From: Anaerolineae bacterium
Lineage (GTDB): Bacteria; Chloroflexota; Anaerolineae; 4572-78; J111
Assembly (NCBI GenBank): GCA_023382535.1
Contig: JAHDWA010000009.1
Span: 175,333-239,332, forward strand
Direction of reading: 5' to 3'
Length of the DNA: 64,000 nt
Below the pieces are notes generated by a model, which saw only the letters and a program-made list of their open reading frames with translations, searched no databases and was not told the origin of the DNA. The position numbers were made by a program, and so were the translations under genes. Numbering within the stretch: the stretch's first letter is position 1; each line of letters starts with the position of its first letter. Below, one piece after another: positions 1 to 64,000 of this stretch.

Positions 1-657
1 GGCCTTGATGACGTGGCGGGGGGTAAAGCCAAAGGCGTCAATTTCTTCGCCCAGGTTGGTGATGTTGGCATTGCGCTGGCCTTTCCAGGGTTCGTCGCCG
101 CCGGGGTTGACCAGTTTGATGGTGTAGGCCCGGCTGGCGTTGAGCCACCAGGCGACGGCCTCGCGGAACTCCTCATAGCGGCCCTCTTTGAGCAGACGGT
201 AGAGCAGCACGTTGTTGCCCATGAGCACGTAGAAGCCTTTATCAATGATGGGCGTGTCGTGCAGCTCTTCCAGGGTGTGGCGCGCGCCGAGCGGCGTGAC
301 CGCCGCTTCCATCGCCGTGGTGTAGCCCAGGGCGGCGTAGCGGTAGCCGGTGGCAAAGGTGGACGGGACCGTGCCGCCCGTGCCGGAGCGGGTGAAGGCT
401 GTCCGCGGGTGAACGTCGAAGCGGTGATCTTCCGGCTGCAATTTGCGGGCCAGGTTGACCTTGGGGCCGGCGATGTGGCAGTGAATGTCCACCCCGCCGG
501 GCATGACGACCATGCCGCTGGCGTCAATCCGTTTAGCCTCCGGCGGGACGGTGGCGACGATCTTGCCGTCCTGGATGCAGACGTCGGCTACCTCGCCGTC
601 AATACCGTTGATCGGGTCGTACACCCGACCGTTGACGATCCGAAATGTTGCTGTCAT
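1..657 (-). CDS. fwdA: Formylmethanofuran dehydrogenase subunit A (N-terminal part; runs off the left edge)
   Basis: The first 219 codons of an amidohydrolase-fold protein are present. They open with a beta-sandwich start (MTATFRIVNGRVYDP), followed by the metal-binding GGVDIHCHIAGPKVN block at about residues 53-67 and the NLARKLQPEDHR segment typical of FwdA/FhcA. In the complex this subunit carries the binuclear metal site that interconverts formate and formylmethanofuran. The ATG at 657 is the only start that includes the whole N-terminus. The gene is transcribed leftward with fwdB (5682-7025) in the same orientation, but about 5 kb of unrelated genes separates them, which is unusual for a complex normally encoded as one operon. 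The formyltransferase and subunit C may lie to the left. Family assignment is firm; whether it acts as dehydrogenase (Fwd) or hydrolase (Fhc) depends on its partners. Confidence 0.9.
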   Translation of the reverse strand, partial: MTATFRIVNGRVYDPINGIDGEVADVCIQDGKIVATVPPEAKRIDASGMVVMPGGVDIHCHIAGPKVNLARKLQPEDHRFDVHPRTAFTRSGTGGTVPSTFATGYRYAALGYTTAMEAAVTPLGARHTLEELHDTPIIDKGFYVLMGNNVLLYRLLKEGRYEEFREAVAWWLNASRAYTIKLVNPGGDEPWKGQRNANITNLGEEIDAFGFTPRHVIKA

Positions 658-739
658 AAAATCTCACTGCCTTTCCGTGGGGTGCGGGCTGTAGTCCGCA
701 TCCCAGCGTGAGGATAAAAAGTTTATAATTTTAGAGTTT

Positions 740-1435
740 TCACACCGTCGTTCCAAACAAGGCGCCGACGCCGGCCGTCAGGGCCATGGCCAGAGCGCCC
801 CAGAAGGTGACCCGGGCCGTGCCGACGAGGATGCGCGCCCCGCCGGTATAAGCCGCTAACGCGCCGAGCAGGGCCAGAAAGAAGAGCGAAGTTCCCGCTA
901 CAAGCAGCCCCAGGTTGGCGGCAGGCGCAATGACGACGACCAGCAAAGGGAGGGCAGCGCCCACGGCAAACGTGGCGGCGGACGTCAGCGCGGCCTGAAC
1001 AGGCCGGGCGGTGATCGTTTCGGAGATGCCGAGTTCATCACGGGCATGGGCGGCCAGCGCATCCCTGGTCATAAGTTGTTCGGCGACTTGTTGGGCCAGC
1101 CCCGCGTCAAGCCCTCGTTCGACATAGATGGCGGCCAGCTCTTTTTTCTCGTAATACTGATCGGTCGCCAGTTCCGTTCGCTCCCGTTCAATGTCCGCCT
1201 GCTCGGTATCCGACTGGGAGCTGACCGAAACGTACTCCCCCGCGGCCATAGACATGGCCCCGGCTACTAAACCGGCGACGCCGGCCACCAGTACCGCATT
1301 GTGGGCTGCATTTGACGCGGCTACCCCGACCACCAGACTGGCGGTGGAGACGATACCGTCGTTTGCGCCCAAAACGGCGGCGCGCAGCCAGCCGATATGC
1401 TGGGTCCGGTGCCGTTCACGATGGAAGACAGGCAT
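740..1435 (-). CDS. VIT1/CCC1 family membrane transporter (Fe2+/Mn2+ type)
   Basis: A 231-residue protein with the VIT1/CCC1 signature: the HIGWLRAAVLGANDGIVS block directly after a basic N-terminus, a second segment MSMAAGEYVSVSSQSDTEQA, a cytosolic helical domain rich in Glu (ERERTELATDQYYEKKELA), and hydrophobic helices at the C-terminus, about five membrane spans in all. The family moves ferrous iron or manganese out of the cytoplasm. The ATG at 1435 is chosen because GGAGAAAGGA lies just upstream of it; an in-frame ATG 20 codons earlier lacks this. It sits between fwdA and a methyltransferase with no obvious link to C1 metabolism beyond metal supply. Substrate is inferred from family only. 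Confidence 0.88.
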   Translation of the reverse strand: MPVFHRERHRTQHIGWLRAAVLGANDGIVSTASLVVGVAASNAAHNAVLVAGVAGLVAGAMSMAAGEYVSVSSQSDTEQADIERERTELATDQYYEKKELAAIYVERGLDAGLAQQVAEQLMTRDALAAHARDELGISETITARPVQAALTSAATFAVGAALPLLVVVIAPAANLGLLVAGTSLFFLALLGALAAYTGGARILVGTARVTFWGALAMALTAGVGALFGTTV

Positions 1436-1576
1436 GTTATTTTCCTTTCTCCCCCATGGTTCTTGCCGATGAAAGTAATGTTCTAAGCTGCTCAACGCTT
1501 GTTAGACTCGTTTTAGCACCTTAGAAATTGGATCCTTGCTGTTGGGTAAGAAAATTAGACAGAACCTACGGCAAGA

Positions 1577-1627
1577 TTTACAGGATTAAATTTTAAGAAA
1601 TCTGGTTAATCCTGTTAATCCTGTCAG
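1577..1627. repeat. Intergenic repeat with TTAATCCTG words
   Basis: The spacer between the VIT gene and the methyltransferase contains TTACAGGATTAAA and then a tandem TTAATCCTGTTAATCCTGTC, partly inverted relative to one another. The words recur only here in the window, but the form matches the class of short hairpin-prone spacer repeats seen elsewhere in it. Confidence 0.5.
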
Positions 1628-1657
1628 AAAATCGTGTTTGACTCTGGCTCGTCCACG

Positions 1658-2293
1658 TTAGGATTTTCCAAAATTTATCGTGTAAGACAGCCGGCTGCCA
1701 AAAAAATCTCTCTCGACAAAGCCAACCGAATTCGCTGCACGGATCACGCTTTCCCGCCGCTGAAAATGGGGATCGGCGATGACCTCAGTTACCGATAAGA
1801 TCCCTCCCGGTTTGAGACTCTCAAAAATCTCGGCCAGCGCCGCTTTTTGGCCGGGTATCTCTCCCAGCACCGTGACCAGCAGAGCGCGGTCATAGTGATT
1901 GCGCCCCAGTTTCCCCTCTCCGGCTCCGCCTTGCACAAATTGAATGTTCTCCAAATGTTCGGCCTGGGCCTTATCCCGAACCCGCTCCAGCATGCCGGGT
2001 TGAATATCAAAGGCGGTCACTTCGCCGGTCGGGCCGATTTCTTTCGCCACCGGAATGGTCAGCCGGCCGGGGCCGCAGCCAAAATCCAATACTTTCATGC
2101 CGGGTTCGAGCGCCAAATGCTGCATAATGGCGCGGGCGCTGTAATTTTTGAAGAAAGGGTTATCCAATTCGACCAGCCAGCTTAACCATGTTGGACAGGG
2201 CAGGGATGCCCGGCGGGAAAAAAATCTCCAGACAAGCGCGATGAGGCCCAGGAGGACCATTAATCTCAGGATGGTGTTAAAAAATGATCGCAT
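1658..2293 (-). CDS. Membrane-anchored class I SAM-dependent methyltransferase
   Basis: A 211-residue protein. Residues 5-24 form one hydrophobic helix followed by RRFF-type basic residues, suggesting an anchor with the catalytic part in the cytoplasm. The SAM-binding motif VLDFGCGPGRL lies at residues 68-78, with the acidic motif II (VTAFDIQPGM) about 25 residues later and a post-motif GGILSVTEVI, as in UbiE/arsenite-methyltransferase-like folds. The substrate cannot be told from sequence. It lies 8 bp downstream of the ornithine cyclodeaminase-like gene in the same direction, so the two are probably co-transcribed. Confidence 0.8.
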   Translation of the reverse strand: MRSFFNTILRLMVLLGLIALVWRFFSRRASLPCPTWLSWLVELDNPFFKNYSARAIMQHLALEPGMKVLDFGCGPGRLTIPVAKEIGPTGEVTAFDIQPGMLERVRDKAQAEHLENIQFVQGGAGEGKLGRNHYDRALLVTVLGEIPGQKAALAEIFESLKPGGILSVTEVIADPHFQRRESVIRAANSVGFVERDFFGSRLSYTINFGKS

Positions 2294-2301
2294 CGCTATA
2301 C

Positions 2302-3270
2302 CTACAACCTACTTTGAGATCCTGTGTCCAACTGAAGAGCGCGTTGATAGGCCAGGGCCGCGACGGCCAGGTCCCCGAGGGCCAGCCCGCGAAAGACGAA
2401 GGCGGCCTTCTCATCGGCGGAGCGGCGTCCGGGGATGTCACCGTTTACCAATCCCGTCAGATCCCCGGCCACCAAGGCCGGGTCAACCAAAGGCTTCGGC
2501 ATCTGCGCTTCCTGTTCGAGATCGTCAATGATAATCCGGTTGAAGGCGGGCATGCCGTCGGCCACCCACGACGCGGCCTGATCCGTCATCGTGGCAAACG
2601 CGCCTGGCTGCAACCAGCGGGCATCGAGAAAGGGCGCGAGCTGGGGCGAGAACGTCACCGAAGTGATGACCAAATCGGCGTCCTGCACTGCCTCGCGGGC
2701 TGTTTCGCTGGCGACTGCCGCAAGGCCCAGCTTTTCCGCCGCCTGACATAACGCGTCTCTATTCGCGCTTCCACGCCCAAACGCGCGGATTTCCTGCAAG
2801 GGGAACAGCGCGGCGAACGCCTGTAAATGACTCTGGGCTTGCACCCCACAGCCGATAAAGGCCGCGACCGAAGCGTCGGGTCGCGCCAGCCGTTTGGCCG
2901 CCACAGCGCTCAACCCGGCGGTGCGCACGGCCGTGACCCAGTTGCCATCCATAACGGCCAAGGGAATGCCGGTGTCGCTGTCGAGCAGGATGACCACGGC
3001 GTTGATGTCAGGCAGGCCGCGTTCCCGGTTGCGCGGATTGAAGATCAAAGACTTCATGGCCAGAAAAGGCGGATCGTCGGCTGCAGACAGGGTCGCCATC
3101 ATGTAGCGGCCATCGGGCGGCTGAATGACGGCCTTCGGCGCGTTCCATGCCCGCGCCTGGCTCTGCCCGCGGATCAGGCGCTCGATGCTTTCGACCACCT
3201 CGTCGGTGGTGAGGGCCAACGCTTGCAGTGTCGCCTGGGACAGATAGGATAGATGGCTGCCAGTTTCCAT
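2302..3270 (-). CDS. Ornithine cyclodeaminase / mu-crystallin family NAD(P)-dependent protein
   Basis: A 322-residue member of the OCD/mu-crystallin family: N-terminal dimerisation half, then the TAVRTAGLSAVAAKRLA helix (about 113-129) and a Rossmann nucleotide site VAAFIGCGVQAQSH (about 135-147), ending with a DLAVAALAYQRA helix typical of the family. Members deaminate ornithine to proline, reduce cyclic imino acids or alanine/pyruvate, or bind ligands without catalysis; the exact reaction is not assignable here. GGAGACAAGC precedes the ATG. It is followed at once by the methyltransferase gene and preceded by the AT-rich SDR-like gene, which differs sharply in base composition. Confidence 0.82.
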   Translation of the reverse strand: METGSHLSYLSQATLQALALTTDEVVESIERLIRGQSQARAWNAPKAVIQPPDGRYMMATLSAADDPPFLAMKSLIFNPRNRERGLPDINAVVILLDSDTGIPLAVMDGNWVTAVRTAGLSAVAAKRLARPDASVAAFIGCGVQAQSHLQAFAALFPLQEIRAFGRGSANRDALCQAAEKLGLAAVASETAREAVQDADLVITSVTFSPQLAPFLDARWLQPGAFATMTDQAASWVADGMPAFNRIIIDDLEQEAQMPKPLVDPALVAGDLTGLVNGDIPGRRSADEKAAFVFRGLALGDLAVAALAYQRALQLDTGSQSRL

Positions 3271-3302
3271 GCTTGTCTCCCCGAAGTTGAAGAACTCGTC
3301 CC

Positions 3303-4022
3303 TTATTCTTCTATGTTGTATAGCACTGGCATCTTGTTATTCCATTTCTTCCATAATTCATCATCTGTTAATAATTCAGCAATGAAATGGCTCACATTTA
3401 TCCTGCTTGTTTTTCCGGGATTGAAGAGGGGGCTTCGTGTTAGTGATTCATAGACTTCATATTTTGTTTCTTGTTCCTGGTTAATTAATGTATCGGGTCG
3501 CACGATAACCCATTCAATTTTTGGGTTATCGCCGATTTCATTTAACAGATAGTTAGATGCAGATATATTATCGCTGTGGGGTGGCAGCAAGGTTTTTAGT
3601 ATTGCTAAAATAATTTTCTCCCCTAACGAAATGTTTTTAATTTCATCTTTTCTAACGTTACCTGTTGTATTCATAAGTATAATTTTATACTTATGATCTC
3701 CTTTTTTATTTATAGCGTGACATATATTCTTAATTGCTTCATAAACGAGTTTTCTTGGCTTTCCAAATATCCCCTTGAATGTAATATTATGACCCAGGCA
3801 ACATACGATAGCGTCACAATCACTGATAAGATTTGTATGAGTATAATTATCAAATTCGGTGATGTTCCCTCTGACTATTTCTACGTTCTTGGTATTAAGA
3901 ATTTCTTCAGGTATGAGTGAATTTTCTCTTGCGACTAATCTTGAGGAGATTCCTTTTCTAAATAACTGATCGGCCACCAATCGCCCTGTAGCGCCGCTTG
4001 CACCAAGAACCAATACTTTCAC
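3303..4022 (-). CDS. NAD(P)H-binding SDR-type (NmrA/atypical SDR) protein, AT-rich
   Basis: A 239-residue Rossmann protein starting KVLVLGASGATGRLVADQL, the GxxGxxG motif of atypical SDRs (NAD(P)H-binding/NmrA-like), with a later IEWVIVRPDTL strand as in that family. The GTG at 4022 is chosen because AAAAGGAG ends six bases before it; a TTG six codons earlier would put the ribosome site inside the gene. Its codon use and base content are far more AT-rich than the flanking genes, it contains many Ile/Lys/Asn codons, and it follows an attC-like spacer. This suggests recent acquisition, perhaps as a gene cassette. Function beyond a likely NADPH-dependent reductase or redox sensor is unknown. Confidence 0.75.
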   Translation of the reverse strand: MKVLVLGASGATGRLVADQLFRKGISSRLVARENSLIPEEILNTKNVEIVRGNITEFDNYTHTNLISDCDAIVCCLGHNITFKGIFGKPRKLVYEAIKNICHAINKKGDHKYKIILMNTTGNVRKDEIKNISLGEKIILAILKTLLPPHSDNISASNYLLNEIGDNPKIEWVIVRPDTLINQEQETKYEVYESLTRSPLFNPGKTSRINVSHFIAELLTDDELWKKWNNKMPVLYNIEE

Positions 4023-4040
4023 AAATTCTCCTTTTATCAA

Positions 4041-4180
4041 TTACAATCGATGTGCCTAATGGCCTGGCGCATTAGCCGCGCCCATGATACCTAAAACTAA
4101 AGACAGCCTCAAAGTGTATAAACCGCCTTCAATAAAAAGCGAGCTCGTGGCGTTGGCTACAGGCGTTTGTTAGCGGGCTT
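4041..4180 (-). other. attC-like spacer between AT-rich cassette-like genes
   Basis: Read on the minus strand, the spacer opens with GCCCGCTAACAAACGCCTG and closes with GGCTAATGCGCC then CATTAGGC, giving imperfect inverted repeats around a roughly 130-base stretch directly ahead of the SDR-like gene. The GCCCGCTAAC word recurs inverted (GTTAGCGGGC, minus strand) at about 5354-5363 on the other side of the two hypothetical genes. RYYYAAC/GTTRRRY-like ends flanking small AT-rich genes are what integron attC sites look like, but the core sites are degenerate and no integrase is in the window. Confidence 0.35.
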
Positions 4181-4197
4181 GCTTGACCGACAAGCTA

Positions 4198-4716
4198 CTA
4201 ACTCTTTTCTGGTAAGTAGTCGCCATGATCTACGTATTCATCCCAATCAAGCAGCTTTATTTTTTCGGCTAGCATAATTTGTGGTAGAGGTTCGGATGGC
4301 AAAGCTTTATACCATAACCATTCTATCTTTTCCGTAGCCCAGGAAATGTCTTCTGGACGATTTTGGACTTCAAGCCTGCGAAGTTGTGCTTTCTTATCGC
4401 CGTAGCCGATTCCTTCCGATGGTTCTATATCTGTTCGGAGCGTAACCCCAATGAGATCTTGCTGATTCTCTGACAAAAGCCAGTGGCAATGCCCAACAAT
4501 CAAACGATCAAGTTTTTGATATTCCCTTCCCCCAAATGAAAATGCGCGACGACGTTTTGCATACTTAGCTGGGAGGTCCTTAAAAGTACAGAAGAGAGAG
4601 AAACCTAGACGAATAGGACGGAATAATGCCTCTGGGCTTGGGTTATTTTCAACATTATATTGTTTAATAACCCTTAACAGTTTTTCTATTTTTTCAATTA
4701 CTGGTCGTTCAGGCAT
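4198..4716 (-). CDS. Hypothetical protein, AT-rich, cassette-like
   Basis: A 172-residue soluble protein with no signal peptide or membrane segment and a mixed charged composition; I do not recognise its family. It has a Trp-rich patch near residues 130-145 (SWATEKIEWLWYKAL) and an acidic C-terminus. No good ribosome site is visible before the ATG at 4716. It lies between a second AT-rich hypothetical and the attC-like spacer, all in one orientation, as expected for captured cassettes. Confidence 0.6.
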   Translation of the reverse strand: MPERPVIEKIEKLLRVIKQYNVENNPSPEALFRPIRLGFSLFCTFKDLPAKYAKRRRAFSFGGREYQKLDRLIVGHCHWLLSENQQDLIGVTLRTDIEPSEGIGYGDKKAQLRRLEVQNRPEDISWATEKIEWLWYKALPSEPLPQIMLAEKIKLLDWDEYVDHGDYLPEKS

Positions 4717-4790
4717 AGACCCGATTACACCACTAAATCTTGCCTACTAATGTCCTGCACTTACTCTTTTATGCAGTTTTTTATGAACGA

Positions 4791-5333
4791 TCACTGTAAA
4801 TTTTGGGTGCAAAAGCGTGCTACCCACTTTTCTGCTTCAATTACTATTTCCTTTTTAACCTCCTCAATAGCCTCTTCCCCATATTTGCCATTGATTGAGA
4901 TCTCTGTCGGTCTCTTTATTGTATCATCGTAACTCCAATAGAGCCCGATTAGATGTTCAATTCCGTGAGAATCACCCAGATACTCTTTCGCTTTAGCGTG
5001 AAAATTATATTCCTCGTAGACTTCGGTTATAAGTTCCTTGAGACCATCCAGCGCATCAATTTCTTTACTTGCAATTTGAGAAATATGATAACGAAGGATA
5101 ACCCATACGGCCTCTTCATAGTTTGGTACAACTATTTCCAGGACCTTCAATGACTTTTCAAAGGCCGCTCCAACTATTTCCCGTGTATCGTACTTCGGGT
5201 AAATAACATTCAAGAATTCATCAGCGTAAATTCCTTCATTAAGCAATCCATCAACCAAATTTTGCATTTCCTGGGTACTGAGCTGTCCGAAAGAATACCG
5301 CGCTGCCTGAAGTTCTAGTTTCTCCTGTTCCAT
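4791..5333 (-). CDS. Hypothetical protein, helical and acidic, AT-rich
   Basis: A 180-residue acidic protein predicted mostly helical (many Glu, Leu and Ile; segments such as EEAIEEVKKEIVIEAEKWVARF at the C-terminus). No recognised domain, signal or membrane span. The ATG at 5333 is preferred over a GTG six codons upstream, though neither has a clear ribosome site. The gene starts about 20 bases after a GTTAGCGGGC word (minus strand), complementary to the GCCCGCTAAC word that follows the next gene, which frames these two genes as a possible cassette pair. Confidence 0.6.
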   Translation of the reverse strand: MEQEKLELQAARYSFGQLSTQEMQNLVDGLLNEGIYADEFLNVIYPKYDTREIVGAAFEKSLKVLEIVVPNYEEAVWVILRYHISQIASKEIDALDGLKELITEVYEEYNFHAKAKEYLGDSHGIEHLIGLYWSYDDTIKRPTEISINGKYGEEAIEEVKKEIVIEAEKWVARFCTQNLQ

Positions 5334-5571
5334 ATCGCATTCGGTCCCCACTGCCCGCTAACTATGTGTATGTAGAACTTTTCCCCATAGTTCCCCCAAA
5401 CGGGAGTTTTTACGGAATTCTTCCACCCACCCCTCTCTAAAAGGGGTCTTACGAGGCAAATTTCCCCTTAAGACCCCCAACAGTTTTATCCAGCTTCGTC
5501 CGGTATCGCCCAAAGGCGCTCCGCGCTCGTCGCCCTGATTTCTTTTACGGCGGTCGGCGCTCTAGCTTAAG

Positions 5572-5681
5572 AAGCTGTCTGAAAGGTGCAATATGGGGGG
5601 GATCGTAGTAACGACTTCAGTCGTTTGCAGCCCCACCATTGACGACTCAAGTCGTCACTACAGATACTTTTCAGACAGGCC
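5572..5681. repeat. REP/MITE-like inverted element downstream of fwdB
   Basis: Ends are imperfect inverted repeats (AGCTGTCTGAAAGG on the left, CTTTTCAGACAGGC on the right). Inside are two inverted copies of a GTAGTRACGACTTSAGTCGT unit, each itself a near-perfect hairpin: ACGACTTCAGTCGT at 5611-5624 and GACGACTCAAGTCGTC at 5641-5656. It abuts the fwdB stop codon, so it may also act as a transcript end or stabiliser. The 5364-5571 stretch to its left holds no gene that I can see. Confidence 0.65.
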
Positions 5682-7025
5682 CTAAGCCCGCAGCGGCGGC
5701 GGCATCACCTCGACGGGCTTGTCCTTTAACAGCGCTTTCAGCCGGTTCTTGATCGCGGTCAGCACGTCCTCGTCGCTGGGGTAGGGGGAGTCGAAGGCGG
5801 GGCGGAGGGTGATGGGCACGTCGTCCATGCGGTAAACGGTGCCGGGGGTATTGATGCCGTAGGTCGCGGTAGTAAAGGCGACGCGGGCCAACTCGGCGGT
5901 GTGGGTGAACTTGGGATCGAGGACGATGACCGGGATGCGGCGCATGGCTTCGATGGCCGGCTGCGGGAAGTTGGAGGCCGGGTCGCTGGCGATGACGACC
6001 ATGGCGTCGGCTTCACCGCGGACCAGCAGGTCAACGGCGGTAAACTCGCCCGGATTGAAGCGGGGATAGCCCCGGCTGAAATTGACGGCAAAAGGAAAGC
6101 CAGTTTGCCAGGAGAGTACGTTATCCGCGCCGGTCACATTGCCGTGGCCGCGCACCGGCTTGGCCACAAAGTGGGTGAACTCATTCAGGTCGGTGGCCAG
6201 GGCCAGCAGCGCGCCGGAGTTGAAGTGCCGGCCGCGGGTCATGGTCAAGCCCATGCCAAAGAAGAGCACCCCGTAGCGGCAGTTCTTCATGCGCTCGACC
6301 AGGTCCTGCATCGTCGCCAGGGATACGCCCGTGATTTCCTCAACGGAAGGGTCTACCCGTCGGCCTTTGAGCAGCGCCCGCAAAGCCCACAGCAGCTCAA
6401 AATCCCGGCGCGGCTTGACCTGGATAAAGATGTCGGCCACCGGCTCGCTGGGGGTGCGGCGCACATCAACCAGCACCACGGTCCGGTCTTTTTTGCCGTT
6501 GGGGATGAACATGCCCTTCGGCGTGACCGAATAGCGGGTAAAGTGGCGGGGATGGGACTCGGCCGGGTTGCCGCCCCAGTAGATGACCAGATCAGCCCGG
6601 TTTTTGATCTCGCCCAGGGTAGCGGTGCTCTCACCGACGCCCTGAAAGGCAATGCCCGACGGTCCGTGGCAGACTTCGGTGGTGGTGCCGATGTTCGCCC
6701 CCAGCAAATCGGCAATGGCCACGGCCTGGCGCTGGGCCTCATTGGTCGTGTCGCTCAGGCCGTAAATCATCGGGTAGCGGGCCTGGGCCAGGATTTGCGC
6801 GGCCGCTTCGACGGCCTCGGCGGTGCTGGCTTCGCGCCCCTCGACCAGGGCGAAGGGACGGTTCTCCACAACGTGCTCGGCAAACCAGGCTTTACCCAGG
6901 ACGCAGGCGTTTTTAGCCTTGAGGATGCGCCTTTGCTCCATGTCCACGGTCAGGACCATGTCATCGCAGACGCAGCCGCAAAAGGTGCAGGTGGCGTTTT
7001 CGACAATACGGATATTTTCACTCAT
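5682..7025 (-). CDS. fwdB: Formylmethanofuran dehydrogenase subunit B (molybdopterin, Fe-S)
   Basis: A 447-residue catalytic subunit of the molybdopterin oxidoreductase superfamily. The N-terminus has CTFCGCVCDD with Cys13, Cys16 and Cys20 plus Cys41, the ligand set for one [4Fe-4S] cluster, and Cys119 in EVCHGPSG is the position that binds Mo/W in FwdB. The full family length is present (LVIYWGGNPAESHPRHF, RGHGNVTG and DPKFTHTAELA blocks). In the methylotroph Fhc complex, as I recall, the B subunit has lost these cofactors, so retention here argues for real formate/CO2-level redox chemistry on methanofuran. Upstream in the same direction are a 69-residue protein and fwdD. A REP-like element follows the stop. 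The overlap of cluster ligands and active-site Cys makes this call firm. Confidence 0.94.
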   Translation of the reverse strand: MSENIRIVENATCTFCGCVCDDMVLTVDMEQRRILKAKNACVLGKAWFAEHVVENRPFALVEGREASTAEAVEAAAQILAQARYPMIYGLSDTTNEAQRQAVAIADLLGANIGTTTEVCHGPSGIAFQGVGESTATLGEIKNRADLVIYWGGNPAESHPRHFTRYSVTPKGMFIPNGKKDRTVVLVDVRRTPSEPVADIFIQVKPRRDFELLWALRALLKGRRVDPSVEEITGVSLATMQDLVERMKNCRYGVLFFGMGLTMTRGRHFNSGALLALATDLNEFTHFVAKPVRGHGNVTGADNVLSWQTGFPFAVNFSRGYPRFNPGEFTAVDLLVRGEADAMVVIASDPASNFPQPAIEAMRRIPVIVLDPKFTHTAELARVAFTTATYGINTPGTVYRMDDVPITLRPAFDSPYPSDEDVLTAIKNRLKALLKDKPVEVMPPPLRA

Positions 7026-7040
7026 AGTCTCTCCTTCTTT

Positions 7041-7128
7041 CAGTCGTCAGTAGCCAGTAATCAGTAGTCAGTAATCAGTAGCCAGTAATTAGTGATAACT
7101 GTTCACTGACAACTGTTCACTGATAACT
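7041..7128. repeat. Tandem CAGTAGCCAGTAATCAG-type intergenic repeat
   Basis: The spacer upstream of fwdB is made of degenerate units of CAGTAGCCAGTAATCAGTAG followed by two copies of AACTGTTCACTGA. The same vocabulary returns at 31321-31379 and 36248-36281, always between genes. It lacks the regular unique spacers of a CRISPR array. Confidence 0.65.
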
Positions 7129-7137
7129 ACCCCCTCC

Positions 7138-7347
7138 TTATTCGTCTTCCGGTTCATCTACGACAGGCCAGGGCAGGCCGGTGGCTTCGTAGCGAGTCAG
7201 CAGTTGCTCTTCGAGTTCTTTATCGCGCAGTACATCCAGAACATCAAGCCCGAAATGCTTGGCGGCCACTTTCAGGCGCTCGCGCCGCTGCTGTTCCAGC
7301 TTGGTGCTCATCTCGTCAGCCCAATCGCCGATAGAAATCCAACTCAT
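7138..7347 (-). CDS. Small conserved-looking protein between fwdD and fwdB
   Basis: A 69-residue acidic, helical protein (EQQRRERLKVAAKHFGLDVLDVL) ending in a Pro/Asp/Glu-rich tail. It has no cysteines and no recognised domain. A GGAGG eight bases before the ATG at 7347 supports translation. Its position inside the fwd operon, between subunits D and B, suggests an accessory or assembly role, but nothing in the sequence proves it. Confidence 0.65.
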   Translation of the reverse strand: MSWISIGDWADEMSTKLEQQRRERLKVAAKHFGLDVLDVLRDKELEEQLLTRYEATGLPWPVVDEPEDE

Positions 7348-7408
7348 TGTGTTCGTCCTCCAGAATTTATCAACGTATGTTAAAATTTAGATACTGGCAC
7401 GCTATAAA

Positions 7409-7470
7409 ACGTATTGCGTATTGCGTGTTTCGTGCTTAAATGACTACGCAGTACGCAACACGCAATACGG
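7409..7470. repeat. GCGTATTGCGTGTT-type hairpin repeat
   Basis: CGTATTGCGTATTGCGTG on the left is answered by CACGCAATACG on the right, forming a long imperfect stem in the spacer between the 69-residue gene and fwdD. A second member of the same family lies at 38672-38734 (GTGCGTGTTGCGTGGTGCG). Confidence 0.6.
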
Positions 7471-7509
7471 ACATTAGACCAGTTACTTTCTTGGGAGCAC
7501 CTTCACTTT

Positions 7510-7854
7510 TTACGCTACCCGCTCCACCTCCACCTCCAGGTTTTTGGAGAGGGGCATGCCGGTGCCGGCGGTGTCGCCGCCCATCAGTTGGCTCGACGAG
7601 GGGCCGTACGCCAGAAAGAGAATGCCCTCTGGTAAATCCTCGGCTTTGCGGCCCTTGCAGCGCAGCACGGTTTCGCCGCTGCGGGAGCGCAGCCGCACGC
7701 GGTCGCCCTCCTGCAGGCCCAGGCGGGCCATATCAGCAACATTCATCTCCAGGGTCGTGGTGACTTCGACATATTCACCTTCCAGTTTGCTCACATTGAG
7801 ACTAACGCCTTGTTTGCTCGAGCGTCCGGCAATCAGAGTCATTGTCTCCGCCAT
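7510..7854 (-). CDS. fwdD: Formylmethanofuran dehydrogenase subunit D (molybdopterin dinucleotide-binding)
   Basis: A 114-residue single-domain protein of the molydopterin-dinucleotide-binding fold: TLEMNVADMARLGLQEGDRVRLRSRSGE is the characteristic strand-helix-strand in which the GDxVxxxxxxG turn contacts the pterin. In archaeal Fwd/Fmd complexes FwdD supplies this domain separately from FwdB, which matches here since FwdB lacks it. The ATG at 7854 is chosen because AGGAGG sits at correct distance; 29 more open codons upstream have no ribosome site and no homology. It is the first gene of the leftward fwd group, after a roughly 320-base leader with a hairpin and a shared regulatory motif. 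Confidence 0.88.
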   Translation of the reverse strand: MAETMTLIAGRSSKQGVSLNVSKLEGEYVEVTTTLEMNVADMARLGLQEGDRVRLRSRSGETVLRCKGRKAEDLPEGILFLAYGPSSSQLMGGDTAGTGMPLSKNLEVEVERVA

Positions 7855-7908
7855 AGAGGCCTCCTGAGAAAAATAGTAGCCAGTAGTGTTACTACATTTT
7901 AACAAAAA

Positions 7909-7977
7909 ACACCCAGTTTTTCGAGTCTCGTAGCACTTCATTGGGCAAAGAGACGGTTCAGTGGAAAAACCGGGTGT
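7909..7977 (-). repeat. Long stem-loop in the fwdD leader
   Basis: ACACCCAGTTTTTC (7909-7922) and GAAAAACCGGGTGT (7964-7977) pair with one mismatch to give a 14-bp stem around a 41-base loop. It lies about 55 bases upstream of the fwdD start, so it would be in the mRNA leader; it may also be a dispersed repeat. Confidence 0.5.
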
Positions 7978-8096
7978 CTAAGTAGTTGCTGAGATGGTGA
8001 AGGGTTGCAGGCGCGCGAACCCCAACAGTCTTCAGCCCTAGCCTCAGTATAGATTTATAGCCCGCTGAGCATAAGTGACATATATCCTTATTGTTG

Positions 8097-8130
8097 GTGA
8101 TGTTTGTCATTCTCATGATCAGGACTAAAA
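8097..8130 (-). promoter_or_regulatory. Candidate C1-regulon operator upstream of fwdD
   Basis: GTGATGTTTGTC (8097-8108) followed by GACTAAA forms a TTTGTC-N14-GACtAAA inverted pair. The same 12-base word occurs at 63180-63191 upstream of the second fwdB-like gene, with a matching GGACAAAAG downstream, and as GTTATGTTTGTC at 17649-17660 upstream of fae. The rest of 7978-8176 shows no gene. Confidence 0.45.
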
Positions 8131-8176
8131 GTTTGGGCGAGATATATTATAAGCGATTGGTATGAGACCCGCCAGA

Positions 8177-9331
8177 TTACGGTTGGACGGGTTTGAGCCG
8201 GGTTTTGAGTGCAGCGGCCTGGGCGCGGAGCTGATGCAGACAGGCAGCAGGCGTAGCCGCAGTGGTCAGAAGGGTGCAAATGGGCTGCCGGCGACGGATC
8301 TGCTCATACGGATGCGGAATGTCACGGATACCTTCAGCCGCCCAATCCCTCGTATCGCCTACAGTCACATCATGCGGAGCGTAGACAATCGCCTTGCCCG
8401 CTGCCGGCCCGCTGGCCAACGCCTGTTCCAGCCCAAAATGCGGCAGATGACCGCTGAACGACTGGACGTGCGCTTCAAAGACCCGCAGCCTATAGGCCAG
8501 ATCAAACAGCTCCAACGAGGCCGAAGGCCGGGGATTGACCTCCAGGGTCCAAACGCGCCCGGCCTGCCAGATGAAATCCAGCCCGTTGACGCCCCACAGC
8601 CCGAATGTCTGGCTCAGATGCGAGACGATGGCGCGCGCTTCTATAAGCAGAGCTGCTAACTCACCTGGCGGCAGGCGGGGCGGGGCCAGGTTGCCGCAGT
8701 AGTGAAAGCCGCTGGCGCCAAACGCCGGCTGCCCCACCAACTGCTCGGTCACACCCAACAAAACGGCCTCTCGACCATTCGCCACAAAAGCCGCCGAGCC
8801 GGTCATGCCGACCAGCCGTTCCTGTAACATCCCTCCTTCTAACGGACGTCCCTTGCGCCAAAGACGGATGCCATGCCCGCCGCCGCTGTTGAGCGGCTTC
8901 CACAACCAGGAACGAGTCTTATCAGGGACTTGGCCCGTACCGACCGTGAACGTTTCGGGGAAGGCAAAACCGCCGGTGTGCAGGGCGTCCGCCAGGCGAG
9001 CCGGGTCACGCACCTGGGCCAGCGTCTCCGGATCATTACCCAGCAGTCGCCGCCCCTGGCTCAAGCGGGCCACTTCGGCCGGATAATTTTCCAAATTGGC
9101 GCTATAGACAACAGCGGGTGTGGCCAGGTCGCCGGCTGCATTGACCAGTCCAGCCGCGCTGTAGGGTAAGTTGTAATCACGCAGTAAAGAGCGGCTGGGG
9201 CACAAAGCCTGCAGGTCGGCATCGCCAAAATAATCCAGGGCCATGACCGGATAGCCGGCCCGTACGGCCAGTTCCGCCAGCATCCGCATCGTCAACCCGA
9301 CCAGTAAAATGGGCTGGGTCTGGCTGTTCAT
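8177..9331 (-). CDS. ATP-grasp ligase of the C1 cofactor locus
   Basis: A 384-residue ATP-grasp protein. It has an N-terminal Rossmann-like preATP-grasp domain, the nucleotide-binding segment WLWKPLNSGGGHGIRLW (about 142-158) and the metal site WTLEVNPRPSAS (about 270-281), where Glu and Asn ligate Mg2+. ATP-grasp enzymes form amide bonds through acyl-phosphates. Its position between fwdD and mtdB suggests a step in methanofuran or H4MPT biosynthesis (the known tyramine-glutamate ligase of methanofuran synthesis is ATP-grasp), but the substrate is inferred only from context. A stem-loop separates it from mtdB upstream, so it may have its own transcript. Confidence 0.8.
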   Translation of the reverse strand: MNSQTQPILLVGLTMRMLAELAVRAGYPVMALDYFGDADLQALCPSRSLLRDYNLPYSAAGLVNAAGDLATPAVVYSANLENYPAEVARLSQGRRLLGNDPETLAQVRDPARLADALHTGGFAFPETFTVGTGQVPDKTRSWLWKPLNSGGGHGIRLWRKGRPLEGGMLQERLVGMTGSAAFVANGREAVLLGVTEQLVGQPAFGASGFHYCGNLAPPRLPPGELAALLIEARAIVSHLSQTFGLWGVNGLDFIWQAGRVWTLEVNPRPSASLELFDLAYRLRVFEAHVQSFSGHLPHFGLEQALASGPAAGKAIVYAPHDVTVGDTRDWAAEGIRDIPHPYEQIRRRQPICTLLTTAATPAACLHQLRAQAAALKTRLKPVQP

Positions 9332-9347
9332 CCTGTATAAAAAATTA

Positions 9348-9383
9348 GACCTGACGGGTACGCGTCGGAAGACCCGTCAGGTC
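9348..9383. terminator. Bidirectional stem-loop between mtdB and the ATP-grasp gene
   Basis: GACCTGACGGGT (9348-9359) and ACCCGTCAGGTC (9372-9383) form a perfect 12-bp stem with a 12-base loop, flanked by A/T-rich tracts. It follows the mtdB stop on the minus strand and could end that transcript. Confidence 0.6.
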
Positions 9384-9406
9384 ATTTAATTGGGGGGCGC
9401 TCCGTC

Positions 9407-10264
9407 TCAAACTAACTCTTTAGCGACTTGATAGACTGACTCGGCGTCCATAAGGATATCGTTGGCTTCAAACAGCCTGGCGATACAGGTGCGATGCACC
9501 TTCATTTTACGCCCGCCGATGCCTAGCGCCCCAAAGGAAATGCGGCCTTCCCGCTCGCTGCCGTTATCATTCATCTCAATGCCCTCGATACCCAGCGGCG
9601 GGACCGCGTTGATGTCGGCGATCAGCTTCAGGTTTGGCAGACTGGTCCAGACAGCCTGGCTGACAAGTTGCGCGCCAGCGGCGCCGCAGGTAAACAAAGC
9701 GACCGCGCCTTCCAGCGCTTGCCTGGCCGACGTATCGTCGGTCAACACTGCGCCCTCTACCTTGACATCGAACCGTTTGCTGACGATTCCAGCGGCGGCC
9801 TGGGCCCGTTCCAGCGTCCGGGAGGTCAGGACGACATGCGCCCCTTCGCTGGCCAGCATCCCGGCCGCCCGCATGCCAACCGGCCCGGTGCCTGCGCCAA
9901 CCACAACCCGCTGGCCCCGCACATCCATCGCCTTAACGATCTTGGCCACCCCGGTCGCCGCCGTCGTGTTGCAGCCATTTGAATCGAGCATGACCGAAAC
10001 CTTGAACGGGCCAAAGAAAGTCTTTTGAACAGCGGCCAACAGAGCCTCGCCTGCTGGCACATTGGAACCGCCAATCCAGATAGCAGTGTTCTTCAGGTCG
10101 GGTATGCCGCGGGTGAAAAAGGCTCCCTGCACCAGCCCCGGTACGTCTTCGACGGTAACGTTGCCGTAGCTGAGCACGTCGTCAACGCCGGCATCATAGG
10201 GAACAATGCGGTCAAACGAGCTGGGATGCTTGTCACTGTCCAGTTGGATTAAGAGCTTTTTCAT
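9407..10264 (-). CDS. mtdB: NAD(P)-dependent methylenetetrahydromethanopterin dehydrogenase
   Basis: A 285-residue enzyme oxidising methylene-H4MPT to methenyl-H4MPT in the cytoplasm. It shows the MtdA/MtdB hallmarks: YDAGVDDVLSYG near residues 23-34, the pterin-site segment SNGCNTTAATG (95-105), and the nucleotide-binding GAGTGPVGMRAA (123-134). The ATG at 10264 begins MKKLLIQLDSDKHPS, the family N-terminus; longer upstream reading is non-homologous. Whether it prefers NADP or NAD cannot be read from this. With fae it forms the formaldehyde entry of the H4MPT branch. A 12-bp stem (10333-10371) separates it from the DUF2193 gene. Confidence 0.93.
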   Translation of the reverse strand: MKKLLIQLDSDKHPSSFDRIVPYDAGVDDVLSYGNVTVEDVPGLVQGAFFTRGIPDLKNTAIWIGGSNVPAGEALLAAVQKTFFGPFKVSVMLDSNGCNTTAATGVAKIVKAMDVRGQRVVVGAGTGPVGMRAAGMLASEGAHVVLTSRTLERAQAAAGIVSKRFDVKVEGAVLTDDTSARQALEGAVALFTCGAAGAQLVSQAVWTSLPNLKLIADINAVPPLGIEGIEMNDNGSEREGRISFGALGIGGRKMKVHRTCIARLFEANDILMDAESVYQVAKELV

Positions 10265-10332
10265 TATGATCTTCTCGTTAACAGACAATAAAATGAGGGG
10301 CGAAGTCCGCCCACTCCTTTTTATTCCATCGT

Positions 10333-10371
10333 GCCCGCGTGCAGGTTGGGTAGGCCGCACTGCACGCGGGC
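10333..10371. terminator. Stem-loop between DUF2193 gene and mtdB
   Basis: GCCCGCGTGCAG and CTGCACGCGGGC pair perfectly over 12 bp. There is no following U-run on either strand, so a Rho-independent stop is uncertain; it may protect or separate the two transcripts. Confidence 0.45.
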
Positions 10372-10443
10372 CAATGTTACCTCATCTCCTCCTGATTACA
10401 AAATCTGTGACTTCCCTGGCGGAGCGGAAGTCAAGGACAGGGC

Positions 10444-11988
10444 TTAAACGCTGGCCGAGCGCTGCTCGTAGCCAACCACCGGGTCGGCGCCCATGCCCTT
10501 GTTGACGCCCAGGCCGAGGTTGGTCCAGCGGTATTCGGTCGCGCCCCAATCCTTATCAATGCGCAGCGGGAAGGAGGCCGACTCAGGATGCAGGGCCACG
10601 ACGTGGGTCAGCATGGTCGCCGTGACCGGCTCACTGGTCAGCAAGCAGGGGAAGTCGGCGAACTTGAGCATGGTGCCCACGCGTTGGGTGATGGCGCAGG
10701 GCGGGTAGGTGTAGCGATGGATGTTGGCCAGCACGTCGTGCTTGTCAACCGGGCCGAGATCAATCTTGACCCCGTCAATTTCGGCGCCACCGCCCAGCGG
10801 CTTGGGTTTGAGAGTGTTCCAGCCTTTCCAGATGGACATCATCAGGTCCACGTTGTGCAGCTCGGCCGCCGAGTCGCGGTTGGGGTTCATGGCCACCATG
10901 TTGTGGAAGCGGTTGACCAGCAGCTCGATGACGCTGGGGATCGGCATGTAATCCAGCATGAATTCATAGGCCATCAAGGCCGCACTCGTGCCAACCGCCA
11001 GGCTAACCACCCCATACTCATTCTTGAAGCCTTGATCCAGACCGCGCTTCAGGGTGCTTTCCAGGGCGGCGGTATGGGCCTCAAAGATGGCCATGACAAT
11101 GGGGTCTTGGGCGAAGTTGAACATGGTCTGGCTGTTGTGGTGGGCCACATCGCCGACGCAGTAGGCCGGGACGCAAACAACATTGCCCGGATGGACGCCC
11201 TTGGCCAGGGCCGCCTTGACGGTGGGTTTCATGCGCTCCTTGTACTGCTTTTGGTACGCAGCGGTATCGAAGGAGCTGTGGCCGCCATGCCCGCCCAGGT
11301 TATGGCCCAGCATCAGCTTGGTTTGGGCCTCCGAGGGGGTGTCATAGATCATCTGCAAGGTGGCAACTTCATCGTCGAGGGCGGCATCCAGCGTTTTGCC
11401 GGCTTCGACCGAGGCTTTGAAGGAAGCGCCCAGGCCATAGGAGGTGGTCATGCCAAAGGATTTGGCCGCCAGGATGGTCTTCTTGTGGTCTTTGGGGATG
11501 TCTACGCCCTGGAGAATCCGGTTGACGACGTTGGCAGTCGAGCCGGGGCTGAGGGCAAAGTCTACCACGCAGGTTGGCCCATACAGGCCGCCATAGAGGC
11601 GGGCGGCTTCGCGGCCAATCAGGGCGCGGTTCTTCGGGATAGCATCAATGAACTTTTTGACCGAGGCCTTGAAATCGGGCTGCTCTTCGTAGAGGATTTC
11701 CATAATCGGGCCGGTCTGATAGTGCTCGACAAAGGGATCGTCTTCGGGCCGGACTGTCTTGGTCAGGGATTTGAGGATTTCATAGTGGGCGTTAACCGAG
11801 TCGACATGGAGGGCAATAACTTCAGGCAGTTCATTCTCAACGGCCTTCATGCCATTCACGGCGTCCACATAGGGTTGTGCGTCGGTGATTTTGAATTCAG
11901 TGCCTCGTTTGGCCTTGATATTGGTCACATCAGCCTTGAGGGCCGCCAGAGCTTGACCTACCATTGCTTCATGGATAGCTTTTGACAT
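10444..11988 (-). CDS. DUF2193 family protein (methanogen-type)
   Basis: A 514-residue soluble protein that matches my memory of DUF2193, a family of unknown function described from methanogenic archaea. Visible conserved-looking blocks include GGLYGPTCVVDFALSPGS, GHNLGGHGGHSSFDTA (Gly/His-rich), PAYCVGDVAHHNSQTMFNF and TYPPCAITQRVGTMLKF; the paired His and Cys residues could bind metal or cofactor. The ATG at 11988 follows AAGGAG; eight extra upstream codons do not. It precedes mtdB in the same direction and sits divergent from the SARP-like regulator. A role tied to H4MPT or methanofuran is inferred from context only. Confidence 0.8.
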   Translation of the reverse strand: MSKAIHEAMVGQALAALKADVTNIKAKRGTEFKITDAQPYVDAVNGMKAVENELPEVIALHVDSVNAHYEILKSLTKTVRPEDDPFVEHYQTGPIMEILYEEQPDFKASVKKFIDAIPKNRALIGREAARLYGGLYGPTCVVDFALSPGSTANVVNRILQGVDIPKDHKKTILAAKSFGMTTSYGLGASFKASVEAGKTLDAALDDEVATLQMIYDTPSEAQTKLMLGHNLGGHGGHSSFDTAAYQKQYKERMKPTVKAALAKGVHPGNVVCVPAYCVGDVAHHNSQTMFNFAQDPIVMAIFEAHTAALESTLKRGLDQGFKNEYGVVSLAVGTSAALMAYEFMLDYMPIPSVIELLVNRFHNMVAMNPNRDSAAELHNVDLMMSIWKGWNTLKPKPLGGGAEIDGVKIDLGPVDKHDVLANIHRYTYPPCAITQRVGTMLKFADFPCLLTSEPVTATMLTHVVALHPESASFPLRIDKDWGATEYRWTNLGLGVNKGMGADPVVGYEQRSASV

Positions 11989-12496
11989 AATTGGTTCTCC
12001 TTTTTTCTTCAATGAAAACAGTTTTCTGCCTTGAAAACGTTTTGAGGTGTACTTACCTCAGTCTTCCCGGAAATGGTCGCTGATATGTAATTTAAGTGAA
12101 TCTTTCACCCCCTTTCGTCGCACATTTTGGGTAATGACATTTCCTGAAGAAACTACCTCAATTCAAGCAAAAATATGATGATTGTCGGTAGATAAGATGA
12201 CATCTATCACTAGCAGTTCAGAGTATTTTCATTTACTCTAATATCGAGAGATGTCCGCTTTTCCTCACCAGATTAACCCGGCCAAGTAACACCATACTTC
12301 AAAAACGCCAGCACTCCAGAGGCGCGTAATCAGGTCGTGACTCGGTGGGGTTAGGTTGAAATCAGCTTGCTGAAGCGGAATTTTACAAACCCTGATTTTT
12401 TGGGATAATTAATAGATAAGCGCTGCTGAGGACGCTTGGCAATGTGTAAGCTGCTTCCTCCTTTCTTCAGCACCTTCTTCTATTTCTGATAGGGTA

Positions 12497-12521
12497 ATGT
12501 TATAGGGTCTGACTATAACAT
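12497..12521. promoter_or_regulatory. Inverted repeat, candidate operator
   Basis: ATGTTATA, nine bases, TATAACAT: a perfect 8-bp inverted repeat in the 725-base divergent spacer between the DUF2193 gene and the SARP-like regulator. It lies just upstream of the 11-bp direct-repeat array. The rest of 11989-12496 and 12581-12712 contains no gene that I can support. Confidence 0.5.
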
Positions 12522-12536
12522 GATAAACCCTCGCCC

Positions 12537-12580
12537 TTTCCAAATCATTTCTAACTTCTTTCTAACCTCTTTCCAAGCTG
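12537..12580 (+). promoter_or_regulatory. Four 11-bp direct repeats, SARP-type binding array
   Basis: Units start at 12537, 12548, 12559 and 12570: TTTCCAAATCA, TTTCTAACTTC, TTTCTAACCTC, TTTCCAAGCTG, sharing the heptamer TTTCYAA with an exact 11-base period. SARP regulators bind heptamer direct repeats at 11-bp spacing. The array lies about 130 bases upstream of the SARP-like gene and also within the divergent control region of the DUF2193-mtdB genes. Confidence 0.6.
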
Positions 12581-12712
12581 TTTGAGAAGCACCGCTATTT
12601 GAGGAAAGCTCTCAGGCTAGAGGTGAAGGGCGCTTGATGGGCTTCGTCCCTCTTCATTAGCCTGGCCAGAAGGCAAAGCGCCTGCCACTTGAGTAGTTAA
12701 AAGGAAGAATCA

Positions 12713-15700
12713 ATGATGCCCGTTTTCCGGCTGCGATTGTTAGGCCCTGTTCAAGTCAATCGGGATGGTGAGCCAATTCAAGGTTTTAAATCTCGCAAGA
12801 CCCTGGCTCTTTTGGGCTATCTGGCTACAGAGAGCCACCCTGTCTCACGGGGTTACTTGGTGGAACTCTTCTGGCCGGATCAAACCGAAACCCGGGGCCG
12901 GAATAACTTGAGCCAGGCCTTGCACAGTATTTTGAGCCTATGGCCAGGCTGTTTTGAGGTTACTCAGCAGACTATCCAATTCTCCTGGCATTGTTCAACC
13001 TGGCTGGATATAAAAGCGTTCGACGAATTGACCGGCCGGGGCGAAGTTAACGCGCTGGCCATGGCCGCCGACCTGTATCGGGGTGACTTTATGGCCGGGC
13101 TGTACCTGGACGACTGCTCTGAATTTGAGCAGTGGCTCAGGTTGCAGCAGGAGATCTGGCAGCAGCGGGTGGCCCAGGTCTTACGAGATGTGATTGCGCA
13201 TCATATCCGCCAGAATGAAGCCGAGCAGGCGCTTCAGTTCATTTCTCGCCTCCTGACCATAGACTCCGGCGACGAAGAAGGACACCGCCAAAAGATGGAC
13301 CTGTTGGCCCGGTGCGGACAGCGTAGCGCCGCTCTGGCCCAGTATGAAAGCTGCCGCCGCTATTTAACCGAAGAATTGGGAGTGGAGCCGGCTAATGAAA
13401 CCGTTCAGTTGTATGAACAGATCCGGGCCGGAACTGTGCGCCAAGAGACAAGGACCTTGGTGAACAGTGCAGAACGCTTCCCCTCCCTCTCTTCTTCCCT
13501 TGCTTCAGCGGCACTGGTTTACAACAACCTCCCAGCCCAATCTACGTCTTTTATTGGTCGGGAGATAGAACTGGCCATCATTGATCAGGACCTAAGCAGT
13601 TCAACCTGCCGCCTCTTAACGATTATCGGCCTGGGGGGCATTGGTAAAACTCGTTTGGCCCTGCAAGCTGCTGCAACCACCACCAGGTTTCAGCATGGAG
13701 TCTGCTTCGTTCCGTTGGTCTCGACCAGTTCAGCCGAGTTTCTCACCTCTGCTATTGCCGACGCCCTCAATTTTTCTCTCTATGGCCGGGGCGACCCCAA
13801 AGCTCAGCTTCTAAATTATCTCAGCAGCAAAGAAATGCTCCTGGTGTTGGACAACTTTGAGCACTTGATCGGCGGCGCCAATCTTCTGGTGGAAATTCTG
13901 GAGTGCGCTTCTCATATCAAAATATTGGTTACTTCCAGAGAACGATTGGGCCTCTATGAAGAGTGGGTGCTCGACCTGCAGGGACTGCCGTTTCCCGAAA
14001 GTGAGGATATTCAGCAGATCGAAAATTACAGCGCCGTGCAGTTGTTTCTACAGCGGGCCCAGCAGGCGCGGGCAGATTTTTGGTTGAGATTTTTGGAAAA
14101 ACCGGCTGTGGCCCGTATTTGCCGCCTGGTTGAGGGTCTCCCTCTGGGCATCGAGCTGGCGGCAGCCTGGACCCGGTCTTTTTCCTGTGAGGACATTGCC
14201 GCGGAGCTTGAAAAGAACCACAACTTTTTGACGACTTCGCTCCAAAATATTCCTCCCCGGCATCGGAGCGTGCGGGCCGTGTTTGAGCATTCCTGGAGAC
14301 TGCTCTCCGAGGAGGAGCGAAGCGTCTTCAGGAAATTGTCCGTTTTCTGGGGCGGATTTAGTCGGAAGTCAGCCGAGCAGGTGGTTAACGCTTCTACTTT
14401 TCTGCTCTCAGCCTTAGGAGACAAATCTTTGCTCCGCCGGACCGCCTCGGATCGCTATGAAATCCATGAGCTTTTACGCCAGTATGGGGCCGAAAAACTG
14501 GCCGAGAATCCCGACGAGAAAAAAGAGGTAAAGGGTCAACACTGTCGTTATTATGCCGAATTTTTACAGGAACAAGAAGTCCTGCTGAAAAGGGGAGAGC
14601 AAAAGGAAGCCCTGGAGGCTATCAGCCTGGAAATTGACAATGTGCGCGCCGGGTGGCAGTGGGCGGTCGCCAACAGGAGCGAACAAGACTTTGAAAAGTA
14701 TCGCGAGGTTTTGTTCCTGGTCCATACAATGCAGAGTTGGTTCCAGGAGGGCGAAGCGGTCTTCAAACAAGCTGCCGTCAGCCTGCGTCAAATCAGGGAA
14801 AAAGCCACTTCTGACCCGAAAATAAATAAAATGCTGGGGCATGTTCTGGCTCGACAAGGCGTCTTCTGCGCCAGCCTGGGTCACTATGACCAGGCCAGAG
14901 CCATTATGCAAGAAGGGTTGGTTATTTTTCAAGATACCGCCATCCGCCAGAGTTCACCGCTGGGCCTCAATTATTTAGGGGCTATTGCCTGGGCCTTGGG
15001 CGAGTATGTCGAAGCCAAACAACTCTGCCAGGAAAGTCTGGCCATCGCCGAAAAGGCGGGAGATCGCTGGAAACAGGCCCTGATTCTTGAGTATCTGGGT
15101 ATGATTGCCATCAGCCTGGGAGAGTACGGGGACGCTAAAGCGATAGCGCAAAGGAGCCTGTCTATTTTTAGAGAATTTGGCTATCGGAGCGGTATTGCCT
15201 TTTCTCTAAACCTGCTCGGCATCGTGGCCCATAATCTCGGCAAGTATTACGAGGCCAGGCAGCTTTGCCAGGAAGGCCTGGCGATAGCCAGAGAGATTGG
15301 GGATCGCTGGGAAGAGGCTTTGTCTCTGGAATATTTGGGTATGATCGCTATTAGCCTGGGCCAGTATACCGAAGCTCAAACCCTGGTTCAAGAGAGTCTG
15401 GCTATTTTTAGAGAGTTTGGCTATCGAAGCGGCATCGCCTTTTGCCTGAACTTGCTGGGTACGGTGGCCCGGAATTTGGGTGAGTACGGCGAAGCCAAAC
15501 GGCTTCACCACGAGGTTCTGCAAACGTGCAAAGCATTGGACTACTCCTTGGGCATTGCTATAACCTCCTACTACTTGGGGCATACGGCCTATCTACTGGG
15601 AGAGCACACGGAGGCCAAGCGGCTGCTAACCGACAGTTTGACCCTGGCCAGGAAACTGGCGTACCAGCGAGGAGTTACCCAATCGCTCAATGCTTTAGGA

Positions 15701-16063
15701 AGTGTGGCTTATGCCTTGGGGGAATACAAAAAGGCCAAGAAATATCTACTGGAGGCCCTCAATACGACGCAAAAAATCCACGCTCTGCCCATAATTTTGG
15801 ACATTTTTTTGGAGTTCGCTAAACTTTTTATCAAAGAAGGCAAAACAGTGCAGGCTATGGAATTACTCGCTTTTCCCCTGCACCATGCTGCCTGCAAAAA
15901 AGAGACCAGGGATCAAGCCAGCGGACTGCTGGCTAAACTGGCCACTGAACTCCCCGGCCCGGTCATAGCCACGGCTCAAGAAAATGGGAAAACTAATCAA
16001 CTCGAAAAAGTGGTGGCAAAATTACTCAACGAGAGAGTCGGACTAGAATGGGTCTGTTCTTAA
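12713..16063 (+). CDS. SARP/AfsR-like regulator: BTAD, NTPase, TPR domains
   Basis: A 1116-residue signalling regulator. Residues 1-90 are a winged-helix DNA-binding domain (FRLRLLGPVQVNRDG, RKTLALLGYLA), 95-240 a bacterial transcriptional activation domain (helical, ending ELGVEPANETVQLYEQIR), then an AAA/NB-ARC-like NTPase with Walker A GLGGIGKTR (about 307-315) and Walker B LLVLDNFEH. The C-terminal half is a series of TPR units, including a nearly identical 80-residue module repeated in tandem (DNA period 240 bases around 15061-15480). The start is the ATG pair at 12713/12716 after AAGGAAGAA. Located between the C1 genes, it is a plausible activator of them. Confidence 0.9.
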   Translation: MMPVFRLRLLGPVQVNRDGEPIQGFKSRKTLALLGYLATESHPVSRGYLVELFWPDQTETRGRNNLSQALHSILSLWPGCFEVTQQTIQFSWHCSTWLDIKAFDELTGRGEVNALAMAADLYRGDFMAGLYLDDCSEFEQWLRLQQEIWQQRVAQVLRDVIAHHIRQNEAEQALQFISRLLTIDSGDEEGHRQKMDLLARCGQRSAALAQYESCRRYLTEELGVEPANETVQLYEQIRAGTVRQETRTLVNSAERFPSLSSSLASAALVYNNLPAQSTSFIGREIELAIIDQDLSSSTCRLLTIIGLGGIGKTRLALQAAATTTRFQHGVCFVPLVSTSSAEFLTSAIADALNFSLYGRGDPKAQLLNYLSSKEMLLVLDNFEHLIGGANLLVEILECASHIKILVTSRERLGLYEEWVLDLQGLPFPESEDIQQIENYSAVQLFLQRAQQARADFWLRFLEKPAVARICRLVEGLPLGIELAAAWTRSFSCEDIAAELEKNHNFLTTSLQNIPPRHRSVRAVFEHSWRLLSEEERSVFRKLSVFWGGFSRKSAEQVVNASTFLLSALGDKSLLRRTASDRYEIHELLRQYGAEKLAENPDEKKEVKGQHCRYYAEFLQEQEVLLKRGEQKEALEAISLEIDNVRAGWQWAVANRSEQDFEKYREVLFLVHTMQSWFQEGEAVFKQAAVSLRQIREKATSDPKINKMLGHVLARQGVFCASLGHYDQARAIMQEGLVIFQDTAIRQSSPLGLNYLGAIAWALGEYVEAKQLCQESLAIAEKAGDRWKQALILEYLGMIAISLGEYGDAKAIAQRSLSIFREFGYRSGIAFSLNLLGIVAHNLGKYYEARQLCQEGLAIAREIGDRWEEALSLEYLGMIAISLGQYTEAQTLVQESLAIFREFGYRSGIAFCLNLLGTVARNLGEYGEAKRLHHEVLQTCKALDYSLGIAITSYYLGHTAYLLGEHTEAKRLLTDSLTLARKLAYQRGVTQSLNALGSVAYALGEYKKAKKYLLEALNTTQKIHALPIILDIFLEFAKLFIKEGKTVQAMELLAFPLHHAACKKETRDQASGLLAKLATELPGPVIATAQENGKTNQLEKVVAKLLNERVGLEWVCS

Positions 16064-16090
16064 CCAGGTACTATTATTAAGGAGAGACTG

Positions 16091-17194
16091 ATGTCACGAG
16101 TTATCGGAATTGACCCCGGCACAGTCAGCTTTGACCTGTGCGGATTGGAAAACGGGAAAGTTTTTCTGGATACTACTATTCCCTCAGCAGAGATTGGAGC
16201 CAACCCGCAAGTTCTCGTTGACGCCTTAAAGGCGGTCCAACCCCTGGATTTGGTCATTGGCCCTTCCGGCTACGGCCTGCCCTGGGTCAGCATTGAGGAA
16301 TTTGGCGAGCAGGAACTTTTCCTCTTCATTCTGGCCGACGAGCGAGAACGCAACCAGATTTCAGTATTGGGGGGTATGGGGGAGATGATCGGCCTGTTGA
16401 AAGCCAGCGGCCTGCCAATCAAATTTATGCCAGGGGTGATCCACCTGCCGACGGTGCCGGAACACCGCAAAGCGAATAAAATTGACATGGGCACAGCCGA
16501 TAAACTGTGCTGTCTGGCTCTGGGGATACTCGACCAGGCCAGCCGGCACCACATCGCTTACCGGGAAACGGGCTTCATCTTTGTGGAGGTGGGCGGCGCT
16601 TACACGGCGGTGATGGCGGTGCAGGGAGGGCAGGTGGTAGACGGGTTGGGCGGCTCCAGCGGCAGCCCCGGCTTCTACTCCCTGGGCGCGATGGACGGTG
16701 AACTGGCCTACCTGCTCGGCAGTTTTCCCAAATCCGTGCTCTTTTCCGGGGGAGTAGCATACGCGGCTGGCCAGCCGGCCATGGCGCCGGAAGAACTTCT
16801 CGCCCTGCAAGAAGTCAATCTAACGGTTAGTCGAGCCTGGGAGGCTTTGTTTGAAGGCGTGACCAAAAGTGTCGCGGCGGAAATGACGGTTGTGCCGCGG
16901 GTGCGCGAGATTCTCCTCTCAGGCCGCTTGTGCCGTATCCCGGCCATCCGGGAAGAACTGGCCGAACGTTTGAGCCGCTTTGCCCCGGTCCACCGCATCT
17001 CGGGCATTGCCCATACGGCCAAGGAAGCCGCCCAGGGCGCGGCCCTGATCGCAGATGGCATGGTGGGTGGGCAATTTGCCGATCTGGTCGAGACGATGCG
17101 GCTTAAGGAAGCCAAGGGGACGGTGCTGGATTATCTTCAGGTCAGCCTGACCAACGAACTTAAGCAGAAGTATCTGAAAGAGGCTGCCTCTTAG
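16091..17194 (+). CDS. DUF1464 family actin-fold kinase-like protein
   Basis: A 367-residue protein of the ASKHA fold, matching DUF1464 (archaeal-type, annotated as predicted butyrate kinase). It starts RVIGIDPGTVSFDLCGLENGK, the phosphate-1 motif, and has a second nucleotide-binding region FIFVEVGGAYTAVMAV and later EILLSGRLCRIPAI, as in acetate/hexokinase-like kinases. ATP and a small acid or cofactor precursor are likely substrates. A related ASKHA family is known in bacterial H4MPT clusters, which with its location next to fae supports a cofactor role, but that is inference. AAGGAGAG precedes the ATG. Its stop overlaps the convergent 86-residue gene by four bases. Confidence 0.78.
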   Translation: MSRVIGIDPGTVSFDLCGLENGKVFLDTTIPSAEIGANPQVLVDALKAVQPLDLVIGPSGYGLPWVSIEEFGEQELFLFILADERERNQISVLGGMGEMIGLLKASGLPIKFMPGVIHLPTVPEHRKANKIDMGTADKLCCLALGILDQASRHHIAYRETGFIFVEVGGAYTAVMAVQGGQVVDGLGGSSGSPGFYSLGAMDGELAYLLGSFPKSVLFSGGVAYAAGQPAMAPEELLALQEVNLTVSRAWEALFEGVTKSVAAEMTVVPRVREILLSGRLCRIPAIREELAERLSRFAPVHRISGIAHTAKEAAQGAALIADGMVGGQFADLVETMRLKEAKGTVLDYLQVSLTNELKQKYLKEAAS

Positions 17195-17451
17195 GGTAGA
17201 ACTCGGTCAAGCGCTTCGGGATTGAGACCGACAAAAATATTCTTGCCGATTTCGATGACGACCGCTTCCTGCTGGCCCGATAATTGGATCATACGCTGCA
17301 AGCTGGCCTGATCGTCTTCGATGTCGGCATGGTCAAACACTACGCCCCGACCGTCAAAAAACCGGCGCACTTCCTGGTAATCGGCAGCCTGGCGGCGCCC
17401 GTAGACGGTCACGCCTTCAAACGGCGTGGTTGGTGCAGCACAGATACACAT
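17191..17451 (-). CDS. Small glutaredoxin-fold-like protein without CxxC
   Basis: An 86-residue protein whose pattern (GVTVYGRRQAADYQEVRRFFDGRGVVFDHADIEDD...GQQEAVVIEIG) follows the beta-alpha-beta layout of glutaredoxins, but the redox CxxC is replaced by GRRQ. Two cysteines instead sit at the extreme N-terminus (MCICAAP). The ATG at 17451 follows GGAAGGAG; the longer reading upstream is hydrophobic and lacks a ribosome site. It is convergent with the DUF1464 gene and divergent from fae. Confidence 0.65.
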   Translation of the reverse strand: MCICAAPTTPFEGVTVYGRRQAADYQEVRRFFDGRGVVFDHADIEDDQASLQRMIQLSGQQEAVVIEIGKNIFVGLNPEALDRVLP

Positions 17452-17513
17452 ACACAACTCCTTCCTTTGTTCCAAAATAAATAGAAACTGTAATAATACA
17501 CCCCCGGCAAAAT

Positions 17514-17542
17514 TTGACAAGTATAGCCGCTTAATGTATAAG
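17514..17542 (+). promoter_or_regulatory. Sigma-70-type promoter driving fae
   Basis: TTGACA (17514-17519), a 17-base spacer, then TATAAG (17537-17542). Predicted transcription would start near 17549, leaving a leader of about 150 bases before fae that contains a terminator-like hairpin. Confidence 0.6.
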
Positions 17543-17563
17543 TTTACAGTCATAAGCCCCTGT

Positions 17564-17587
17564 AACGCTGGTTGGCGTTTCGTTTTT
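17564..17587 (+). terminator. Terminator-like hairpin in the fae leader
   Basis: AACGC (17564-17568) pairs with GCGTT (17575-17579), followed by TCGTTTTT. It lies about 15 bases after the predicted fae transcription start, so it may attenuate fae expression. The stem is only 5 bp, so this is tentative. Confidence 0.35.
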
Positions 17588-17634
17588 AAGCAAGACCGTG
17601 CTGCTGCCCCAATTTTTTAACCTATGTTGATTTC

Positions 17635-17661
17635 GGACAAAGCCCGGAGTTATGTTTGTCC
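17635..17661 (+). promoter_or_regulatory. GGACAAA/TTTGTCC inverted repeat upstream of fae
   Basis: GGACAAA, 13 bases, TTTGTCC, containing the word GTTATGTTTGTC (17649-17660) that is shared (one base different) with sites upstream of both fwdB loci at 8097 and 63180. It lies 40 bases before the fae start. Confidence 0.45.
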
Positions 17662-17701
17662 GTATTAAAATAACCTTTTTATCTATCGAAGGAGATAACT
17701 T

Positions 17702-18214
17702 ATGAGCAAGGCAATGATGGTCGGCGAATCTTTGGTTGGCGATGGCAACGAAGTCGCGCACGTGGACATTGTGATTGGGCCGAAAGATGGCCCGGTTGGG
17801 CAGGCTTTTGCCGCCTCCCTGGTCAACCAGACCGATGGATTCACCTCGCTGTTGTCACTAATTACGCCCAATCTGCCGGCTAAGCCGGATACAATTATGA
17901 CAAACAAGGTGACCATCAAAGGCGCCAAGCAAGCGGTGCAAATGTTTGGTCCGGCCCAGGCGGCGGTAGCTCGTGGGGTGGTGGATTCGGTCAAAGAGGG
18001 GGTTATTCCTAAGGACCAGGTTGATGATCTGTGTATCATCGTGGGAGTTTTTATCCATTGGGAAGCTGAGGATACTAAAAAGATTTATGACTATAACTAC
18101 CAGGCCACTAAAGAAGGCATCCGGCGCGCTATGACCGGCAAGCCAACCATTGACGAAGTGCTATCCCAAGAAGGCACAGCCCGCCATCCCTTTGCTGAAG
18201 GGGCGGAGGGGTAA
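17702..18214 (+). CDS. fae: Formaldehyde-activating enzyme
   Basis: A 170-residue enzyme that condenses formaldehyde with tetrahydromethanopterin to methylene-H4MPT. The sequence is canonical throughout: VGESLVGDGNEVAHVDIVIGPKDGPVG with the candidate catalytic His20, FASLVNQTDGFTSLLSLI-like block, NKVTIKGAKQAVQMFGPAQAAVA, and IHWEAEDTKKIYDYNYQATKEGIRRA at the C-terminus. GAAGGAG precedes the ATG at 17702. It has its own promoter and terminator, so it is probably expressed as a single-gene unit, consistent with the high demand for this enzyme in formaldehyde-exposed cells. Confidence 0.96.
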   Translation: MSKAMMVGESLVGDGNEVAHVDIVIGPKDGPVGQAFAASLVNQTDGFTSLLSLITPNLPAKPDTIMTNKVTIKGAKQAVQMFGPAQAAVARGVVDSVKEGVIPKDQVDDLCIIVGVFIHWEAEDTKKIYDYNYQATKEGIRRAMTGKPTIDEVLSQEGTARHPFAEGAEG

Positions 18215-18244
18215 AATTAGCAGCAAATCCCCAACGACAATTAG

Positions 18245-18276
18245 GCGGCTCATCTGTCGGATGGGCCGCTTTTTTA
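18245..18276 (+). terminator. Rho-independent terminator of fae
   Basis: GCGGCTCATC and GGATGGGCCGC form a GC-rich stem (one G-U pair) followed by TTTTTT, about 30 bases after the fae stop. The remaining spacer to 18446 holds no gene. Confidence 0.8.
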
Positions 18277-18446
18277 TAAAAAAAGCAACCCAATCGGGTG
18301 ATTGGCTTGGTCAAGGGGATGCGGCAGAGTTATTAAAAGATAACTCTGTTTTATGTCAAAACTACCCAAACGGGTATAGGCAACAGCCAGTCAAAATGGT
18401 ATAAAGAAGTTAGTTAGACGGGGTTACCAATTTCCCGTATCGGGGG

Positions 18447-18476
18447 TTGACGAACCTCTGTTAAATAAGTTATCAT
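18447..18476 (+). promoter_or_regulatory. Promoter candidate for the small CxxC protein
   Basis: TTGACG (18447-18452) and TATCAT (18471-18476) with an 18-base spacer, about 95 bases upstream of the next start codon. Confidence 0.35.
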
Positions 18477-18569
18477 TAGAGTATGAGTGCCTGTTCTGCT
18501 CCAGGGGGGATGTCAGAGCATGGTAAGGCACAGCACATTACAAGCATACTCGATCAGGAGGTAAATCTA

Positions 18570-18929
18570 ATGCTGCAACAAGATTTGGAAACTGCTTTTG
18601 AGGAAATCGCCGCTGAGGCCTGGACACGGGGTCAGTCCCCATTGGAGCGGATGTACGATTGCTGGGTTGGCGAGGGGGCATGGGAAGAAAAACCAACACC
18701 CGTTACCTTTCGCATCCATGACGCCGCCACCGGCCAGCCCATTCCGTGTCACATCTGCAACTCGACGGACAAGTGGGTGGTCGAAGGCGACGAGGTCAAT
18801 CAGATTGCCCGGGTGTTTGTTTGCGAACATGAACCCGTCTGGGTTGGCCATGGAATGATCCGCCAGATTTCTACCGTTCCGGTCCGCCGGGTTGGATCGC
18901 TCGAGGAAACAGGGCGCCCACTCGAATAG
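18570..18929 (+). CDS. Hypothetical 119-residue protein with CHIC and Cys-Glu-His motifs
   Basis: A soluble protein with an acidic helical N-terminus (LQQDLETAFEEIAAEAW) and a core containing IPCHICNSTDKW followed by VFVCEHEPVW, which could form a Cys/His metal site (CxxC plus Cys-x-His). I do not recognise the family. The ATG at 18570 is preferred because AGGAGG precedes it at seven bases; an ATG 29 codons upstream lacks one. It sits between fae and a PfkB kinase, all in one direction, so a cofactor or C1 role is possible but unproven. Confidence 0.65.
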   Translation: MLQQDLETAFEEIAAEAWTRGQSPLERMYDCWVGEGAWEEKPTPVTFRIHDAATGQPIPCHICNSTDKWVVEGDEVNQIARVFVCEHEPVWVGHGMIRQISTVPVRRVGSLEETGRPLE

Positions 18930-19011
18930 ATAGGATTAAACTAACATTTCTCCGCAGCCTTCGCTTGATTTAATCACCGTTGATAAATCTTGGGTAGACA
19001 TTCTGCTCCGC

Positions 19012-19857
19012 GTGCCCGCTTTGCCTGGGCATGACCAGAAAGTATTGGGCCAATTTATTGGCAAACAACCGGGGGGTGTAGGTGGGAATGTGGCATGCGC
19101 CGCCAGCCGCCTGGGATTACGCACCGGGGTGGTTAGTTGGGTTGGCGATGATGCCGAGGGCAAGCTGGTGCTGGACGATTTGCGCCGGTTTGGGGTTGAC
19201 GTAACCCACGTGGCCGTTGGGTCTAATACCAGCACTAACTTTACCACAGTTTTGCTTGATCCTTCAGGCGAGAAGGCGATTGTCGTGGTCCCAACGACCT
19301 TCGATACGCTGATCCTTGATCCCCCATTGGTAACATTTTTAAGCAACACCCGCCTGGTTTACAGCACCGCCTACGACTCCGACCAGCTAGAACGAACAGC
19401 CAGGAATGTACATGCGGCCGGCGGCCTGATGAGCACCGATATCGAGCCGGTGGCCGGGCTGCAAGACGAGACGTTACGGCGAGTGCTTTCCCTGGTTGAC
19501 ATCGTGTTTTTTGATGCGGATGCGCTAGACACGGAGGATTATGATCAAGCGGCCCAGGAGGTCTGTGCGGCTGGGCCTGAGTTGGTCGTGGTTACCTGCG
19601 GAGCGCAAGGCGCGTTAGCTTGCAGCGCTCAAGGCGTTGTTCATTGTCCGGCTTTTAAGGTTCCGGTTGTTGATACTACCGGGGCTGGCGACTGCTTTAC
19701 CGCGGCATTTTTAACCGCTTACCTGCGCGGCTTTCCTCTCAAGCAAAGCCTCTTATACGCCCACGCTGCGGCGGCCCTTTCCATCCAGGAACATGGCGCC
19801 CGCAGCGCTCTCCCGACCGATGGGCAAGTCCGTCAATTTCTGACCGCTGTCGAGTGA
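19012..19857 (+). CDS. PfkB/ribokinase family carbohydrate kinase
   Basis: A kinase of 281 residues from the first standard start (GTG at 19012). It has the PfkB N-terminal GGVGGNVACAASRLG glycine block and the C-terminal catalytic signature DTTGAGDCFTAAFL with the anionic hole and the base Asp. Homology clearly continues upstream in frame (SLDLITVDKSWVDILLRVPALPG) to a stop codon near 18935, but no ATG, GTG or TTG exists there; an ATT or other unusual start, or a lost start codon, would be needed to make a full-length enzyme. Substrate is a sugar or nucleoside by family; unknown here. Confidence 0.8.
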   Translation: MPALPGHDQKVLGQFIGKQPGGVGGNVACAASRLGLRTGVVSWVGDDAEGKLVLDDLRRFGVDVTHVAVGSNTSTNFTTVLLDPSGEKAIVVVPTTFDTLILDPPLVTFLSNTRLVYSTAYDSDQLERTARNVHAAGGLMSTDIEPVAGLQDETLRRVLSLVDIVFFDADALDTEDYDQAAQEVCAAGPELVVVTCGAQGALACSAQGVVHCPAFKVPVVDTTGAGDCFTAAFLTAYLRGFPLKQSLLYAHAAAALSIQEHGARSALPTDGQVRQFLTAVE

Positions 19858-19922
19858 GCTATCCCAGTCTAACGCTGGCAGCAATTAAATGTAACTGGGC
19901 CAATACATCTAAGGTATTGGAC

Positions 19923-22900
19923 TTAATAGATATAGTTTTTAATTAGCCTAAGGATTTGCTCTTCTTCATAATTTCTAGCCAACTTCTCCAAAACCTGAGC
20001 AAAAGGTTGAAATTCCTGGCCCATTTGGGCAATCTCGAGCGCCCGTTGGCGCAGTCGAGGTAATTCCCCTCTCATAGCCAGATCGAACAAAAAGGCTATT
20101 TCTGCCGGAGGAGGCGGAATTAAGGCATCTTCTCTCTCAAGCGGTCCGGCTCGGTTGACGATCTCGTCCTGAGTGGGCGACTCTTCATAGACCCATTGCA
20201 GGTGCAGATGGGACTCAAGAAGGTTAAGTAGTTTTTTGACGTCAATAGGCTTCGCCAAGAAGTCATCACAGCCCACCCGCACACTGTGCGATCTATCCTG
20301 CTCAAAGGCGCTGGCGGAGGTGGCTATGATGACTGCCCGTTTTGAGTGTAGTGCTGGTAGCTGTCGAAGCGCTTGAACTGCCTCAAAACCCGTCATTTCC
20401 GGCATGAGCAGGTCCATTAAAATGAGGTCGGGTTGGAAAGCCTCTGCTTGGGCCAGGCTCTCTTGTCCCCCGGCGGCCTCTATCACTTCAAACCCTAATG
20501 GTTCCAGCAGGTTGACGAGCATGGAGCGGTTGAGCGGCTCATCATCCGCTACCAAAACCTGCCGCCGCTGGCCCAAGTAACCCGCTATCCTCTGGTCCGA
20601 CACCTGTTGACCTTCGGCGGCCCGCCATAAGGCCGGAAATTTTAACTCCAGGCGGAAGATGCTGCCCCGGCCAAATTCACTCTCAACCTCCAAGGTACCC
20701 TGCATGGCCTCGACCAAACGTTTGGTAATCGCCAAACCCAGGCCCGTGCCTTCTGCTCGCCGCCGGGCCTCCCCTACCTGCTCAAACGGCAAAAATATCC
20801 ATTCTAACTGCTCCGGGGTCATGCCGATCCCTGTGTCGGCAATCTCAAAGCGAAAGGTGGAGTGTATGTAATCGGAAGTTCCGGGACGATTGCTCACCGA
20901 CACACGAAACGTCACCGCTCCCTGGTCGGTAAACTTGATAGCGTTGCTCAAAAGATTGATCAAAATTTGGCGCAGACGCTTTTCATCCGCCTGGATCATA
21001 GGTGGTAAAGGGGTCAATTGGTTATAGGTAAATGTGACCCCCGGCTTCTGTTGAGCGCGAATGGAAAACATGCCGACAATACCTTCTAAAAAATCGGCCA
21101 GGCGAAAATCACTGGGATAGAGTTCCAGCTTGCGCGCTTCAATTTTTGAAAGGTCTAAAATATCGGTGATAAGGGTTAAGAGATGGTCCCCACTTTGGCG
21201 AATAATGTGGACAGCATTGCTCTGAAGTGGACTTAAATGCCCGTCTCTGGCCAGAATTTGGGCATAGCCCAGGATGCCGTTAAGAGGCGTCCGGAGTTCA
21301 TGGCTGACGCTGGCTAAAAATTCACTCTTGGCCCGGCTGGCCATCTCGGCGGCCTCTTTGGCCCTGGCTAACTCGATGGCCCGCTGCTGGGTTTGGTCAA
21401 ACAAGCGGCGATGCTCGACGGCCACCGTTAGCTGGCCCAGGAGAGCGAGATAAGGCTGGATCTCCTGCTGGCTAAAATGATAAGGTTCCTGGCCTTGGAG
21501 GATTAAGACCCCAATTTGGCGGGTTTGACTCCACAAGGGTAAGACGGCCATGGCCCGGATATTCAGGTGTTGAGTCACTTCCAGGGTAGCGGGGTCGGTT
21601 CGCTCATCCTGTTGGACATCGGTGAAAAAAACAGGCTCCGCCGAAAAGAAAAGGTTAATGCTTGGGAGCATCGCCCGAAAGTAACGAGTACCGGGAGGGC
21701 TGGGCGGCGTGCCCCAGCCGCTGTACCAGTTGGCCTCAACCACCATCGCTTCGACTTCGCCTCTCTCATTGTATTCAAAGACGTTTAATACGGCCCGATT
21801 TATGACCGGGATGTAGCCGCCTTTGACCACCACGGCAATCAATTCCGAAAGTGTGCTGGCCGAGATCATCCCCTGACTCATGTGGTAAAGTTTTTCAGTC
21901 TGTTGGGTGTGCTTTTCCAGGCTGGCAATGGTTTCACGCAGCCGTCCGGTCATAATGTTGACCGTCGTCGCCAGGCGGCCAATTTCATCCTTAGACTCCA
22001 CCGTAGCCTGAGCGTTCAAAGCGCCGGCGGTAATTTGCTCGGCGGTCGTAATCAGGCGTTGCACCGGCCCGGCAATATTTTCTTTAAAGATAAAGGCCAT
22101 CCCAGCGCCCAAAACCAGGGCCAGGACGCCGCCGATCAGGGTTTGCAGTTGAACCCCGGCCAAACTTCGCCTGCCCCGGTTCAAGTCAGCCTGAAGTAAC
22201 GCCTGCTGGCCCATCGTCATTTCATTCAACAGGTGCAGCATCTGTTCCGCCCGAGGTTCAGCCTCGGTTTTGAACAGGTATAAATCCTCATAGGTCCGTT
22301 CGCCTTCGATAGCGGCAAATATCTGCAGGGGTAAAGCCAAAAGCTGCTGGCGAGCCTGGGCAACGTTTGCCAGCAAAGATTTTTGGTCGGTGGATAGCAG
22401 GGCTTGTTTGGCCTGTAACTTTTCCCAGGCGGTACTATTTGCCAACAAATTATTCGCGTAACCAAATTTGAAGGCCAAATCACCTGAGGTGGCATAGGCG
22501 CGCAGGTTGGTTGCCATGGCCTGAAAAGAACTGCGCAGCTCAACCAGATAGGCCAATATTTCACGATTGTTGGTCGAGGGCGCTCTTTTCTGTTGTAGCT
22601 CGAGCAACTGATCAACGTGACCCAGGATAGATGTATTCAAGGGTTGAAAAACTAAGCTCTCCAGGCGCAGGGCGGGTTGATTTTCCTGGGGATTGTCATG
22701 CAGCTCAAATAACCGCTGGGGGATAGGGGACCAGGCGGCAAAAGTGGTTTTTAGCTCATTAAGGCGGCGAATATCTTCCGGGTCGTTCCAACCTGCGGAC
22801 AGGGCTTCCAATTGAGCTAAATTGACTTCAAAGACCTCCTTGGCTTTGTTAAAATCGTCAATATTTTGTAAGTCGCTCAGAACCAGATAGCCGCGTAAAC

Positions 22901-23189
22901 TGGCCTGCATCTGGAGCAAACTGAACTGAGCGCGGGCAGAGGCCAGGGTCGCCGGAACACGAACCTCCTGGGTGAGATTAATATTTTGGGTGGCTTCCCG
23001 GCCGGCCGCAAAAATCAGGCCGACCACCAGGAAGGTTAGCAGGACTAGAATCCCAAAGCCGGTGTTGAGTTTGAGGCCGAGGTTAAGATCATTGAACCTT
23101 CTCATGCCGGGTAAATGGGTTAAGGCATGAGAAAAGCCTTGGGTAAAGATAGAACGCTTATAATCTGAGGCGGGGTTTTGATTCGCCAT
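19923..23189 (-). CDS. Hybrid sensor histidine kinase: CHASE-like sensor, HAMP, GAF, HisKA, HATPase, REC
   Basis: A 1088-residue membrane kinase. One span lies at about residues 43-63, an extracytoplasmic helical sensor of about 285 residues follows, then a second span (about 350-368), HAMP (ITAGALNAQATVESKDEIGRLA), GAF-type domain, a HisKA dimerisation helix with SVSHELRTPLNGILGYAQ (about 630), an HATPase with NLLSNAIKF, ADTGIGM and GTGLGLAI boxes, and a receiver starting VLVADDEPLNRSML with phospho-Asp in ILMDLLMPEMTG. A helical tail of about 90 residues ends the protein. AGGAGG precedes the ATG at 23189. It starts 31 bases after a periplasmic binding lipoprotein gene, which probably presents ligand to its sensor. 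Confidence 0.92.
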   Translation of the reverse strand: MANQNPASDYKRSIFTQGFSHALTHLPGMRRFNDLNLGLKLNTGFGILVLLTFLVVGLIFAAGREATQNINLTQEVRVPATLASARAQFSLLQMQASLRGYLVLSDLQNIDDFNKAKEVFEVNLAQLEALSAGWNDPEDIRRLNELKTTFAAWSPIPQRLFELHDNPQENQPALRLESLVFQPLNTSILGHVDQLLELQQKRAPSTNNREILAYLVELRSSFQAMATNLRAYATSGDLAFKFGYANNLLANSTAWEKLQAKQALLSTDQKSLLANVAQARQQLLALPLQIFAAIEGERTYEDLYLFKTEAEPRAEQMLHLLNEMTMGQQALLQADLNRGRRSLAGVQLQTLIGGVLALVLGAGMAFIFKENIAGPVQRLITTAEQITAGALNAQATVESKDEIGRLATTVNIMTGRLRETIASLEKHTQQTEKLYHMSQGMISASTLSELIAVVVKGGYIPVINRAVLNVFEYNERGEVEAMVVEANWYSGWGTPPSPPGTRYFRAMLPSINLFFSAEPVFFTDVQQDERTDPATLEVTQHLNIRAMAVLPLWSQTRQIGVLILQGQEPYHFSQQEIQPYLALLGQLTVAVEHRRLFDQTQQRAIELARAKEAAEMASRAKSEFLASVSHELRTPLNGILGYAQILARDGHLSPLQSNAVHIIRQSGDHLLTLITDILDLSKIEARKLELYPSDFRLADFLEGIVGMFSIRAQQKPGVTFTYNQLTPLPPMIQADEKRLRQILINLLSNAIKFTDQGAVTFRVSVSNRPGTSDYIHSTFRFEIADTGIGMTPEQLEWIFLPFEQVGEARRRAEGTGLGLAITKRLVEAMQGTLEVESEFGRGSIFRLELKFPALWRAAEGQQVSDQRIAGYLGQRRQVLVADDEPLNRSMLVNLLEPLGFEVIEAAGGQESLAQAEAFQPDLILMDLLMPEMTGFEAVQALRQLPALHSKRAVIIATSASAFEQDRSHSVRVGCDDFLAKPIDVKKLLNLLESHLHLQWVYEESPTQDEIVNRAGPLEREDALIPPPPAEIAFLFDLAMRGELPRLRQRALEIAQMGQEFQPFAQVLEKLARNYEEEQILRLIKNYIY

Positions 23190-23220
23190 CACAACCTCCT
23201 CAAAGACAAGCTTGCTGTTG

Positions 23221-24717
23221 TTACCGGCTGTAGCCCAAGCGAGCCAATTCTTTGTCAACGGCGATGGCCGCTTGATCCAGGGCTTCAGCCGGGGTCAGTT
23301 CACCGTTAATGGCCTGGTAAATATACAGACCAATGGTATCCCGAATGACGACATGAAAAGGAAATGGCGGCGCTCCGGCAAAGAGGTGTCCTTGCTTTTT
23401 CATGAGCGTGTAGTAGCCGTTAAGCTTTTTATCCTGCGCCCGCACCAACGGATCATCAAAAGTAGAGAGGTGGACTACCCGACTGCTGGTTGTGGCCCAC
23501 TCCGGCTGGATTGCCGGGCGGCCAAGGTATTGCAGCCAGAGTAAAGCCGCCTCTTTATTTTGCGAGGAGTAGGGAATGCCAAAAGCAGCGCCGTCGTAAT
23601 AACCAAGGTAGCCTTTATCCACCAGCGCATCTTCTATCACTGCCGGAGCAGTGGGAGGCAGCGCCACGCCAACCTTGCCAACTACTTTGGAACGGGCCGC
23701 GTCGGTGGCAATCCAGGCTGCATTTTCGCCGTAAACCCAGCCCTGGGCTGCCCGGCCGGCGGCAAAAGTAGTGGCTACTTCATCCCAGGTACTACGGGTT
23801 GCCTCTGGCGGCGCATACTGCAGCAGGTCGAGCCAGAAGGTCAGGGCTATCTTCGCCTGCCGGCTGTTTAACTGGCCGCCATCGGCCACGTTAGCCTTAT
23901 ACTTTTCCAGGTTAATGCCCCAGTTGTACACGCCAAAGGCCGGGGCAATTGTTTCCAAAAATTCGTAGGTGGAAGCGGGATGATTATTGGCTGCCTGAAT
24001 GGTAGTTCCCCATAATTCCAACCCCTGTTCTCGGCCATATTGGGTGAAAAAGGCGGCATTATCGTGATATTGGTCAACGGTGATGGCCGGGGCAAGGGGA
24101 TAGTGATAGCGGGCGGCAAAGGCGGCCTGAAGGGTGGGGTCTTCAAAAAGGTCTTTGCGGTACAGATAAATCTTGAGAAAGGCCTCCATGGGCACCCCGT
24201 AAAGGTCGCCGCTGTGAGGATCTTTAAATTCGTTGCTGAAGGAAGTAAAGTCAAGCGGATTAAAATCGGGTAAAGCCAGCGCAGTGTGGTCCTGCAACGC
24301 CTGGGTTAGATTAACCAGGAAGCCTCGTTCCAAATAGCCATAAATAAAATCCTGCTCGACGTAGATAAAGTCATAAATGCCTGTCCCGGCTTCCATATCT
24401 TGAATGGGCAACCGGTACATCTGGTCATACGTTGTTACTTCCAAATCAACCTTGATTTCGGTTTCTTTTTCAAAAGCCGGAGCCAGCACATCGCGCACAT
24501 AAGTGGAAGCGGGCGTGTTCTCGCTGATGCCACGAATAACAACGCCCCGGTAAGGTTTGGCTGCTTCGGCCAGGACATCCGGACCTGCTTCGGCTTGAGG
24601 ACTGGCTGTTTTGGACTGTTCGGCCGACGCCGGCTCTATCATCTTCGCGCCGCAAGCTCCCAGGGAGATAGTAAAGATGACGCCCACCATGAACAACGTG
24701 ATTTTTTGTTTCAACAC
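23221..24717 (-). CDS. Extracellular solute-binding lipoprotein (sugar/polyol type) paired with a histidine kinase
   Basis: A 498-residue family 1 binding protein. The N-terminus [18 protein letters not shown] is a signal peptide with lipobox LGAC (Cys22). The mature part is strongly similar along its length to the ABC binding protein at 42593-44281 (shared blocks such as [43 protein letters not shown]) but lacks that protein's LysM-like segment. No permease is next to it; the following gene is the hybrid kinase. A sensory, not transport, role is therefore likely: a three-component system reading the same class of ligand that the polyol importer carries. Confidence 0.88.
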
Positions 24718-24762
24718 CTTTGTTTACTCCCCAAAAATGGATACAGGGGTCTTGCTTTCTGG

Positions 24763-25422
24763 TTATGGCTCTAAACTGATAATCCCTTTGCGAATGGCGA
24801 ACTTAGTCAGTTCCGTGACGTTGTGGATATTGAGCTTATGCATTAAGTTGATGCGGTGTACCCCGGCCGTTTTCAAGCTGATGTGCAGACGCTCGGCAAT
24901 CTCTCGATTGGAGAACCCTTCGACAATCAGTTGCAGGACCTCTCGCTCGCGGTCGGTCAACTGCTCGTAGGGGTCATCTTTGTTTATCGTTTTGACGTGC
25001 CGGATATACTCTTCAATCATCGTCTTCGAAATGGCCGGGCTGAGAAAATAGTCGCCCCGGTGAACGGCCTCAATGGCTGAAACTAACTCTTTGGGCGCTG
25101 CCTGCTTAACCAGATAACCCGCCGCGCCCGCCTGCAAGAACTGAAAGATGTACTCCTCATTGGTGTGCATGGTCAGCACCAATACTTTAACGTGCGGAAA
25201 GCGCTTGCTGATCTGACGGGTTGCTTCCAGACCGTTGAGAATGGGCATGGTGCTGTCCATCAGCACAATATCGGGCGACAAGCGTTCAACCTTTTCAACG
25301 GCTTCCCGGCCATCTTCGGCTTCGCCGACTACCTCAATGTCTGTTTCGCTGTCCAATAGGGAGCGGATGCCCTTGCGAACGATAGTGTGATCGTCAGCCA
25401 ATAATATTTTTATCTTTGGCAT
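24763..25422 (-). CDS. NarL/FixJ-type response regulator
   Basis: A 219-residue regulator. The receiver (IKILLADDHTIVRKGI; phospho-Asp in DIVLMDSTMP; LTMHTNEEYI; Lys in YLVKQAAP) occupies residues 1-125. A LuxR-type helix-turn-helix (YEQLTDREREVLQLIVEGFSNREIAERLHISLKTAGVHRINLMHKL) is at about 150-196. Its start overlaps the end of the upstream receiver-kinase gene by 29 bases, indicating translational coupling with that kinase. It is followed by the binding lipoprotein gene in the same direction, tying the three genes to one signalling unit. Confidence 0.92.
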   Translation of the reverse strand: MPKIKILLADDHTIVRKGIRSLLDSETDIEVVGEAEDGREAVEKVERLSPDIVLMDSTMPILNGLEATRQISKRFPHVKVLVLTMHTNEEYIFQFLQAGAAGYLVKQAAPKELVSAIEAVHRGDYFLSPAISKTMIEEYIRHVKTINKDDPYEQLTDREREVLQLIVEGFSNREIAERLHISLKTAGVHRINLMHKLNIHNVTELTKFAIRKGIISLEP

Positions 25423-26593
25423 AACCGTTTTCCTCCGGCACTTTTACCAGCAACTGGGTGCCATGTCCAGGCCGGGAGCGGATGTCGAGGCGGCCTCCCA
25501 GCAGAGTAATTCGCTCGCGCATGCCTAACAGGCCGGTTCCGTTGACCACACCTTTCCGGCCGATCACCTTGGCCACATCAAAGCCCTGCCCATTGTCCTC
25601 GATGCAGGCCATAATCGCCCCTCCCTTCTGTTCCAGGCGGAGCTGCACCCGGCTGGCCCGGGCGTGCTTGGCGACATTATTTAAAGCCTCCTGGACCACC
25701 CGGTAGAGTGCCGTCTCCAGCTCCGGGGACAATCTTTCTGCCAGCCCCAGCACTTCAAACTTGGTTTCAATAGAGAGTCTGTGGGCATACTGTTTGATAT
25801 ACCAGCGTAAGGTTGGGACCAGGCCCAAATCATCAAGCATGGGGGGACGCAGATTAAGGGATAACTCCCGGACTTGTTCCAGGGTCTGGGCAGTCAGAGT
25901 GCTGGCCTCAGCCAGGCGCTCGCTGACTCGCGGCGTGCAGTCCGGAGGAAGTTCATTCTTGATTGCGGTTAAGTTGATACTGATGGCTGTAAGGATTTGG
26001 CCCAGGTGGTCGTGCAGATCACGGGCTAACTGTTTACGCTCGGCTTCCTGAATTTCAGTCAGCCGGTTAGCCAGGGCGCGGAGCTGTTCCCGTTGTTGGT
26101 TAACCGCCTCGAACAACCGTTCGCGCTCAGTCCGGCTGCTCACTTCTAGTTGCCTGTTTTTCTCTTGCAGGCTCAGGGTTAAATCACGCAGGCGCAAATG
26201 GGTGGTGATGCGGGCCAGGACCTCTTCCTGGTGCAGCGGCTTGGTCACATAATCCACCGCTCCCACCTCAAACCCCTTGACCTTATCCTCGGAACTCGTT
26301 AGAGAGGTCATGAAAATAACCGGGATATCTTTGGTGGCCTCGTCGGCTTTCAGCCGCTGGCAGATTTCAAAGCCATCCATGGTTGGCATTAATACATCCA
26401 ATAAAATAAGGTCGGGGGGCGAATAGTGGACCTTTTGCAGAGCGCTGTCGCCGCTGCGCGCAATCATGATTCCAAAACCATACTGCTCCAAATAATCAAC
26501 GATGACGCCCAAATTCGCCGGGGTATCGTCAACGATTAAGATATAATATTCGGCATAATTGAGTTTAGCCGGGATTTTGGTTGTTGGAATCAT
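25394..26593 (-). CDS. Cytoplasmic receiver-HisKA_3 histidine kinase
   Basis: A 399-residue kinase without membrane segments: an N-terminal receiver (YYILIVDDTPANLGVI, phospho-Asp in DLILLDVLMPTMDGF, Lys in VTKPLHQ), a short coiled coil (LQEKNRQLEVSSRTERERLFEAVNQQREQL), a HisKA_3 domain with the phospho-acceptor in RDLHDHLGQILTAISI, and an HATPase (VQEALNNVAKHARAS, IEDNGQGFD, GTGLLGMRERI). It is likely phosphorylated by another kinase, then signals to the overlapping NarL regulator. No good ribosome site is evident; the start at 26593 keeps the family N-terminus. Confidence 0.9.
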   Translation of the reverse strand: MIPTTKIPAKLNYAEYYILIVDDTPANLGVIVDYLEQYGFGIMIARSGDSALQKVHYSPPDLILLDVLMPTMDGFEICQRLKADEATKDIPVIFMTSLTSSEDKVKGFEVGAVDYVTKPLHQEEVLARITTHLRLRDLTLSLQEKNRQLEVSSRTERERLFEAVNQQREQLRALANRLTEIQEAERKQLARDLHDHLGQILTAISINLTAIKNELPPDCTPRVSERLAEASTLTAQTLEQVRELSLNLRPPMLDDLGLVPTLRWYIKQYAHRLSIETKFEVLGLAERLSPELETALYRVVQEALNNVAKHARASRVQLRLEQKGGAIMACIEDNGQGFDVAKVIGRKGVVNGTGLLGMRERITLLGGRLDIRSRPGHGTQLLVKVPEENGYAKDKNIIG

Positions 26594-26745
26594 ATCGGCT
26601 GTAGTCCCTATTGTATCACGAATAGTAAACTTTTAGTATTTATAAGGTGTATCCAGAATTTTAGGCGGTTCTACACCTACGGCGAGTTGCCAACTTGTCC
26701 TACACTACCAGAAAATTGGGACGGATCCATATTTATGAAGGTAGT

Positions 26746-27411
26746 TCAGGCTCCCAGTAAGCCTAACTTCACCGCCGCGATTGCTGCCTGGGCCCGATCA
26801 GAAACTCCTAGCTTGGTGAAAATTTCGCTCACATAATTGCGCACCGTTCCCGGCGACAGGTGCAATTGACCGGCAATTTCAGGGTTGCTTAAACCTTGAG
26901 CTAGCAAACGTAATACTTCCTGTTCTCGTAGCGTCAATGCTTCTGGCAAATCTAAAGACGGGATAGTTGGAGATAACGTAGGGGTTTGGGCGATGTGAGT
27001 CATTATCTTACCGGCCACCTCTGGATCGAGGTGGGCCTTGCCCTGAGCCGTGCCTTCGATGGCCCGCACCAGATCATCCCGGCGGGTATCCTTGAGCAAG
27101 TAACCGCTGGCTCCGGCTCGAATGGCATCGAAAACCCACTCGTCGGTGGCATAGGTCGTCAAAACCAAAACATTCACTCCTGGAAATTGCTGGCGGATAA
27201 AGCGGGTTGCTTGGACGCCGTTCATCACCGGCATATTCAAATCCATTAAAACCACATCGGGCTGGGTGTGCGCTACCATATCAACAGCTTCCTGGCCGTG
27301 GCTGGCCAGAGCTGCGACACGGATATGCGGTACAGTCCCCAAAATAGCGGCCAGTCCTTCCCGGACAACTGCTTGGTCATCACAAATGAGGACTGAAATC
27401 TGCTTGGTCAT
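26746..27411 (-). CDS. NarL-type response regulator (SenR-like)
   Basis: A 221-residue regulator with receiver (ISVLICDDQAVVREGL; phospho-Asp in DVVLMDLNMPVMNG; YLLKDTRRDD) and LuxR HTH (LTLREQEVLRLLAQGLSNPEIAGQLHLSPGTVRNYVSEIFTKLGV). The ATG at 27411 follows GGAGGGAC and overlaps the TGA of the upstream kinase by the ATGA arrangement, showing tight coupling. Together with that kinase and the divergent HbpS-like gene it resembles the HbpS-SenS-SenR redox/heme sensing set of actinomycetes. Confidence 0.92.
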   Translation of the reverse strand: MTKQISVLICDDQAVVREGLAAILGTVPHIRVAALASHGQEAVDMVAHTQPDVVLMDLNMPVMNGVQATRFIRQQFPGVNVLVLTTYATDEWVFDAIRAGASGYLLKDTRRDDLVRAIEGTAQGKAHLDPEVAGKIMTHIAQTPTLSPTIPSLDLPEALTLREQEVLRLLAQGLSNPEIAGQLHLSPGTVRNYVSEIFTKLGVSDRAQAAIAAVKLGLLGA

Positions 27412-28694
27412 TGTCCCTCCAGCGCCAATGTCAAACAAATTTGTACCCCCTGCTGGGGTTGACTGATAATTTGCAGATTACCGTTTAACATTCCCGCCCG
27501 TTCGCGCATTCCGCGCAAACCAAAGTGGTTAGATAGAGTATTCGGCTCATCAGGCTCAAAGCCGATCCCATCATCGGCAATTACCAATCGAACCGTGTGG
27601 GCGTCGTTCACTAATTTTACGCAAACGTGCTTGGCCCGGGCGTGACGCACGATATTCTCCAGGGCCTCCTGGGCAATCCGATAGATTCCCTGCTCGAACC
27701 CGGGGGGCAGGTTGATGGCTAACTCGGCGATCTCTAAATCCAGCCTCAGGTCGGCTCGCCTGGCCACCGTTTCAGCCATATCCCGCAGGGCAAAAGCCAA
27801 GCCAAACTCTTCCAGGGGGGTAGCGCGGAGGGACTGTAACGACCGCCGGGCTTCGGTCAGCCCGGTACGGGTCGTTTCGTCTGCCTGTTCTAACATTTGC
27901 CATGCCGCCTGGGGATTGACTTCCCATAATGAACGGACTGCTTCTAATTGTACACTTAAGGCGCTCAGCGAGTGGGCCAGGGTATCATGCAGTTCACGCG
28001 CCAGGCGATTGCGCTCCCGGCTGGTTGAGAGTTGCTCGATGGTGGTGGCATAATGGGCCAGCTTGGCGTTGGTTTCCGCCTGTTGCCGGTTCGCCTCGAC
28101 CAGTGCCTGCCGCTGCGACCGCTGCTGCTGCATCAACCAGGTAATCAGATAACCCAGCAAGAGATAAATAATGGCCCGTTTAATCAAGTCGTTTGAACTG
28201 ATGGCGCTAACCAGATGGTCAGGCCGGTCGGCGCTGGAGATCAACCACCATTCTATACCTGAAATAATAAAAGTATACAGCACTGCCTCGCGCCAGCGGT
28301 ACTGCCAGGCCACAATCGCCAAGAGCAGGGCAAAATCTTGGCGCATGGCATAAGCATGCAGCAATTCACTCCGGCTGGCATCAGGCCCCAGGCCGGCCGT
28401 GAGAAACCACTGCTTTTCGACAAAAAAGGAAAAGGTGCACAGAGTAATTACCACCGGCAAAAAGGCTCGATCTAACCGCTGCTGCGCCGCCGGCCACAGC
28501 AACAATATCATCGCCACCCCCTGAGTGGCAATTAACGCGGCATATTGCTCTAGGGCAAGTGTCCCTGTCTGACCGGTAGTGACCTGTAAAATGGGCGAAA
28601 TGGTCAGCCAGTAGCCCATCCAATAGCCGACCAAAATTCTAAGGATGGGTAAGATGCCCGATTCTAACTTGATCGCCTTCATGGCCTGAATCAT
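27408..28694 (-). CDS. Membrane HisKA_3 histidine kinase (SenS-like)
   Basis: A 428-residue kinase. The first 195 residues contain about five to six hydrophobic spans, followed by a coiled coil (QRQALVEANRQQAETNAKLAHYATTIEQL), a HisKA_3 domain with the acceptor His in ARELHDTLAHSLSALSVQ, and an HATPase (AQEALENIVRHARAKH, ADDGIGFEP, FGLRGMRERAG). NarL-family kinases with a multi-span N-terminus and an adjacent HbpS gene are typical of SenS. The start could be either of two Met codons four apart. The upstream divergent spacer is rich in GTGAC/GTCAC half-sites. Confidence 0.9.
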   Translation of the reverse strand: MIQAMKAIKLESGILPILRILVGYWMGYWLTISPILQVTTGQTGTLALEQYAALIATQGVAMILLLWPAAQQRLDRAFLPVVITLCTFSFFVEKQWFLTAGLGPDASRSELLHAYAMRQDFALLLAIVAWQYRWREAVLYTFIISGIEWWLISSADRPDHLVSAISSNDLIKRAIIYLLLGYLITWLMQQQRSQRQALVEANRQQAETNAKLAHYATTIEQLSTSRERNRLARELHDTLAHSLSALSVQLEAVRSLWEVNPQAAWQMLEQADETTRTGLTEARRSLQSLRATPLEEFGLAFALRDMAETVARRADLRLDLEIAELAINLPPGFEQGIYRIAQEALENIVRHARAKHVCVKLVNDAHTVRLVIADDGIGFEPDEPNTLSNHFGLRGMRERAGMLNGNLQIISQPQQGVQICLTLALEGQ

Positions 28695-28731
28695 AGCACA
28701 TCTTGGCGATTGTGAATAGTGCCGGTTGTCA

Positions 28732-28803
28732 GGTGACGCCTGTCACCCCTGAGGCAAAGTGTCACGGCCTAAATTGATGACATCTTACCTGACAGGTGAC
28801 ACT
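28732..28803. promoter_or_regulatory. Cluster of GTGAC/GTCAC half-sites in a divergent promoter
   Basis: GGTGAC-GCCT-GTCACC (28732-28747) is a perfect inverted repeat; AGTGTCAC (28758-28765) and GTGACACT (28796-28803) form a second, wider pair, with CCTGACAGGTGACAC around the latter. All lie between the SenS-like kinase and the HbpS-like gene, as expected for binding by the paired NarL-type regulator or another dimeric factor. Confidence 0.5.
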
Positions 28804-28887
28804 ACTTTTCTGCCGGCAAATCGGTTAGACTGAGGCTTGTCTGCAGACTTAATTTTAGCAAACAAAGGATCTTAATTGGAGATAAAA

Positions 28888-29454
28888 ATGATTTACAGAA
28901 CTGTCCTAACAAACGTTTCTTTCCCCAAAAGAGCTGTGATGATCACTCTGGCTCTACTGGCCCTTTCCTTATTTATCTTCGGGGCGTCGAATGCTGCACC
29001 GCCGGAGCAGCCACAACGGCAGCAGGCCCTGCCGCAGCAGCCCTATCTGCCGCTCGAAATGGCGCTAGAAGCGGCCTCTGCCGCCCTGGCCCAATGTGAA
29101 GCCGATGGGTACCGAGTCACAGTGGCAGTGGTTGATCAAGCAGGGGTGGAGAAGGTGATCCTCAAAGGAGATGGGGCCGGGCCTCACACCATCGCCAGTA
29201 GTGTGGGTAAAGCATTTACTGCGGCCAGCATGCGCCGGGCTACTGGGGAAATAGCGACTGCCATTGCCGAAAATCCGGCTCTGGACGAATTACGGGCAAT
29301 GGATGAGCGAATTCTCATTCTGGCCGGGGGTCTGCCCATCGAAATCAATGGCGAGGTTGTCGGTGGTATTGGCGTGGGCGGCGCGCCCGGCGGTGACTTG
29401 GACGCAGCTTGCGCTCAGATAGGAATTGAGCAAATCGCTGGTGTAGGAAACTAA
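28888..29454 (+). CDS. Secreted HbpS/GlcG family (DUF336) protein
   Basis: A 188-residue exported protein. After a signal peptide (hydrophobic core MITLALLALSLFIFGASNA) and a Pro/Gln-rich linker comes the HbpS/GlcG fold: LPLEMALEAASAALAQCEADGYRVTVAVVDQAGVEKVILKGDGAG, then SVGKAFTAASMRRATG and GGLPIEINGEVVGGIGVGGAPGGDLDAACAQIGI. HbpS binds heme and modulates the SenS kinase outside the cell. The ATG at 28888 with GGAGAT upstream is chosen over an upstream TTG. The divergent neighbour is a SenS-like kinase, which supports a sensory partnership. Confidence 0.88.
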   Translation: MIYRTVLTNVSFPKRAVMITLALLALSLFIFGASNAAPPEQPQRQQALPQQPYLPLEMALEAASAALAQCEADGYRVTVAVVDQAGVEKVILKGDGAGPHTIASSVGKAFTAASMRRATGEIATAIAENPALDELRAMDERILILAGGLPIEINGEVVGGIGVGGAPGGDLDAACAQIGIEQIAGVGN

Positions 29455-29463
29455 TCGGACTCG

Positions 29464-29505
29464 TGAGCCAACGACAGCCAGTTAAGGCGGGCCGTCGTTG
29501 GCTCA
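29464..29505 (+). terminator. Stem-loop between HbpS-like and ankyrin genes
   Basis: TGAGCCAACGAC (29464-29475) and GTCGTTGGCTCA (29494-29505) pair perfectly over 12 bp, starting ten bases after the stop of the HbpS-like gene. No U-run follows; it may be a processing or attenuation element in a two-gene transcript. Confidence 0.5.
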
Positions 29506-29525
29506 TCCAATGGGATGAGGATATC

Positions 29526-30284
29526 ATGAATAACATTCGCTTGATATATCTGTTATTAGGTCTTTATGGTCTGACCTTAATGGCGACTGCCTGTAGTACT
29601 GCCTCTGGTCCAAGCCAACAATTCGGCCTCATAGAAACATCATCTTCAGCTAATGCGGCTGCTGCACCACAGGAGGGCGGTGCGGCCCGGGAGAAAGACA
29701 TGGACTTGATTACTGCAGCTCAACGGGGTGATACCGAAACGGTGAAGCAACTGCTCAGTAAGGGCGCGAGCGTTCACGCCCGCGATGAAAAGGGTAGAAC
29801 GGCGCTGATTGCAGCGGCCTATCAGAATCATCTTAAGGTGGCTGAGTTACTCATCAAAGCGGGCGCTGATGTCAACGTTCAAGACAATACTCAACAAAGC
29901 GCCTATTTAATTACTACCTCCGAAGGTTATCTTGAACTACTGAGGCTGACCCTACAAGCAGGTGCGGATGTGCATCGTACCGATAGTTACAATGGCACGG
30001 GATTGATTCGCGCCGCCGATCGAGGGCATGTTGAGATCATCAAAGAATTACTCAAGACCGATATTAAGGTCAATCATGTCAATCGCTTAGGCTGGACGGC
30101 ATTGCTCGAAGCCATCATCCTGGGAGATGGCGGCCCCCCCCATACGGAAGTTGTGCGTCTCCTGGTTGAAGCCGGCGCCGATGTGAATCTGGCCGATGGC
30201 AATGGGGTAACTCCCTTGGCCCATGCCCGCCAACGTAGCTACAAGGAGATGATGGAAATTCTAGAAAACGCCGGGGCGCGCTAA
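29526..30284 (+). CDS. Ankyrin-repeat lipoprotein
   Basis: A 252-residue protein with a signal peptide ([20 protein letters not shown], Cys23 as lipidation site) and then about five ankyrin repeats: [48 protein letters not shown], a degenerate unit around residues 133-165, [17 protein letters not shown] and [11 protein letters not shown]...[12 protein letters not shown]. Such proteins act as periplasmic or surface scaffolds. The ATG at 29526 follows GAGGAT. It is co-directional with the HbpS-like gene and overlaps the convergent dehydrogenase gene by four bases. Confidence 0.88.
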
Positions 30285-31297
30285 AGTTTACCCGGTCTCA
30301 GATGGACTTTCAAGGTTTTGCCGGCGGCGAACTGGTGGAAAACATCCGGGAAATCGGCCAGGGGGACCGCGTGGCTGATGAGCGGCTTAACATTAACGAC
30401 GCCGTTAGCCAGCCAGGCGATGGCCGGTTCAAAGGTATAACACAGGGCAAAGCTGCCGATAATCGTCCAATCGTGGCGAAAGATCTCGTAGGGGTGCAGC
30501 GTGATCGTGGCCTCCATTGGCGTCACCCCAAACTGCAAATACTGCCCTCTGGGTTTTAGGAAATTGAAGGCCTGCTCAATCACTGCGGGAACGCCGGTCG
30601 CATCAATGACGATGGCAAACCCATAAGGAGCTAACTCCTTTAACGCCTCGGCCTGGTCAGGCCCGGCCGCGACCACAGCCGTAGCGCCTAACTCGCTCGC
30701 CAGGGCTAACCGCTCGGCCTGTTTTTCGACCACCACCACTTGCGAAGCCCCGCTGTGGCGCAAAGCCTGAACCAGGATCAGGCCCATCGGCCCGGCCCCG
30801 AAAATAAGAACTTCATTGCCCGGCCAAACCCGCAAGCGGTTAAGAGCGTGAACCACGCAGGCGAGCGGTTCGATAAATGCCCCTTCGCCGTCGGTCAGGT
30901 TATCTGGCACCCGGTAGCAGGCCCGCGCCGGGGCCGCTACGTACTGGGCAAATCCGCCCGAACGGGTAATGCCGACGCCTTCCCAGTTCAGGCAGTGATT
31001 CGCCTGCTGGTTCCGGCAAAAGTAGCAGTGACCGCAGTACAGGTTGGGATCAACGGCCACCCGGTCGCCTCGTTGAAAATCGGTCACGTTTCTACCGACT
31101 TCAACCACTTGTCCCACAAACTCATGGCCGGGGATCAAGGGGAAGTCAGACATGTACTCATTCCGGTAGATATGCACATCGGTGCCGCAAATACCGGCAG
31201 TCGCTACCTGAACGATAACTTCTTCTGGCCCACATGCCGGGTCGGCGACGTCCTCTACTGCAATTGCCTCCGCCGCGGGAAAAATTACAGCCTGCAT
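30281..31297 (-). CDS. Zinc-dependent medium-chain dehydrogenase (polyol type)
   Basis: A 338-residue MDR enzyme with catalytic zinc ligands in GICGTDVHI (Cys37) and GHEFVGQVV (His60-Glu61), structural zinc cysteines in [18 protein letters not shown], and a Rossmann motif [17 protein letters not shown] (about 164-180). This pattern fits sorbitol/arabitol/xylitol or threonine dehydrogenase-like enzymes oxidising a secondary alcohol with NAD(P). It is the last gene of the leftward polyol locus, separated from the SDR gene by a dispersed repeat. Substrate is inferred only from the neighbouring kinases and importer. Confidence 0.88.
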
Positions 31298-31320
31298 AGA
31301 TCCTCCTTTCGCAGGTAGAT

Positions 31321-31379
31321 GGTCAGCAGTCAGAAATTGTTTTTTATCTGACTGCTGCCATCTGGCTACTGGCTACTGC
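31321..31379. repeat. Dispersed hairpin repeat (CAGCAGTCAG/CTGACTGCTG)
   Basis: GGTCAGCAGTCAG and CTGACTGCTGCC form an inverted pair, followed by CTGGCTACTGGCTACTG; it belongs to the same vocabulary as 7041-7128 and 36248-36281 and fills the spacer between two dehydrogenase genes. Confidence 0.6.
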
Positions 31380-32186
31380 TTACCACACACAATAACCACC
31401 GTCAATGATCATATCATGGCCGGTCATGAAATCTGAGACTTCTGAAGCCAGATAAACGACAGCCCCTTGTAGATCGGTCACCTCGCCCAGGCAATTCATA
31501 GGTGTGCGGGCCAGCCAGTAGGGCAGCTTTTCCTTACCAATGGGTTTTTCTATAAATTCGTTGACCAGTTGCGTCCGGGTATAGCCGGGGCTGATGCTGT
31601 TGACTCGCACACCCCGAGGCGCCCATTCCGCCGCCAGGCTGCGGGTCATGTGGAGCACCCCGGCTTTGGAAGTATTATAAGCGGCTTGATTCTGCGGAGT
31701 ATTGGCAATGTGGGCCGACATCGAGGCCGTATTGATAATCTTACCGTAACCGGCGGGCAGCATCACCCGGGCTTCGGCCTGGGCGCAGAGAAAGACCCCT
31801 TTCAGATTGACGGCCATCATTTTATCCCAGTCCGCTTCGGGCATCGTTTCAGAGTCAAACCAGCCGGCAATCCCGGCATTGTTTACGCCAATGGTCAGGC
31901 GGCCCCAACGCTTCATGACCGTGTCAACCATGCGCTGGACCTGCTCGGCCTGGGTCACATCGGCTACCACCGGCAGCGCCTCGATCCCCTTGGTCTCAAG
32001 TTCTGCCGCCACCGCTTCGGCGCTGTCAGCCGCCATGTCTACGACGGCGACGGCGGCGCCGGCTTCACCCAGGGCGTGAGCATAAGCGCGGCCAATACCC
32101 GCCCCTCCGCCGGTAACCAGCGCCACCCGACCCTCCAGGCGGAATCGTTCTAAAATAGGTTTAGCTTCTAAGAGCTTGTCAGCCAT
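31380..32186 (-). CDS. Short-chain dehydrogenase (polyol/ketose reductase type)
   Basis: A 268-residue classical SDR: cofactor motif [13 protein letters not shown] (about 24-36), NNAGIAG at about 107, catalytic Ser in NTASMSAHI and YxxxK in AAYNTSKAG, and a family C-terminus [13 protein letters not shown]. An Asp/Met pair after strand 2 (VVDMAAD) suggests NAD(H). Close relatives are D-arabinitol, xylitol or sorbose dehydrogenases. The start codon lies 16 bases after the stop of the upstream zinc dehydrogenase, with GGAGAACC ahead, so the two are co-translated parts of the polyol pathway. Confidence 0.88.
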
Positions 32187-32202
32187 CTTCAGGTTCTCCT
32201 TG

Positions 32203-33303
32203 TTAAGGTCTTAACGTCACCTTGATGGATTGCTGGCCGGAGGCCACCAGGTCAATGCCTTCCTGGAAAGAAGCCAGCGGCATTTGGTGGGTGACGATAT
32301 GCTCCATCGGCAGCAGCCCTTTTTGGAGCATGTCAATGGCGACGGGGTAGCAGTATGGACTCAGATGAGAGCCGTGAATGGTTAGCTCTTTGGTGTCGCC
32401 GATAATCGTCCAATCCACCGTGACCGGCTCGCGCATGACGCTGAACTCGACAAAGGTGCCCAGCTTGCGAATCATATGCAAGCCCTGCTCTACGGCGGCC
32501 GGGTGGCCGGTCGCTTCGATGTAGACATCGCAGCCGTAGCCGTCGGTCAGCTTACGGACCTCATCTATGACGTCAACTTTGCCGGGATTTAAGCCCATGT
32601 CCGCCCCGCACGCCCTGGCCACTTCCAGGCGCTGGTCGCTCATGTCGAGAGAAATGAGCAAGCTGGGATGTTTAAGCCGGGCCGCCGCGATCATGCCCAG
32701 CCCCAGCGGGCCGGCCCCGGCAATTACCACGACATCCTGAAATTCGATGTTCGCTCGCTGCACCGCGTGGATTGAGCACGCCAGCGGCTCGATATAGACG
32801 GCGTGCTCCACCGGGATAGAGGGCGGCACTTTGTGGTTAATGGCGTCGCGGGGAAAGAGCATATACTCGGCCATGGCCCCGAAGGCCCGCTGGCGAAAGC
32901 CGTAGACATCGTGTTTCTTTTGGCACATCCAGTACTGGCCGCGCCGGCAAAAACGACATTCCCAACATGGGACAATCTGCTCCGACACAGCCATATCGCC
33001 CAGTTGCAAATCATATTTCTCGCCCGCGCCTTCGCCCAGGGCAACGACTTCGCCGACAAATTCGTGGCCGGGGATGACCGGGGGCTGGCAGTAACCTTCG
33101 CGGTACTTATCGCCCCAAAAGAGAGGGCCGCCCAGATAACATTTCAAATCGCTGGCGCAGATACCGACCGATTTGACCCGGATCACCACTTCGCCTGGCC
33201 CCGGCTGGGGTACCGTCCATTCCTGGAGCCGGTAATCTTGCGGCCCGTAGCAAACGACGGCCTGCATGGTTTTAGGTAAGGGAACATTTGCTTGATAGTT
33301 CAT
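32203..33303 (-). CDS. Zinc-dependent dehydrogenase, erythritol/L-threitol dehydrogenase-like
   Basis: A 366-residue MDR enzyme. Blocks [57 protein letters not shown] and [23 protein letters not shown] resemble the erythritol/L-threitol dehydrogenases described from mycobacteria, as far as I recall them. Catalytic zinc residues are Cys in GICASD and His-Glu in GHEF; structural zinc cysteines follow; Rossmann motif [14 protein letters not shown]. The ATG at 33303 follows GGAGC; 21 codons upstream are non-homologous. If the assignment is right, the product would be L-erythrulose, a fitting substrate for the FGGY kinases nearby. Confidence 0.85.
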
Positions 33304-33338
33304 AGTAGCTCCATATAAGTATTGCATATTTAATCGGG

Positions 33339-33441
33339 TTACACAGAGTTTCACGGAGAAAAACACAGAGTAACACTGAGAAAGAAATTTACAAAACTTC
33401 TCTGTGGCCCTCTGTGTGTCCTCGGCGTGTCTCTGTGACCT
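33339..33441. repeat. ACACAGAG-rich inverted intergenic repeat
   Basis: The left half has ACACAGAGTTTCACGGAG and AAACACAGAGTAACACTGAG; the right half has the complements TCTCTGTGGCCCTCTGTGTG and GTCTCTGTGACC. The whole can fold into a long imperfect hairpin between the dehydrogenase and the GpsA-like gene. Confidence 0.6.
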
Positions 33442-33453
33442 GAACAGTTAAAG

Positions 33454-34506
33454 TTATTCAGCAAAAAATGCGTCCCAGGGCATCTCCACCGGGGCATCGT
33501 GACAGACAATCTCGATCATCGTTTGCAGCAGCGGCAGGACGCGGCCATCCAGCTCGCCCTGGGCGATGAGATTTTTTACCGTAGGACCAATCGCCTCGGC
33601 CAACTGGGCGCCCTCGATGGTAATATCGGCCATATATTTGGACTTGGCTTCACTGTAAGGCATGCCCAGGCCCAGATAGCGCCCCATGCGGCCATTGCGC
33701 CCGCCTTGCGCTGTAACGTACAGATCACCCGCGCCGGGCAGGGTGTAAGCCGTGCGCGCCTGCCCGCCCATATAGTTGACCATGTAGAGAATCTCATTCA
33801 AACCCTGGGCATAAATGGCGGCCGACAGATTGTGCATCACCGCCCCGCTCTCGGCCTCCCCTTCTTTCTCCAGCAAACCGTGGACCAGACCCACCGCTAA
33901 GGCATAAACATTTTTCATGGCCACGGCCACCTCGACGCCGACAAAGTCGGTGTTGGTCCAGACGTGGTAATAGGGCGTCCGCAGCCAGCCGGCCAGCTTG
34001 TCCAGCAGAGCCTGATCCGAGCCGGTAAGCACCACGCAGGTATGTCGCTGAGCGGCCAGTTCTCCGGCAATCGAGGGGCCACCAATGGCATTCAGGCTGA
34101 CTTTATCGCGGTAAGCTGCGGGCAGACGGCTCCGAAACAGGTCGGGCAAGGTGCCTAACCGCTGCCCGTCCCCCGATAAACCTTTGGTCAAGGCCAGCAC
34201 CGGCACCTCCGGCGGCAAAACCGGTCCTAACCTCTCGGCCGCCCATTCCACCCCCAGCGAGTTGACCCCCAGCACCACCAGGTCAGCCCCGGACAGCGCC
34301 TCCCCCAGGCGGTCCCAGGTGTAAGGTAAAACCGTGTCGGCAATGTGGCAATTCAGCCGGGGATGAAAGTGGCTGTCGTGAATTTCTTCAATAATGTCGC
34401 CATCCAGGTGCGTGCCTACCAGGTGGATAGTGTGCCCGTTATCGGCCAGCGGAGTGGTGAAAGCGCTGCCCATCATCCCCGCTCCTAAAACTACAATTTG
34501 CGCCAT
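33454..34506 (-). CDS. NAD(P)-dependent glycerol-3-phosphate dehydrogenase family protein
   Basis: A 350-residue GpsA-type enzyme: N-terminal GAGMMGSAFTTPLADNGH nucleotide site, GVNSLGVEW, ALTKGLSGD, an IGGPSIAGELA segment (GPSFAxE motif), catalytic Lys in AVAMKNVYALAVGL and the C-terminal GAGDLYVTAQGGRNGRMGR. Compared with housekeeping GpsA, the sequence around the substrate pocket is divergent and the gene lies within the polyol locus, so a polyol-phosphate substrate is possible. It starts a leftward unit with the three dehydrogenase genes, upstream of which is an operator-like inverted repeat. Confidence 0.85.
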   Translation of the reverse strand: MAQIVVLGAGMMGSAFTTPLADNGHTIHLVGTHLDGDIIEEIHDSHFHPRLNCHIADTVLPYTWDRLGEALSGADLVVLGVNSLGVEWAAERLGPVLPPEVPVLALTKGLSGDGQRLGTLPDLFRSRLPAAYRDKVSLNAIGGPSIAGELAAQRHTCVVLTGSDQALLDKLAGWLRTPYYHVWTNTDFVGVEVAVAMKNVYALAVGLVHGLLEKEGEAESGAVMHNLSAAIYAQGLNEILYMVNYMGGQARTAYTLPGAGDLYVTAQGGRNGRMGRYLGLGMPYSEAKSKYMADITIEGAQLAEAIGPTVKNLIAQGELDGRVLPLLQTMIEIVCHDAPVEMPWDAFFAE

Positions 34507-34628
34507 AATTCTCCCGTTAAGAAAAGCCTGACCTTGGTAAGGGTTCTTCCCCTAACTTTAGTTAGTCCGGCCCTCCTCCTTTTTTCTGACGTAAAACCAT
34601 CTAAAAGGTTGATGTAATATGAATTGAT

Positions 34629-34655
34629 TTACGTTATGCTATCGAACATACGTAA
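34629..34655. promoter_or_regulatory. Inverted repeat in the divergent spacer, candidate operator
   Basis: TTACGTTATG and CATACGTAA form an inverted repeat (one-base offset) with a 8-base centre, between the GpsA-like gene (leftward) and the 63-residue gene (rightward). Confidence 0.4.
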
Positions 34656-34714
34656 GCTTAGTACAGCAACCGCAAATAAAAAACTTAGCCTTTTATCAAT
34701 TAAGGAGATAAACC

Positions 34715-34906
34715 ATGAGCACCGTCAAACAACAGTACAACCAATTCAAGGTCGAGTATGACAGCCTGCAGAAAATTCTCTCTGAAGAGAAAATCCGGCA
34801 GGCTAATATCCAAAGTGCCCTCACGCGCGCGACACTCGGCCTGCAATTCGAGAAACAAGGGGTTACCCGTGAACCCACCTGGTTTATGGTCGGGGGTCAG
34901 AGCTAG
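34715..34906 (+). CDS. Small helical protein, 63 residues
   Basis: A small charged helical protein (VKQQYNQFKVEYDSLQKILSEEK then RQANIQSALTRATLGLQFEKQG), likely a short coiled coil, with no Cys and no signal. AAGGAGATAAACC directly before the ATG is a strong ribosome site, and a stem-loop follows the stop. It stands alone among leftward polyol genes. No family recognised. Confidence 0.65.
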   Translation: MSTVKQQYNQFKVEYDSLQKILSEEKIRQANIQSALTRATLGLQFEKQGVTREPTWFMVGGQS

Positions 34907-34925
34907 GGCCTTGGTTCTGAAAGGC

Positions 34926-34954
34926 GCCGGGGTAGGTCTAAGGCTTACCCCGGC
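34926..34954. terminator. Convergent terminator hairpin
   Basis: GCCGGGGTA and TACCCCGGC form a 9-bp stem between the 63-residue gene and the convergent G1P dehydrogenase gene. On the minus strand the preceding TTTTTTTC tract is on the wrong side for a leftward stop, so it serves mainly as a structured boundary. Confidence 0.5.
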
Positions 34955-34972
34955 TGGCAAGAAAAAAATGGG

Positions 34973-36223
34973 CTAAATTATCTCAATTCCACACAGGTGC
35001 CACAGTTTGTTGACGTTAAACCGGTTGCGCAGCAGGTGCGAATATTCCACCGCCTCTTTAATCTCGGCAGAAGTAAACCCCAGCGCCTCCAATTCGGTTT
35101 CGCCGCCCACCTGCCTGAGCCAGTCGGCCATCTGCTGCGCTGAAGGCACGGAGGCAGCAATCTCCTGAATGTCGTCCCAGCGGTCCACAATCTTTTGTTT
35201 GAGCTCCCGATACCCCTGCGCCGAAAGCGACATGAACGAGTCCTGCTCGGCCAAAACTTTGTCCTCGATACCGGGATACGCCTGGGCGATTTCCTGTTCG
35301 TACTGTTTACGGCTGGGCTGCTGTGCTTTGTCCAACTGTTTGACCACCTCTGACCGGCTCATCTGGCGCAGCTTGTCGTAGTAGGCCGCGCAAATGATGG
35401 AAGCCGCCCCGACCTTGGTTCCATGCAAAACCGCCGGCTTGTGCTGCCACAGCAGTTTCATTTCCAGGTGATGGGAGATTTGATGTTCCGAACCCGAGGC
35501 GGGCCGGGAGCTGTGGGCGTCTAACATGCACAGACCGGATTCGATCAGCCCATCCATCAGGGCTTGAATCCCCTCTGGCGAGGCGTGGCTGATCTCCGGG
35601 ATACGTTCAACGCATTTATCCACGGCAACCCGTACCCGCTCGCCGATAGCCTCGTCGTAGGTTTCACCCCACAGCAAGGCGCCCAACCGCCAGTCGGCCA
35701 GGGCGATGTATTTGCCCAGCATATCGCCAAAACCGGAGGCAATCATTTTCTGGGGAGCTGCACTCAGCACCTCCGTATCTCCAAAAACCCCTAGCGGCGA
35801 CTGGCACATGACCGTTTTCTTGAATCCGGCAATCACCGAGGGCGCGCCCGCGCTCGTATAACCATCTACCGAGGCGGCGGTAGGGAAGACGATAAAGGTG
35901 GCGCGGGTATGGAAACTGACAAAGCGGGTAATATCGGTAATCGAACCGGAACCCACCGCGATGAATGTCCGCTCCTCCCGGCCGGTATCGAGGAGTACCT
36001 GAACAAAGTACTGTTCGGTAGCAGTAATTTCCTCACCCTTCAACAGAGAGGTTTTAATATCGAAGCCGGCGGCTTTTAACTTCTCACTCAATTGGCGACC
36101 GGCGGCGGCATAGGTGTTGTCGTCGGCCACCAGCATCAGCTTTTTAAGGTCATTATCTTGGCAAAATTCAATCAGAGAATCGGCGGCGGTTTTGCCGACG
36201 TAAATAAACAGATCATCTCGCAT
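34973..36223 (-). CDS. sn-Glycerol-1-phosphate dehydrogenase family (AraM/EgsA-like)
   Basis: A 416-residue member of the iron-dependent alcohol dehydrogenase superfamily, G1P dehydrogenase branch: VGSGSITDITRF nucleotide loop, FIVFPTAASVDGYTSAGAPSVIAGFK (family hallmark), Asp ligand in SGFGDMLGKYIALADW, and His ligands in PASGSEHQISHHLEM and PAVLHGTKVGA. The enzyme reduces dihydroxyacetone phosphate to sn-glycerol-1-phosphate, or an analogous keto-phosphate. Bacterial AraM sits in arabinose loci, and here it lies between two sugar-type kinases and a phosphatase. The C-terminal third is longer than archaeal EgsA, as in AraM. AAGGAG precedes the ATG. Confidence 0.85.
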   Translation of the reverse strand: MRDDLFIYVGKTAADSLIEFCQDNDLKKLMLVADDNTYAAAGRQLSEKLKAAGFDIKTSLLKGEEITATEQYFVQVLLDTGREERTFIAVGSGSITDITRFVSFHTRATFIVFPTAASVDGYTSAGAPSVIAGFKKTVMCQSPLGVFGDTEVLSAAPQKMIASGFGDMLGKYIALADWRLGALLWGETYDEAIGERVRVAVDKCVERIPEISHASPEGIQALMDGLIESGLCMLDAHSSRPASGSEHQISHHLEMKLLWQHKPAVLHGTKVGAASIICAAYYDKLRQMSRSEVVKQLDKAQQPSRKQYEQEIAQAYPGIEDKVLAEQDSFMSLSAQGYRELKQKIVDRWDDIQEIAASVPSAQQMADWLRQVGGETELEALGFTSAEIKEAVEYSHLLRNRFNVNKLWHLCGIEII

Positions 36224-36247
36224 GAAGAATTAGAACTCCTTGGAAGA

Positions 36248-36281
36248 TAGTTGTCAGTAATCAGTAGCCAGTAGTCAGATA
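36248..36281. repeat. CAGTAATCAGTAGCCAGTAG intergenic repeat
   Basis: A short member of the family seen at 7041-7128 and 31321-31379, between the HAD phosphatase and G1P dehydrogenase genes. Confidence 0.55.
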
Positions 36282-36284
36282 GAA

Positions 36285-37115
36285 TTATTCAAACTGACGA
36301 TTTGCCATCATAGCTTCTTGTAGAGCGGCGGCTAATTCGGCTAAATCCTGCATCACAAAATCGGGAGGGTAAGGAGCGCCAGGAATATCCTCTGGTCGAG
36401 CTTCCCCGCTCAGTACCAACACCGTGGTAACGCCGGCAGCTCCCAAAGCAATATCGGTATAGAGGCGGTCGCCCACCATGCAAATTTTGTCTACCGGCGT
36501 GGCCGTTCTTTCGACCACGGCTGCAATCATCGGTTGGTTGGGTTTGCCAATAATCGCGTCGGGCCGCCGCCCCGTCGAAGCTTCGACCAGGGCCATCATG
36601 GCCCCAATGTCGGGCATAAAGCCGCCAGGGATGGGGCAGTTGAAATCGGGGTGGGTGGCGATGTAGGGTACCCCGGCCCGGACCAGGTCGCACAAACGCC
36701 ACAGTTTCTGGTAAGTTAAGGTCGTATCAAAACCCAGGACGGCGTAATCCGGCGTTTCAGTTTGAATCAATTCAAAGCCATGATTCTTAAACTCCTCTTC
36801 CAGAGCTGGCGTCCCGACCAGGTAAATTCTGGCCCCTGGCTTGGCCCGCTGAAGGTAGATGGCCGTCGCTTCGCCGGAAGTAAATATTTTCTCTGGACTG
36901 ACCGCCAGGCCGAAGTGGGCCAGCTTTTCGGCATATTGGTCGCGATGTTTGGAGGAGTTGTTGGTCAGAAACAAGTAATTGACGTCATAGGCGGCCAGTA
37001 ATTCGATAAATTCAACCGCACCTGGCAGCAACTTGTCGCCCAGGTAAACGGTGCCGTCCATATCTAGCAAGAACAGGCGAATCTCGGCTAATTTTGCCAG
37101 GCTGTCAGGCATCAT
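36285..37115 (-). CDS. HAD-IIA family sugar/glycerol phosphate phosphatase
   Basis: A 276-residue HAD hydrolase of the NagD/PGP subfamily: nucleophile motif LFLLDMDGTVYLGD (Asp18, Asp20), motif II LFLTNNSS, a C2-type cap around residues 80-190, motif III IGKPNQPM (Lys) and motif IV MVGDRLYTDIALG. Family members dephosphorylate small sugar, glycerol or purine phosphates. Its start overlaps the upstream FGGY kinase gene by 11 bases, so it is translationally coupled; with the neighbouring G1P dehydrogenase it could turn polyol phosphates back to polyols or remove toxic phosphates. Confidence 0.88.
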   Translation of the reverse strand: MMPDSLAKLAEIRLFLLDMDGTVYLGDKLLPGAVEFIELLAAYDVNYLFLTNNSSKHRDQYAEKLAHFGLAVSPEKIFTSGEATAIYLQRAKPGARIYLVGTPALEEEFKNHGFELIQTETPDYAVLGFDTTLTYQKLWRLCDLVRAGVPYIATHPDFNCPIPGGFMPDIGAMMALVEASTGRRPDAIIGKPNQPMIAAVVERTATPVDKICMVGDRLYTDIALGAAGVTTVLVLSGEARPEDIPGAPYPPDFVMQDLAELAAALQEAMMANRQFE

Positions 37116-38637
37116 GGCGGGTCAATTCGGTGAGACGGTGGAGCAGCGTTTGCAAGGTAGGGAACAAAGGCTTGTAAACTTCCTGGTACAGCCGCTCGTA
37201 GAACTGCCGGGATTCCGGGTCAGGCTCGAATTGATCGGCGGTATCTGTCATAGCCGCAGCAGCCTGATAGGTATCGGAGTACCAGCCAGCAGCCACGGCG
37301 GCTAAAATACCCGCGCCCAGGCAGGTCGCTTCGGTGGTAGTGGAGCGGACAATGGGCACGCCGGTCACATCGGCCATCATCTGACACCACAGCTTGCTGC
37401 GGCTCCCGCCACCCAGGGTGATGTACTCGGTGAAGGGCTGGCCGGTGGCAGCCATGACGCCCTCGCCCGCCAGGCGCTGTTCGAAAGCGATACCTTCCAG
37501 GATCGCTCGATAAAAGTGCTCTCTGCTGTGGAAAGTGTTCCAGCCCACCGCAATCCCCGCCGCAGCCGGGTCCCAGTAGGGCGTGGAGACGCTGGTCCAG
37601 TAGGGCACCAGCATCAAGCCCAGCGCTCCGGGCGGAACTTTGGCCGCCGCTGCCTCCAGTAAATCTTCGGGGCTGAGGGGCAGCCCGATGTCGCGCAAAT
37701 CGCCGGCCATTTTTTCGACAAACCAGCTTACCGTGAGCAGGCCGCTGCGAATAACGGTTTCCAGGAAATACGTTCCGGCAATAGGGGCATACATAGTGCG
37801 AAAGGCTCGATCCACCACATAATCGGCGCTGAACGGGCCGCTGACGACGGCGGTACCCATATTGAGATAGGCCCGCCCCTCGCCCATTGCGTTGGCCCCC
37901 AGGCCGGCGCATTGGCCATCTCCCGCGCCGGCCACTACCGGCAGTCCGGCAGGCAAGCCGGTGGCGGCTGCGGCTTCAGCGCTAATTTTGCCGATGATTT
38001 CCCCCGGCGGAACCAGCTCTGGAAACTGGTCGAGCCGGAAGCCGAGCGGGTCAAGCAACTCCCCGGACCAGTGATGTTTTCGCATATCCACCAGGCCCAT
38101 CGGATCGGCACAGGCCAAACTGGTGCGGAAATGGCCGGTCAAACGGTAGACCAGAAAGGCGTGTGTCTCCAAGAATTTGTGGGTCTGGGCAATGATCTCC
38201 GGTTCATGCTGCTGCAGCCAGACCAGCTTGGGCAGGGAAGGGGTCATGGACAGGGGCTTGCCGCTAATCTGGTGGATTTGATCCGCTCCAATCTTCTCGG
38301 CCAGATAGGTCAACTGGGCCTGGGTGCGCTCGTCGAGCCACAAAATGGCGTGACGAATCGGGCGGCCCTGGCTGTTAACAGGAACAAAGCTCTCGCGCTG
38401 ATGGGTAATGCAGAGCGCTTCTATTCGGGCCGGGTCTACCTGGTTTAACAGCTCTTTTAAGGCAATGCCCAGGCTGCGCCACCAATCTTCGGCATCCTGT
38501 TCAAACCAGGTTGGGGTTGGTCGTAATAAAGGATAAGAGGCGCGGCCTTCGGCAACGGCTTGTCCATATTTATTCCAGGAAATAGCCTTGCAGGCGGTAG
38601 TGCTGCTATCAACACCGATAACGAGTGTATCGTTCAT
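37105..38637 (-). CDS. FGGY family carbohydrate kinase (xylulokinase-like)
   Basis: A 510-residue FGGY kinase. The N-terminal lobe begins TLVIGVDSSTTACKAISW (phosphate-binding DSST), contains ALCITHQRESFVPVNSQGRPIRHAILWLDERT, catalytic Asp in VVAGAGDGQCAGLGAN, and ends with the FGGY-type nucleotide loop ITLGGGSRSKLWCQMMADVTG. Similarity is to xylulokinase/erythrulose-kinase-like enzymes, so the substrate is a ketose or polyol. It lies between the AraB-like kinase and the phosphatase in one leftward operon. Confidence 0.9.
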   Translation of the reverse strand: MNDTLVIGVDSSTTACKAISWNKYGQAVAEGRASYPLLRPTPTWFEQDAEDWWRSLGIALKELLNQVDPARIEALCITHQRESFVPVNSQGRPIRHAILWLDERTQAQLTYLAEKIGADQIHQISGKPLSMTPSLPKLVWLQQHEPEIIAQTHKFLETHAFLVYRLTGHFRTSLACADPMGLVDMRKHHWSGELLDPLGFRLDQFPELVPPGEIIGKISAEAAAATGLPAGLPVVAGAGDGQCAGLGANAMGEGRAYLNMGTAVVSGPFSADYVVDRAFRTMYAPIAGTYFLETVIRSGLLTVSWFVEKMAGDLRDIGLPLSPEDLLEAAAAKVPPGALGLMLVPYWTSVSTPYWDPAAAGIAVGWNTFHSREHFYRAILEGIAFEQRLAGEGVMAATGQPFTEYITLGGGSRSKLWCQMMADVTGVPIVRSTTTEATCLGAGILAAVAAGWYSDTYQAAAAMTDTADQFEPDPESRQFYERLYQEVYKPLFPTLQTLLHRLTELTRHDA

Positions 38638-38671
38638 AGGTTACTTCTCTTTTTAGCATCTCTGAAAATAG

Positions 38672-38734
38672 GTCGTAGTGCGTGTTGCGTGGTGCGTGAA
38701 CCATAAATTTACGGACTACGCACCACGCAACACA
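38672..38734. repeat. GTGCGTGTTGCGTGGTGCGT hairpin repeat
   Basis: GTAGTGCGTGTTGCGTGGTG on the left pairs with CACCACGCAACAC on the right around an A/T-rich loop; same family as 7409-7470. It separates the two FGGY kinase genes. Confidence 0.6.
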
Positions 38735-38747
38735 TTCTGGAATTACG

Positions 38748-40430
38748 CTAAATTTCTCTAATTTCTGTCTTAATTTTCTTCAACCGCTTCATCACATCGT
38801 TGGCGCCCCGGCCAAAGTAATCGTGCAGGGTCAGGTATTCGGCATAGAGCTGGTCGTAGACGCGCTGGTTTTCAGGAATGGGGTGGTAAACCTGGTCGCT
38901 GAGGCGGGTCATAAACCGGGTTGCCTCGGCAATAGAGGTATAGCCACCCAGGGCCGGGCCGACGGCAACGGCGGCGTGCATTGCCGCCGACAGCGCGCCG
39001 CCTTGTTCGGTGGCGGTCACATTAATTGAACGGCCCGTAACGTCGGCAAAGATTTGCATCAGCAGTTTGTTCCGGCCCGGCAGGCCGCCGGCAGCCACAA
39101 TATCGTTGACCGGCGTCTCATGCGCCTCAAAATTTTCGATGATGACCCGCGTCCCAAAAGCGGTGGACTCAAGCAGCGCCCGATAAATTTCTTCCGGCTT
39201 GGTGGCCAGGGTGGCGCCCAGCAGCAGGCCGCTCAAATCCATATCCACCAGCACGCAGCGGTTGCCGTTCCACCAGTCCAGGGCAATCAGCCCGCTTTCG
39301 CCGGGTTTGAGCCGGGCGGCTTTTTCCTCCAACAGTTTATGGGTATTCAGGCCGCGCGCTCTGGCTTCTTGTTCATAGGCTTCCGGGACACAATTTTTAA
39401 CAAACCAGGCAAACTGGTCGCCCATACTGGTCTGCCCGGCTTCGTAGCCCAAAAACCCGGCTACGACGCCATCTTCCACGTAGCCGCAGATGCCGGGGAT
39501 AACTCGTTCTTCGCTGCCCAGAATGTGGTGGCAGTTAGAAGTGCCCATGATAATAACCATCCGGCCGGGTTTAGCGGTGATGGCGGCAGCGGTGGCGGAC
39601 ATGTGTGCGTCTACATGAACCGTTGTCACGATAGTGCCCGCTTTTAATCCCGTCCATGCGGCGGCCTGTTCGGTTAACCCGCCCAGCCTGGCGCAGAGGG
39701 GATATAATTCTCTGGACATCTTTTGGTCAATCACGTGTTCCAGGCGGGGGTCTAAAGTTTTGAAATAAGCGTCGGGTGGATAGCCCTCGCGTTTAGACCA
39801 CATCGCTTTGTAGCCGGCCATACTGGCGCTGCGTTTTTCCCGGCCAATAAGCTGCCAGATGAGCCAGTCGCCGGCTTCGATGATGCGGTCGGCGGCCTCA
39901 AACACCTCCGGGGCTTCGTCTAAGATTTGCCAAACTTTGGGGAAAAACCACTCGGAGCTGACTTTGCCGCCATAGCGGTCCAAAAAAGTGTAGCCATGCT
40001 CATACGCCAGTTGGGTCATCTTATTGGCTTCGGGTTGGGCGGCGTGGTGTTTCCAGAGTTTAACCCAGGCGTGCGGGTTGGCTTGCCATTCAGGCAAGAA
40101 ACAGAGAGGCGTGCTGTCGGCCAGAGTAGGCATGATGGTGGAAGAGGTAAAATCAAGCCCCAGGCCGACGATCTGGGCCGGGTCAACCCCGCTTTCGCGG
40201 ATTACCTGGGGAACGGCCTGTTGCAGGACAGTCAGGTAGTCCTGCGGGTCTTGCAACGCCCAATCCGGTTCTAATTTTATCTCGGTTCGAGGCAAACGCT
40301 CCTCAATGACGCCGTTGGCGTAAACTGAGACAGCCGAGGCAATTTCGCGCCCATCGGCCAGATCAAACAGGACCACCCGGCCCGACTCGGTCCCAAAATC
40401 CATCCCAATGACATATTTAGGCTGCTCCAT
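38748..40430 (-). CDS. FGGY family kinase, ribulokinase-like
   Basis: A 560-residue kinase of the AraB type: YVIGMDFGTESGRVVLFDLADG at the N-terminus, GLGLDFTSSTIMPTLADSTPL with the family's DFTS motif, HVDAHMSATAAAI, an MIIMGTSNCHHILG segment, and the C-terminal VAAGGLPGRNKLLMQIFADVTG. Ribulokinases phosphorylate ribulose and related ketoses or polyols and are longer than xylulokinases, as here. The ATG at 40430 follows AGAGG; 57 upstream codons are non-homologous and would run into the small membrane protein gene's spacer. Confidence 0.9.
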   Translation of the reverse strand: MEQPKYVIGMDFGTESGRVVLFDLADGREIASAVSVYANGVIEERLPRTEIKLEPDWALQDPQDYLTVLQQAVPQVIRESGVDPAQIVGLGLDFTSSTIMPTLADSTPLCFLPEWQANPHAWVKLWKHHAAQPEANKMTQLAYEHGYTFLDRYGGKVSSEWFFPKVWQILDEAPEVFEAADRIIEAGDWLIWQLIGREKRSASMAGYKAMWSKREGYPPDAYFKTLDPRLEHVIDQKMSRELYPLCARLGGLTEQAAAWTGLKAGTIVTTVHVDAHMSATAAAITAKPGRMVIIMGTSNCHHILGSEERVIPGICGYVEDGVVAGFLGYEAGQTSMGDQFAWFVKNCVPEAYEQEARARGLNTHKLLEEKAARLKPGESGLIALDWWNGNRCVLVDMDLSGLLLGATLATKPEEIYRALLESTAFGTRVIIENFEAHETPVNDIVAAGGLPGRNKLLMQIFADVTGRSINVTATEQGGALSAAMHAAVAVGPALGGYTSIAEATRFMTRLSDQVYHPIPENQRVYDQLYAEYLTLHDYFGRGANDVMKRLKKIKTEIREI

Positions 40431-40464
40431 TGCTATAACCTCTGTGTGGCTAGACCGAAAGGAT

Positions 40465-40737
40465 TTATCCCCGGCGAATGATGAAAACTGCCAGGATGAC
40501 TGACAGAATTGCGGCAATCCAGATGTTGTGGGGGAACAGGTAGGGTTCAACAAACCGCATCCACAATAAGCTGATCGCCACAAAACAGAGCACACTGACA
40601 AAGAACCGGTCCCATGTGTTGGTGCGGAAAGGCAAAAAGCCTTTCCGGCCTGTTTTGGCGACAGGCGGAGCGACAGGGGAAACTTCCTGAGGGCTAATCT
40701 CAGCCGGAGGGGAGGATTCAGTCAATTGTTGTGCCAT
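40465..40737 (-). CDS. Small two-span membrane protein of the polyol ABC operon
   Basis: A 90-residue protein with a Pro-rich cytosolic N-terminus and two hydrophobic spans (FFVSVLCFVAISLLWMRFV and IWIAAILSVILAVFIIRRG). Small membrane proteins of this form accompany glycerol/polyol ABC importers in other bacteria (DUF2160-like in rhizobia), but I cannot place it in that family with certainty. The ATG at 40737 is five bases after the permease stop; the longer upstream reading overlaps the permease gene. Confidence 0.7.
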   Translation of the reverse strand: MAQQLTESSPPAEISPQEVSPVAPPVAKTGRKGFLPFRTNTWDRFFVSVLCFVAISLLWMRFVEPYLFPHNIWIAAILSVILAVFIIRRG

Positions 40738-40742
40738 ACCAT

Positions 40743-41597
40743 CTATTCCTTTACAGCCCCAAACGTCAACCCCATGACAATGTACTTTTGCACCAGGGAT
40801 AAGAAAATCAGGGCGGGGATCAACGATAACACGGCCACCGCCGCCATTTCGCCCCAATTTGTACCCGTCACTGTGACAAACTCGGCCAGGCCGGTGGTGA
40901 TGGTCCGCGCCTCAACGCTGGTCAGAGTGGCGGCAAAGAGATACTCGTTCCAGGCAAAAACCCAACTGAGGATGGCCGTAATCGCCAGGCCGGGCGCGGC
41001 CAGGGGTGTTATGATTTTGAGCAGGACATCCCAGGTGGTAGCACCATCCACAAAGGCAGCCTCATCTAATTCTATCGGTATACCATCAATAATACCTTTC
41101 ATCAGCCAGATGGCAAAAGGCAGATTGAAGACGCAGTAGAGCAGGATCAGCCCGGTGCGAGTGTCGAACAAACTAAAATCGCCGATTCTAAACACCCGCG
41201 TAAAAAGCAGGAAGAGGGGCAACAAAAAGGCCGCCGGCGGGGCCATGCGGTTGGTGATGGTCCAGAAGAAGATACTGTCACTGCCTTTCAGTCGCCAGCG
41301 AGACAGGGCGTAGGTCGCCAGCAGGGCCAGAACGGCTACCAGCACTGCATTGGTGGTAGCGACGATCAGTGAATTTAGCATGTATCTCTGGAAAACCGGA
41401 TTACTTAACGGTTTGGTGTAATTCTCGGCAAAGAAGGTGGTTTGGATAAGCGAGGCCGAACCAAACAGTTCCACCCGGCTGCGCGCGGAGATGACAAACA
41501 TCCAGTAGATCGGGAAAAGCACGACAATCGTGGCTATAATCCAGACCAGGTAGGTACTCACCCAACCCAGCGTTTTGCGGAGTGATCTTGATCCCAT
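40743..41597 (-). CDS. ABC transporter permease, MalG type (carbohydrate)
   Basis: A 284-residue inner-membrane permease with six predicted spans and the cytoplasmic EAA loop ([32 protein letters not shown], about residues 182-213) that docks on the ATPase. The N-terminus [23 protein letters not shown] and the C-terminal [13 protein letters not shown] are typical of MalG/UgpE-like carbohydrate permeases. It starts 11 bases after the partner permease gene. No ATPase gene is in this operon. Confidence 0.93.
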
Positions 41598-41608
41598 CTT
41601 AATCAGCC

Positions 41609-42490
41609 TTATGAAGAACTATTTTGTTTGCTATTCTGGCCAATGGCGATAAAAAGCAGCCAGCAGAGGACCAGGGTGAAATAGAGGGTCAACAGCGACA
41701 TGGCCGAGCCGTAACCGTAATCGGTTTTAGGGAAGACAATCCGCCAGATATACAATCCCATAAAGCGGGTGGCATCCCCCGGGCCGCCGCCGGTCAGCAT
41801 CCAGACTTCGTCCACGATGCGCAGCGCATCCATAATGCGAATGAAGGTGGTGGTCAAGATAACCGGCATCATCATGGGGATAGTTAGATAGCGGAAGACC
41901 TGCCAGCGGTTGGCCCCATCCACCAGAGCCTGTTCGAGCGGTTCCCTGGGGATTGTGGTCAACCCGGCTAACAGCGTCAGGGTGACGAAGGGCGTCCAGT
42001 GCCAGATATCCATCAACACAACCGTCAGAAAAGCCTGGTTAGCAAAGTTGCCAATCCGGTAGTCAAAGCCAAACCACCATTGCAGGTAGTAAGGAATCAA
42101 ACCAAAACCGGGAATGGTCAGCAGCCGCCAGGTGGCTCCCACGGCGATGGGCGCGACCATCAAGGGGAGTGCGTGAACGGTGCGAAAGAAGGACTTACCC
42201 GGAAAATCGCGGGTCAGGGATTGAGCCAGCATAAAGCCCAGGATAAGCTCGCTCAGCACTGTCCAAACGGTGAATAGCAGCGTGCGCCCCAGAGCGCCTA
42301 GAAAACCATCGTCAAAAACCAGCCGGCGATAATTGTTGGCCCAGGTAAAATGCAGCCCGGCTTTGGCCGCAAAAACATTCCAATCGAAGAAACCAACGTA
42401 GATAACGTAGAGGAAAGGGAGAACTCCGGTAATACCCAGGATAACCAGAGTGGGCATTAACAGCCCCCATCCTGTGCGCGTAGACTTCAT
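41609..42490 (-). CDS. ABC transporter permease, MalF type (carbohydrate)
   Basis: A 293-residue permease with six spans (first: [25 protein letters not shown]) and an EAA loop at about 186-215 ([31 protein letters not shown]). It forms the translocation pore with the MalG-type protein. Between it and the binding protein gene is a strong 14-bp stem-loop, likely limiting read-through so that the binding protein is made in excess. Confidence 0.93.
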
Positions 42491-42536
42491 GGCAGTGATC
42501 CCCAGGATGATAGACTTACACAGTTGATAGATTAAA

Positions 42537-42572
42537 AGACTTCGGAAGTCTTTTCAGGGACTTCCGAAGTCT
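42537..42572 (-). terminator. Stem-loop between binding protein and permease genes
   Basis: AGACTTCGGAAGTC and GACTTCCGAAGTCT pair perfectly over 14 bp with an 8-base loop, 20 bases after the binding-protein stop. On the minus strand no long U-run follows, so partial termination or 3'-end protection is more likely than a full stop. Confidence 0.6.
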
Positions 42573-42592
42573 AAACTGCGGTAATTCCTAAG

Positions 42593-44281
42593 TTATTTGC
42601 TGTATCCCAGGGTGGTCAGCTCAGCTTCGGTTGCGGCGCAGGCTTGATCGAGCGCATCTGCAGCCGTCATTTCACCGCTGAGGCTCTTCCAGATGAATGG
42701 TTCAATGACCGAGCGGGCCTGCGGGTGGAAGGGGAAGGGCGGCGCGCCGCGGAAGAGCGGTCCCTGCTCGCGCAGCATGGTGTAGTAACCATCGGTGCGG
42801 GAATCTTGCGTCTTGACCAGTGGGTCGTCAAAGGTGGAGTTCATGACAACGCGGGAACCGGCGGTGGCCCACTGAGCCTGGACCGAAGGCTGGCCGATGT
42901 ACTCCAGCCAGAGCAGCGCGGCTTCCTGATTCTTGGAGGAATAAGGGATACCAAACGCGCCGCCGTCATAGTAGCCAATGTAGCCCTCGCCGGACTCGGC
43001 CTGAGCCATCACACCTTCGGCGGTAGGCGGAAGGGCGACCCCGACATTGCCAACCACTTTGGAGCGGGTGTCATCGGTGGCGATCCAGGCCGCATTCTCA
43101 CCGTAGACCCAGCCTTGGGCGGCCCGACCAGCGGCAAAGCTGGCGGCGACTTCATCCCAGGTGCTGCTGGTGGCTTCGGGCGGCGCATACTGCAACAGAC
43201 TCACCCACCAGCCCAAAGCTTCCTTGGCTACATCGCTGTTCATTTCACCGCCATTGGCGACACAGGCCTTGTAATTGCCGTCGCCAACCTCTTTGATGCC
43301 CCAGTTGTACAGGCCAAAGCTCGGGGCGATACTCTCCACATACTCATAGAAGGAAGAGGAGTGTCCGGTGTTGCCCTGAACGGTGGTGCCCCACAGTTCC
43401 ATGTTGTTATCCTTGCCGTACTGGGTGAAGAATGCGGCAATATCTTCATATTGTTGGAAGGTTGTGGCCGGGGCCAGATCGTAGCCGTACTGCTCTTTGA
43501 AGGCAGCCTGGATGTCCGGGTTGCTATAGAGGTCCTTGCGATAGAGTTGGATCTTCACAAAGGCTTCCATGGGCACGCCGTAAACATCGCCGTTGGCATC
43601 TTTGAAGTTGTCAATAAAGGAAGTGAAATCACCGACATTAAAGGTAGGCGCGGCCAATTCGGGCTTCTCTGCCAGCAGTTGGGTCAGGTTAACCAGGAAC
43701 TCGCGGGCCAGGTAGGTGTAGATAATGTCCTGCTCGATGTAGATAAAGTCATAGATGCCGGTGTTGGCTTCCATATCCTTGATGGGCTTATCATACATCT
43801 GGTCCCAGGAAGTAACTTCAAACTCAACCTTGATCCCGGTTTCCTTTTCAAAGGCGGGGGCCAGCACCTCGGCCGCATATCGTGAAGGCGGCGTGCTTTC
43901 GGAGATACCCCGGATGGTCACGCCCGCGTAAGGCTGGCCCGCCTGCGCCCAGAACTCTGAGCCAGACTCGACTTCCAGGGCTGCCGCGGCTTCGGCGCCG
44001 CTGGGAATGCACAGCTTCCAGCCTACTTCAATTACGTTAGCATCGGCAATCTTTGCATAGCTGCTGTCGCTCGCACTTTTGGCGTTGGTGGCCTCGACAA
44101 TAGCCGGAAAGGCCAGGGGATCCCCCAGGAACTTTTCGGCAATTTTCGACAGCCAGTCGTCACCTTGCACCGTAACATCCGACTCGCAGGTCACCTCCTG
44201 TGCCAGTACGGCGGCAGGGGCCAGCGTCAAAATCAACGCCAGCAAGGTGATAATGCTCAAAGCATTGACTAACTTCTTCAT
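42593..44281 (-). CDS. LysM-like domain-fused ABC sugar/polyol-binding protein
   Basis: A 562-residue exported binding protein. Signal peptide ([24 protein letters not shown]) is followed at residues 32-95 by a LysM-like segment ([32 protein letters not shown]...[11 protein letters not shown]) and then by a family 1 solute-binding domain ([30 protein letters not shown] onward). The fused module may tether the protein to cell wall glycans or another surface polymer, a solution to anchoring that replaces a lipid. GGAGG precedes the ATG. It is the first gene of the importer operon and is homologous over its whole second part to the kinase-linked lipoprotein at 23221-24717. Confidence 0.92.
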
Positions 44282-44330
44282 TGAAACATCCTCCTTTGGG
44301 TGATATAAATTGTAACTTGAATAGTTGGGA

Positions 44331-44348
44331 AAACTCCGGCCGGAGTTT
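44331..44348. promoter_or_regulatory. Perfect 18-bp palindrome, operator of the polyol ABC operon
   Basis: AAACTCCGGCCGGAGTTT is its own reverse complement and lies 50 bases upstream of the binding-protein start, near a TACAAT -10-like box on the minus strand. LacI-type regulators favour palindromes with a central CG pair region like this. The rest of 44282-44592 has no gene. Confidence 0.6.
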
Positions 44349-44592
44349 GATACAGAAAGCTAGCTTTGCCGGGGATGCGGGTGATGGAGCGAGTTTCAGG
44401 CTTCGTCTTGGACGAATGCCTGTTCTTAGCAGCGACTGCTCGAGATGCCCCCATTGCTAAATCTCACTATACAAAATTTAGCTGGCTGTGGCTATTGGCA
44501 AGATGCTTATTTTTTAAGGAAAAGCGCCTTATTTTACAACTCCTGCTAATTTATGATACTATAGAAAAAAGGCTCCTTACTGGAAAAAGATT

Positions 44593-46020
44593 ATGACTAT
44601 CATTCAAAAAGAGACCTCCTCCCTTGAGGGCGCTGAAGCAACCTTCCGGCAATCTTATCCTCAATTTGCCACCACGTACAGGCTGGATGAATTGCGTGGG
44701 GCTGACTATGGTCGCCTGGACCGGTTGGGACAAATCTACCTCGATTATACCGGCGGCGGCCTGTATGCCGACAGTCAAGTGCGCACTCATATGGAGTTGT
44801 TGCTTGGACATGTTTTTGGCAACCCCCACTCCACTAACCCCACCTCGCTGGCAATGACCGAACGGGTAGAGCAAGCAAGAGCTTACGTCCTGGAATTTTT
44901 CAACGCTGCGCCGGAGGAATATGTGGTCATCTTTACCACCAATGCCAGCGGCGCGCTCAAACTGGTGGGTGAAGCTTATCCTTTTGGGCCGGGTGACCCC
45001 TACCTGCTGACCTTTGACAACCATAATTCGGTCAACGGTATCCGCGAGTTTGCCCGCGCCAAAGGCGCTCAGGTCATCTATGCGCCGGTCCTGCCGCCAG
45101 ACCTGTACATAGATGCCGACAGGCTGGCTGCCTGTCTTGATTTGGCCCGGCCCGGCGGGCACAATTTGCTGGCCTATCCCGCCCAGTCTAACTTCTCCGG
45201 GGTGCAGCACTCGCTGGAGTGGATTGGCCAGGCTCAAGCCAAGGGTTGGGATGTCCTGCTCGACGCCGCCGCCTTTGTGCCGACCAATCGCCTGGACTTG
45301 GGCCGCTGGCAGCCTGACTTTATCACCCTCTCCTTTTACAAAATGTTTGGCTATCCGACCGGGGTGGGCTGCCTGTTGGCGCGTCGAGCCGCTCTAGCTA
45401 AGTTGCATCGTCCCTGGTTTGCCGGAGGAACCATTACGGTGGCTTCGGTTCAGGGTGACCGTTACTACCTGCACGAGGGGGCCGAGGCTTTTGAAGACGG
45501 TACGCTCAACTATCTAACCCTGCCTGCGGTAGAAATTGGCCTGCGCCACCTGGCTCAAATTGGCCTGGATACGATTCACACCCGCGTTGCGTGTCTCACC
45601 GGCTGGCTTTTAGACCAGTTGGCGGCGCTCCGCCATGGCAACGGCATGGCTGTGGTTCGCCTTTATGGACCGGTCAACATCGTCCGGCGTGGCGGGACAA
45701 TAACGCTGAATTTCTACGACTCAGCCGGGCACTTTATTGACCACCGCCTGGTGGAGCAGCGGGCCAACGAGGTCAATATCTCGCTGCGCACCGGCTGTTT
45801 CTGCAATCCGGGCGGCGGCGAACTGGCTTTAGGTATCTCCGCCGAGGAGTTGAGGGCCTGCTTTGTTCGTTCTACCGAGCGGCTGAGCTTTGATGAGTTT
45901 CGCCGCTGTATTGACGACAAGAGCACCGGCGCGGTGCGCATCTCGGTGGGGCTGGTGACGACTTTTGCCGATGTGTACCGCTTCATTCAATTTGCGCAAA
46001 GTTTTGTGGACTATCCTTAG
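44593..46020 (+). CDS. Class V aminotransferase, molybdenum-cofactor-sulfurase-like
   Basis: A 475-residue PLP enzyme. PLP-binding Lys250 lies in LSFYKMFGYPTGVG; YLDYTGGGLYADSQV near the N-terminus, FTTNASGALKLV, YPAQSNFSGVQH, LLDAAAFVPTNRLD and the cysteine-containing RTGCFCNPGGGE match the NifS-like domain of Mo-cofactor sulfurases (MOCOS), which transfer sulfur from cysteine. The MOSC domain of full MOCOS is absent. Substrate and acceptor are not known; a tie to molybdenum enzymes such as Fwd is possible but the gene is far from them. It is the first rightward gene after the polyol operon. Confidence 0.82.
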   Translation: MTIIQKETSSLEGAEATFRQSYPQFATTYRLDELRGADYGRLDRLGQIYLDYTGGGLYADSQVRTHMELLLGHVFGNPHSTNPTSLAMTERVEQARAYVLEFFNAAPEEYVVIFTTNASGALKLVGEAYPFGPGDPYLLTFDNHNSVNGIREFARAKGAQVIYAPVLPPDLYIDADRLAACLDLARPGGHNLLAYPAQSNFSGVQHSLEWIGQAQAKGWDVLLDAAAFVPTNRLDLGRWQPDFITLSFYKMFGYPTGVGCLLARRAALAKLHRPWFAGGTITVASVQGDRYYLHEGAEAFEDGTLNYLTLPAVEIGLRHLAQIGLDTIHTRVACLTGWLLDQLAALRHGNGMAVVRLYGPVNIVRRGGTITLNFYDSAGHFIDHRLVEQRANEVNISLRTGCFCNPGGGELALGISAEELRACFVRSTERLSFDEFRRCIDDKSTGAVRISVGLVTTFADVYRFIQFAQSFVDYP

Positions 46021-46149
46021 AACTGTCTGGGTGGAATAGCAGGATTGGGGCAGTGTTCTTCTTTTCCCAGCCAGGGCTACCATCCAAACCAACGATATGC
46101 TGGCTAAAGGATTTCGACTCAACTTGGACTAAAAAAAAGGGAACAGCGC

Positions 46150-46374
46150 ATGACTATTTTGAAGGCAGCCGGTCTAGCCCTTCTAGGGGGAGTTGTTGGG
46201 TACGGCCTGGGGGTGGGCTTGGGCATGCTCCTGGTCTATGCCTTCTCGACCAATCAGTACGATAAAGACCTGGAAGCCGGGATGACGGCGTTCTTCTGCG
46301 CCGGGCCGGTGGTTGCCATCCTGGGCGTCATTGTCGGTCTGGCTCTCTTTGGATATCTCAGGCGGGGTAAGTAG
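46150..46374 (+). CDS. Small two-span membrane protein
   Basis: A 74-residue protein with two hydrophobic Gly-rich spans (ILKAAGLALLGGVVGYGLGVGLGMLLVYAF and FFCAGPVVAILGVIVGLALFGYL) joined by a short acidic loop (NQYDKDLEAG) and a basic C-terminus (RRGK). No family recognised. The ATG at 46150 follows an AAAAAAAAGGG tract. The next 330 bases (46375-46706) hold no gene I can support; a leftward open frame there has no ribosome site. Confidence 0.7.
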   Translation: MTILKAAGLALLGGVVGYGLGVGLGMLLVYAFSTNQYDKDLEAGMTAFFCAGPVVAILGVIVGLALFGYLRRGK

Positions 46375-46706
46375 ATATGAAAAGCTCAATTGTTTGACCA
46401 CCTGTCCATACTCCAACTCTGGTAGTGGCAGCCAGCGGCGATGGTTCTGCTCGTCCTGGCTCACTTCTCCCCGCTGACCAAAATGGCCCAATAAAGCGCT
46501 TTCAAATCTGATTAGATCGAGACTGCTGACGATCATGCTTCTATCCCCCAAACAAATTTGACCCTGTTATGCCACCCTTCCTCTTTTCAGGCAATTTCCC
46601 GCAATTGTCTCGGACACGACCGCCCCTGGTTCTGTGTGACCGGCTCGATGGGCTGAAGGGGCAACCAGATGGAGTTCCAGCGAAAGTATCCGACTGTCCC
46701 TTCTCC

Positions 46707-48356
46707 TCACTTTCTCTGGTCCAGAGGGGGCCGCGCGGCCACATAATCAGTGTAGCCGCCCAGATACTCCGCCAGTGTCCCCCGGTTCGGCTGCAGTTCC
46801 ACCAGGCGATCAACCGTCTTATCCAAAAAGTAGCGGTCGTGCGAGATCACCAGCACCGTACCCTTAAAGTCATCCAGGGCTTGCTCTAGCACCTCCGCCG
46901 AGGCCATATCCAGGTTATTAGTCGGCTCGTCCAGTAGCAAAAAATTGGGTTGCTGCAACATCAGCAGGGCGATTTGCAGCCGGCTGCGTTCCCCGCCGCT
47001 CAGGCTGCCCACCGTTTGCCCCCGGGCCTGTTCGTAAGAAAAGAGAAATTTACCCAAAAAGGCGGCCGCTTCCCCCTCGTACATCGGCTTAACCTTCCGC
47101 ACGGTTTCGAGCGGCGTTTCGTCATAAGCCAGCCCCTGGTGCTCCTGGGTGTATACCCCCATTTTCACTCCAGGGCCGATTTTGATTACCCCGGAGGTGG
47201 GCGTTTCGGCTCCGGTGATGCAGCGGAACAGCACGCTCTTGCCAGCCCCATTTGGCCCGATCAACCCGACCCGTTCCCCGTGCCAGATGAGCAGATCAAT
47301 CCCGGCCAAAATCAACACATCGTCAAAGGCTTTGACCAGGTCCACCAGCTCCAAGACCTTGTCCGAACCCCGCCAGCCGTTCAGTTGCAGGGCCATACTC
47401 TTCTGTTTCAGGGGTCTATCTACCTTATCCATCCGCTCGAGCTGGCGGCGCTTGTTACGCGCCTGCTTGATGTGGCGCTCATCCACCACCAGGCTGGCCC
47501 ACAGCTCAAAACGGGCAATGGCTGCTTCCAGCCGGGCGATTTCCTTTTGCTGGGTGGCATACAGTTGGGTCTGACGCAGCCGGCGCAGTTCCTTTTCGTT
47601 CACGTAGGCCGAGTAGTTGCCGGGGTAGAAATTGAGCTTTCCCCCGGCTAATTCCACGATCCCGTCAGCGACCTCATCCAGTAGATAGCGGTCATGCGAC
47701 ACAATCACGACGGCGCCGGGGTAGTCGCGAATGAATTTTTCCAGGTGGACTTTCCCGGCCAGGTCGAGGTGATTATCCGGCTCATCCAGCAGCAGCACCG
47801 CCGGCTCGCCAACGACCAGCTTGGCCAGGGCCAACAGTTTTTTCTGCCCGCCGCTCAAAACGGCGGTGGACAGCATAAAATCGGTGTCGGTAAAACCCAA
47901 CCGCCGCAGGGTCGCCTTGACCGTGTTTTCATACTGCAAGCCGCCTGCCTCCTCGTAGGCCGCTAACAGGCGGCTTTGCCGTTCCAGGGTTTGGGTCAAG
48001 ACCGGCTCGTTATCATACACCGCCGGGTTACTTAACGCCGCCTCGATGTGTTGCAGTTCCGCCTCAATCGTAGCCAGATGGGGCGAAGCTGTCAGAGCTT
48101 CGGTCAACACCGTCTGCTCCCCGGCAAACTTAACGTCTTGAGGCAAATAGCCCACCGTGACCCCTTTAGCCGGCACGACCCAACCGCTATCCGGGGCCAG
48201 GCGTCCGGCCAGGAGCTGCAAAACCGTGCTTTTGCCGGCCCCATTAGGCCCGACCAGCCCGACTTTACCCTTTTCTTCGATGGCCCAGGTGAGGGTCTCT
48301 AACAGCGGGCCACCGAGATAGCTGAAGCTGACGCTGTCCAAACGCAGTGCAATCAT
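46707..48356 (-). CDS. ABC-F family ATPase (ribosome-associated)
   Basis: A 549-residue protein with two ABC domains and no membrane spans. Domain 1 has Walker A GLVGPNGAGKS, signature LSGGQKKLLALAKL, Walker B VLLLDEPDNHLD; domain 2 has GLIGPNGAGKS, LSGGERSRLQIALL and FLLLDEPTNNLD. The linker between them (about residues 245-325, rich in Arg/Lys/Gln) is the P-site tRNA-interacting arm. ABC-F proteins rescue or protect ribosomes, some giving antibiotic resistance. GGAGG precedes the ATG at 48356. The long structured leader with a short upstream peptide gene is the arrangement known for antibiotic-inducible members. Confidence 0.92.
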   Translation of the reverse strand: MIALRLDSVSFSYLGGPLLETLTWAIEEKGKVGLVGPNGAGKSTVLQLLAGRLAPDSGWVVPAKGVTVGYLPQDVKFAGEQTVLTEALTASPHLATIEAELQHIEAALSNPAVYDNEPVLTQTLERQSRLLAAYEEAGGLQYENTVKATLRRLGFTDTDFMLSTAVLSGGQKKLLALAKLVVGEPAVLLLDEPDNHLDLAGKVHLEKFIRDYPGAVVIVSHDRYLLDEVADGIVELAGGKLNFYPGNYSAYVNEKELRRLRQTQLYATQQKEIARLEAAIARFELWASLVVDERHIKQARNKRRQLERMDKVDRPLKQKSMALQLNGWRGSDKVLELVDLVKAFDDVLILAGIDLLIWHGERVGLIGPNGAGKSVLFRCITGAETPTSGVIKIGPGVKMGVYTQEHQGLAYDETPLETVRKVKPMYEGEAAAFLGKFLFSYEQARGQTVGSLSGGERSRLQIALLMLQQPNFLLLDEPTNNLDMASAEVLEQALDDFKGTVLVISHDRYFLDKTVDRLVELQPNRGTLAEYLGGYTDYVAARPPLDQRK

Positions 48357-48445
48357 AAATCCTCCATTCATTCGCTCGCGCCTCAAGCCAGCGGGACGGC
48401 TCCGGTCAGCGCTGCTTTACCTACCTACAAACACCCGTTAGAAAT

Positions 48446-48529
48446 AAAAAAACCGTGAACCCATCACGATGTCCACGGTGGCTAAGCCGAATAATAAAAA
48501 ATCGTGGACACGCCGCGCGTCCACGATTT
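48446..48529 (-). promoter_or_regulatory. Tandem terminator/antiterminator structure in the ABC-F leader
   Basis: In RNA order, hairpin 1 pairs AAATCGTGGAC (48529-48519) with GTCCACGATTT (48509-48499) and is followed by a U-run; hairpin 2 pairs ACCGTG (48479-48474) with CACGGT (48457-48452), followed by seven U. CGTGGAC occurs in the 5' arms of both hairpins, so GTCCACG of hairpin 1 can instead pair with hairpin 2's 5' arm, an antiterminator that breaks the second terminator. This is the 1:2/2:3/3:4 logic of attenuation. Confidence 0.65.
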
Positions 48530-48559
48530 GAGTTTACATAATAATCAACGACGGACGCA

Positions 48560-48640
48560 CTATGGCAGGGCGTCCCCGCTGGTAGAAGTTTGAATGCTGT
48601 GGTTCATAACGGCGTTTAGCGCCGGATTTAGGTAGATCAT
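48560..48640 (-). CDS. Leader peptide of the ABC-F gene, 26 residues
   Basis: ATG at 48640 to TAG at 48560, 26 codons beginning MIYLNPALNAV and ending TSTSGDALP. It begins about eight bases after a consensus -10 box, so it may be translated from a nearly leaderless message; an internal ATG (12th codon) is another possible start. It ends 30 bases before the first attenuator hairpin, the distance at which a stalled ribosome could alter folding. Function is inferred from position. Confidence 0.5.
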   Translation of the reverse strand: MIYLNPALNAVMNHSIQTSTSGDALP

Positions 48641-48647
48641 AGCTTCA

Positions 48648-48675
48648 ATTATAAACACAGGCGCGGAGATGTCAA
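48648..48675 (-). promoter_or_regulatory. Consensus sigma-70 promoter of the ABC-F transcript
   Basis: On the minus strand TTGACA (48675-48670), a 16-base spacer, then TATAAT (48653-48648), both perfect consensus hexamers. Confidence 0.75.
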
Positions 48676-48689
48676 TTCAATGGACGGGT

Positions 48690-49020
48690 CCGGCCATCAT
48701 CCCAATACGCCCGCAGGACCGTTTCGCGGTTGGCTTTGGGGTCCACTCCGTTCCGGTTATACCAACCAGGAGTGTCAAAGCGATTGACGGCCGGTTGACG
48801 CTCCGCTGGAGGCGATCTCGAACCGGGTGAAAAACGACGGTAATGACACCGGTAGCGATCAATAGGCCAACCATTTCATCTGCTGCCGTTCATCGCCCCT
48901 CGACCGTTTCAGCCGCACGATCATCGCGGCGACGCCGACCAGGATGAGCGAGATAAAACTCAGACTCGTGGTGGTGCTAAAGACAGCATACCACCAGGGT
49001 GGCAAGCTGCCCAGGATGGA
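48690..49020 (-). pseudogene. Remnant of a multi-span sensor kinase N-terminal region
   Basis: On the minus strand one frame reads SILGSLPPWWYAVFSTTTS, then LSFISLILVGVAAMIVRLKR, SRGDERQQMKWLAY and stop; a shifted frame continues VGLLIATGVITVVFHPVRD RLQRSVNR. The RxxxGxERQQxKW and FxPxRxRLQRxVNR motifs are the juxtamembrane signature of 7TM-type bacterial sensor kinases. A frameshift and missing ends mark it as decayed. The rest of 49020-49489 shows no gene that I can support. Confidence 0.6.
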
Positions 49021-49489
49021 AAATGCCAGACCACTACAGGATAACCCAGGCTGTATCCCCTTGTCGTGGGGGCAGGCTCTTGCTTGGAACGGGAAAATTC
49101 CCCCAGGTATGGCTGTCCCTTGTGGATATCCTTTTTATCTTTGGGCAGGAGCATCGCTGTCTGCACGACCAACTGGCCGGCACCTGGGTCATTAATGAAT
49201 ATGCGCAGGCACGAAACCAGGATGATGAGCCGTAATCTGTTTGGGCAACGCATTTACCAAAAGTGGGCTAACCACTTCCACCTTGATCGGGAAGCACTTC
49301 ACCGGATGGAGACCCTGCTCTTACCTGAAGCCCGCCTCACTGGGTCAAACGTCATTGCCATTTGGTATATTGGTCAATGTCTGGCTGAAATAATCACTCC
49401 TGGTCCTCTACGCCTTTGAAAACAAGGTAATTTGAGCCAGGGGGCTGTCAAGTAGCCCCGCTGGATGACTTACTGCTTCACAAAAAGAC

Positions 49490-50149
49490 TCACGGTAATT
49501 CAGGCAGGCCGCACAAATCCAGAAAGCGGCTCAAAGCGGCAGGGTCGCCTTCAATCCGAATAAGCCCCTGGGCAATTGCCGCCTCTGGTTGGATTTTTCG
49601 CTGCAACAATCCCAAATAAGAAGCCATATCCGTATAGAAAATTACGTCTGCTCTGAGGGTCTCTCCCTGTCGAGCATAAATCTCGCCCGCTTTAATTTGA
49701 ACGTGCAGAACTTCCTGATCAACATGCAGTTCATACGTTTCATTGATTTCCTGGGCCAATTCCGGCCGGAAAAAGGTTTTGAGGGTCAGGGCATAGGAAC
49801 CCACCGGCAGGATAGCTGTCCCCTCCGCCGAGGCCGGCACAAATTGACTGCCCCATTTACCCAGTTCAAGGAGGGTTTTTTCCAGGGCACAGCCCGAGGC
49901 GGATAACTGGTACACCGTTGAGCCGGCAGGCGGAGGAAGAACGCGGCGGCACAGCATGCCCTGCTGTTCCAGATGCTTGAGCCGTTCGGCCAGCAAATTA
50001 GTACTGATGTCCGGCAGCCCGGCCAGAAGATCTTTAAATCGGCGGGGGCCAGCCATCAGTTCCCGAATAATCAGCAGGGTCCAGCGTTCTCCCACAATAT
50101 CAAGCGCGAAAGCCAGTCCACAATATTGGTTGTAACTCCGGTGTTTCAT
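49490..50149 (-). CDS. HxlR family regulator with C-terminal SCP2-like domain
   Basis: A 219-residue regulator. Residues 1-100 are the HxlR winged helix (SYNQYCGLAFALDIVGERWTLLIIRELMAGPRRFKDLLAGLPDISTNLLAERLKHLEQQGM), with Cys10 in the position used for redox sensing in some HxlR/YodB proteins. Residues 130-215 form an SCP2/sterol-carrier-like domain (YELHVDQEVLHVQIKAGE), a fusion seen in actinobacterial and Chloroflexota members. The ATG at 50149 is chosen by homology although its ribosome site is weak. It is divergent from the first reductase gene, whose promoter carries a palindrome that may be its operator. Confidence 0.85.
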   Translation of the reverse strand: MKHRSYNQYCGLAFALDIVGERWTLLIIRELMAGPRRFKDLLAGLPDISTNLLAERLKHLEQQGMLCRRVLPPPAGSTVYQLSASGCALEKTLLELGKWGSQFVPASAEGTAILPVGSYALTLKTFFRPELAQEINETYELHVDQEVLHVQIKAGEIYARQGETLRADVIFYTDMASYLGLLQRKIQPEAAIAQGLIRIEGDPAALSRFLDLCGLPELP

Positions 50150-50382
50150 AAGATTTTTCCGTACTGTGTTCGTTAAAAGATTACTGAGTTGGGTGATGTC
50201 TCTTTTCAAAGGATGGGTTATATTAATAACTTTGAATATAGAGAGGCAGATTGGCTTTTGTTAGCCTTAATCCAAGCCACCAGCACTCTTAGCGGGATAA
50301 AGCCCTAATATTTGTAAATTATACAAAAAATTAACGAAATTTCAAATTTAATTTTTTACACCTTAAATATTGATATAACCAC

Positions 50383-50411
50383 TTGACTTTTTGAAGTAAT
50401 AGTCTTATAAT
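50383..50411 (+). promoter_or_regulatory. Sigma-70 promoter of the reductase-DoxX-MFS genes
   Basis: TTGACT (50383-50388), 17-base spacer, TATAAT (50406-50411). The remaining 50150-50382 spacer is AT-rich without a gene. Confidence 0.7.
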
Positions 50412-50412
50412 A

Positions 50413-50430
50413 CTAGAACATTTGTGCTAG
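50413..50430 (+). promoter_or_regulatory. Near-perfect 18-bp palindrome at the transcription start, repressor operator
   Basis: CTAGAACATTTGTGCTAG has CTAG-n-ACA-TT-TGT-n-CTAG symmetry with one mismatched pair, directly after the -10 box. The core ACATTTGTGCT recurs at 54157-54167 ahead of the ArsR gene, within TAG-n-ACA-TT-TGT-n-CT. Confidence 0.6.
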
Positions 50431-50484
50431 TTTGCAAAGATGTGTGTACTTTCATCAGAAATTTACGAACAAAGGAGAGACAGT

Positions 50485-51042
50485 GTGAGAAAGCTCACCA
50501 GCTACAACTTTCTAACCTTAAACGGTTTCTTCAAGGGGCCTAACGAGGATACCACCTGGCATACTCACGGCGAGGAAGAGGCCAAGTATTCGGAGGAAGC
50601 GTTGGGGGAGGAGAACGTTCTGCTCTTTGGGCGGAAGACCTATGAGATGATGGCCAGTTTCTGGCCCATCCCTCAGGCAAAGGAGTTGTTTCCTCAGGTG
50701 GCTGCCGGAATGAACAACGCCGAAAAAATTGTCTTCTCCCGCTCACCGTTTGAACCGGCCTGGGAAAACACGCGAGTTGTCAGCGGCGATATTGTGGCAA
50801 AGATACGCGAGGTCAAAAAATCGCCGGGTAAGGATATGACCATTCTGGGCAGCGGGACCATCATCAGCCTGTTCACCGACCATAATCTTATTGACGAGTA
50901 TCAATTTATGATTGACCCGGTAGCAATCCCCACTGGTACGCCTATTTTCAACCACATCAATCAGAAACTCAACTTGCGGCTCACCGGCTCAAAAGTATTC
51001 AACAGCGGCGTGGTGCTGTTAAATTACCAACCGATCAAGTAA
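50485..51042 (+). CDS. RibD_C/dihydrofolate reductase-like protein 1
   Basis: A 185-residue NADPH-type reductase fold: RKLTSYNFLTLNGFFKGPNEDTTW at the N-terminus, LLFGRKTYEMMASFW (the GRxTYExM motif), TVVSGDI-type strand, and the nucleotide-binding ILGSGTIISLF followed by LIDEYQFMIDPVAIPTGTPIF. The GTG at 50485 is taken as start because AAAGGAGAGAC precedes it; the ATG 15 codons earlier does not have one. The substrate of these single-domain RibD_C-like proteins is generally unknown. First gene of a rightward operon with DoxX and an MFS exporter. Confidence 0.85.
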   Translation: MRKLTSYNFLTLNGFFKGPNEDTTWHTHGEEEAKYSEEALGEENVLLFGRKTYEMMASFWPIPQAKELFPQVAAGMNNAEKIVFSRSPFEPAWENTRVVSGDIVAKIREVKKSPGKDMTILGSGTIISLFTDHNLIDEYQFMIDPVAIPTGTPIFNHINQKLNLRLTGSKVFNSGVVLLNYQPIK

Positions 51043-51059
51043 GAGTAAGGAGATAACTG

Positions 51060-51455
51060 ATGAACATTGTACTGTGGATTCTTCAGGTGTTGTTGGCGGC
51101 TGAGTTTGTATTTCATGGGTGGATTTTCTTGTTCCCACCCGCCGACTTGGTTGACATCATAAACGCTAATTATGCGCCCTGGTTTCGCATCTTTCTGGGA
51201 GTGGCCGAATGGCTCGGCGCCGCTGGTCTGATCTTGCCGGGTATAACCCGGATGATGCCCTGGTTGATTCCGTTAGCTTCGCTGGGGTTAGCGATTGTCT
51301 CCGGCAGCGCCACTGTTTATCATTTATCCAGGGGCGAAACCAGCAGCGCGATTATGACCGCTGTCCTGTTTGTTCTCTGCGCGTTTGTGGCTTACATGCG
51401 CTGGAAAGTAAAACCTATTACCACGCGACAGTCAGCCCAAGAAGGTGTGGTGTAA
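51060..51455 (+). CDS. DoxX family membrane protein
   Basis: A 131-residue protein with four hydrophobic spans (IVLWILQVLLAAEFVFHGWIFLF; FRIFLGVAEWLGAAGLILPG; LIPLASLGLAIVSGSATVYHL; AIMTAVLFVLCAFVAYMRW) and the DoxX-like helix EWLGAAGLILPG. DoxX-like proteins are quinone- or thiol-related membrane redox partners of uncertain role. AAGGAGATAACTG precedes the ATG. Confidence 0.85.
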   Translation: MNIVLWILQVLLAAEFVFHGWIFLFPPADLVDIINANYAPWFRIFLGVAEWLGAAGLILPGITRMMPWLIPLASLGLAIVSGSATVYHLSRGETSSAIMTAVLFVLCAFVAYMRWKVKPITTRQSAQEGVV

Positions 51456-51478
51456 AGGAAAGTACTTAGGGGGAATTT

Positions 51479-53107
51479 ATGACTGCTGTTAAAGAAAAAG
51501 AAGTGCGACCGAACGCCGTGGCCTCGCCCAAAGCAGGCCGGCGCGAATGGATTGGGCTGGCCGTGCTGATGCTGCCAACCCTGCTGATTGTAATGGATTT
51601 GACCGTACTGCACCTGGCCGTGCCTCACCTGAGCGCGGACCTGCAGCCCAGCAGCACCCAACTGCTGTGGATTGTGGACATCTATGGCTTTATGATCGCC
51701 GGCTCGCTGGTGACAATGGGCACGCTGGGCGACCGGATTGGCCGGCGCAAGCTGCTATTGATCGGGGCCGCGGCGTTTGGTGTGGCCTCGGTGCTGGCCG
51801 CTTTCTCATCCAGCGCCGAACTGCTGATTGCGGCGCGTGCCCTGCTGGGCATTGCCGGAGCCACCCTGATGCCCTCGACCATGTCCCTGATCCGCAATAT
51901 GTTCCTGGACGAAAAAGAGCGCACGATGGCTATCGGGATTTGGGTTTCCGGTTTTTCCGTAGGCAGCGCCATCGGGCCGCTGGTCGGCGGGTTTCTGTTG
52001 GAGCATTTCTGGTGGGGGTCGGTCTTTCTGTTGGGTGTCCCGGTGATGGCGCTGCTGCTCGCACTGGGGCCGATCCTGCTGCCCGAATATCGTGATCCTC
52101 AGGCGGGCCGGTTGGACCTGCTCAGCGCCGCCCTCTCCCTGGTGGCAGTGTTGGCGGTGATTTACGGCCTCAAGCATATTGCTCAGGATGGTCTGGGCTG
52201 GCAGCCGGTTCTGTTCATCCTGGCGGGTTTGGTTATCGGGAGCATGTTTGTGCAGCGACAGCGCAAGTTGGCTGACCCGCTGATTGACCTGGGTCTCTTC
52301 CGGCTGCCGGCTTTCAGCATGTCGCTTGTCACCTACACTCTGGGCGTTTTTGTGGCGTTTGGCGTTTTTCTCTTCATCGCCCAGTACTTGCAGCTTGTGC
52401 TGGGGTTGTCGCCCTTGCAGGCGGGGCTATGGTCGGTACCGGGGGCTGTCACCTCGATTATCGGCTCTAACGTAGCGCCGGTGCTGGTGCGCCGGATACG
52501 TCCCGCCTTTATCATCGCTGGCGGTCTGGTGCTGGGCGCGGTCGGCTTTGGGCTGCTGACTCAAATTGGTACAGACTCCCTGGCGCTGGTCGTGCTGGGC
52601 TGGAGCATTATGTCCCTCGGCTTTGGGGCGACATTCACCCTGACCGCCGACCTGGTGGTCGGAACGGCCCCGGCAGAACGAGCCGGAGCTGCCTCGGCGC
52701 TTTCGGAGACCGGGGCTGAGTTCGGCGGAGCGCTCGGCATCGCCGTTCTGGGTACGCTCGGAACCGCCATTTATCGCAGCGGTGTGGCCGCCGATCTGCC
52801 TGCCGGTATCCCGGCCGAAGCGGCCAAAGCGGCGGAGGAAACGCTCAGCGGCGCGGTAACAATGGCCAGCCAGCTCCCTACCTCGCTGGGCGCGGCCCTG
52901 CTTGGCGTAGCCCACGCAGCCTTCATCCAGGGGTTACAGATAACCTCCATCATCGGCGCGGTGGTCATGATTGGCCTCGCCATCCTGACCGTGGTCTGGC
53001 TGCGGCACATCGGCCACGACGACGAAACAGCAAATCAAACGGACCCGAAACACTCGGCGCTCCCCTCTCCGTTACCCATCCAACCTGACGTTTACTATGT
53101 TGATTGA
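51479..53107 (+). CDS. MFS drug efflux transporter, DHA2 family (14 spans)
   Basis: A 542-residue transporter with 14 predicted spans. Motif A GDRIGRRKLLLIGA follows span 2-3, TVLHLAVPHLSADLQPSSTQLLWIVDIYGF is the span-1 to span-2 region of DHA2 pumps (Asp in span 1), motif C GSAIGPLVGGFLLEHFWW lies in span 5. DHA2 members export quaternary ammonium compounds, dyes and antibiotics using proton gradient. It is downstream of DoxX in the same operon, so it is likely induced with the reductase by whatever relieves the HxlR-type operator. Confidence 0.92.
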   Translation: MTAVKEKEVRPNAVASPKAGRREWIGLAVLMLPTLLIVMDLTVLHLAVPHLSADLQPSSTQLLWIVDIYGFMIAGSLVTMGTLGDRIGRRKLLLIGAAAFGVASVLAAFSSSAELLIAARALLGIAGATLMPSTMSLIRNMFLDEKERTMAIGIWVSGFSVGSAIGPLVGGFLLEHFWWGSVFLLGVPVMALLLALGPILLPEYRDPQAGRLDLLSAALSLVAVLAVIYGLKHIAQDGLGWQPVLFILAGLVIGSMFVQRQRKLADPLIDLGLFRLPAFSMSLVTYTLGVFVAFGVFLFIAQYLQLVLGLSPLQAGLWSVPGAVTSIIGSNVAPVLVRRIRPAFIIAGGLVLGAVGFGLLTQIGTDSLALVVLGWSIMSLGFGATFTLTADLVVGTAPAERAGAASALSETGAEFGGALGIAVLGTLGTAIYRSGVAADLPAGIPAEAAKAAEETLSGAVTMASQLPTSLGAALLGVAHAAFIQGLQITSIIGAVVMIGLAILTVVWLRHIGHDDETANQTDPKHSALPSPLPIQPDVYYVD

Positions 53108-53164
53108 CCGGGCTATCATCACAGTTTTGAAAAAAATATTAACCAATTGAAAGGAAACAAAAAA

Positions 53165-53593
53165 ATGACAACCGTAAACCCTTATTTGAACTTTGACGGT
53201 AATTGCGAGGAAGCCTTTAACTTTTACAAGTCGGTTTTTGGCGGCGAATTTGCGACGGTTATGCGATTCAAAGATGTGCCGGCCGAGTATCAAATGAGCG
53301 CCAGCGAAAGTGAAAAAATCATGCACGTGGCTTTACCCATCAGCAAAGAAACCATGCTGATGGGCAGCGATGCGCCGGCCAGCATGCAGCCTGACCCCTT
53401 TGGCAAAAATATTCATATTTCCATCAGCACCACCAGCGAAGCGGAAGCAAAGCGATTATTCAACGGGCTTTCAGCGGGCGGGGAGATAACCATGCCCCTG
53501 GACAAGGCGTTTTGGGGCGATTACTTTGGCATGCTGACCGATAAGTTTGGCATTCCGTGGATGGTCAGTTACGCCTATAACCAGCAGAGATAA
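53165..53593 (+). CDS. PhnB-like VOC superfamily protein
   Basis: A 142-residue VOC fold protein of the PhnB/3-demethylubiquinone methyltransferase-like group: VNPYLNFDGNCEEAFNFYKSVFGGEF, IMHVALPISKETMLMGSDAP and the C-terminal FWGDYFGMLTDKFGIPWMVSY. It lacks the full metal ligand set of glyoxalases, as in this subgroup. GGAAACAAAAAA precedes the ATG at 53165. Role unknown. Confidence 0.85.
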   Translation: MTTVNPYLNFDGNCEEAFNFYKSVFGGEFATVMRFKDVPAEYQMSASESEKIMHVALPISKETMLMGSDAPASMQPDPFGKNIHISISTTSEAEAKRLFNGLSAGGEITMPLDKAFWGDYFGMLTDKFGIPWMVSYAYNQQR

Positions 53594-53610
53594 GTGGTTA
53601 CGATTTGACA

Positions 53611-53660
53611 AAGTCAGGCTGGGCCGGGTTTCTATGAGGAAGCCCTACCCAGCCCGACTT
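53611..53660. terminator. Stem-loop after the PhnB-like gene
   Basis: AAGTCAGGCTGGG and CCCAGCCCGACTT form a 13-bp stem with one mismatch. There is no U-run, so termination efficiency is uncertain. Confidence 0.5.
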
Positions 53661-53682
53661 GTAAAGCGGGAGCGTAGAAAAT

Positions 53683-54120
53683 ATGAAGACCCAACGAATA
53701 GACCATGTCGGCATTAATGTCAATGACCTGGCTGCGGCTAAAGCTTTTTTTCTTGATTTTGGATTTGAAGTGCAATGGGAAGGTGACATGAGTGGAGAAT
53801 TGCTCGAAAACGTGGTTGCGCTTCGTGAGGCGAAAACGTCTGTGGTTATGATAGGGTTACCGGACGGTCAAATGAATCTGGAGTTAATCAAGTATCATGT
53901 GCCGACAGATAAAAGAGATATTCAGCAATCTTTTGCCAACACTTTGGGCATCCGGCATATCGCTTTTGTTGTTGACGATATTGAGGCTACTGTTGCCAAC
54001 TTGAAAAAGAAAGGTGTGGAAATTTTTAGTGAGATCCAAAACTATGAAGACACGTATAAACTGTGCTACATTCGTGGGCCAGAGGGAATTATTTTAGAAT
54101 TAGCAGAGCAAATCAAATAA
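53683..54120 (+). CDS. VOC superfamily (glyoxalase/dioxygenase-like) protein
   Basis: A 145-residue two-module VOC protein: RIDHVGINVNDLAAAKAFFLDFGFEVQ with the first His ligand, LELIKYHVP (Glu), IRHIAFVVDDIEATVANLKKKG (second His) and CYIRGPEGIILELAEQI (second Glu): a complete four-residue metal site. Enzymes of this layout include glyoxalase I, fosfomycin resistance and extradiol dioxygenase types. The gene is more AT-rich than its neighbours. Confidence 0.85.
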   Translation: MKTQRIDHVGINVNDLAAAKAFFLDFGFEVQWEGDMSGELLENVVALREAKTSVVMIGLPDGQMNLELIKYHVPTDKRDIQQSFANTLGIRHIAFVVDDIEATVANLKKKGVEIFSEIQNYEDTYKLCYIRGPEGIILELAEQIK

Positions 54121-54152
54121 GTGAAATCAAGTATAATCTTCTCGTATCCTAA

Positions 54153-54204
54153 TAGTACATTTGTGCTTTTTGTGCTTGACAATATTCCCATATCGGTATA
54201 TAAT
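54153..54204 (+). promoter_or_regulatory. Consensus promoter of the ArsR gene with upstream operator copy
   Basis: TTGACA (54176-54181), 17-base spacer, TATAAT (54199-54204), both perfect. Immediately upstream at 54153-54167 is TAGTACATTTGTGCT, sharing the 11-base ACATTTGTGCT core with the palindrome at 50413-50430. Confidence 0.7.
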
Positions 54205-54214
54205 ACCCTTAACT

Positions 54215-54565
54215 ATGGCGCGACTACCTACCACCTCCGATGTCTTCAACGCCATTGCCGAGCCGCAGCGGCGGGAAATCCTCAGCCTGCTGGCCCAAGG
54301 TGAGCGTCCGGTCAACGAGATTGTCGAGGCGCTCGGTCTCAAACAGCCGCAGGTATCCAAGCACTTGCGGGTACTGCGCGAAGTGGGGTTGGTTAGTGTG
54401 CGCGAAGTGGCCCAGCAGCGCTTTTACCAGATCAACAGTACCGGCCTCAAGCCCGTCCACGATTGGGTCAAGCAATTTGAGCAATTATGGAATGAGCGCT
54501 TTGATCGCCTGGCTGAATATTTAAATGAGTTACAGAACAAAGGAGAAAACCATGATGAAAAATGA
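54215..54565 (+). CDS. ArsR family winged-helix repressor
   Basis: A 116-residue ArsR/SmtB-type regulator: DVFNAIAEPQRREILSLLAQGERPVNEIVEALGLKQPQVSKHLRVLREVGLVSVREVAQQRFYQIN is the wHTH. It lacks the ELCVCDL metal-binding cysteines, as in ArsR proteins paired with SRPBCC genes. The start at 54215 is about four bases after the predicted transcription start (nearly leaderless). Its 3' end overlaps the SRPBCC gene by 14 bases, a classic co-translated ArsR-AHSA1 pair, in which the SRPBCC protein likely acts in the same response. Confidence 0.88.
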   Translation: MARLPTTSDVFNAIAEPQRREILSLLAQGERPVNEIVEALGLKQPQVSKHLRVLREVGLVSVREVAQQRFYQINSTGLKPVHDWVKQFEQLWNERFDRLAEYLNELQNKGENHDEK

Positions 54566-55040
54566 GGTGACCACTCCCCTATCGGAACGAGAGTTCGTGC
54601 TGGAGCGCGTTTTTAACGCGCCGCGCGAGCTGGTGTTCACCGCTTTCTCGGCCTGCGAGCATGTGGCGCATTGGTGGGGACCAACCGGCTGGACCCTGCC
54701 GGTCTGCGAAATGGATTTCCGGCCGGGCGGCGTCTGGTTCTACTGTATGCGCGGGCCGGGGGGCGAAGATGCTTGCGGCAAAGCCACCTATCGGGAGATT
54801 GTCAAGCCGGAGCGAATTGTTTATACCGACGCCTTTGCGGATACGGACGGCAACGTGCAAACGCAGATGCCGCAAATGATCATCACCCTGACCTTCACCG
54901 AGCACAACGGCAAAACCACCCTAACCAATCACGTAGAGTTTGCCTCGGTAGCGGATAAAGAGGCAACCCTGGGTATGGGCATGGTCGAGGGGTTGACCCA
55001 AACCCTGGATCGCCTTGAGGTGTACCTGGCCCAGATGTAA
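54552..55040 (+). CDS. SRPBCC/AHSA1-like protein paired with ArsR
   Basis: A 162-residue START/SRPBCC fold protein: LSEREFVLERVFNAPRELVFTAFSACEHVAHWWGPTGWTLPVCEMDFRPGGVWFYCMRGP and the C-terminal helix TLGMGMVEGLTQTLDRLEVYL match the AHSA1-like group. It forms a hydrophobic ligand pocket. AAAGGAG precedes two in-frame ATG codons (54552, 54555). Overlaps the upstream repressor gene. Confidence 0.88.
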   Translation: MMKNEVTTPLSEREFVLERVFNAPRELVFTAFSACEHVAHWWGPTGWTLPVCEMDFRPGGVWFYCMRGPGGEDACGKATYREIVKPERIVYTDAFADTDGNVQTQMPQMIITLTFTEHNGKTTLTNHVEFASVADKEATLGMGMVEGLTQTLDRLEVYLAQM

Positions 55041-55121
55041 ATCTTCTGAGGTAGGAAAGGAGCTGCACTAACCTGCCTCAACCCATCAGTTTTTCACATC
55101 CGTTGATTTCGATTGAGTGAC

Positions 55122-55259
55122 ATGCTGACCGGCTATCTCGGCGGCGCTGTTGCTGTCCAGGTGCGCGCCGGATCGGCGCTGTTTTCTCTCATCTTCCCGG
55201 TCATCATTGGCGCTATGATCTGGGGCGGGCTGGGGCTGGAAAACCTTCTGCATCTATAA
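55122..55259 (+). pseudogene. C-terminal fragment of a DoxX-like protein
   Basis: 45 codons reading LTGYLGGAVAVQVRAGSALFSLIFPVIIGAMIWGGLGLENLLHL, the end of DoxX-like (DUF4267/DoxX_2-type) proteins that have LLTGYLGGAVATHVR. The N-terminal three spans are missing, so it is a remnant. It fills the spacer between the SRPBCC and second reductase genes. Confidence 0.6.
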
Positions 55260-55276
55260 ATAAAAGGAGATTTAGC

Positions 55277-55825
55277 ATGAGAAAAGTATCATCAGGCTTG
55301 TTCATTTCGCTGGCTGGCGTAACCGAATCGCCGGATCAATGGCAGTTTGACCATTTTGATGAAGGCATGATGGCAGATCTGGGAGTATTTCTGGCTGAGA
55401 CGGACGCCATCCTTATGGGCCGGGTAACTTATCAGGAGTGGACCGGGTACTGGCCAACCTCAACTGATGAACCATTTGCCAGTTTTATCAATACGATACC
55501 CAAATATATTGTCTCAACCACTCTGGACCGGGTCGAGTGGGGAAAATGGGATAGTATCACCTTGATCAAGGACAACCTGGCGGGAGCAATCAACAGGCTG
55601 AAACAGCAACCCGGCAAAAACATCGGCGTCACCGGCAGTCCGACCCTGGTTCGGTCGCTGCTGCAAAACGATCTCCTGGATGAATTGACCCTGATGATTC
55701 ATCCGGTGGTGGTGAATCGGGGCAAACACCTGTTTGAGGGCGGCGGCGAGCTGAAGCGGTTAAAATTGGTAGACAACAAAACCACCCCCACGGGCGTGGC
55801 CATTCTGACCTATCAGCCAAGATAA
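55277..55825 (+). CDS. RibD_C/dihydrofolate reductase-like protein 2
   Basis: A 182-residue paralogue of the other reductases: MRKVSSGLFISLAGVTESPDQWQF, AILMGRVTYQEWTGYWP, YIVSTTLDRVEW, and the nucleotide-site IGVTGSPTLVRSLLQNDLLDELTLMIHPVVVNRGKHLFE. AAAAGGAG precedes the ATG. Its closest visible layout is the DHFR-like proteins common in actinobacteria and Chloroflexota; substrate unknown. Confidence 0.85.
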   Translation: MRKVSSGLFISLAGVTESPDQWQFDHFDEGMMADLGVFLAETDAILMGRVTYQEWTGYWPTSTDEPFASFINTIPKYIVSTTLDRVEWGKWDSITLIKDNLAGAINRLKQQPGKNIGVTGSPTLVRSLLQNDLLDELTLMIHPVVVNRGKHLFEGGGELKRLKLVDNKTTPTGVAILTYQPR

Positions 55826-55839
55826 GTGAGAACCCCAGT

Positions 55840-56226
55840 ATGGCAGCCAAATTAAAAAACGATCCAGCGGCGGTGGAGGCGTATCTGGCAACGCTGCCAG
55901 AGGCTGAGCAAGAAACGCTCGAGAGTCTGCGGCGGCTCATAAAGAAAACCATCCCGGAGGTGGATGAACGAATATCGTACGGAACGACCGTGATGTTTTC
56001 GCTGGGGCGTGACCTGGTCGGCTTTGTGTCGCAGAAAAAGCATCTTTCATTTTTCACCGCCAGCCCGAAACTCGCCGCTGCAATGAAAGGCGAGATTACT
56101 AAAACCCATAAAGTAAGCGGAGCGACCATCCACTTTACTCCCGATAATCCTCTCCCTACCGTGCTTGTTAAGAAAATCATTGAAGCGCGCCTGGCCGAAA
56201 ATGAGGCGTTAAGTAAAAAATCATAA
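55840..56226 (+). CDS. DUF1801 family protein
   Basis: A 128-residue protein with the DUF1801 pattern: VEAYLATLPEAEQETLESLRRLIKKTIPEVDERISYGTTVMFSLGRDLVGFVSQKKHLSFFTASPKLAAAMKGE, ending in a Lys/Glu-rich helix. Members include a proposed iron chaperone (Fra/YdhG), but function here is not known. The start is the ATG at 55840, 14 bases after the reductase stop. Confidence 0.82.
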   Translation: MAAKLKNDPAAVEAYLATLPEAEQETLESLRRLIKKTIPEVDERISYGTTVMFSLGRDLVGFVSQKKHLSFFTASPKLAAAMKGEITKTHKVSGATIHFTPDNPLPTVLVKKIIEARLAENEALSKKS

Positions 56227-56252
56227 CATCAAGACGAAAAGGAGTAGTTAAT

Positions 56253-56858
56253 ATGACAAAGCAGGAACTGTTAGTGGATTTCATTATTTCACTGGACGGC
56301 TACGCTGCCGCGGAGGGCTGGCCTGGGTGGTGGGGGCTAGAGGGACCCGAATATCTCGCCTGGCTCGGTCAGCAGCCCGAACGCGACTATACGATCTTGA
56401 TGGGAGCGAATACGTACCGCCAGATGTACGGATTCGCCACGGCGGCTGAAACATTGGAACCAGACGAACAAGTCGTCAGCGACGAGCTTACCCAAGCGAC
56501 CAAGGTGGTGTTCTCCTCGACGCTGCAGCCCCCGTTGCCATGGGCCAATACCCGGCTAATCAGCGGGGATGCGGTCGAGGCCGTGAGAGCGATGAAGCGT
56601 GAAGGCAACAGCCCGATGCGCACGATCGGCAGCCTCACCTTGTGCCGGTCGCTCCTCCAGGCCGGCCTCGTGGACCGTTTCCGGGTGGTCGTCTTCCCCG
56701 TGATCACCGGGAGCAGCGGCTACGAGCGGATCTACGACGGTTATCCCGATGTCGCCCTCGATATGGTTGCCAGCCGGACGTTCGACGGCAGGCTTCAGTT
56801 GCTTGAGTACGTCCCCAGGGTGCTGGCCGGTCCACCTGGCCCGCCCTCTGCTTCCTGA
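56253..56858 (+). CDS. RibD_C/dihydrofolate reductase-like protein 3
   Basis: A 201-residue reductase-fold protein: LLVDFIISLDGYAAAEGWPGWWG, YTILMGANTYRQMYGF, KVVFSSTLQPPLPWANTRLISGDAVEAV and MRTIGSLTLCRSLLQAGLVDRFRVVVFPVITGSSGYERIYDG. Composition is more GC-rich than the neighbouring copies, suggesting a separate origin rather than local duplication. GGAGTAG precedes the ATG. Confidence 0.85.
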   Translation: MTKQELLVDFIISLDGYAAAEGWPGWWGLEGPEYLAWLGQQPERDYTILMGANTYRQMYGFATAAETLEPDEQVVSDELTQATKVVFSSTLQPPLPWANTRLISGDAVEAVRAMKREGNSPMRTIGSLTLCRSLLQAGLVDRFRVVVFPVITGSSGYERIYDGYPDVALDMVASRTFDGRLQLLEYVPRVLAGPPGPPSAS

Positions 56859-56948
56859 TGGTCAGGGAATATCCGGGCGCGGGAGACGTTGAAACAGGAT
56901 CATTTTAAGTGAAGATGCGTTACCCTCTGAAATTAAAGGAGTAAACCT

Positions 56949-57596
56949 ATGTCTAAGCTTCGGGTCAATAGTTTCTCAATATCCATTGATGGCTACGGCG
57001 CCGGACCGAACCAGAGTCTGGAGAACCCGCTCGGCGTCGGCGGCGAATCCCTCCACGAATGGATGGTTGCCACTCGAACGTTTCAACAGACGTATGGCAA
57101 CGAAGGCGGCGCCACGGGTGTGGATGACGAGTTTACGGCCCGTGGCTTCAGCAACATTGGCGCCTGGATTCTTGGCCGCAACATGTTTGGCCCGATCCGA
57201 GGTCCCTGGCCCGACGACAGTTGGCAGGGGTGGTGGGGCGATACGCCACCGTACCATACCCCGGTTTTCGTGCTAACCCATCACCCCCGCGCATCAATTA
57301 TGATGGATGGCGGGACCACCTTCCACTTCATCACCGATGGCATTCACGCGGCGCTAGAGCGCGCCCGCCAGGCGGCCAAGGGGCAGGATGTTCGGCTTGG
57401 CGGGGGTGTGGCCACTATCCACCAGTATCTCCAAGCCGGGCTCATTGACGAATTGCATCTGGCGATCAGCCCGATTCTGCTCGGCTCCGGCGAACACCTT
57501 TTCGCCAACCTCGATACAGTCGCCCTGGGCTACCACTGCACCGAGCACGTTGCGACTGCCGGAGCGATGCATTGCATTCTGACGAAGCGATCATAG
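56949..57596 (+). CDS. RibD_C/dihydrofolate reductase-like protein 4
   Basis: A 215-residue member of the group with NSFSISIDGYGAGPNQSLENPLG, IGAWILGRNMFGPIRGPWPDDSWQGWWGDTPPYHTPVFVLTHHPR and LGGGVATIHQYLQAGLIDELHLAISPILLGSGEHLF, the longer subtype with a WWGDxPPYHxPVFVLTH insert. AAAGGAG precedes the ATG. It is likely co-transcribed with the preceding reductases. Confidence 0.87.
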   Translation: MSKLRVNSFSISIDGYGAGPNQSLENPLGVGGESLHEWMVATRTFQQTYGNEGGATGVDDEFTARGFSNIGAWILGRNMFGPIRGPWPDDSWQGWWGDTPPYHTPVFVLTHHPRASIMMDGGTTFHFITDGIHAALERARQAAKGQDVRLGGGVATIHQYLQAGLIDELHLAISPILLGSGEHLFANLDTVALGYHCTEHVATAGAMHCILTKRS

Positions 57597-57707
57597 GGGA
57601 GTGCCGGCAACGTACGCTATTATCTGCACCTAAAACCCTCCACCATTACCCCATACCTTTATAATTGAATTGCCAAGAAAAATAAACAACTCAGGAGGTT
57701 TTAGCAG

Positions 57708-58004
57708 ATGAAACTGAACCATATTAATCTTACGGTCACGGACGTGCCGCAGACTGTAAAGTTTCTGGAAAAGTATTTCGGGTTACGGAGCCAGGGAGGG
57801 GACAACAAATTCGCCGTGTTGTTCGACGATGATAGATTGGTTCTCACTTTGATAAAGACAGGTCAGGCCAAATATCCCAGCACCTTTCATATCGGTTTTG
57901 GACAGGAGAGCGAAGAGCGGGTGAATGAGATCCACCAGCGCTTGCGGAACGACGGGTTCTATGTTCAGGCTCCGGGTGGGTTTATGGTAGAGGTTCTGGC
58001 CTGA
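57708..58004 (+). CDS. Short VOC superfamily protein
   Basis: A 98-residue single VOC module: LNHINLTVTDVPQTVKFLEKYFGLRS, FAVLFDDDRLVLTLIKT, FHIGFGQESEERVNEIHQRLRNDGF and YVQAPGGFMVEVLA. It is 15-20 residues shorter than usual between the last helix and strand, an internal deletion that may affect the pocket. AGGAGG precedes the ATG. Confidence 0.82.
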   Translation: MKLNHINLTVTDVPQTVKFLEKYFGLRSQGGDNKFAVLFDDDRLVLTLIKTGQAKYPSTFHIGFGQESEERVNEIHQRLRNDGFYVQAPGGFMVEVLA

Positions 58005-58113
58005 CCCTTGCCGTTGAAAAGCAGGCTGTCGTTTTTGTTCAAGACAGGCTCCCCTTATTGTGTTATGATTTAAGGGTAAAAAACTTTGCCTTAACTACTC
58101 AAAGAGAGGTGCT

Positions 58114-58590
58114 ATGAATCGCTTTATGCAGGAAAAATGGTCGTGGATTGAAGCGTCTCATGTCATGCGCACGGAATTGCTGGATACTCTCAGCGATGCC
58201 GATTTAGCTTTCAATCCTGGGGGGCAGAATCTGACCTTGGGTGCGCTCTGTCGCCAAATGGGTGAGATTGAGCATTCGTACATCCAGTCGTTGAAAACCT
58301 TCAAGCAAGATTGGTCCTATCGCAACCCGGACGCGGGATTGGAAACCAGTACGGCTAAGCTCAGGGCGTGGTATCAAATGCTCGACGAGCAGATGAAAGG
58401 GGTAGCCTCGGCTTTTTCGGATGAAGATTTGCAGAAGCTCGTAGACCGCTCAGGAGGTTTTTCAATGCCCGTCGAGATGCAACTCGACGTTTACCTCCAA
58501 GCGCTGCTGATTTTCTTCGGCAAGGCCACCATCTACCTGAAGGCCATAAATAAGCCACTTCCTGACACGATACGGGAGTACATTGGATAA
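58114..58590 (+). CDS. DinB-like four-helix protein
   Basis: A 158-residue protein of the DinB/YfiT-like superfamily: helix 1 WSWIEASHVMRTELLDTLSDADLAFNPGGQNLTLGALCRQMGEIEHSYIQSLK carries a candidate metal-binding His (in EIEHSY), and a long helical C-terminus follows; a third expected ligand is not obvious. DinB proteins act as thiol S-transferases or unknown detoxification enzymes. AGAGAGGTGCT precedes the ATG. Confidence 0.8.
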   Translation: MNRFMQEKWSWIEASHVMRTELLDTLSDADLAFNPGGQNLTLGALCRQMGEIEHSYIQSLKTFKQDWSYRNPDAGLETSTAKLRAWYQMLDEQMKGVASAFSDEDLQKLVDRSGGFSMPVEMQLDVYLQALLIFFGKATIYLKAINKPLPDTIREYIG

Positions 58591-58601
58591 GGAGAAACAC
58601 G

Positions 58602-59198
58602 ATGAGAAAGATTAATGTTCTAACTTTTATTACCCTTGATGGCGTCATGCAGTCGCCTGGTGGGCCAGAGGAAGACTCCACAAATGGCTTCAGGTACGGT
58701 GGGTGGACTGTTCCGTACTTTGATGATTTTCTTGGCCAGACCATGGGCGAGCAAATGAGCAAGCCATTTGATTTGTTATTGGGAAGAAAAACATTTGAGA
58801 TATTTGCCTCATATTGGCCGCAGCATGAAGATGAATGGCCTGGCATCAACAGTGTCACAAAGTATGTTGCTTCGAATACGCTTACAACCCACGAGTGGCG
58901 TAACTCGGTCTTTTTAAGGGGCAACGTTGTGGACGAAATTAAGCAGCTCAAACAACAAGAGGGTCCCGACTTACAAGTGCATGGGAGTGGCCAACTCATC
59001 CAAACCCTTTTGAAACATGATTTAGTGGATGAATTTTGGCTAAAAATATTCCCCATCACCCTGGGTACAGGCAAGCGCTTATTTGCGGAAGGAACCATAC
59101 CCACCGCTTTCGCTCTGCATGAAGCCAAAACTTCGCCGGCCGGGGTCATTGTGGCTTCCTACAAGCGCGCGGGAGAGGTAAAAACAGGATCGTTCTGA
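58602..59198 (+). CDS. RibD_C/dihydrofolate reductase-like protein 5
   Basis: A 198-residue member: RKINVLTFITLDGVMQSPGGPEEDSTNGFRYGGW, DLLLGRKTFEIFASYWP, KYVASNTLTTHEWRNSVFL and LQVHGSGQLIQTLLKHDLVDEFWLKIFPITLGTGKRLFAEG. The HGSG nucleotide loop and GRKTFE motif are intact. AAGGAGAAACACG precedes the ATG and the start is 11 bases after the DinB stop. Confidence 0.88.
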   Translation: MRKINVLTFITLDGVMQSPGGPEEDSTNGFRYGGWTVPYFDDFLGQTMGEQMSKPFDLLLGRKTFEIFASYWPQHEDEWPGINSVTKYVASNTLTTHEWRNSVFLRGNVVDEIKQLKQQEGPDLQVHGSGQLIQTLLKHDLVDEFWLKIFPITLGTGKRLFAEGTIPTAFALHEAKTSPAGVIVASYKRAGEVKTGSF

Positions 59199-59253
59199 TT
59201 TACCCAATGGTTGCCCTTTGAATAATCAAGATTTATCAGCAACGAGAACGGTT

Positions 59254-60546
59254 ATGATTAATGTTACCCATCGCATTCCTGGTCTAGTGCTCACCGATCA
59301 CACCTTTCGCCTGCCGCTCGATTATACTCAACCGCAGGGGAAGCAGCTTGAAGTCTTCGCCCGCGAAGTTGTGGCGGCTGGCCGGGAAACAGCCTCGCTG
59401 CCCTGGCTGGTCTTCTTTCAGGGCGGCCCCGGTTCCGCCTCGCCCCGGCCTCTGGACAACAGCGGTTGGCTGAAACGCGCCTTGCCGGAGTACCGGGTGC
59501 TCCTGCTCGACCAGCGCGGGACGGGCCGCAGCACCCCTTTGACCTTTCAGACCCTGGCCCGTTTGACCACGCCTCAGGCCATAGCCGATTATCTTTTGCA
59601 CTTCCGGGCTGACGCCATCGTTCAGGATGCCGAATTCATCCGGCGGGAGCTGCTGGGCGAGCGAGAAAAATGGAGCGCACTTGGCCAGAGCTTCGGGGGT
59701 TTCTGTGTCACTCATTACCTGTCCGCTGCCCCGGCGGGCTTAAAAGAAGCGATCATTACCGGTGGACTGCCGCCGTTGGACCGGCCCGTGGATGACATTT
59801 ATCAGGCCACCTACCGGCGGGTCAGCGAGAAGAACCGGCTCTACTATCAGCGTTACCCGGATGATGTCGAGCGTGTGCAGGCCGTGATCCGCTATCTCTC
59901 CACTCACGAGGTGTACCTGCCCACCGGTGGCCGTTTATCGCCCCGCCGCTTTCAACAACTGGGCCTGGCCCTTGGCGACAGCCAGGGGTTTGAACAAATT
60001 CACTATCTGCTCGAAGGGGCCTTTGTGATCGGCAGGACCGGCCAGGAATTGAGTTATCCTTTCCTGCGAGGGCTGGAGAATATGCAGTTCTGTGACACCA
60101 ACCCGCTGTTTGCTATCCTGCACGAAGCCATTTATTGCCAGGGGACAGCCTCACGCTGGTCGGCGGAGCGGGTCCGGGCGCAGTATCTCGAATTTGAGCC
60201 GTCACCCGACCGGCCTGTCTACTTTACCGGGGAGATGATCTACCCCTGGATGTTTGACGAGTACCAGCCCTTGCAGCCGTTGAAAGAAGCAGCGGAAATC
60301 CTGGCCCAGTATGAGGCTTGGCCGCGATTATATGACCTGGCGGTGCTGCGCCGCAATACCGTGCCGGTTGCCGCCGCCGTTTACTATAATGATATGTACG
60401 TCGAGCGGCAGTACTCCGAGGAGACTGCCCGGACCATTCAAGGTTTGAAGCTGTGGCTCACCAATGAATACGAACACAACGGTCTCCGCGCCGATGGTGA
60501 AAGGGTACTGGACCGGCTGCTCGGGCTGCTGCATGGCCACTTTTGA
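59254..60546 (+). CDS. Alpha/beta hydrolase, proline iminopeptidase family
   Basis: A 430-residue serine hydrolase: oxyanion-side LVFFQGGPGSASPRP, VLLLDQRGTGRST, nucleophile elbow ALGQSFGGFCVTHYL with catalytic Ser in GQSFGG, acidic residue region PVAAAVYYNDMYV and catalytic His region near NEYEHNGLRADGERV. This fits prolyl aminopeptidase-like peptidases releasing N-terminal proline. The ATG at 59254 is assumed; a TTG at 59218 is also in frame and neither has a strong ribosome site. It precedes the MerB-like selenoprotein candidate by 76 bases. Confidence 0.85.
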   Translation: MINVTHRIPGLVLTDHTFRLPLDYTQPQGKQLEVFAREVVAAGRETASLPWLVFFQGGPGSASPRPLDNSGWLKRALPEYRVLLLDQRGTGRSTPLTFQTLARLTTPQAIADYLLHFRADAIVQDAEFIRRELLGEREKWSALGQSFGGFCVTHYLSAAPAGLKEAIITGGLPPLDRPVDDIYQATYRRVSEKNRLYYQRYPDDVERVQAVIRYLSTHEVYLPTGGRLSPRRFQQLGLALGDSQGFEQIHYLLEGAFVIGRTGQELSYPFLRGLENMQFCDTNPLFAILHEAIYCQGTASRWSAERVRAQYLEFEPSPDRPVYFTGEMIYPWMFDEYQPLQPLKEAAEILAQYEAWPRLYDLAVLRRNTVPVAAAVYYNDMYVERQYSEETARTIQGLKLWLTNEYEHNGLRADGERVLDRLLGLLHGHF

Positions 60547-60622
60547 TCCCACGTGCGGCCACAAGGTAATCTCTTTTGACCGGCCTTGTGCATTTGAGCA
60601 CTCAGGCGTTAAGGGGGAATTT

Positions 60623-61309
60623 ATGGAAACACAGGATGAAGCCCTCATTTGGGCCGTGCGGGCCTTCATTTATGAACAGTTTGCGGCCACGACCCGGCCG
60701 CCCACGGTCGAGGAAACAGCCGCTCACTTTCGCTTGAGTTCAGAGCAGGCGGCGACCCTCTACCAGGAACTTCATCACCGCCACGCCCTGTTTCTCGATG
60801 CTGGTACCTCGACTATCCGCATGGCTAATCCCTTTTCCGCCATTCCCACCCCATTTCGGGTCTACGCCCGGGGTCGGGTCTACTGGGCCAACTGTGCCTG
60901 GGATTCTTTGGGTATTCCGGCGGCCCTTCACAGCGAGGCCAGGATCGAAACCCGCTGCGCCGAGAGCGGGCAGCCGGTCACTTTGGCGGTGCAGCAAGGT
61001 CGGGTCGTTGACCAGGGTGAACTGGTCCATTTCCTGGTCCCCTTTCGCCGCTGGTACGACGACTTGGTTTTCACCTGAGCGACCATTCTGCTCTTCCGGT
61101 CGGAAGAGGTCCTCCAGCGCTGGTGCGAGACAAACCATCGGTCACGGGGTGAAGTCCTGTCGGTGAGCCAGGTGTGGGAACTGTCCCAAGAGTGGTATAG
61201 TAACCGCCTGTTAGTGGAGTATCACGGTCGGTCTCTGGCTCAGGTCGAGGCCATCTTTAAACAGGTCGGTCTGGTTTCGCCATTCTGGTCCATAACTTCA
61301 CCCGAGTAG
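60623..61309 (+). CDS. MerB-like (alkylmercury lyase family) protein with in-frame UGA, selenocysteine candidate
   Basis: Read through the TGA at 61076-61078, the gene gives 228 residues, close to MerB (about 212). An N-terminal winged-helix-like part (residues 6-58, PTVEETAAHFRLSSEQAATLYQEL) precedes the core. WANCAWD provides Cys91 and Asp94, equivalent to MerB Cys96 and Asp99. The UGA is codon 152 in LVFT-U-ATILLFRSEEVLQRWC, aligning with MerB Cys159; spacing Cys91 to 152 is 61 against 63 in MerB. The 76 codons after it stay open, in frame and family-like to a TAG. AAGGGGGAA precedes the ATG at 60623. A SECIS hairpin follows the UGA. Without readthrough the protein would lose its C-terminal third and one catalytic residue. 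Confidence 0.75.
61079..61108 (+). promoter_or_regulatory. Bacterial SECIS element of the MerB-like gene
   Basis: Directly after the UGA come 12 bases, then CTCTTCC (61091-61097), loop GGTC (61098-61101), GGAAGAG (61102-61108): a perfect 7-bp stem with the GGUC apical loop found in the E. coli fdhF SECIS, 19 bases from the UGA, inside the usual 16-37 window. Confidence 0.75.
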
Positions 61310-61384
61310 GCCCCACTTGATCTTTATAGGTCCCTTTGTGAATATTCGGATTAGCCCGAAGATAGCTACAAGGGGAGATACACA

Positions 61385-61935
61385 ATGCAACCCGGAAAGG
61401 GCTGGCGCCTGGGCGTTTTGATCTGCTATGATAATAACGTCAACGAAAATGGCCGGATCACGGCCCTGCTGGGCGCTGATATTATTCTGGCGCCGCATCA
61501 AACAGGCGGCTGCCGGACCAGGAACCCCATTTGTTGGGAAATATCGAACGGCACCTGTGGAACAACGGCAGGCTCAGCCGGAGGCAATTGAGCGAGAATT
61601 TCTGAGCGACAAAGGCCGGGGCTGGCTGATGCGCTGGCTGCCCAGCCGGGCCTACGATAATGGGGTTTTCCTGATCTTTGCCAACGGGGTCGGCGTGGAT
61701 GACGACGAGAGCCGCACCGGCAATGCCATGATCCTTGATCCTTACGGCCGGATTCTGGTCGAGACCTGGAAAGCGGGAGATGAATGGGTGGGTCGTCGCT
61801 GATCTGGACGCAACCTTATTGGAGCGTGCCACGGGGCGGGAGTGGATTGCAGCGCGCCAGCCCGAGTTGCGTGGCTTGCTGACCCAACGCACCGGCCGGG
61901 AGCCGGATACTCACGAGCTTAAATTTGAAGAATGA
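61385..61935 (+). pseudogene. Nitrilase/carbon-nitrogen hydrolase, frameshifted
   Basis: Pieces in different frames line up as one nitrilase: RLGVLICYDNNVNENGRITALLGADIILAPHQTGGCRTRNP with the catalytic Cys in LICYDNN, then LLGNIERHLWNNGR, QPEAIEREFLSDKGRGWLMRWLPSRAYDNGVFLIFANGV, GNAMILDPYGRILVETWKAGDE and, shifted again, WVVADLDATLLERATGREWIAARQPEL. At least three single-base indels, one in a run of G, break it, and the N-terminal 100 or so residues with the Glu of the catalytic triad are missing. Confidence 0.75.
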
Positions 61936-61965
61936 TACGTTTACAGTTTCCAGAGAAGATCAGCT

Positions 61966-62401
61966 TTACCAGAGCGAGGTTGAGATCGTTAATAATTTAA
62001 CGTGCTTCGAAAGGGACTTTGATGGGCAGCTTTTCCCCCAGCACCGGAGTGGGCCGGGTGCGCCGAGCCAGTCGCCAGTGTTTCCATAAACAGTAATCGT
62101 GCCGCCGCTCATGCAGGCGCCCAGGTGCATCCCCGCGTTCCCTCGAATCATTATGTTCCCCTGGGTCATCGCCCGGCCAATCCACTTAACCCGGGCCAGG
62201 TCTCCGCGCAGCTCCAGACAGGTGCTTTTTTTCGCCTTCTACCTCGAAGAAATCCCCCAGGCAGCACTGCCGTTTGCCCAGAAAAACCGCCAGATTCAGG
62301 ATTTCCGCGTGAGTCAAGCTGCCGATGATATCGGGCGAGATCGCCTCGGCTTCCAGCGGAGTCGCCAACTCTTCCTTGAGGGTCAACGTGACTGCGTTCA
62401 T
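61966..62401 (-). pseudogene. Formylmethanofuran dehydrogenase subunit C, frameshifted and truncated
   Basis: The start VTLTLKEELATPLEAEAISPD...GDFFEVEGEK is a canonical FwdC N-terminus. A seven-A run (minus strand, about 62226-62232) shifts the frame; one base fewer would continue STCLELRGDLARVKWIGRAMTQGNIMIRGNAGMHLGACMSGGTITVYGNTGDWLGA, the GxxGxxxG beta-helix of FwdC. It then ends far short of the usual 270 residues, with an unrelated tail. The ATG overlaps the stop of the fwdB-like gene (ATGA). Confidence 0.8.
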
Positions 62402-62916
62402 CTTGCCGTCACCTCACTCATAGCTGCATCAGCCAACCGCAACCCTGGGATCATCTTATTCGCTGCTGTCCCGTTTACCCTGGCGGCTACCTCTGCCTGA
62501 ATGCGCCGCAGCACCTCCTCATCGGTAGCGATGGACTTGCCTCCCAACTGGGCGGCTATTTCAGTCGGGCCGTGTCAGAGCGAGGAATGGCTGTCAATGA
62601 TCCCGCCGAGCCGTTCCGCCAGCATCACCGCCTCGCGCTGGGTCTCGCAGGTGACATTGCTCAAGCCGTAGATCAGCGGGTGATTCGCCCGGACGAGGAA
62701 ATCCGCGGCAGCAGCTACGGCCGCTTCCAGCGGGGCCGGCCGCCCATCAATAAGCGCCGGGGGATAATGGGCTTCGGCGGTATGGTTGGTAAACCAGGCT
62801 TCCCCCAGGCTGCAAGCGCGTTTGGCCTTGAAGATGCGATCTCCCTCGGTATGCAGTTCGATATCATCGCAGACACAGCCGCAGAAGGTGCATATCGCAT
62901 TGTTGACGATAGCCAT
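62398..62916 (-). pseudogene. Shortened second fwdB with in-frame UGA at the metal-ligand cysteine
   Basis: ICTFCGCVCDDIELHTEGDRIFKAKRACSLGEAWF gives the same four Fe-S cysteines as intact FwdB. At codon 114 (62577-62575) a TGA stands where FwdB has its Mo/W-binding Cys (EVCHGPSG); the reading resumes in frame as HGPTEIAAQLGGKS and stays open for 58 codons to a TGA that overlaps the fwdC start. Selenocysteine at this site is known in FwdB of some methanogens. The product would be only 172 residues against about 430, so most of the pterin-binding body has been deleted. Either a selenoprotein gene that later decayed or a plain TGC-to-TGA loss fits. Confidence 0.65.
62539..62556 (-). promoter_or_regulatory. 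SECIS-like hairpin after the fwdB-like UGA
   Basis: In RNA order, GCC-G-CCC, loop AGUU, GGG-A-GGC: a six-pair stem with one G-A mismatch, loop starting 26 bases after the UGA and with G as second loop base, within bacterial SECIS rules. It is weaker than the MerB element. Confidence 0.4.
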
Positions 62917-63179
62917 CGCTCGACCCTCCTTTGCTTAGTTGGCCGATTTTAGCGAGCGCCCGCACGGGACGGAGTTTTGAAGGCTCGCCCTAACACCCCG
63001 CCGCGCCAACTGCCGCGGATGCGCTCTGGCAGCCACAGATCATCGCCCAGTGGCTCCCAGGCCAAAATCTCGTCGTTCTCAGGCAACGTATCCGGTTCTC
63101 GACGAGGCTGTTCAGTCTGGTTGCGCTTGTGGTTTGAAGCTCTATGCAAATTTAAATGGTCAGAGTGTTCATTAGGTTA

Positions 63180-63212
63180 GTGATGTTTGTCACAACTGAT
63201 TAGGACAAAAGT
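63180..63212 (-). promoter_or_regulatory. Candidate C1-regulon operator upstream of the second fwd locus
   Basis: GTGATGTTTGTC (63180-63191) with TTTGTC-N12-GACAAA symmetry and a following AGGACAAAAGT; the match to 8097-8130 extends to flanking bases. Between 62917 and 63179 only a weak leftward open frame (66 codons, TTG start) is visible, and I do not support it as a gene. Confidence 0.45.
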
Positions 63213-63268
63213 CACTTACTTATCCCTCATGGAGTTTGTATAATGCAAGATGGGATTTTTGGAGCCCC

Positions 63269-63370
63269 TTTTATTTTAAATACCGTTATGCTGGGCTGTC
63301 ATAACCATAATTAGATTGTCGGATAGATTTCACGACAGGGAATGGCAGTTTTATTTTACGTATCGTTATG
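63269..63370 (+). repeat. Direct repeat pair TTTTATTTTA-n-TAyCGTTATG
   Basis: Two copies (63269-63290 and 63349-63370) match at 19 of 22 positions with an 80-base period, just upstream of the small gene at 63405. They may be regulator sites or a short duplication. Confidence 0.5.
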
Positions 63371-63404
63371 ATGATTCAGTATAACGGTAATCGGGTGAAT
63401 TGAG

Positions 63405-63788
63405 TTGAAAAGTGAATTTGAAAAAATCGTACCTGCCGTTTCTCTGTTCGCTCCGGCAACCGAGGGGCTGACCTGCCAGGCCACTCTCTGTGCCGGTGAT
63501 ATTTGTCAGCCCTGGAAATCGGTTTATGGCTTTGCTATCACCGCCGCTCGTCTGGCTGCTTATCAAAAATTGAAGCTGTACTGCCGGGAAGATGAAGTTT
63601 TCGAGCTGATGGCGAGGTTGAATCATCTCCTGGAATACCCGGAGAACCTGAACCGGGTCTTTGAGTGGTTGAAACTTCTGGAACGGGAATATCACCGACG
63701 ATTGGCCCCGTTGGTCGCTCTCGAAAGTCAAACTCCAACCGGCCAAACATCATTTGACCTTGTGGGCCTACCTGGTAGTCCGCAGTGA
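63405..63788 (+). CDS. Hypothetical 127-residue protein
   Basis: A soluble, mostly helical protein (AAYQKLKLYCREDEVFELMARLNHLLEY...RVFEWLKLLEREYHRR) with three cysteines near the N-terminus (LTCQATLCAGDIC). No recognised family. The start is a TTG with a weak GAATTGAG ahead; a true start slightly different is possible. A hairpin plus U-run follows the gene. Confidence 0.45.
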   Translation: MKSEFEKIVPAVSLFAPATEGLTCQATLCAGDICQPWKSVYGFAITAARLAAYQKLKLYCREDEVFELMARLNHLLEYPENLNRVFEWLKLLEREYHRRLAPLVALESQTPTGQTSFDLVGLPGSPQ

Positions 63789-63860
63789 CCAGGGGCAGTC
63801 CACCGTTTGGAACTGACTGAGACACTCTTAAATTCTTCTGCCGCGCCCCAGTTTCACGTA

Positions 63861-63896
63861 GGAAGTCAGTGGTACAGCTACAACCGACTTCCTTTT
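63861..63896 (+). terminator. Terminator after the hypothetical gene
   Basis: GGAAGTC and GACTTCC pair over 7 bp, followed by TTTT. A second hairpin (GGGTTCA / TGAACCC, 63932-63953) and AGGAGGTT at the window end suggest a new gene begins just beyond 64000. Confidence 0.5.
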
Positions 63897-64000
63897 GACA
63901 TCCTCACTAATTAAATATCGGATAAGGTGAAGGGTTCAGGACTGGCTGAACCCTCGCATTTTCCGTCAATTATCCAAACATTCTTACGAGGAGGTTAGAA

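Follow-up and report, generated by a model that had tools for sequence, protein, structure and literature searches.

The window, by which we mean the whole 64,000-nucleotide stretch of DNA that was analysed, contains a predicted MerB-like gene whose reading frame is interrupted by a TGA at codon 152 and then stays open for a further 76 codons (Table 1). The gene adjoins a nitrilase-like gene (61384-61802) that is split over two frames through a frameshift or decay. Upstream, in the region 56949-59198, the genes at 56949 and 58602 encode RibD_C-type reductases, the one at 57708 is of the glyoxalase type, and the one at 58114 is DinB-like but scores below the Pfam cut-off.

Table 1. Features of the MerB-like gene and its surroundings (window coordinates)
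Feature	Position	Strand	Remarks
GGGGG run, likely ribosome binding site	60613..60617	+	5 bases upstream of the ATG; putative function
MerB-like selenoprotein gene (predicted)	60623..61309	+	ATG 60623; 228 residues with Sec at 152; stop TAG 61307-61309
Cys91 codon (= MerB Cys96)	60893..60895	+	invariant in 53 aligned rows
Asp94 codon (= MerB Asp99)	60902..60904	+	invariant in 53 aligned rows
In-frame UGA, read as Sec152 (= MerB Cys159)	61076..61078	+	TGA in 80/80 loci (best 80 of 152)
SECIS-like hairpin CTCTTCC-GGTC-GGAAGAG	61091..61108	+	starts 12 bases after the UGA

When the TGA was read through, the window protein scored 110.1 bits against the Pfam MerB profile (PF03243), passing the gathering cut-off of 27. 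Scored alone, the sequence before the UGA reached 68.4 bits and that after it 25.2 bits (E 1.8e-5), slightly below that cut-off. In alignments to MerB2 (PDB 5c17) and MerB (PDB 3f2g), residue 152 aligns with the second catalytic Cys, which is numbered 159 in the literature and 160 in some PDB titles, and Cys91 and Asp94 align with Cys96 and Asp99; the roles of the MerB catalytic residues are taken here from an excerpt of a MerB survey (PMC8261052). The same residue assignments had been made in an earlier note from the sequence alone and were confirmed by these alignments, as was the open, family-like frame that it had described beyond the UGA. Residues in this downstream part, such as Trp185, Leu187, Trp191, Tyr192, Arg195 and Trp222, are conserved in a 53-row alignment. 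Against the NCBIfam MerB equivalogs, the window protein scored 48.8 bits (NF033555, cut-off 200) and 56.7 bits (NF009710, cut-off 193), and no NCBIfam model (June 2026) scored above its cut-off for the clade members tested.

A protein search found 1496 relatives of the window protein, 120 of which were listed, the window's own included. Among these 120 matches listed, most of them known as protein only with their DNA mostly unseen, 117 have residue 151 as their last, immediately before the UGA, and the remaining three read through it, with Cys at 152 in P0049 and P0104 and Trp in P0009. Further, 152 loci were confirmed in a scan of species genomes, and the DNA was read for the best 80 of the 152: codon 152 is TGA in 80/80, and the frame is open for 66-110 codons beyond it. 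Judging from their record titles, the 80 loci belong to Chloroflexota, Acidobacteria, Gemmatimonadetes, Actinomycetota, Planctomycetota, Verrucomicrobia and Deltaproteobacteria. Pooling with later searches gave 129 hits, in 118 of which column 152 could be placed, and the 11 unplaced ones were dropped. A TGA lies within four codons of the column in 106 of the 118 loci (97 distinct, the 106 including repeat fetches), and the other 12, all more distant genes, have a Cys codon there and none a Trp codon. The homologues thus carry UGA or Cys at the codon for which the earlier note had proposed an alignment, with Cys found in L097, L099, L100, P0049, P0104 and MerB itself. Four protein rows (P0009, P0244, P0246 and P0257) have Trp where their relatives have UGA; these probably stem from short contigs on which genes were called with UGA translated as Trp, and such database rows may reveal hidden selenoproteins.

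The SECIS of E. coli fdhF is a short hairpin with a GGUC loop just 3' of the UGA. In the window, a perfect 7-bp stem (61091-61097/61102-61108) encloses a GGTC loop (61098-61101), confirming the hairpin that the earlier note had described there. With up to three mismatches allowed, this 18-mer occurs in the window solely at its own site, with 0.07 matches expected, indicating that it is more than a chance hairpin. The single-sequence fold energy is unremarkable (z -1.35 and z -1.33), and the evidence for the hairpin is comparative. Among the 97 distinct genes, the Ser codon at +8 is TCG in 92/93 and the Arg codon at +7 is CGG in 77/81, against backgrounds of 239/959 (25%) and 320/1360 (24%), respectively, in the same genes. 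When the window gene, L098 and 48 of the 80 loci were aligned by codon (50 genes in all), one degenerate amino acid was present in at least 70% in 54 columns; the share of the commonest codon is 96% at Phe158, 93% at Arg159, 100% at Ser160 and 73% at Glu161 within the hairpin, and at most 76% in the remaining conserved columns outside it.

Across 95 distinct sequences, changes on both sides were found in six of the seven stem pairs, and the outermost pair is weak, being unpaired in 42/95. The structure beat 500/500 shuffles on four measures and 495/500 on the fifth, and on four of the five measures it also came out ahead of each of the six slid versions; the version slid by +3 showed 11 further pair types against 10 in the true register, and a covariation score of 0.144 against 0.146. 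The pair closing the GGUC loop is C-G in the window, U-A in 13 genes with two UGAs (clade B, see below) and A-U in L175; other loops, AGTC and GTGA among them, occur at some loci. A covariance model (R1), with the window sequence in its training set, matched 61076-61117 at 55.4 bits, and its next best match in the window, on the opposite strand of the same site, reached 10.8 bits. A scan of 60000-62000 with Rfam down to E 5 gave no match at the UGA, and the exact pattern TGA-N12-hairpin was absent from the viral contigs searched. Judged from the compared sequences, the hairpin is constrained as RNA, and this conservation at the RNA level bears out the SECIS reading put forward in the earlier note. 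The element resembles the fdhF SECIS in its GGUC loop and its place 3' of the UGA; unlike that SECIS, its stem sequence is nearly fixed across phyla.

The selenocysteine machinery was searched for in the 50 genomes (of the 80 loci) that carry the UGA gene, the window's own genome lying outside this set. A selB gene scored above cut-off in 47/50, and tRNA-Sec scored above the gathering score in 46/50, with 43 at 62 bits or more and three at 47-48 bits, which we take for tRNA-Ser cross-hits. In all three genomes with no selB above cut-off (G003, G025 and G036), selA was above cut-off, and selA was present in 8/8 UGA-form genomes among 11 tested. As selB is common in the phylum (above cut-off in 241/301 genomes), its presence alone proves little. 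When a sample of genomes was contrasted, selA or selB was found in 15/15 UGA-form genomes versus 0/3 close-Cys-form genomes (p 0.0012, uncorrected for kinship). Fourteen of the 15 UGA-form genomes have selB at E 1e-60 or better, and the fifteenth, G278, carries both selA and tRNA-Sec. At the thresholds used, selA, selB and tRNA-Sec gave no match in G067, G085 and G125, the three genomes with the close Cys form, whose Cys genes are closely related to one another. This contrast excludes G106 (a partial hit without column 152) and those Cys MerBs that are more distant (E above 1e-18), several of them in selB-bearing genomes. Thus, the look-up of sel genes that had been proposed before found selA, selB and tRNA-Sec in genomes holding relatives of the gene.

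With broken genes lying nearby (the frameshifted nitrilase at 61384-61802 and a possible fwdB remnant described below), the UGA might be thought to be erroneous sequence, or a genuine nonsense mutation in a merB gene undergoing decay. The probability of this is close to nil, because TGA occupies the same codon in all of the 80 other loci (best 80 of 152) and 117 of the 120 listed proteins stop one residue before it; moreover, both the downstream protein and the hairpin are under selection. It is also highly improbable that the UGA is decoded as Trp or Cys via a reassigned code or a suppressor tRNA. Such decoding would account for the Trp at residue 152 of P0009 and for the Trp at both columns in 15 of the 120 rows listed for the double-UGA family (DNA unseen), which gene calling would explain as well. 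However, TGA also follows gene ends within the family: L035 and L038 carry a second in-frame TGA at the expected protein end, showing that UGA is not simply reassigned. Furthermore, the UGA forms are accompanied by tRNA-Sec, selA and selB, a SECIS hairpin would be needless under reassignment, and all 12 non-TGA loci in the pooled set have Cys rather than Trp codons. Finally, the UGA could be a regulated stop, with a 151-residue product as the main protein and the hairpin as a selenium switch. Some termination at Sec UGA codons is general knowledge, but the residues past this UGA are conserved and match the MerB profile, and a truncated protein would miss one catalytic residue, so we regard a regulated stop as very unlikely.

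Our main reading, to which we assign a probability of about 0.88, is that the UGA gene encodes a full-length MerB-fold selenoprotein with a SECIS-decoded Sec152, most likely a carbon-metal lyase. The apparently broken gene is most likely intact. The MerB-like selenoprotein that the earlier note had proposed is supported by the TGA found in all of the best 80 loci, the constrained hairpin and the sel machinery in the genomes of relatives. The predicted decoding as Sec and the position of this residue in the active site are well supported by sequence comparison, and we infer the lyase activity and the substrate. In the mechanism that we propose, SelB-GTP carrying Sec-tRNA would bind the GGUC hairpin and decode the UGA 12 nucleotides upstream. 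The Cys91 thiolate and the Sec152 selenolate would then hold a soft metal between them, and Asp94 would protonate the leaving carbon (protonolysis, as in MerB). Among MerB mimics, selones cleave organomercurials faster than their sulfur analogues, according to an excerpt of PMC11639659. For methylmercury as the natural substrate we see roughly even odds; another organometal or organometalloid is a less probable candidate, and something else altogether is rather improbable.

The genomic context was analysed for links to mercury. A merA gene scored above cut-off in 4/50 gene-bearing genomes, with none above cut-off in the other 46. Clustering of the neighbours of the 80 loci and the window end revealed no conserved partner of obvious metal or mercury function, and the neighbours common to up to 17 loci look like Anaerolineales synteny (from clustering without a family search). 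A classical role in mercury resistance is therefore unsupported by the context. The lack of merA above cut-off in those 46 genomes, the absence of shared mer neighbours among those seen and the scores far under the MerB equivalog cut-offs would also suit a MerB-fold selenoprotein that is no organomercury lyase and instead, for example, binds metal, acts in redox chemistry or serves as a lyase for a different element; we hold this to be possible, though unlikely.

The phylum search also revealed genes in which TGA stands in frame twice, once at the Cys96 column and once at the Cys159 column, and they form two separate clades. In the class to which the window gene's closest relative belongs, one double-UGA clade recurs in 11/327 genomes. 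In clade B (L118, L160, L161 and L164-L173), each UGA has its own codon-invariant hairpin in 13/13 genes. Clade A consists of three paralogues in genome G154 (L103, L116 and L117), which form a set with one gene in G456 (L141). In a clade A relative, L138 in G123, the first column holds Cys, with almost identical surroundings, and there is a single UGA. All three of these genomes contain selA and tRNA-Sec. The hairpin after the first UGA in clade A was unconvincing when taken alone, and it may be explained by protein coding, since a similar stem is retained in L138, a Cys form. Only for clade B is the evidence for a SECIS at the first UGA strong.

A protein search with a 159-residue piece of clade A, the next codon of which is the second TGA, listed 120 of 616 relatives (DNA unseen). 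Among the 120 listed, 117 end at alignment positions 157-162 and 118 have Cys at the first column. P0201, a G154 gene, stops at the first UGA, another row ends at position 146, and P0171 reads on with Cys at both columns. As the listed relatives mostly have Cys at the first column and end near the second TGA, the double form of clade A seems to be a rare offshoot of a widespread family with a single Sec. The Asp99 column holds Glu in 119/119 listed clade A relatives readable there. Neighbour clustering of 13 double-UGA contigs gave no conserved partner of obvious metal function. We consider it very probable that the MerB superfamily includes genes with Sec at both Cys96 and Cys159, one clade having a SECIS for each UGA, and that these encode a Sec-Sec organometal lyase, which, if true, would grip its metal with two selenolates. 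A double-Sec MerB was absent from the literature searched, which comprised the main texts of open-licence papers.

In a 66-row tree, the window gene pairs with L001 from a Chloroflexi groundwater MAG (support 85/73). The Cys forms P0049/P0104, L146/L147 and, less firmly, P0171 nest inside UGA clades, and the simplest reading of this topology would therefore be reversion from Sec to Cys. No relative was confirmed in viral contigs. Among plasmid records, 30 match the window protein, all at less than 60% identity, and three of them were opened. The plasmid genes L146 (Paraburkholderia sp. PGU19) and L147 (Sphingomonas panacis) have Cys at column 152. In both, Cys also replaces Asp at the Asp94 column (APCMWC and APCLWC, respectively). 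The third, L145 (2432-2898) on plasmid 1 of Rubrobacter radiotolerans RSPS-4, is a degraded relic of a Sec-MerB in which the UGA is kept and the frame and hairpin are lost; it is annotated as a short merB gene (2432-2701).

The supposition of the earlier note that MerB-like selenoproteins might have been predicted elsewhere proved right. In an excerpt of a 2026 review (PMC13188914), SaoL of the SAO (Sec-assisted organometallic) operon (NF040728) is a MerB-like predicted selenoprotein with the Sec motif CU. An alkylmercury lyase MerB-like protein is listed as a selenoprotein in an excerpt of a 2022 review (PMC9312934), and 'Organic mercuric lyase MerB2' appears in the selenoprotein-family table of a 2020 review (PMC7435645), as seen in an extract. 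The words 'MerB', 'alkylmercury' and 'mercury' are absent from the main texts of PMC2398784 and PMC5029168, the two primary papers that PMC9312934 cites for its MerB-like protein, and from the main text of the deep-Sep paper (PMC12013277). Since reviews list SaoL and 'MerB2', the kind is already known, and the window clade is a large variant newly described here.

SaoL and the window protein are alike in being MerB-like and predicted selenoproteins. They differ in length (159 model positions in SaoL versus 228 residues) and in the Sec motif, which is TUA in the window protein versus CU in the excerpted description of SaoL (PMC13188914). Against the SaoL model, the window protein scored 51.9 bits, under the cut-off of 140, and no SaoL match above cut-off was found in 400 sampled genomes of the phylum. 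No shared metal-handling neighbour was seen among the 80 loci by neighbour clustering, which was run without Sao models. With MerB and MerB2 (PF03243; PDB 1s6l, 3f2g and 5c17), the window protein shares the fold, the equivalents of Cys96 and Asp99 and the second catalytic position. Unlike them, it has a predicted Sec in place of Cys159 and a longer C-terminal tail, no mer genes were seen beside it, and it falls below the NCBIfam MerB cut-offs. The 'MerB2' of PMC7435645, a MerB2-type prokaryotic selenoprotein in the extract of that review, is compared with the window clade by name alone.

According to an excerpt of PMC8261052, MerB was screened in a large survey by Cys96, Asp99, Cys159 and Cys117, and only 99Ser and 117-variants were kept beside these. 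Such a residue screen, together with gene callers that cut at the UGA, means that many MerB-superfamily genes have been missed or filed as hypothetical. If the window protein and its relatives are active, organometal detoxification would extend to numerous uncultured lineages, the majority of the tested ones being without merA, and selenium supply would be tied to the cycling of mercury or another metal. The single- and double-Sec forms would also provide a natural test of one versus two selenolates on the carbon-mercury bond, a matter so far addressed with small-molecule mimics, as an excerpt of PMC11639659 describes.

On the minus strand at 62398-62916 lies the start of a gene for formylmethanofuran dehydrogenase subunit B (fwdB). 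Its score against TIGR03129 is 122 bits, under the cut-off of 328, because only the gene start is present. The gene breaks off soon past an in-frame TGA, and it may therefore be a remnant. We take the Cys of the CHGP motif in FwdB to have a catalytic role. The TGA, at 62575-62577, falls exactly at this Cys (PDB 8rja and 5t5i) and is a further candidate for a Sec codon, at a distance of 1.5 kb from the MerB-like gene.
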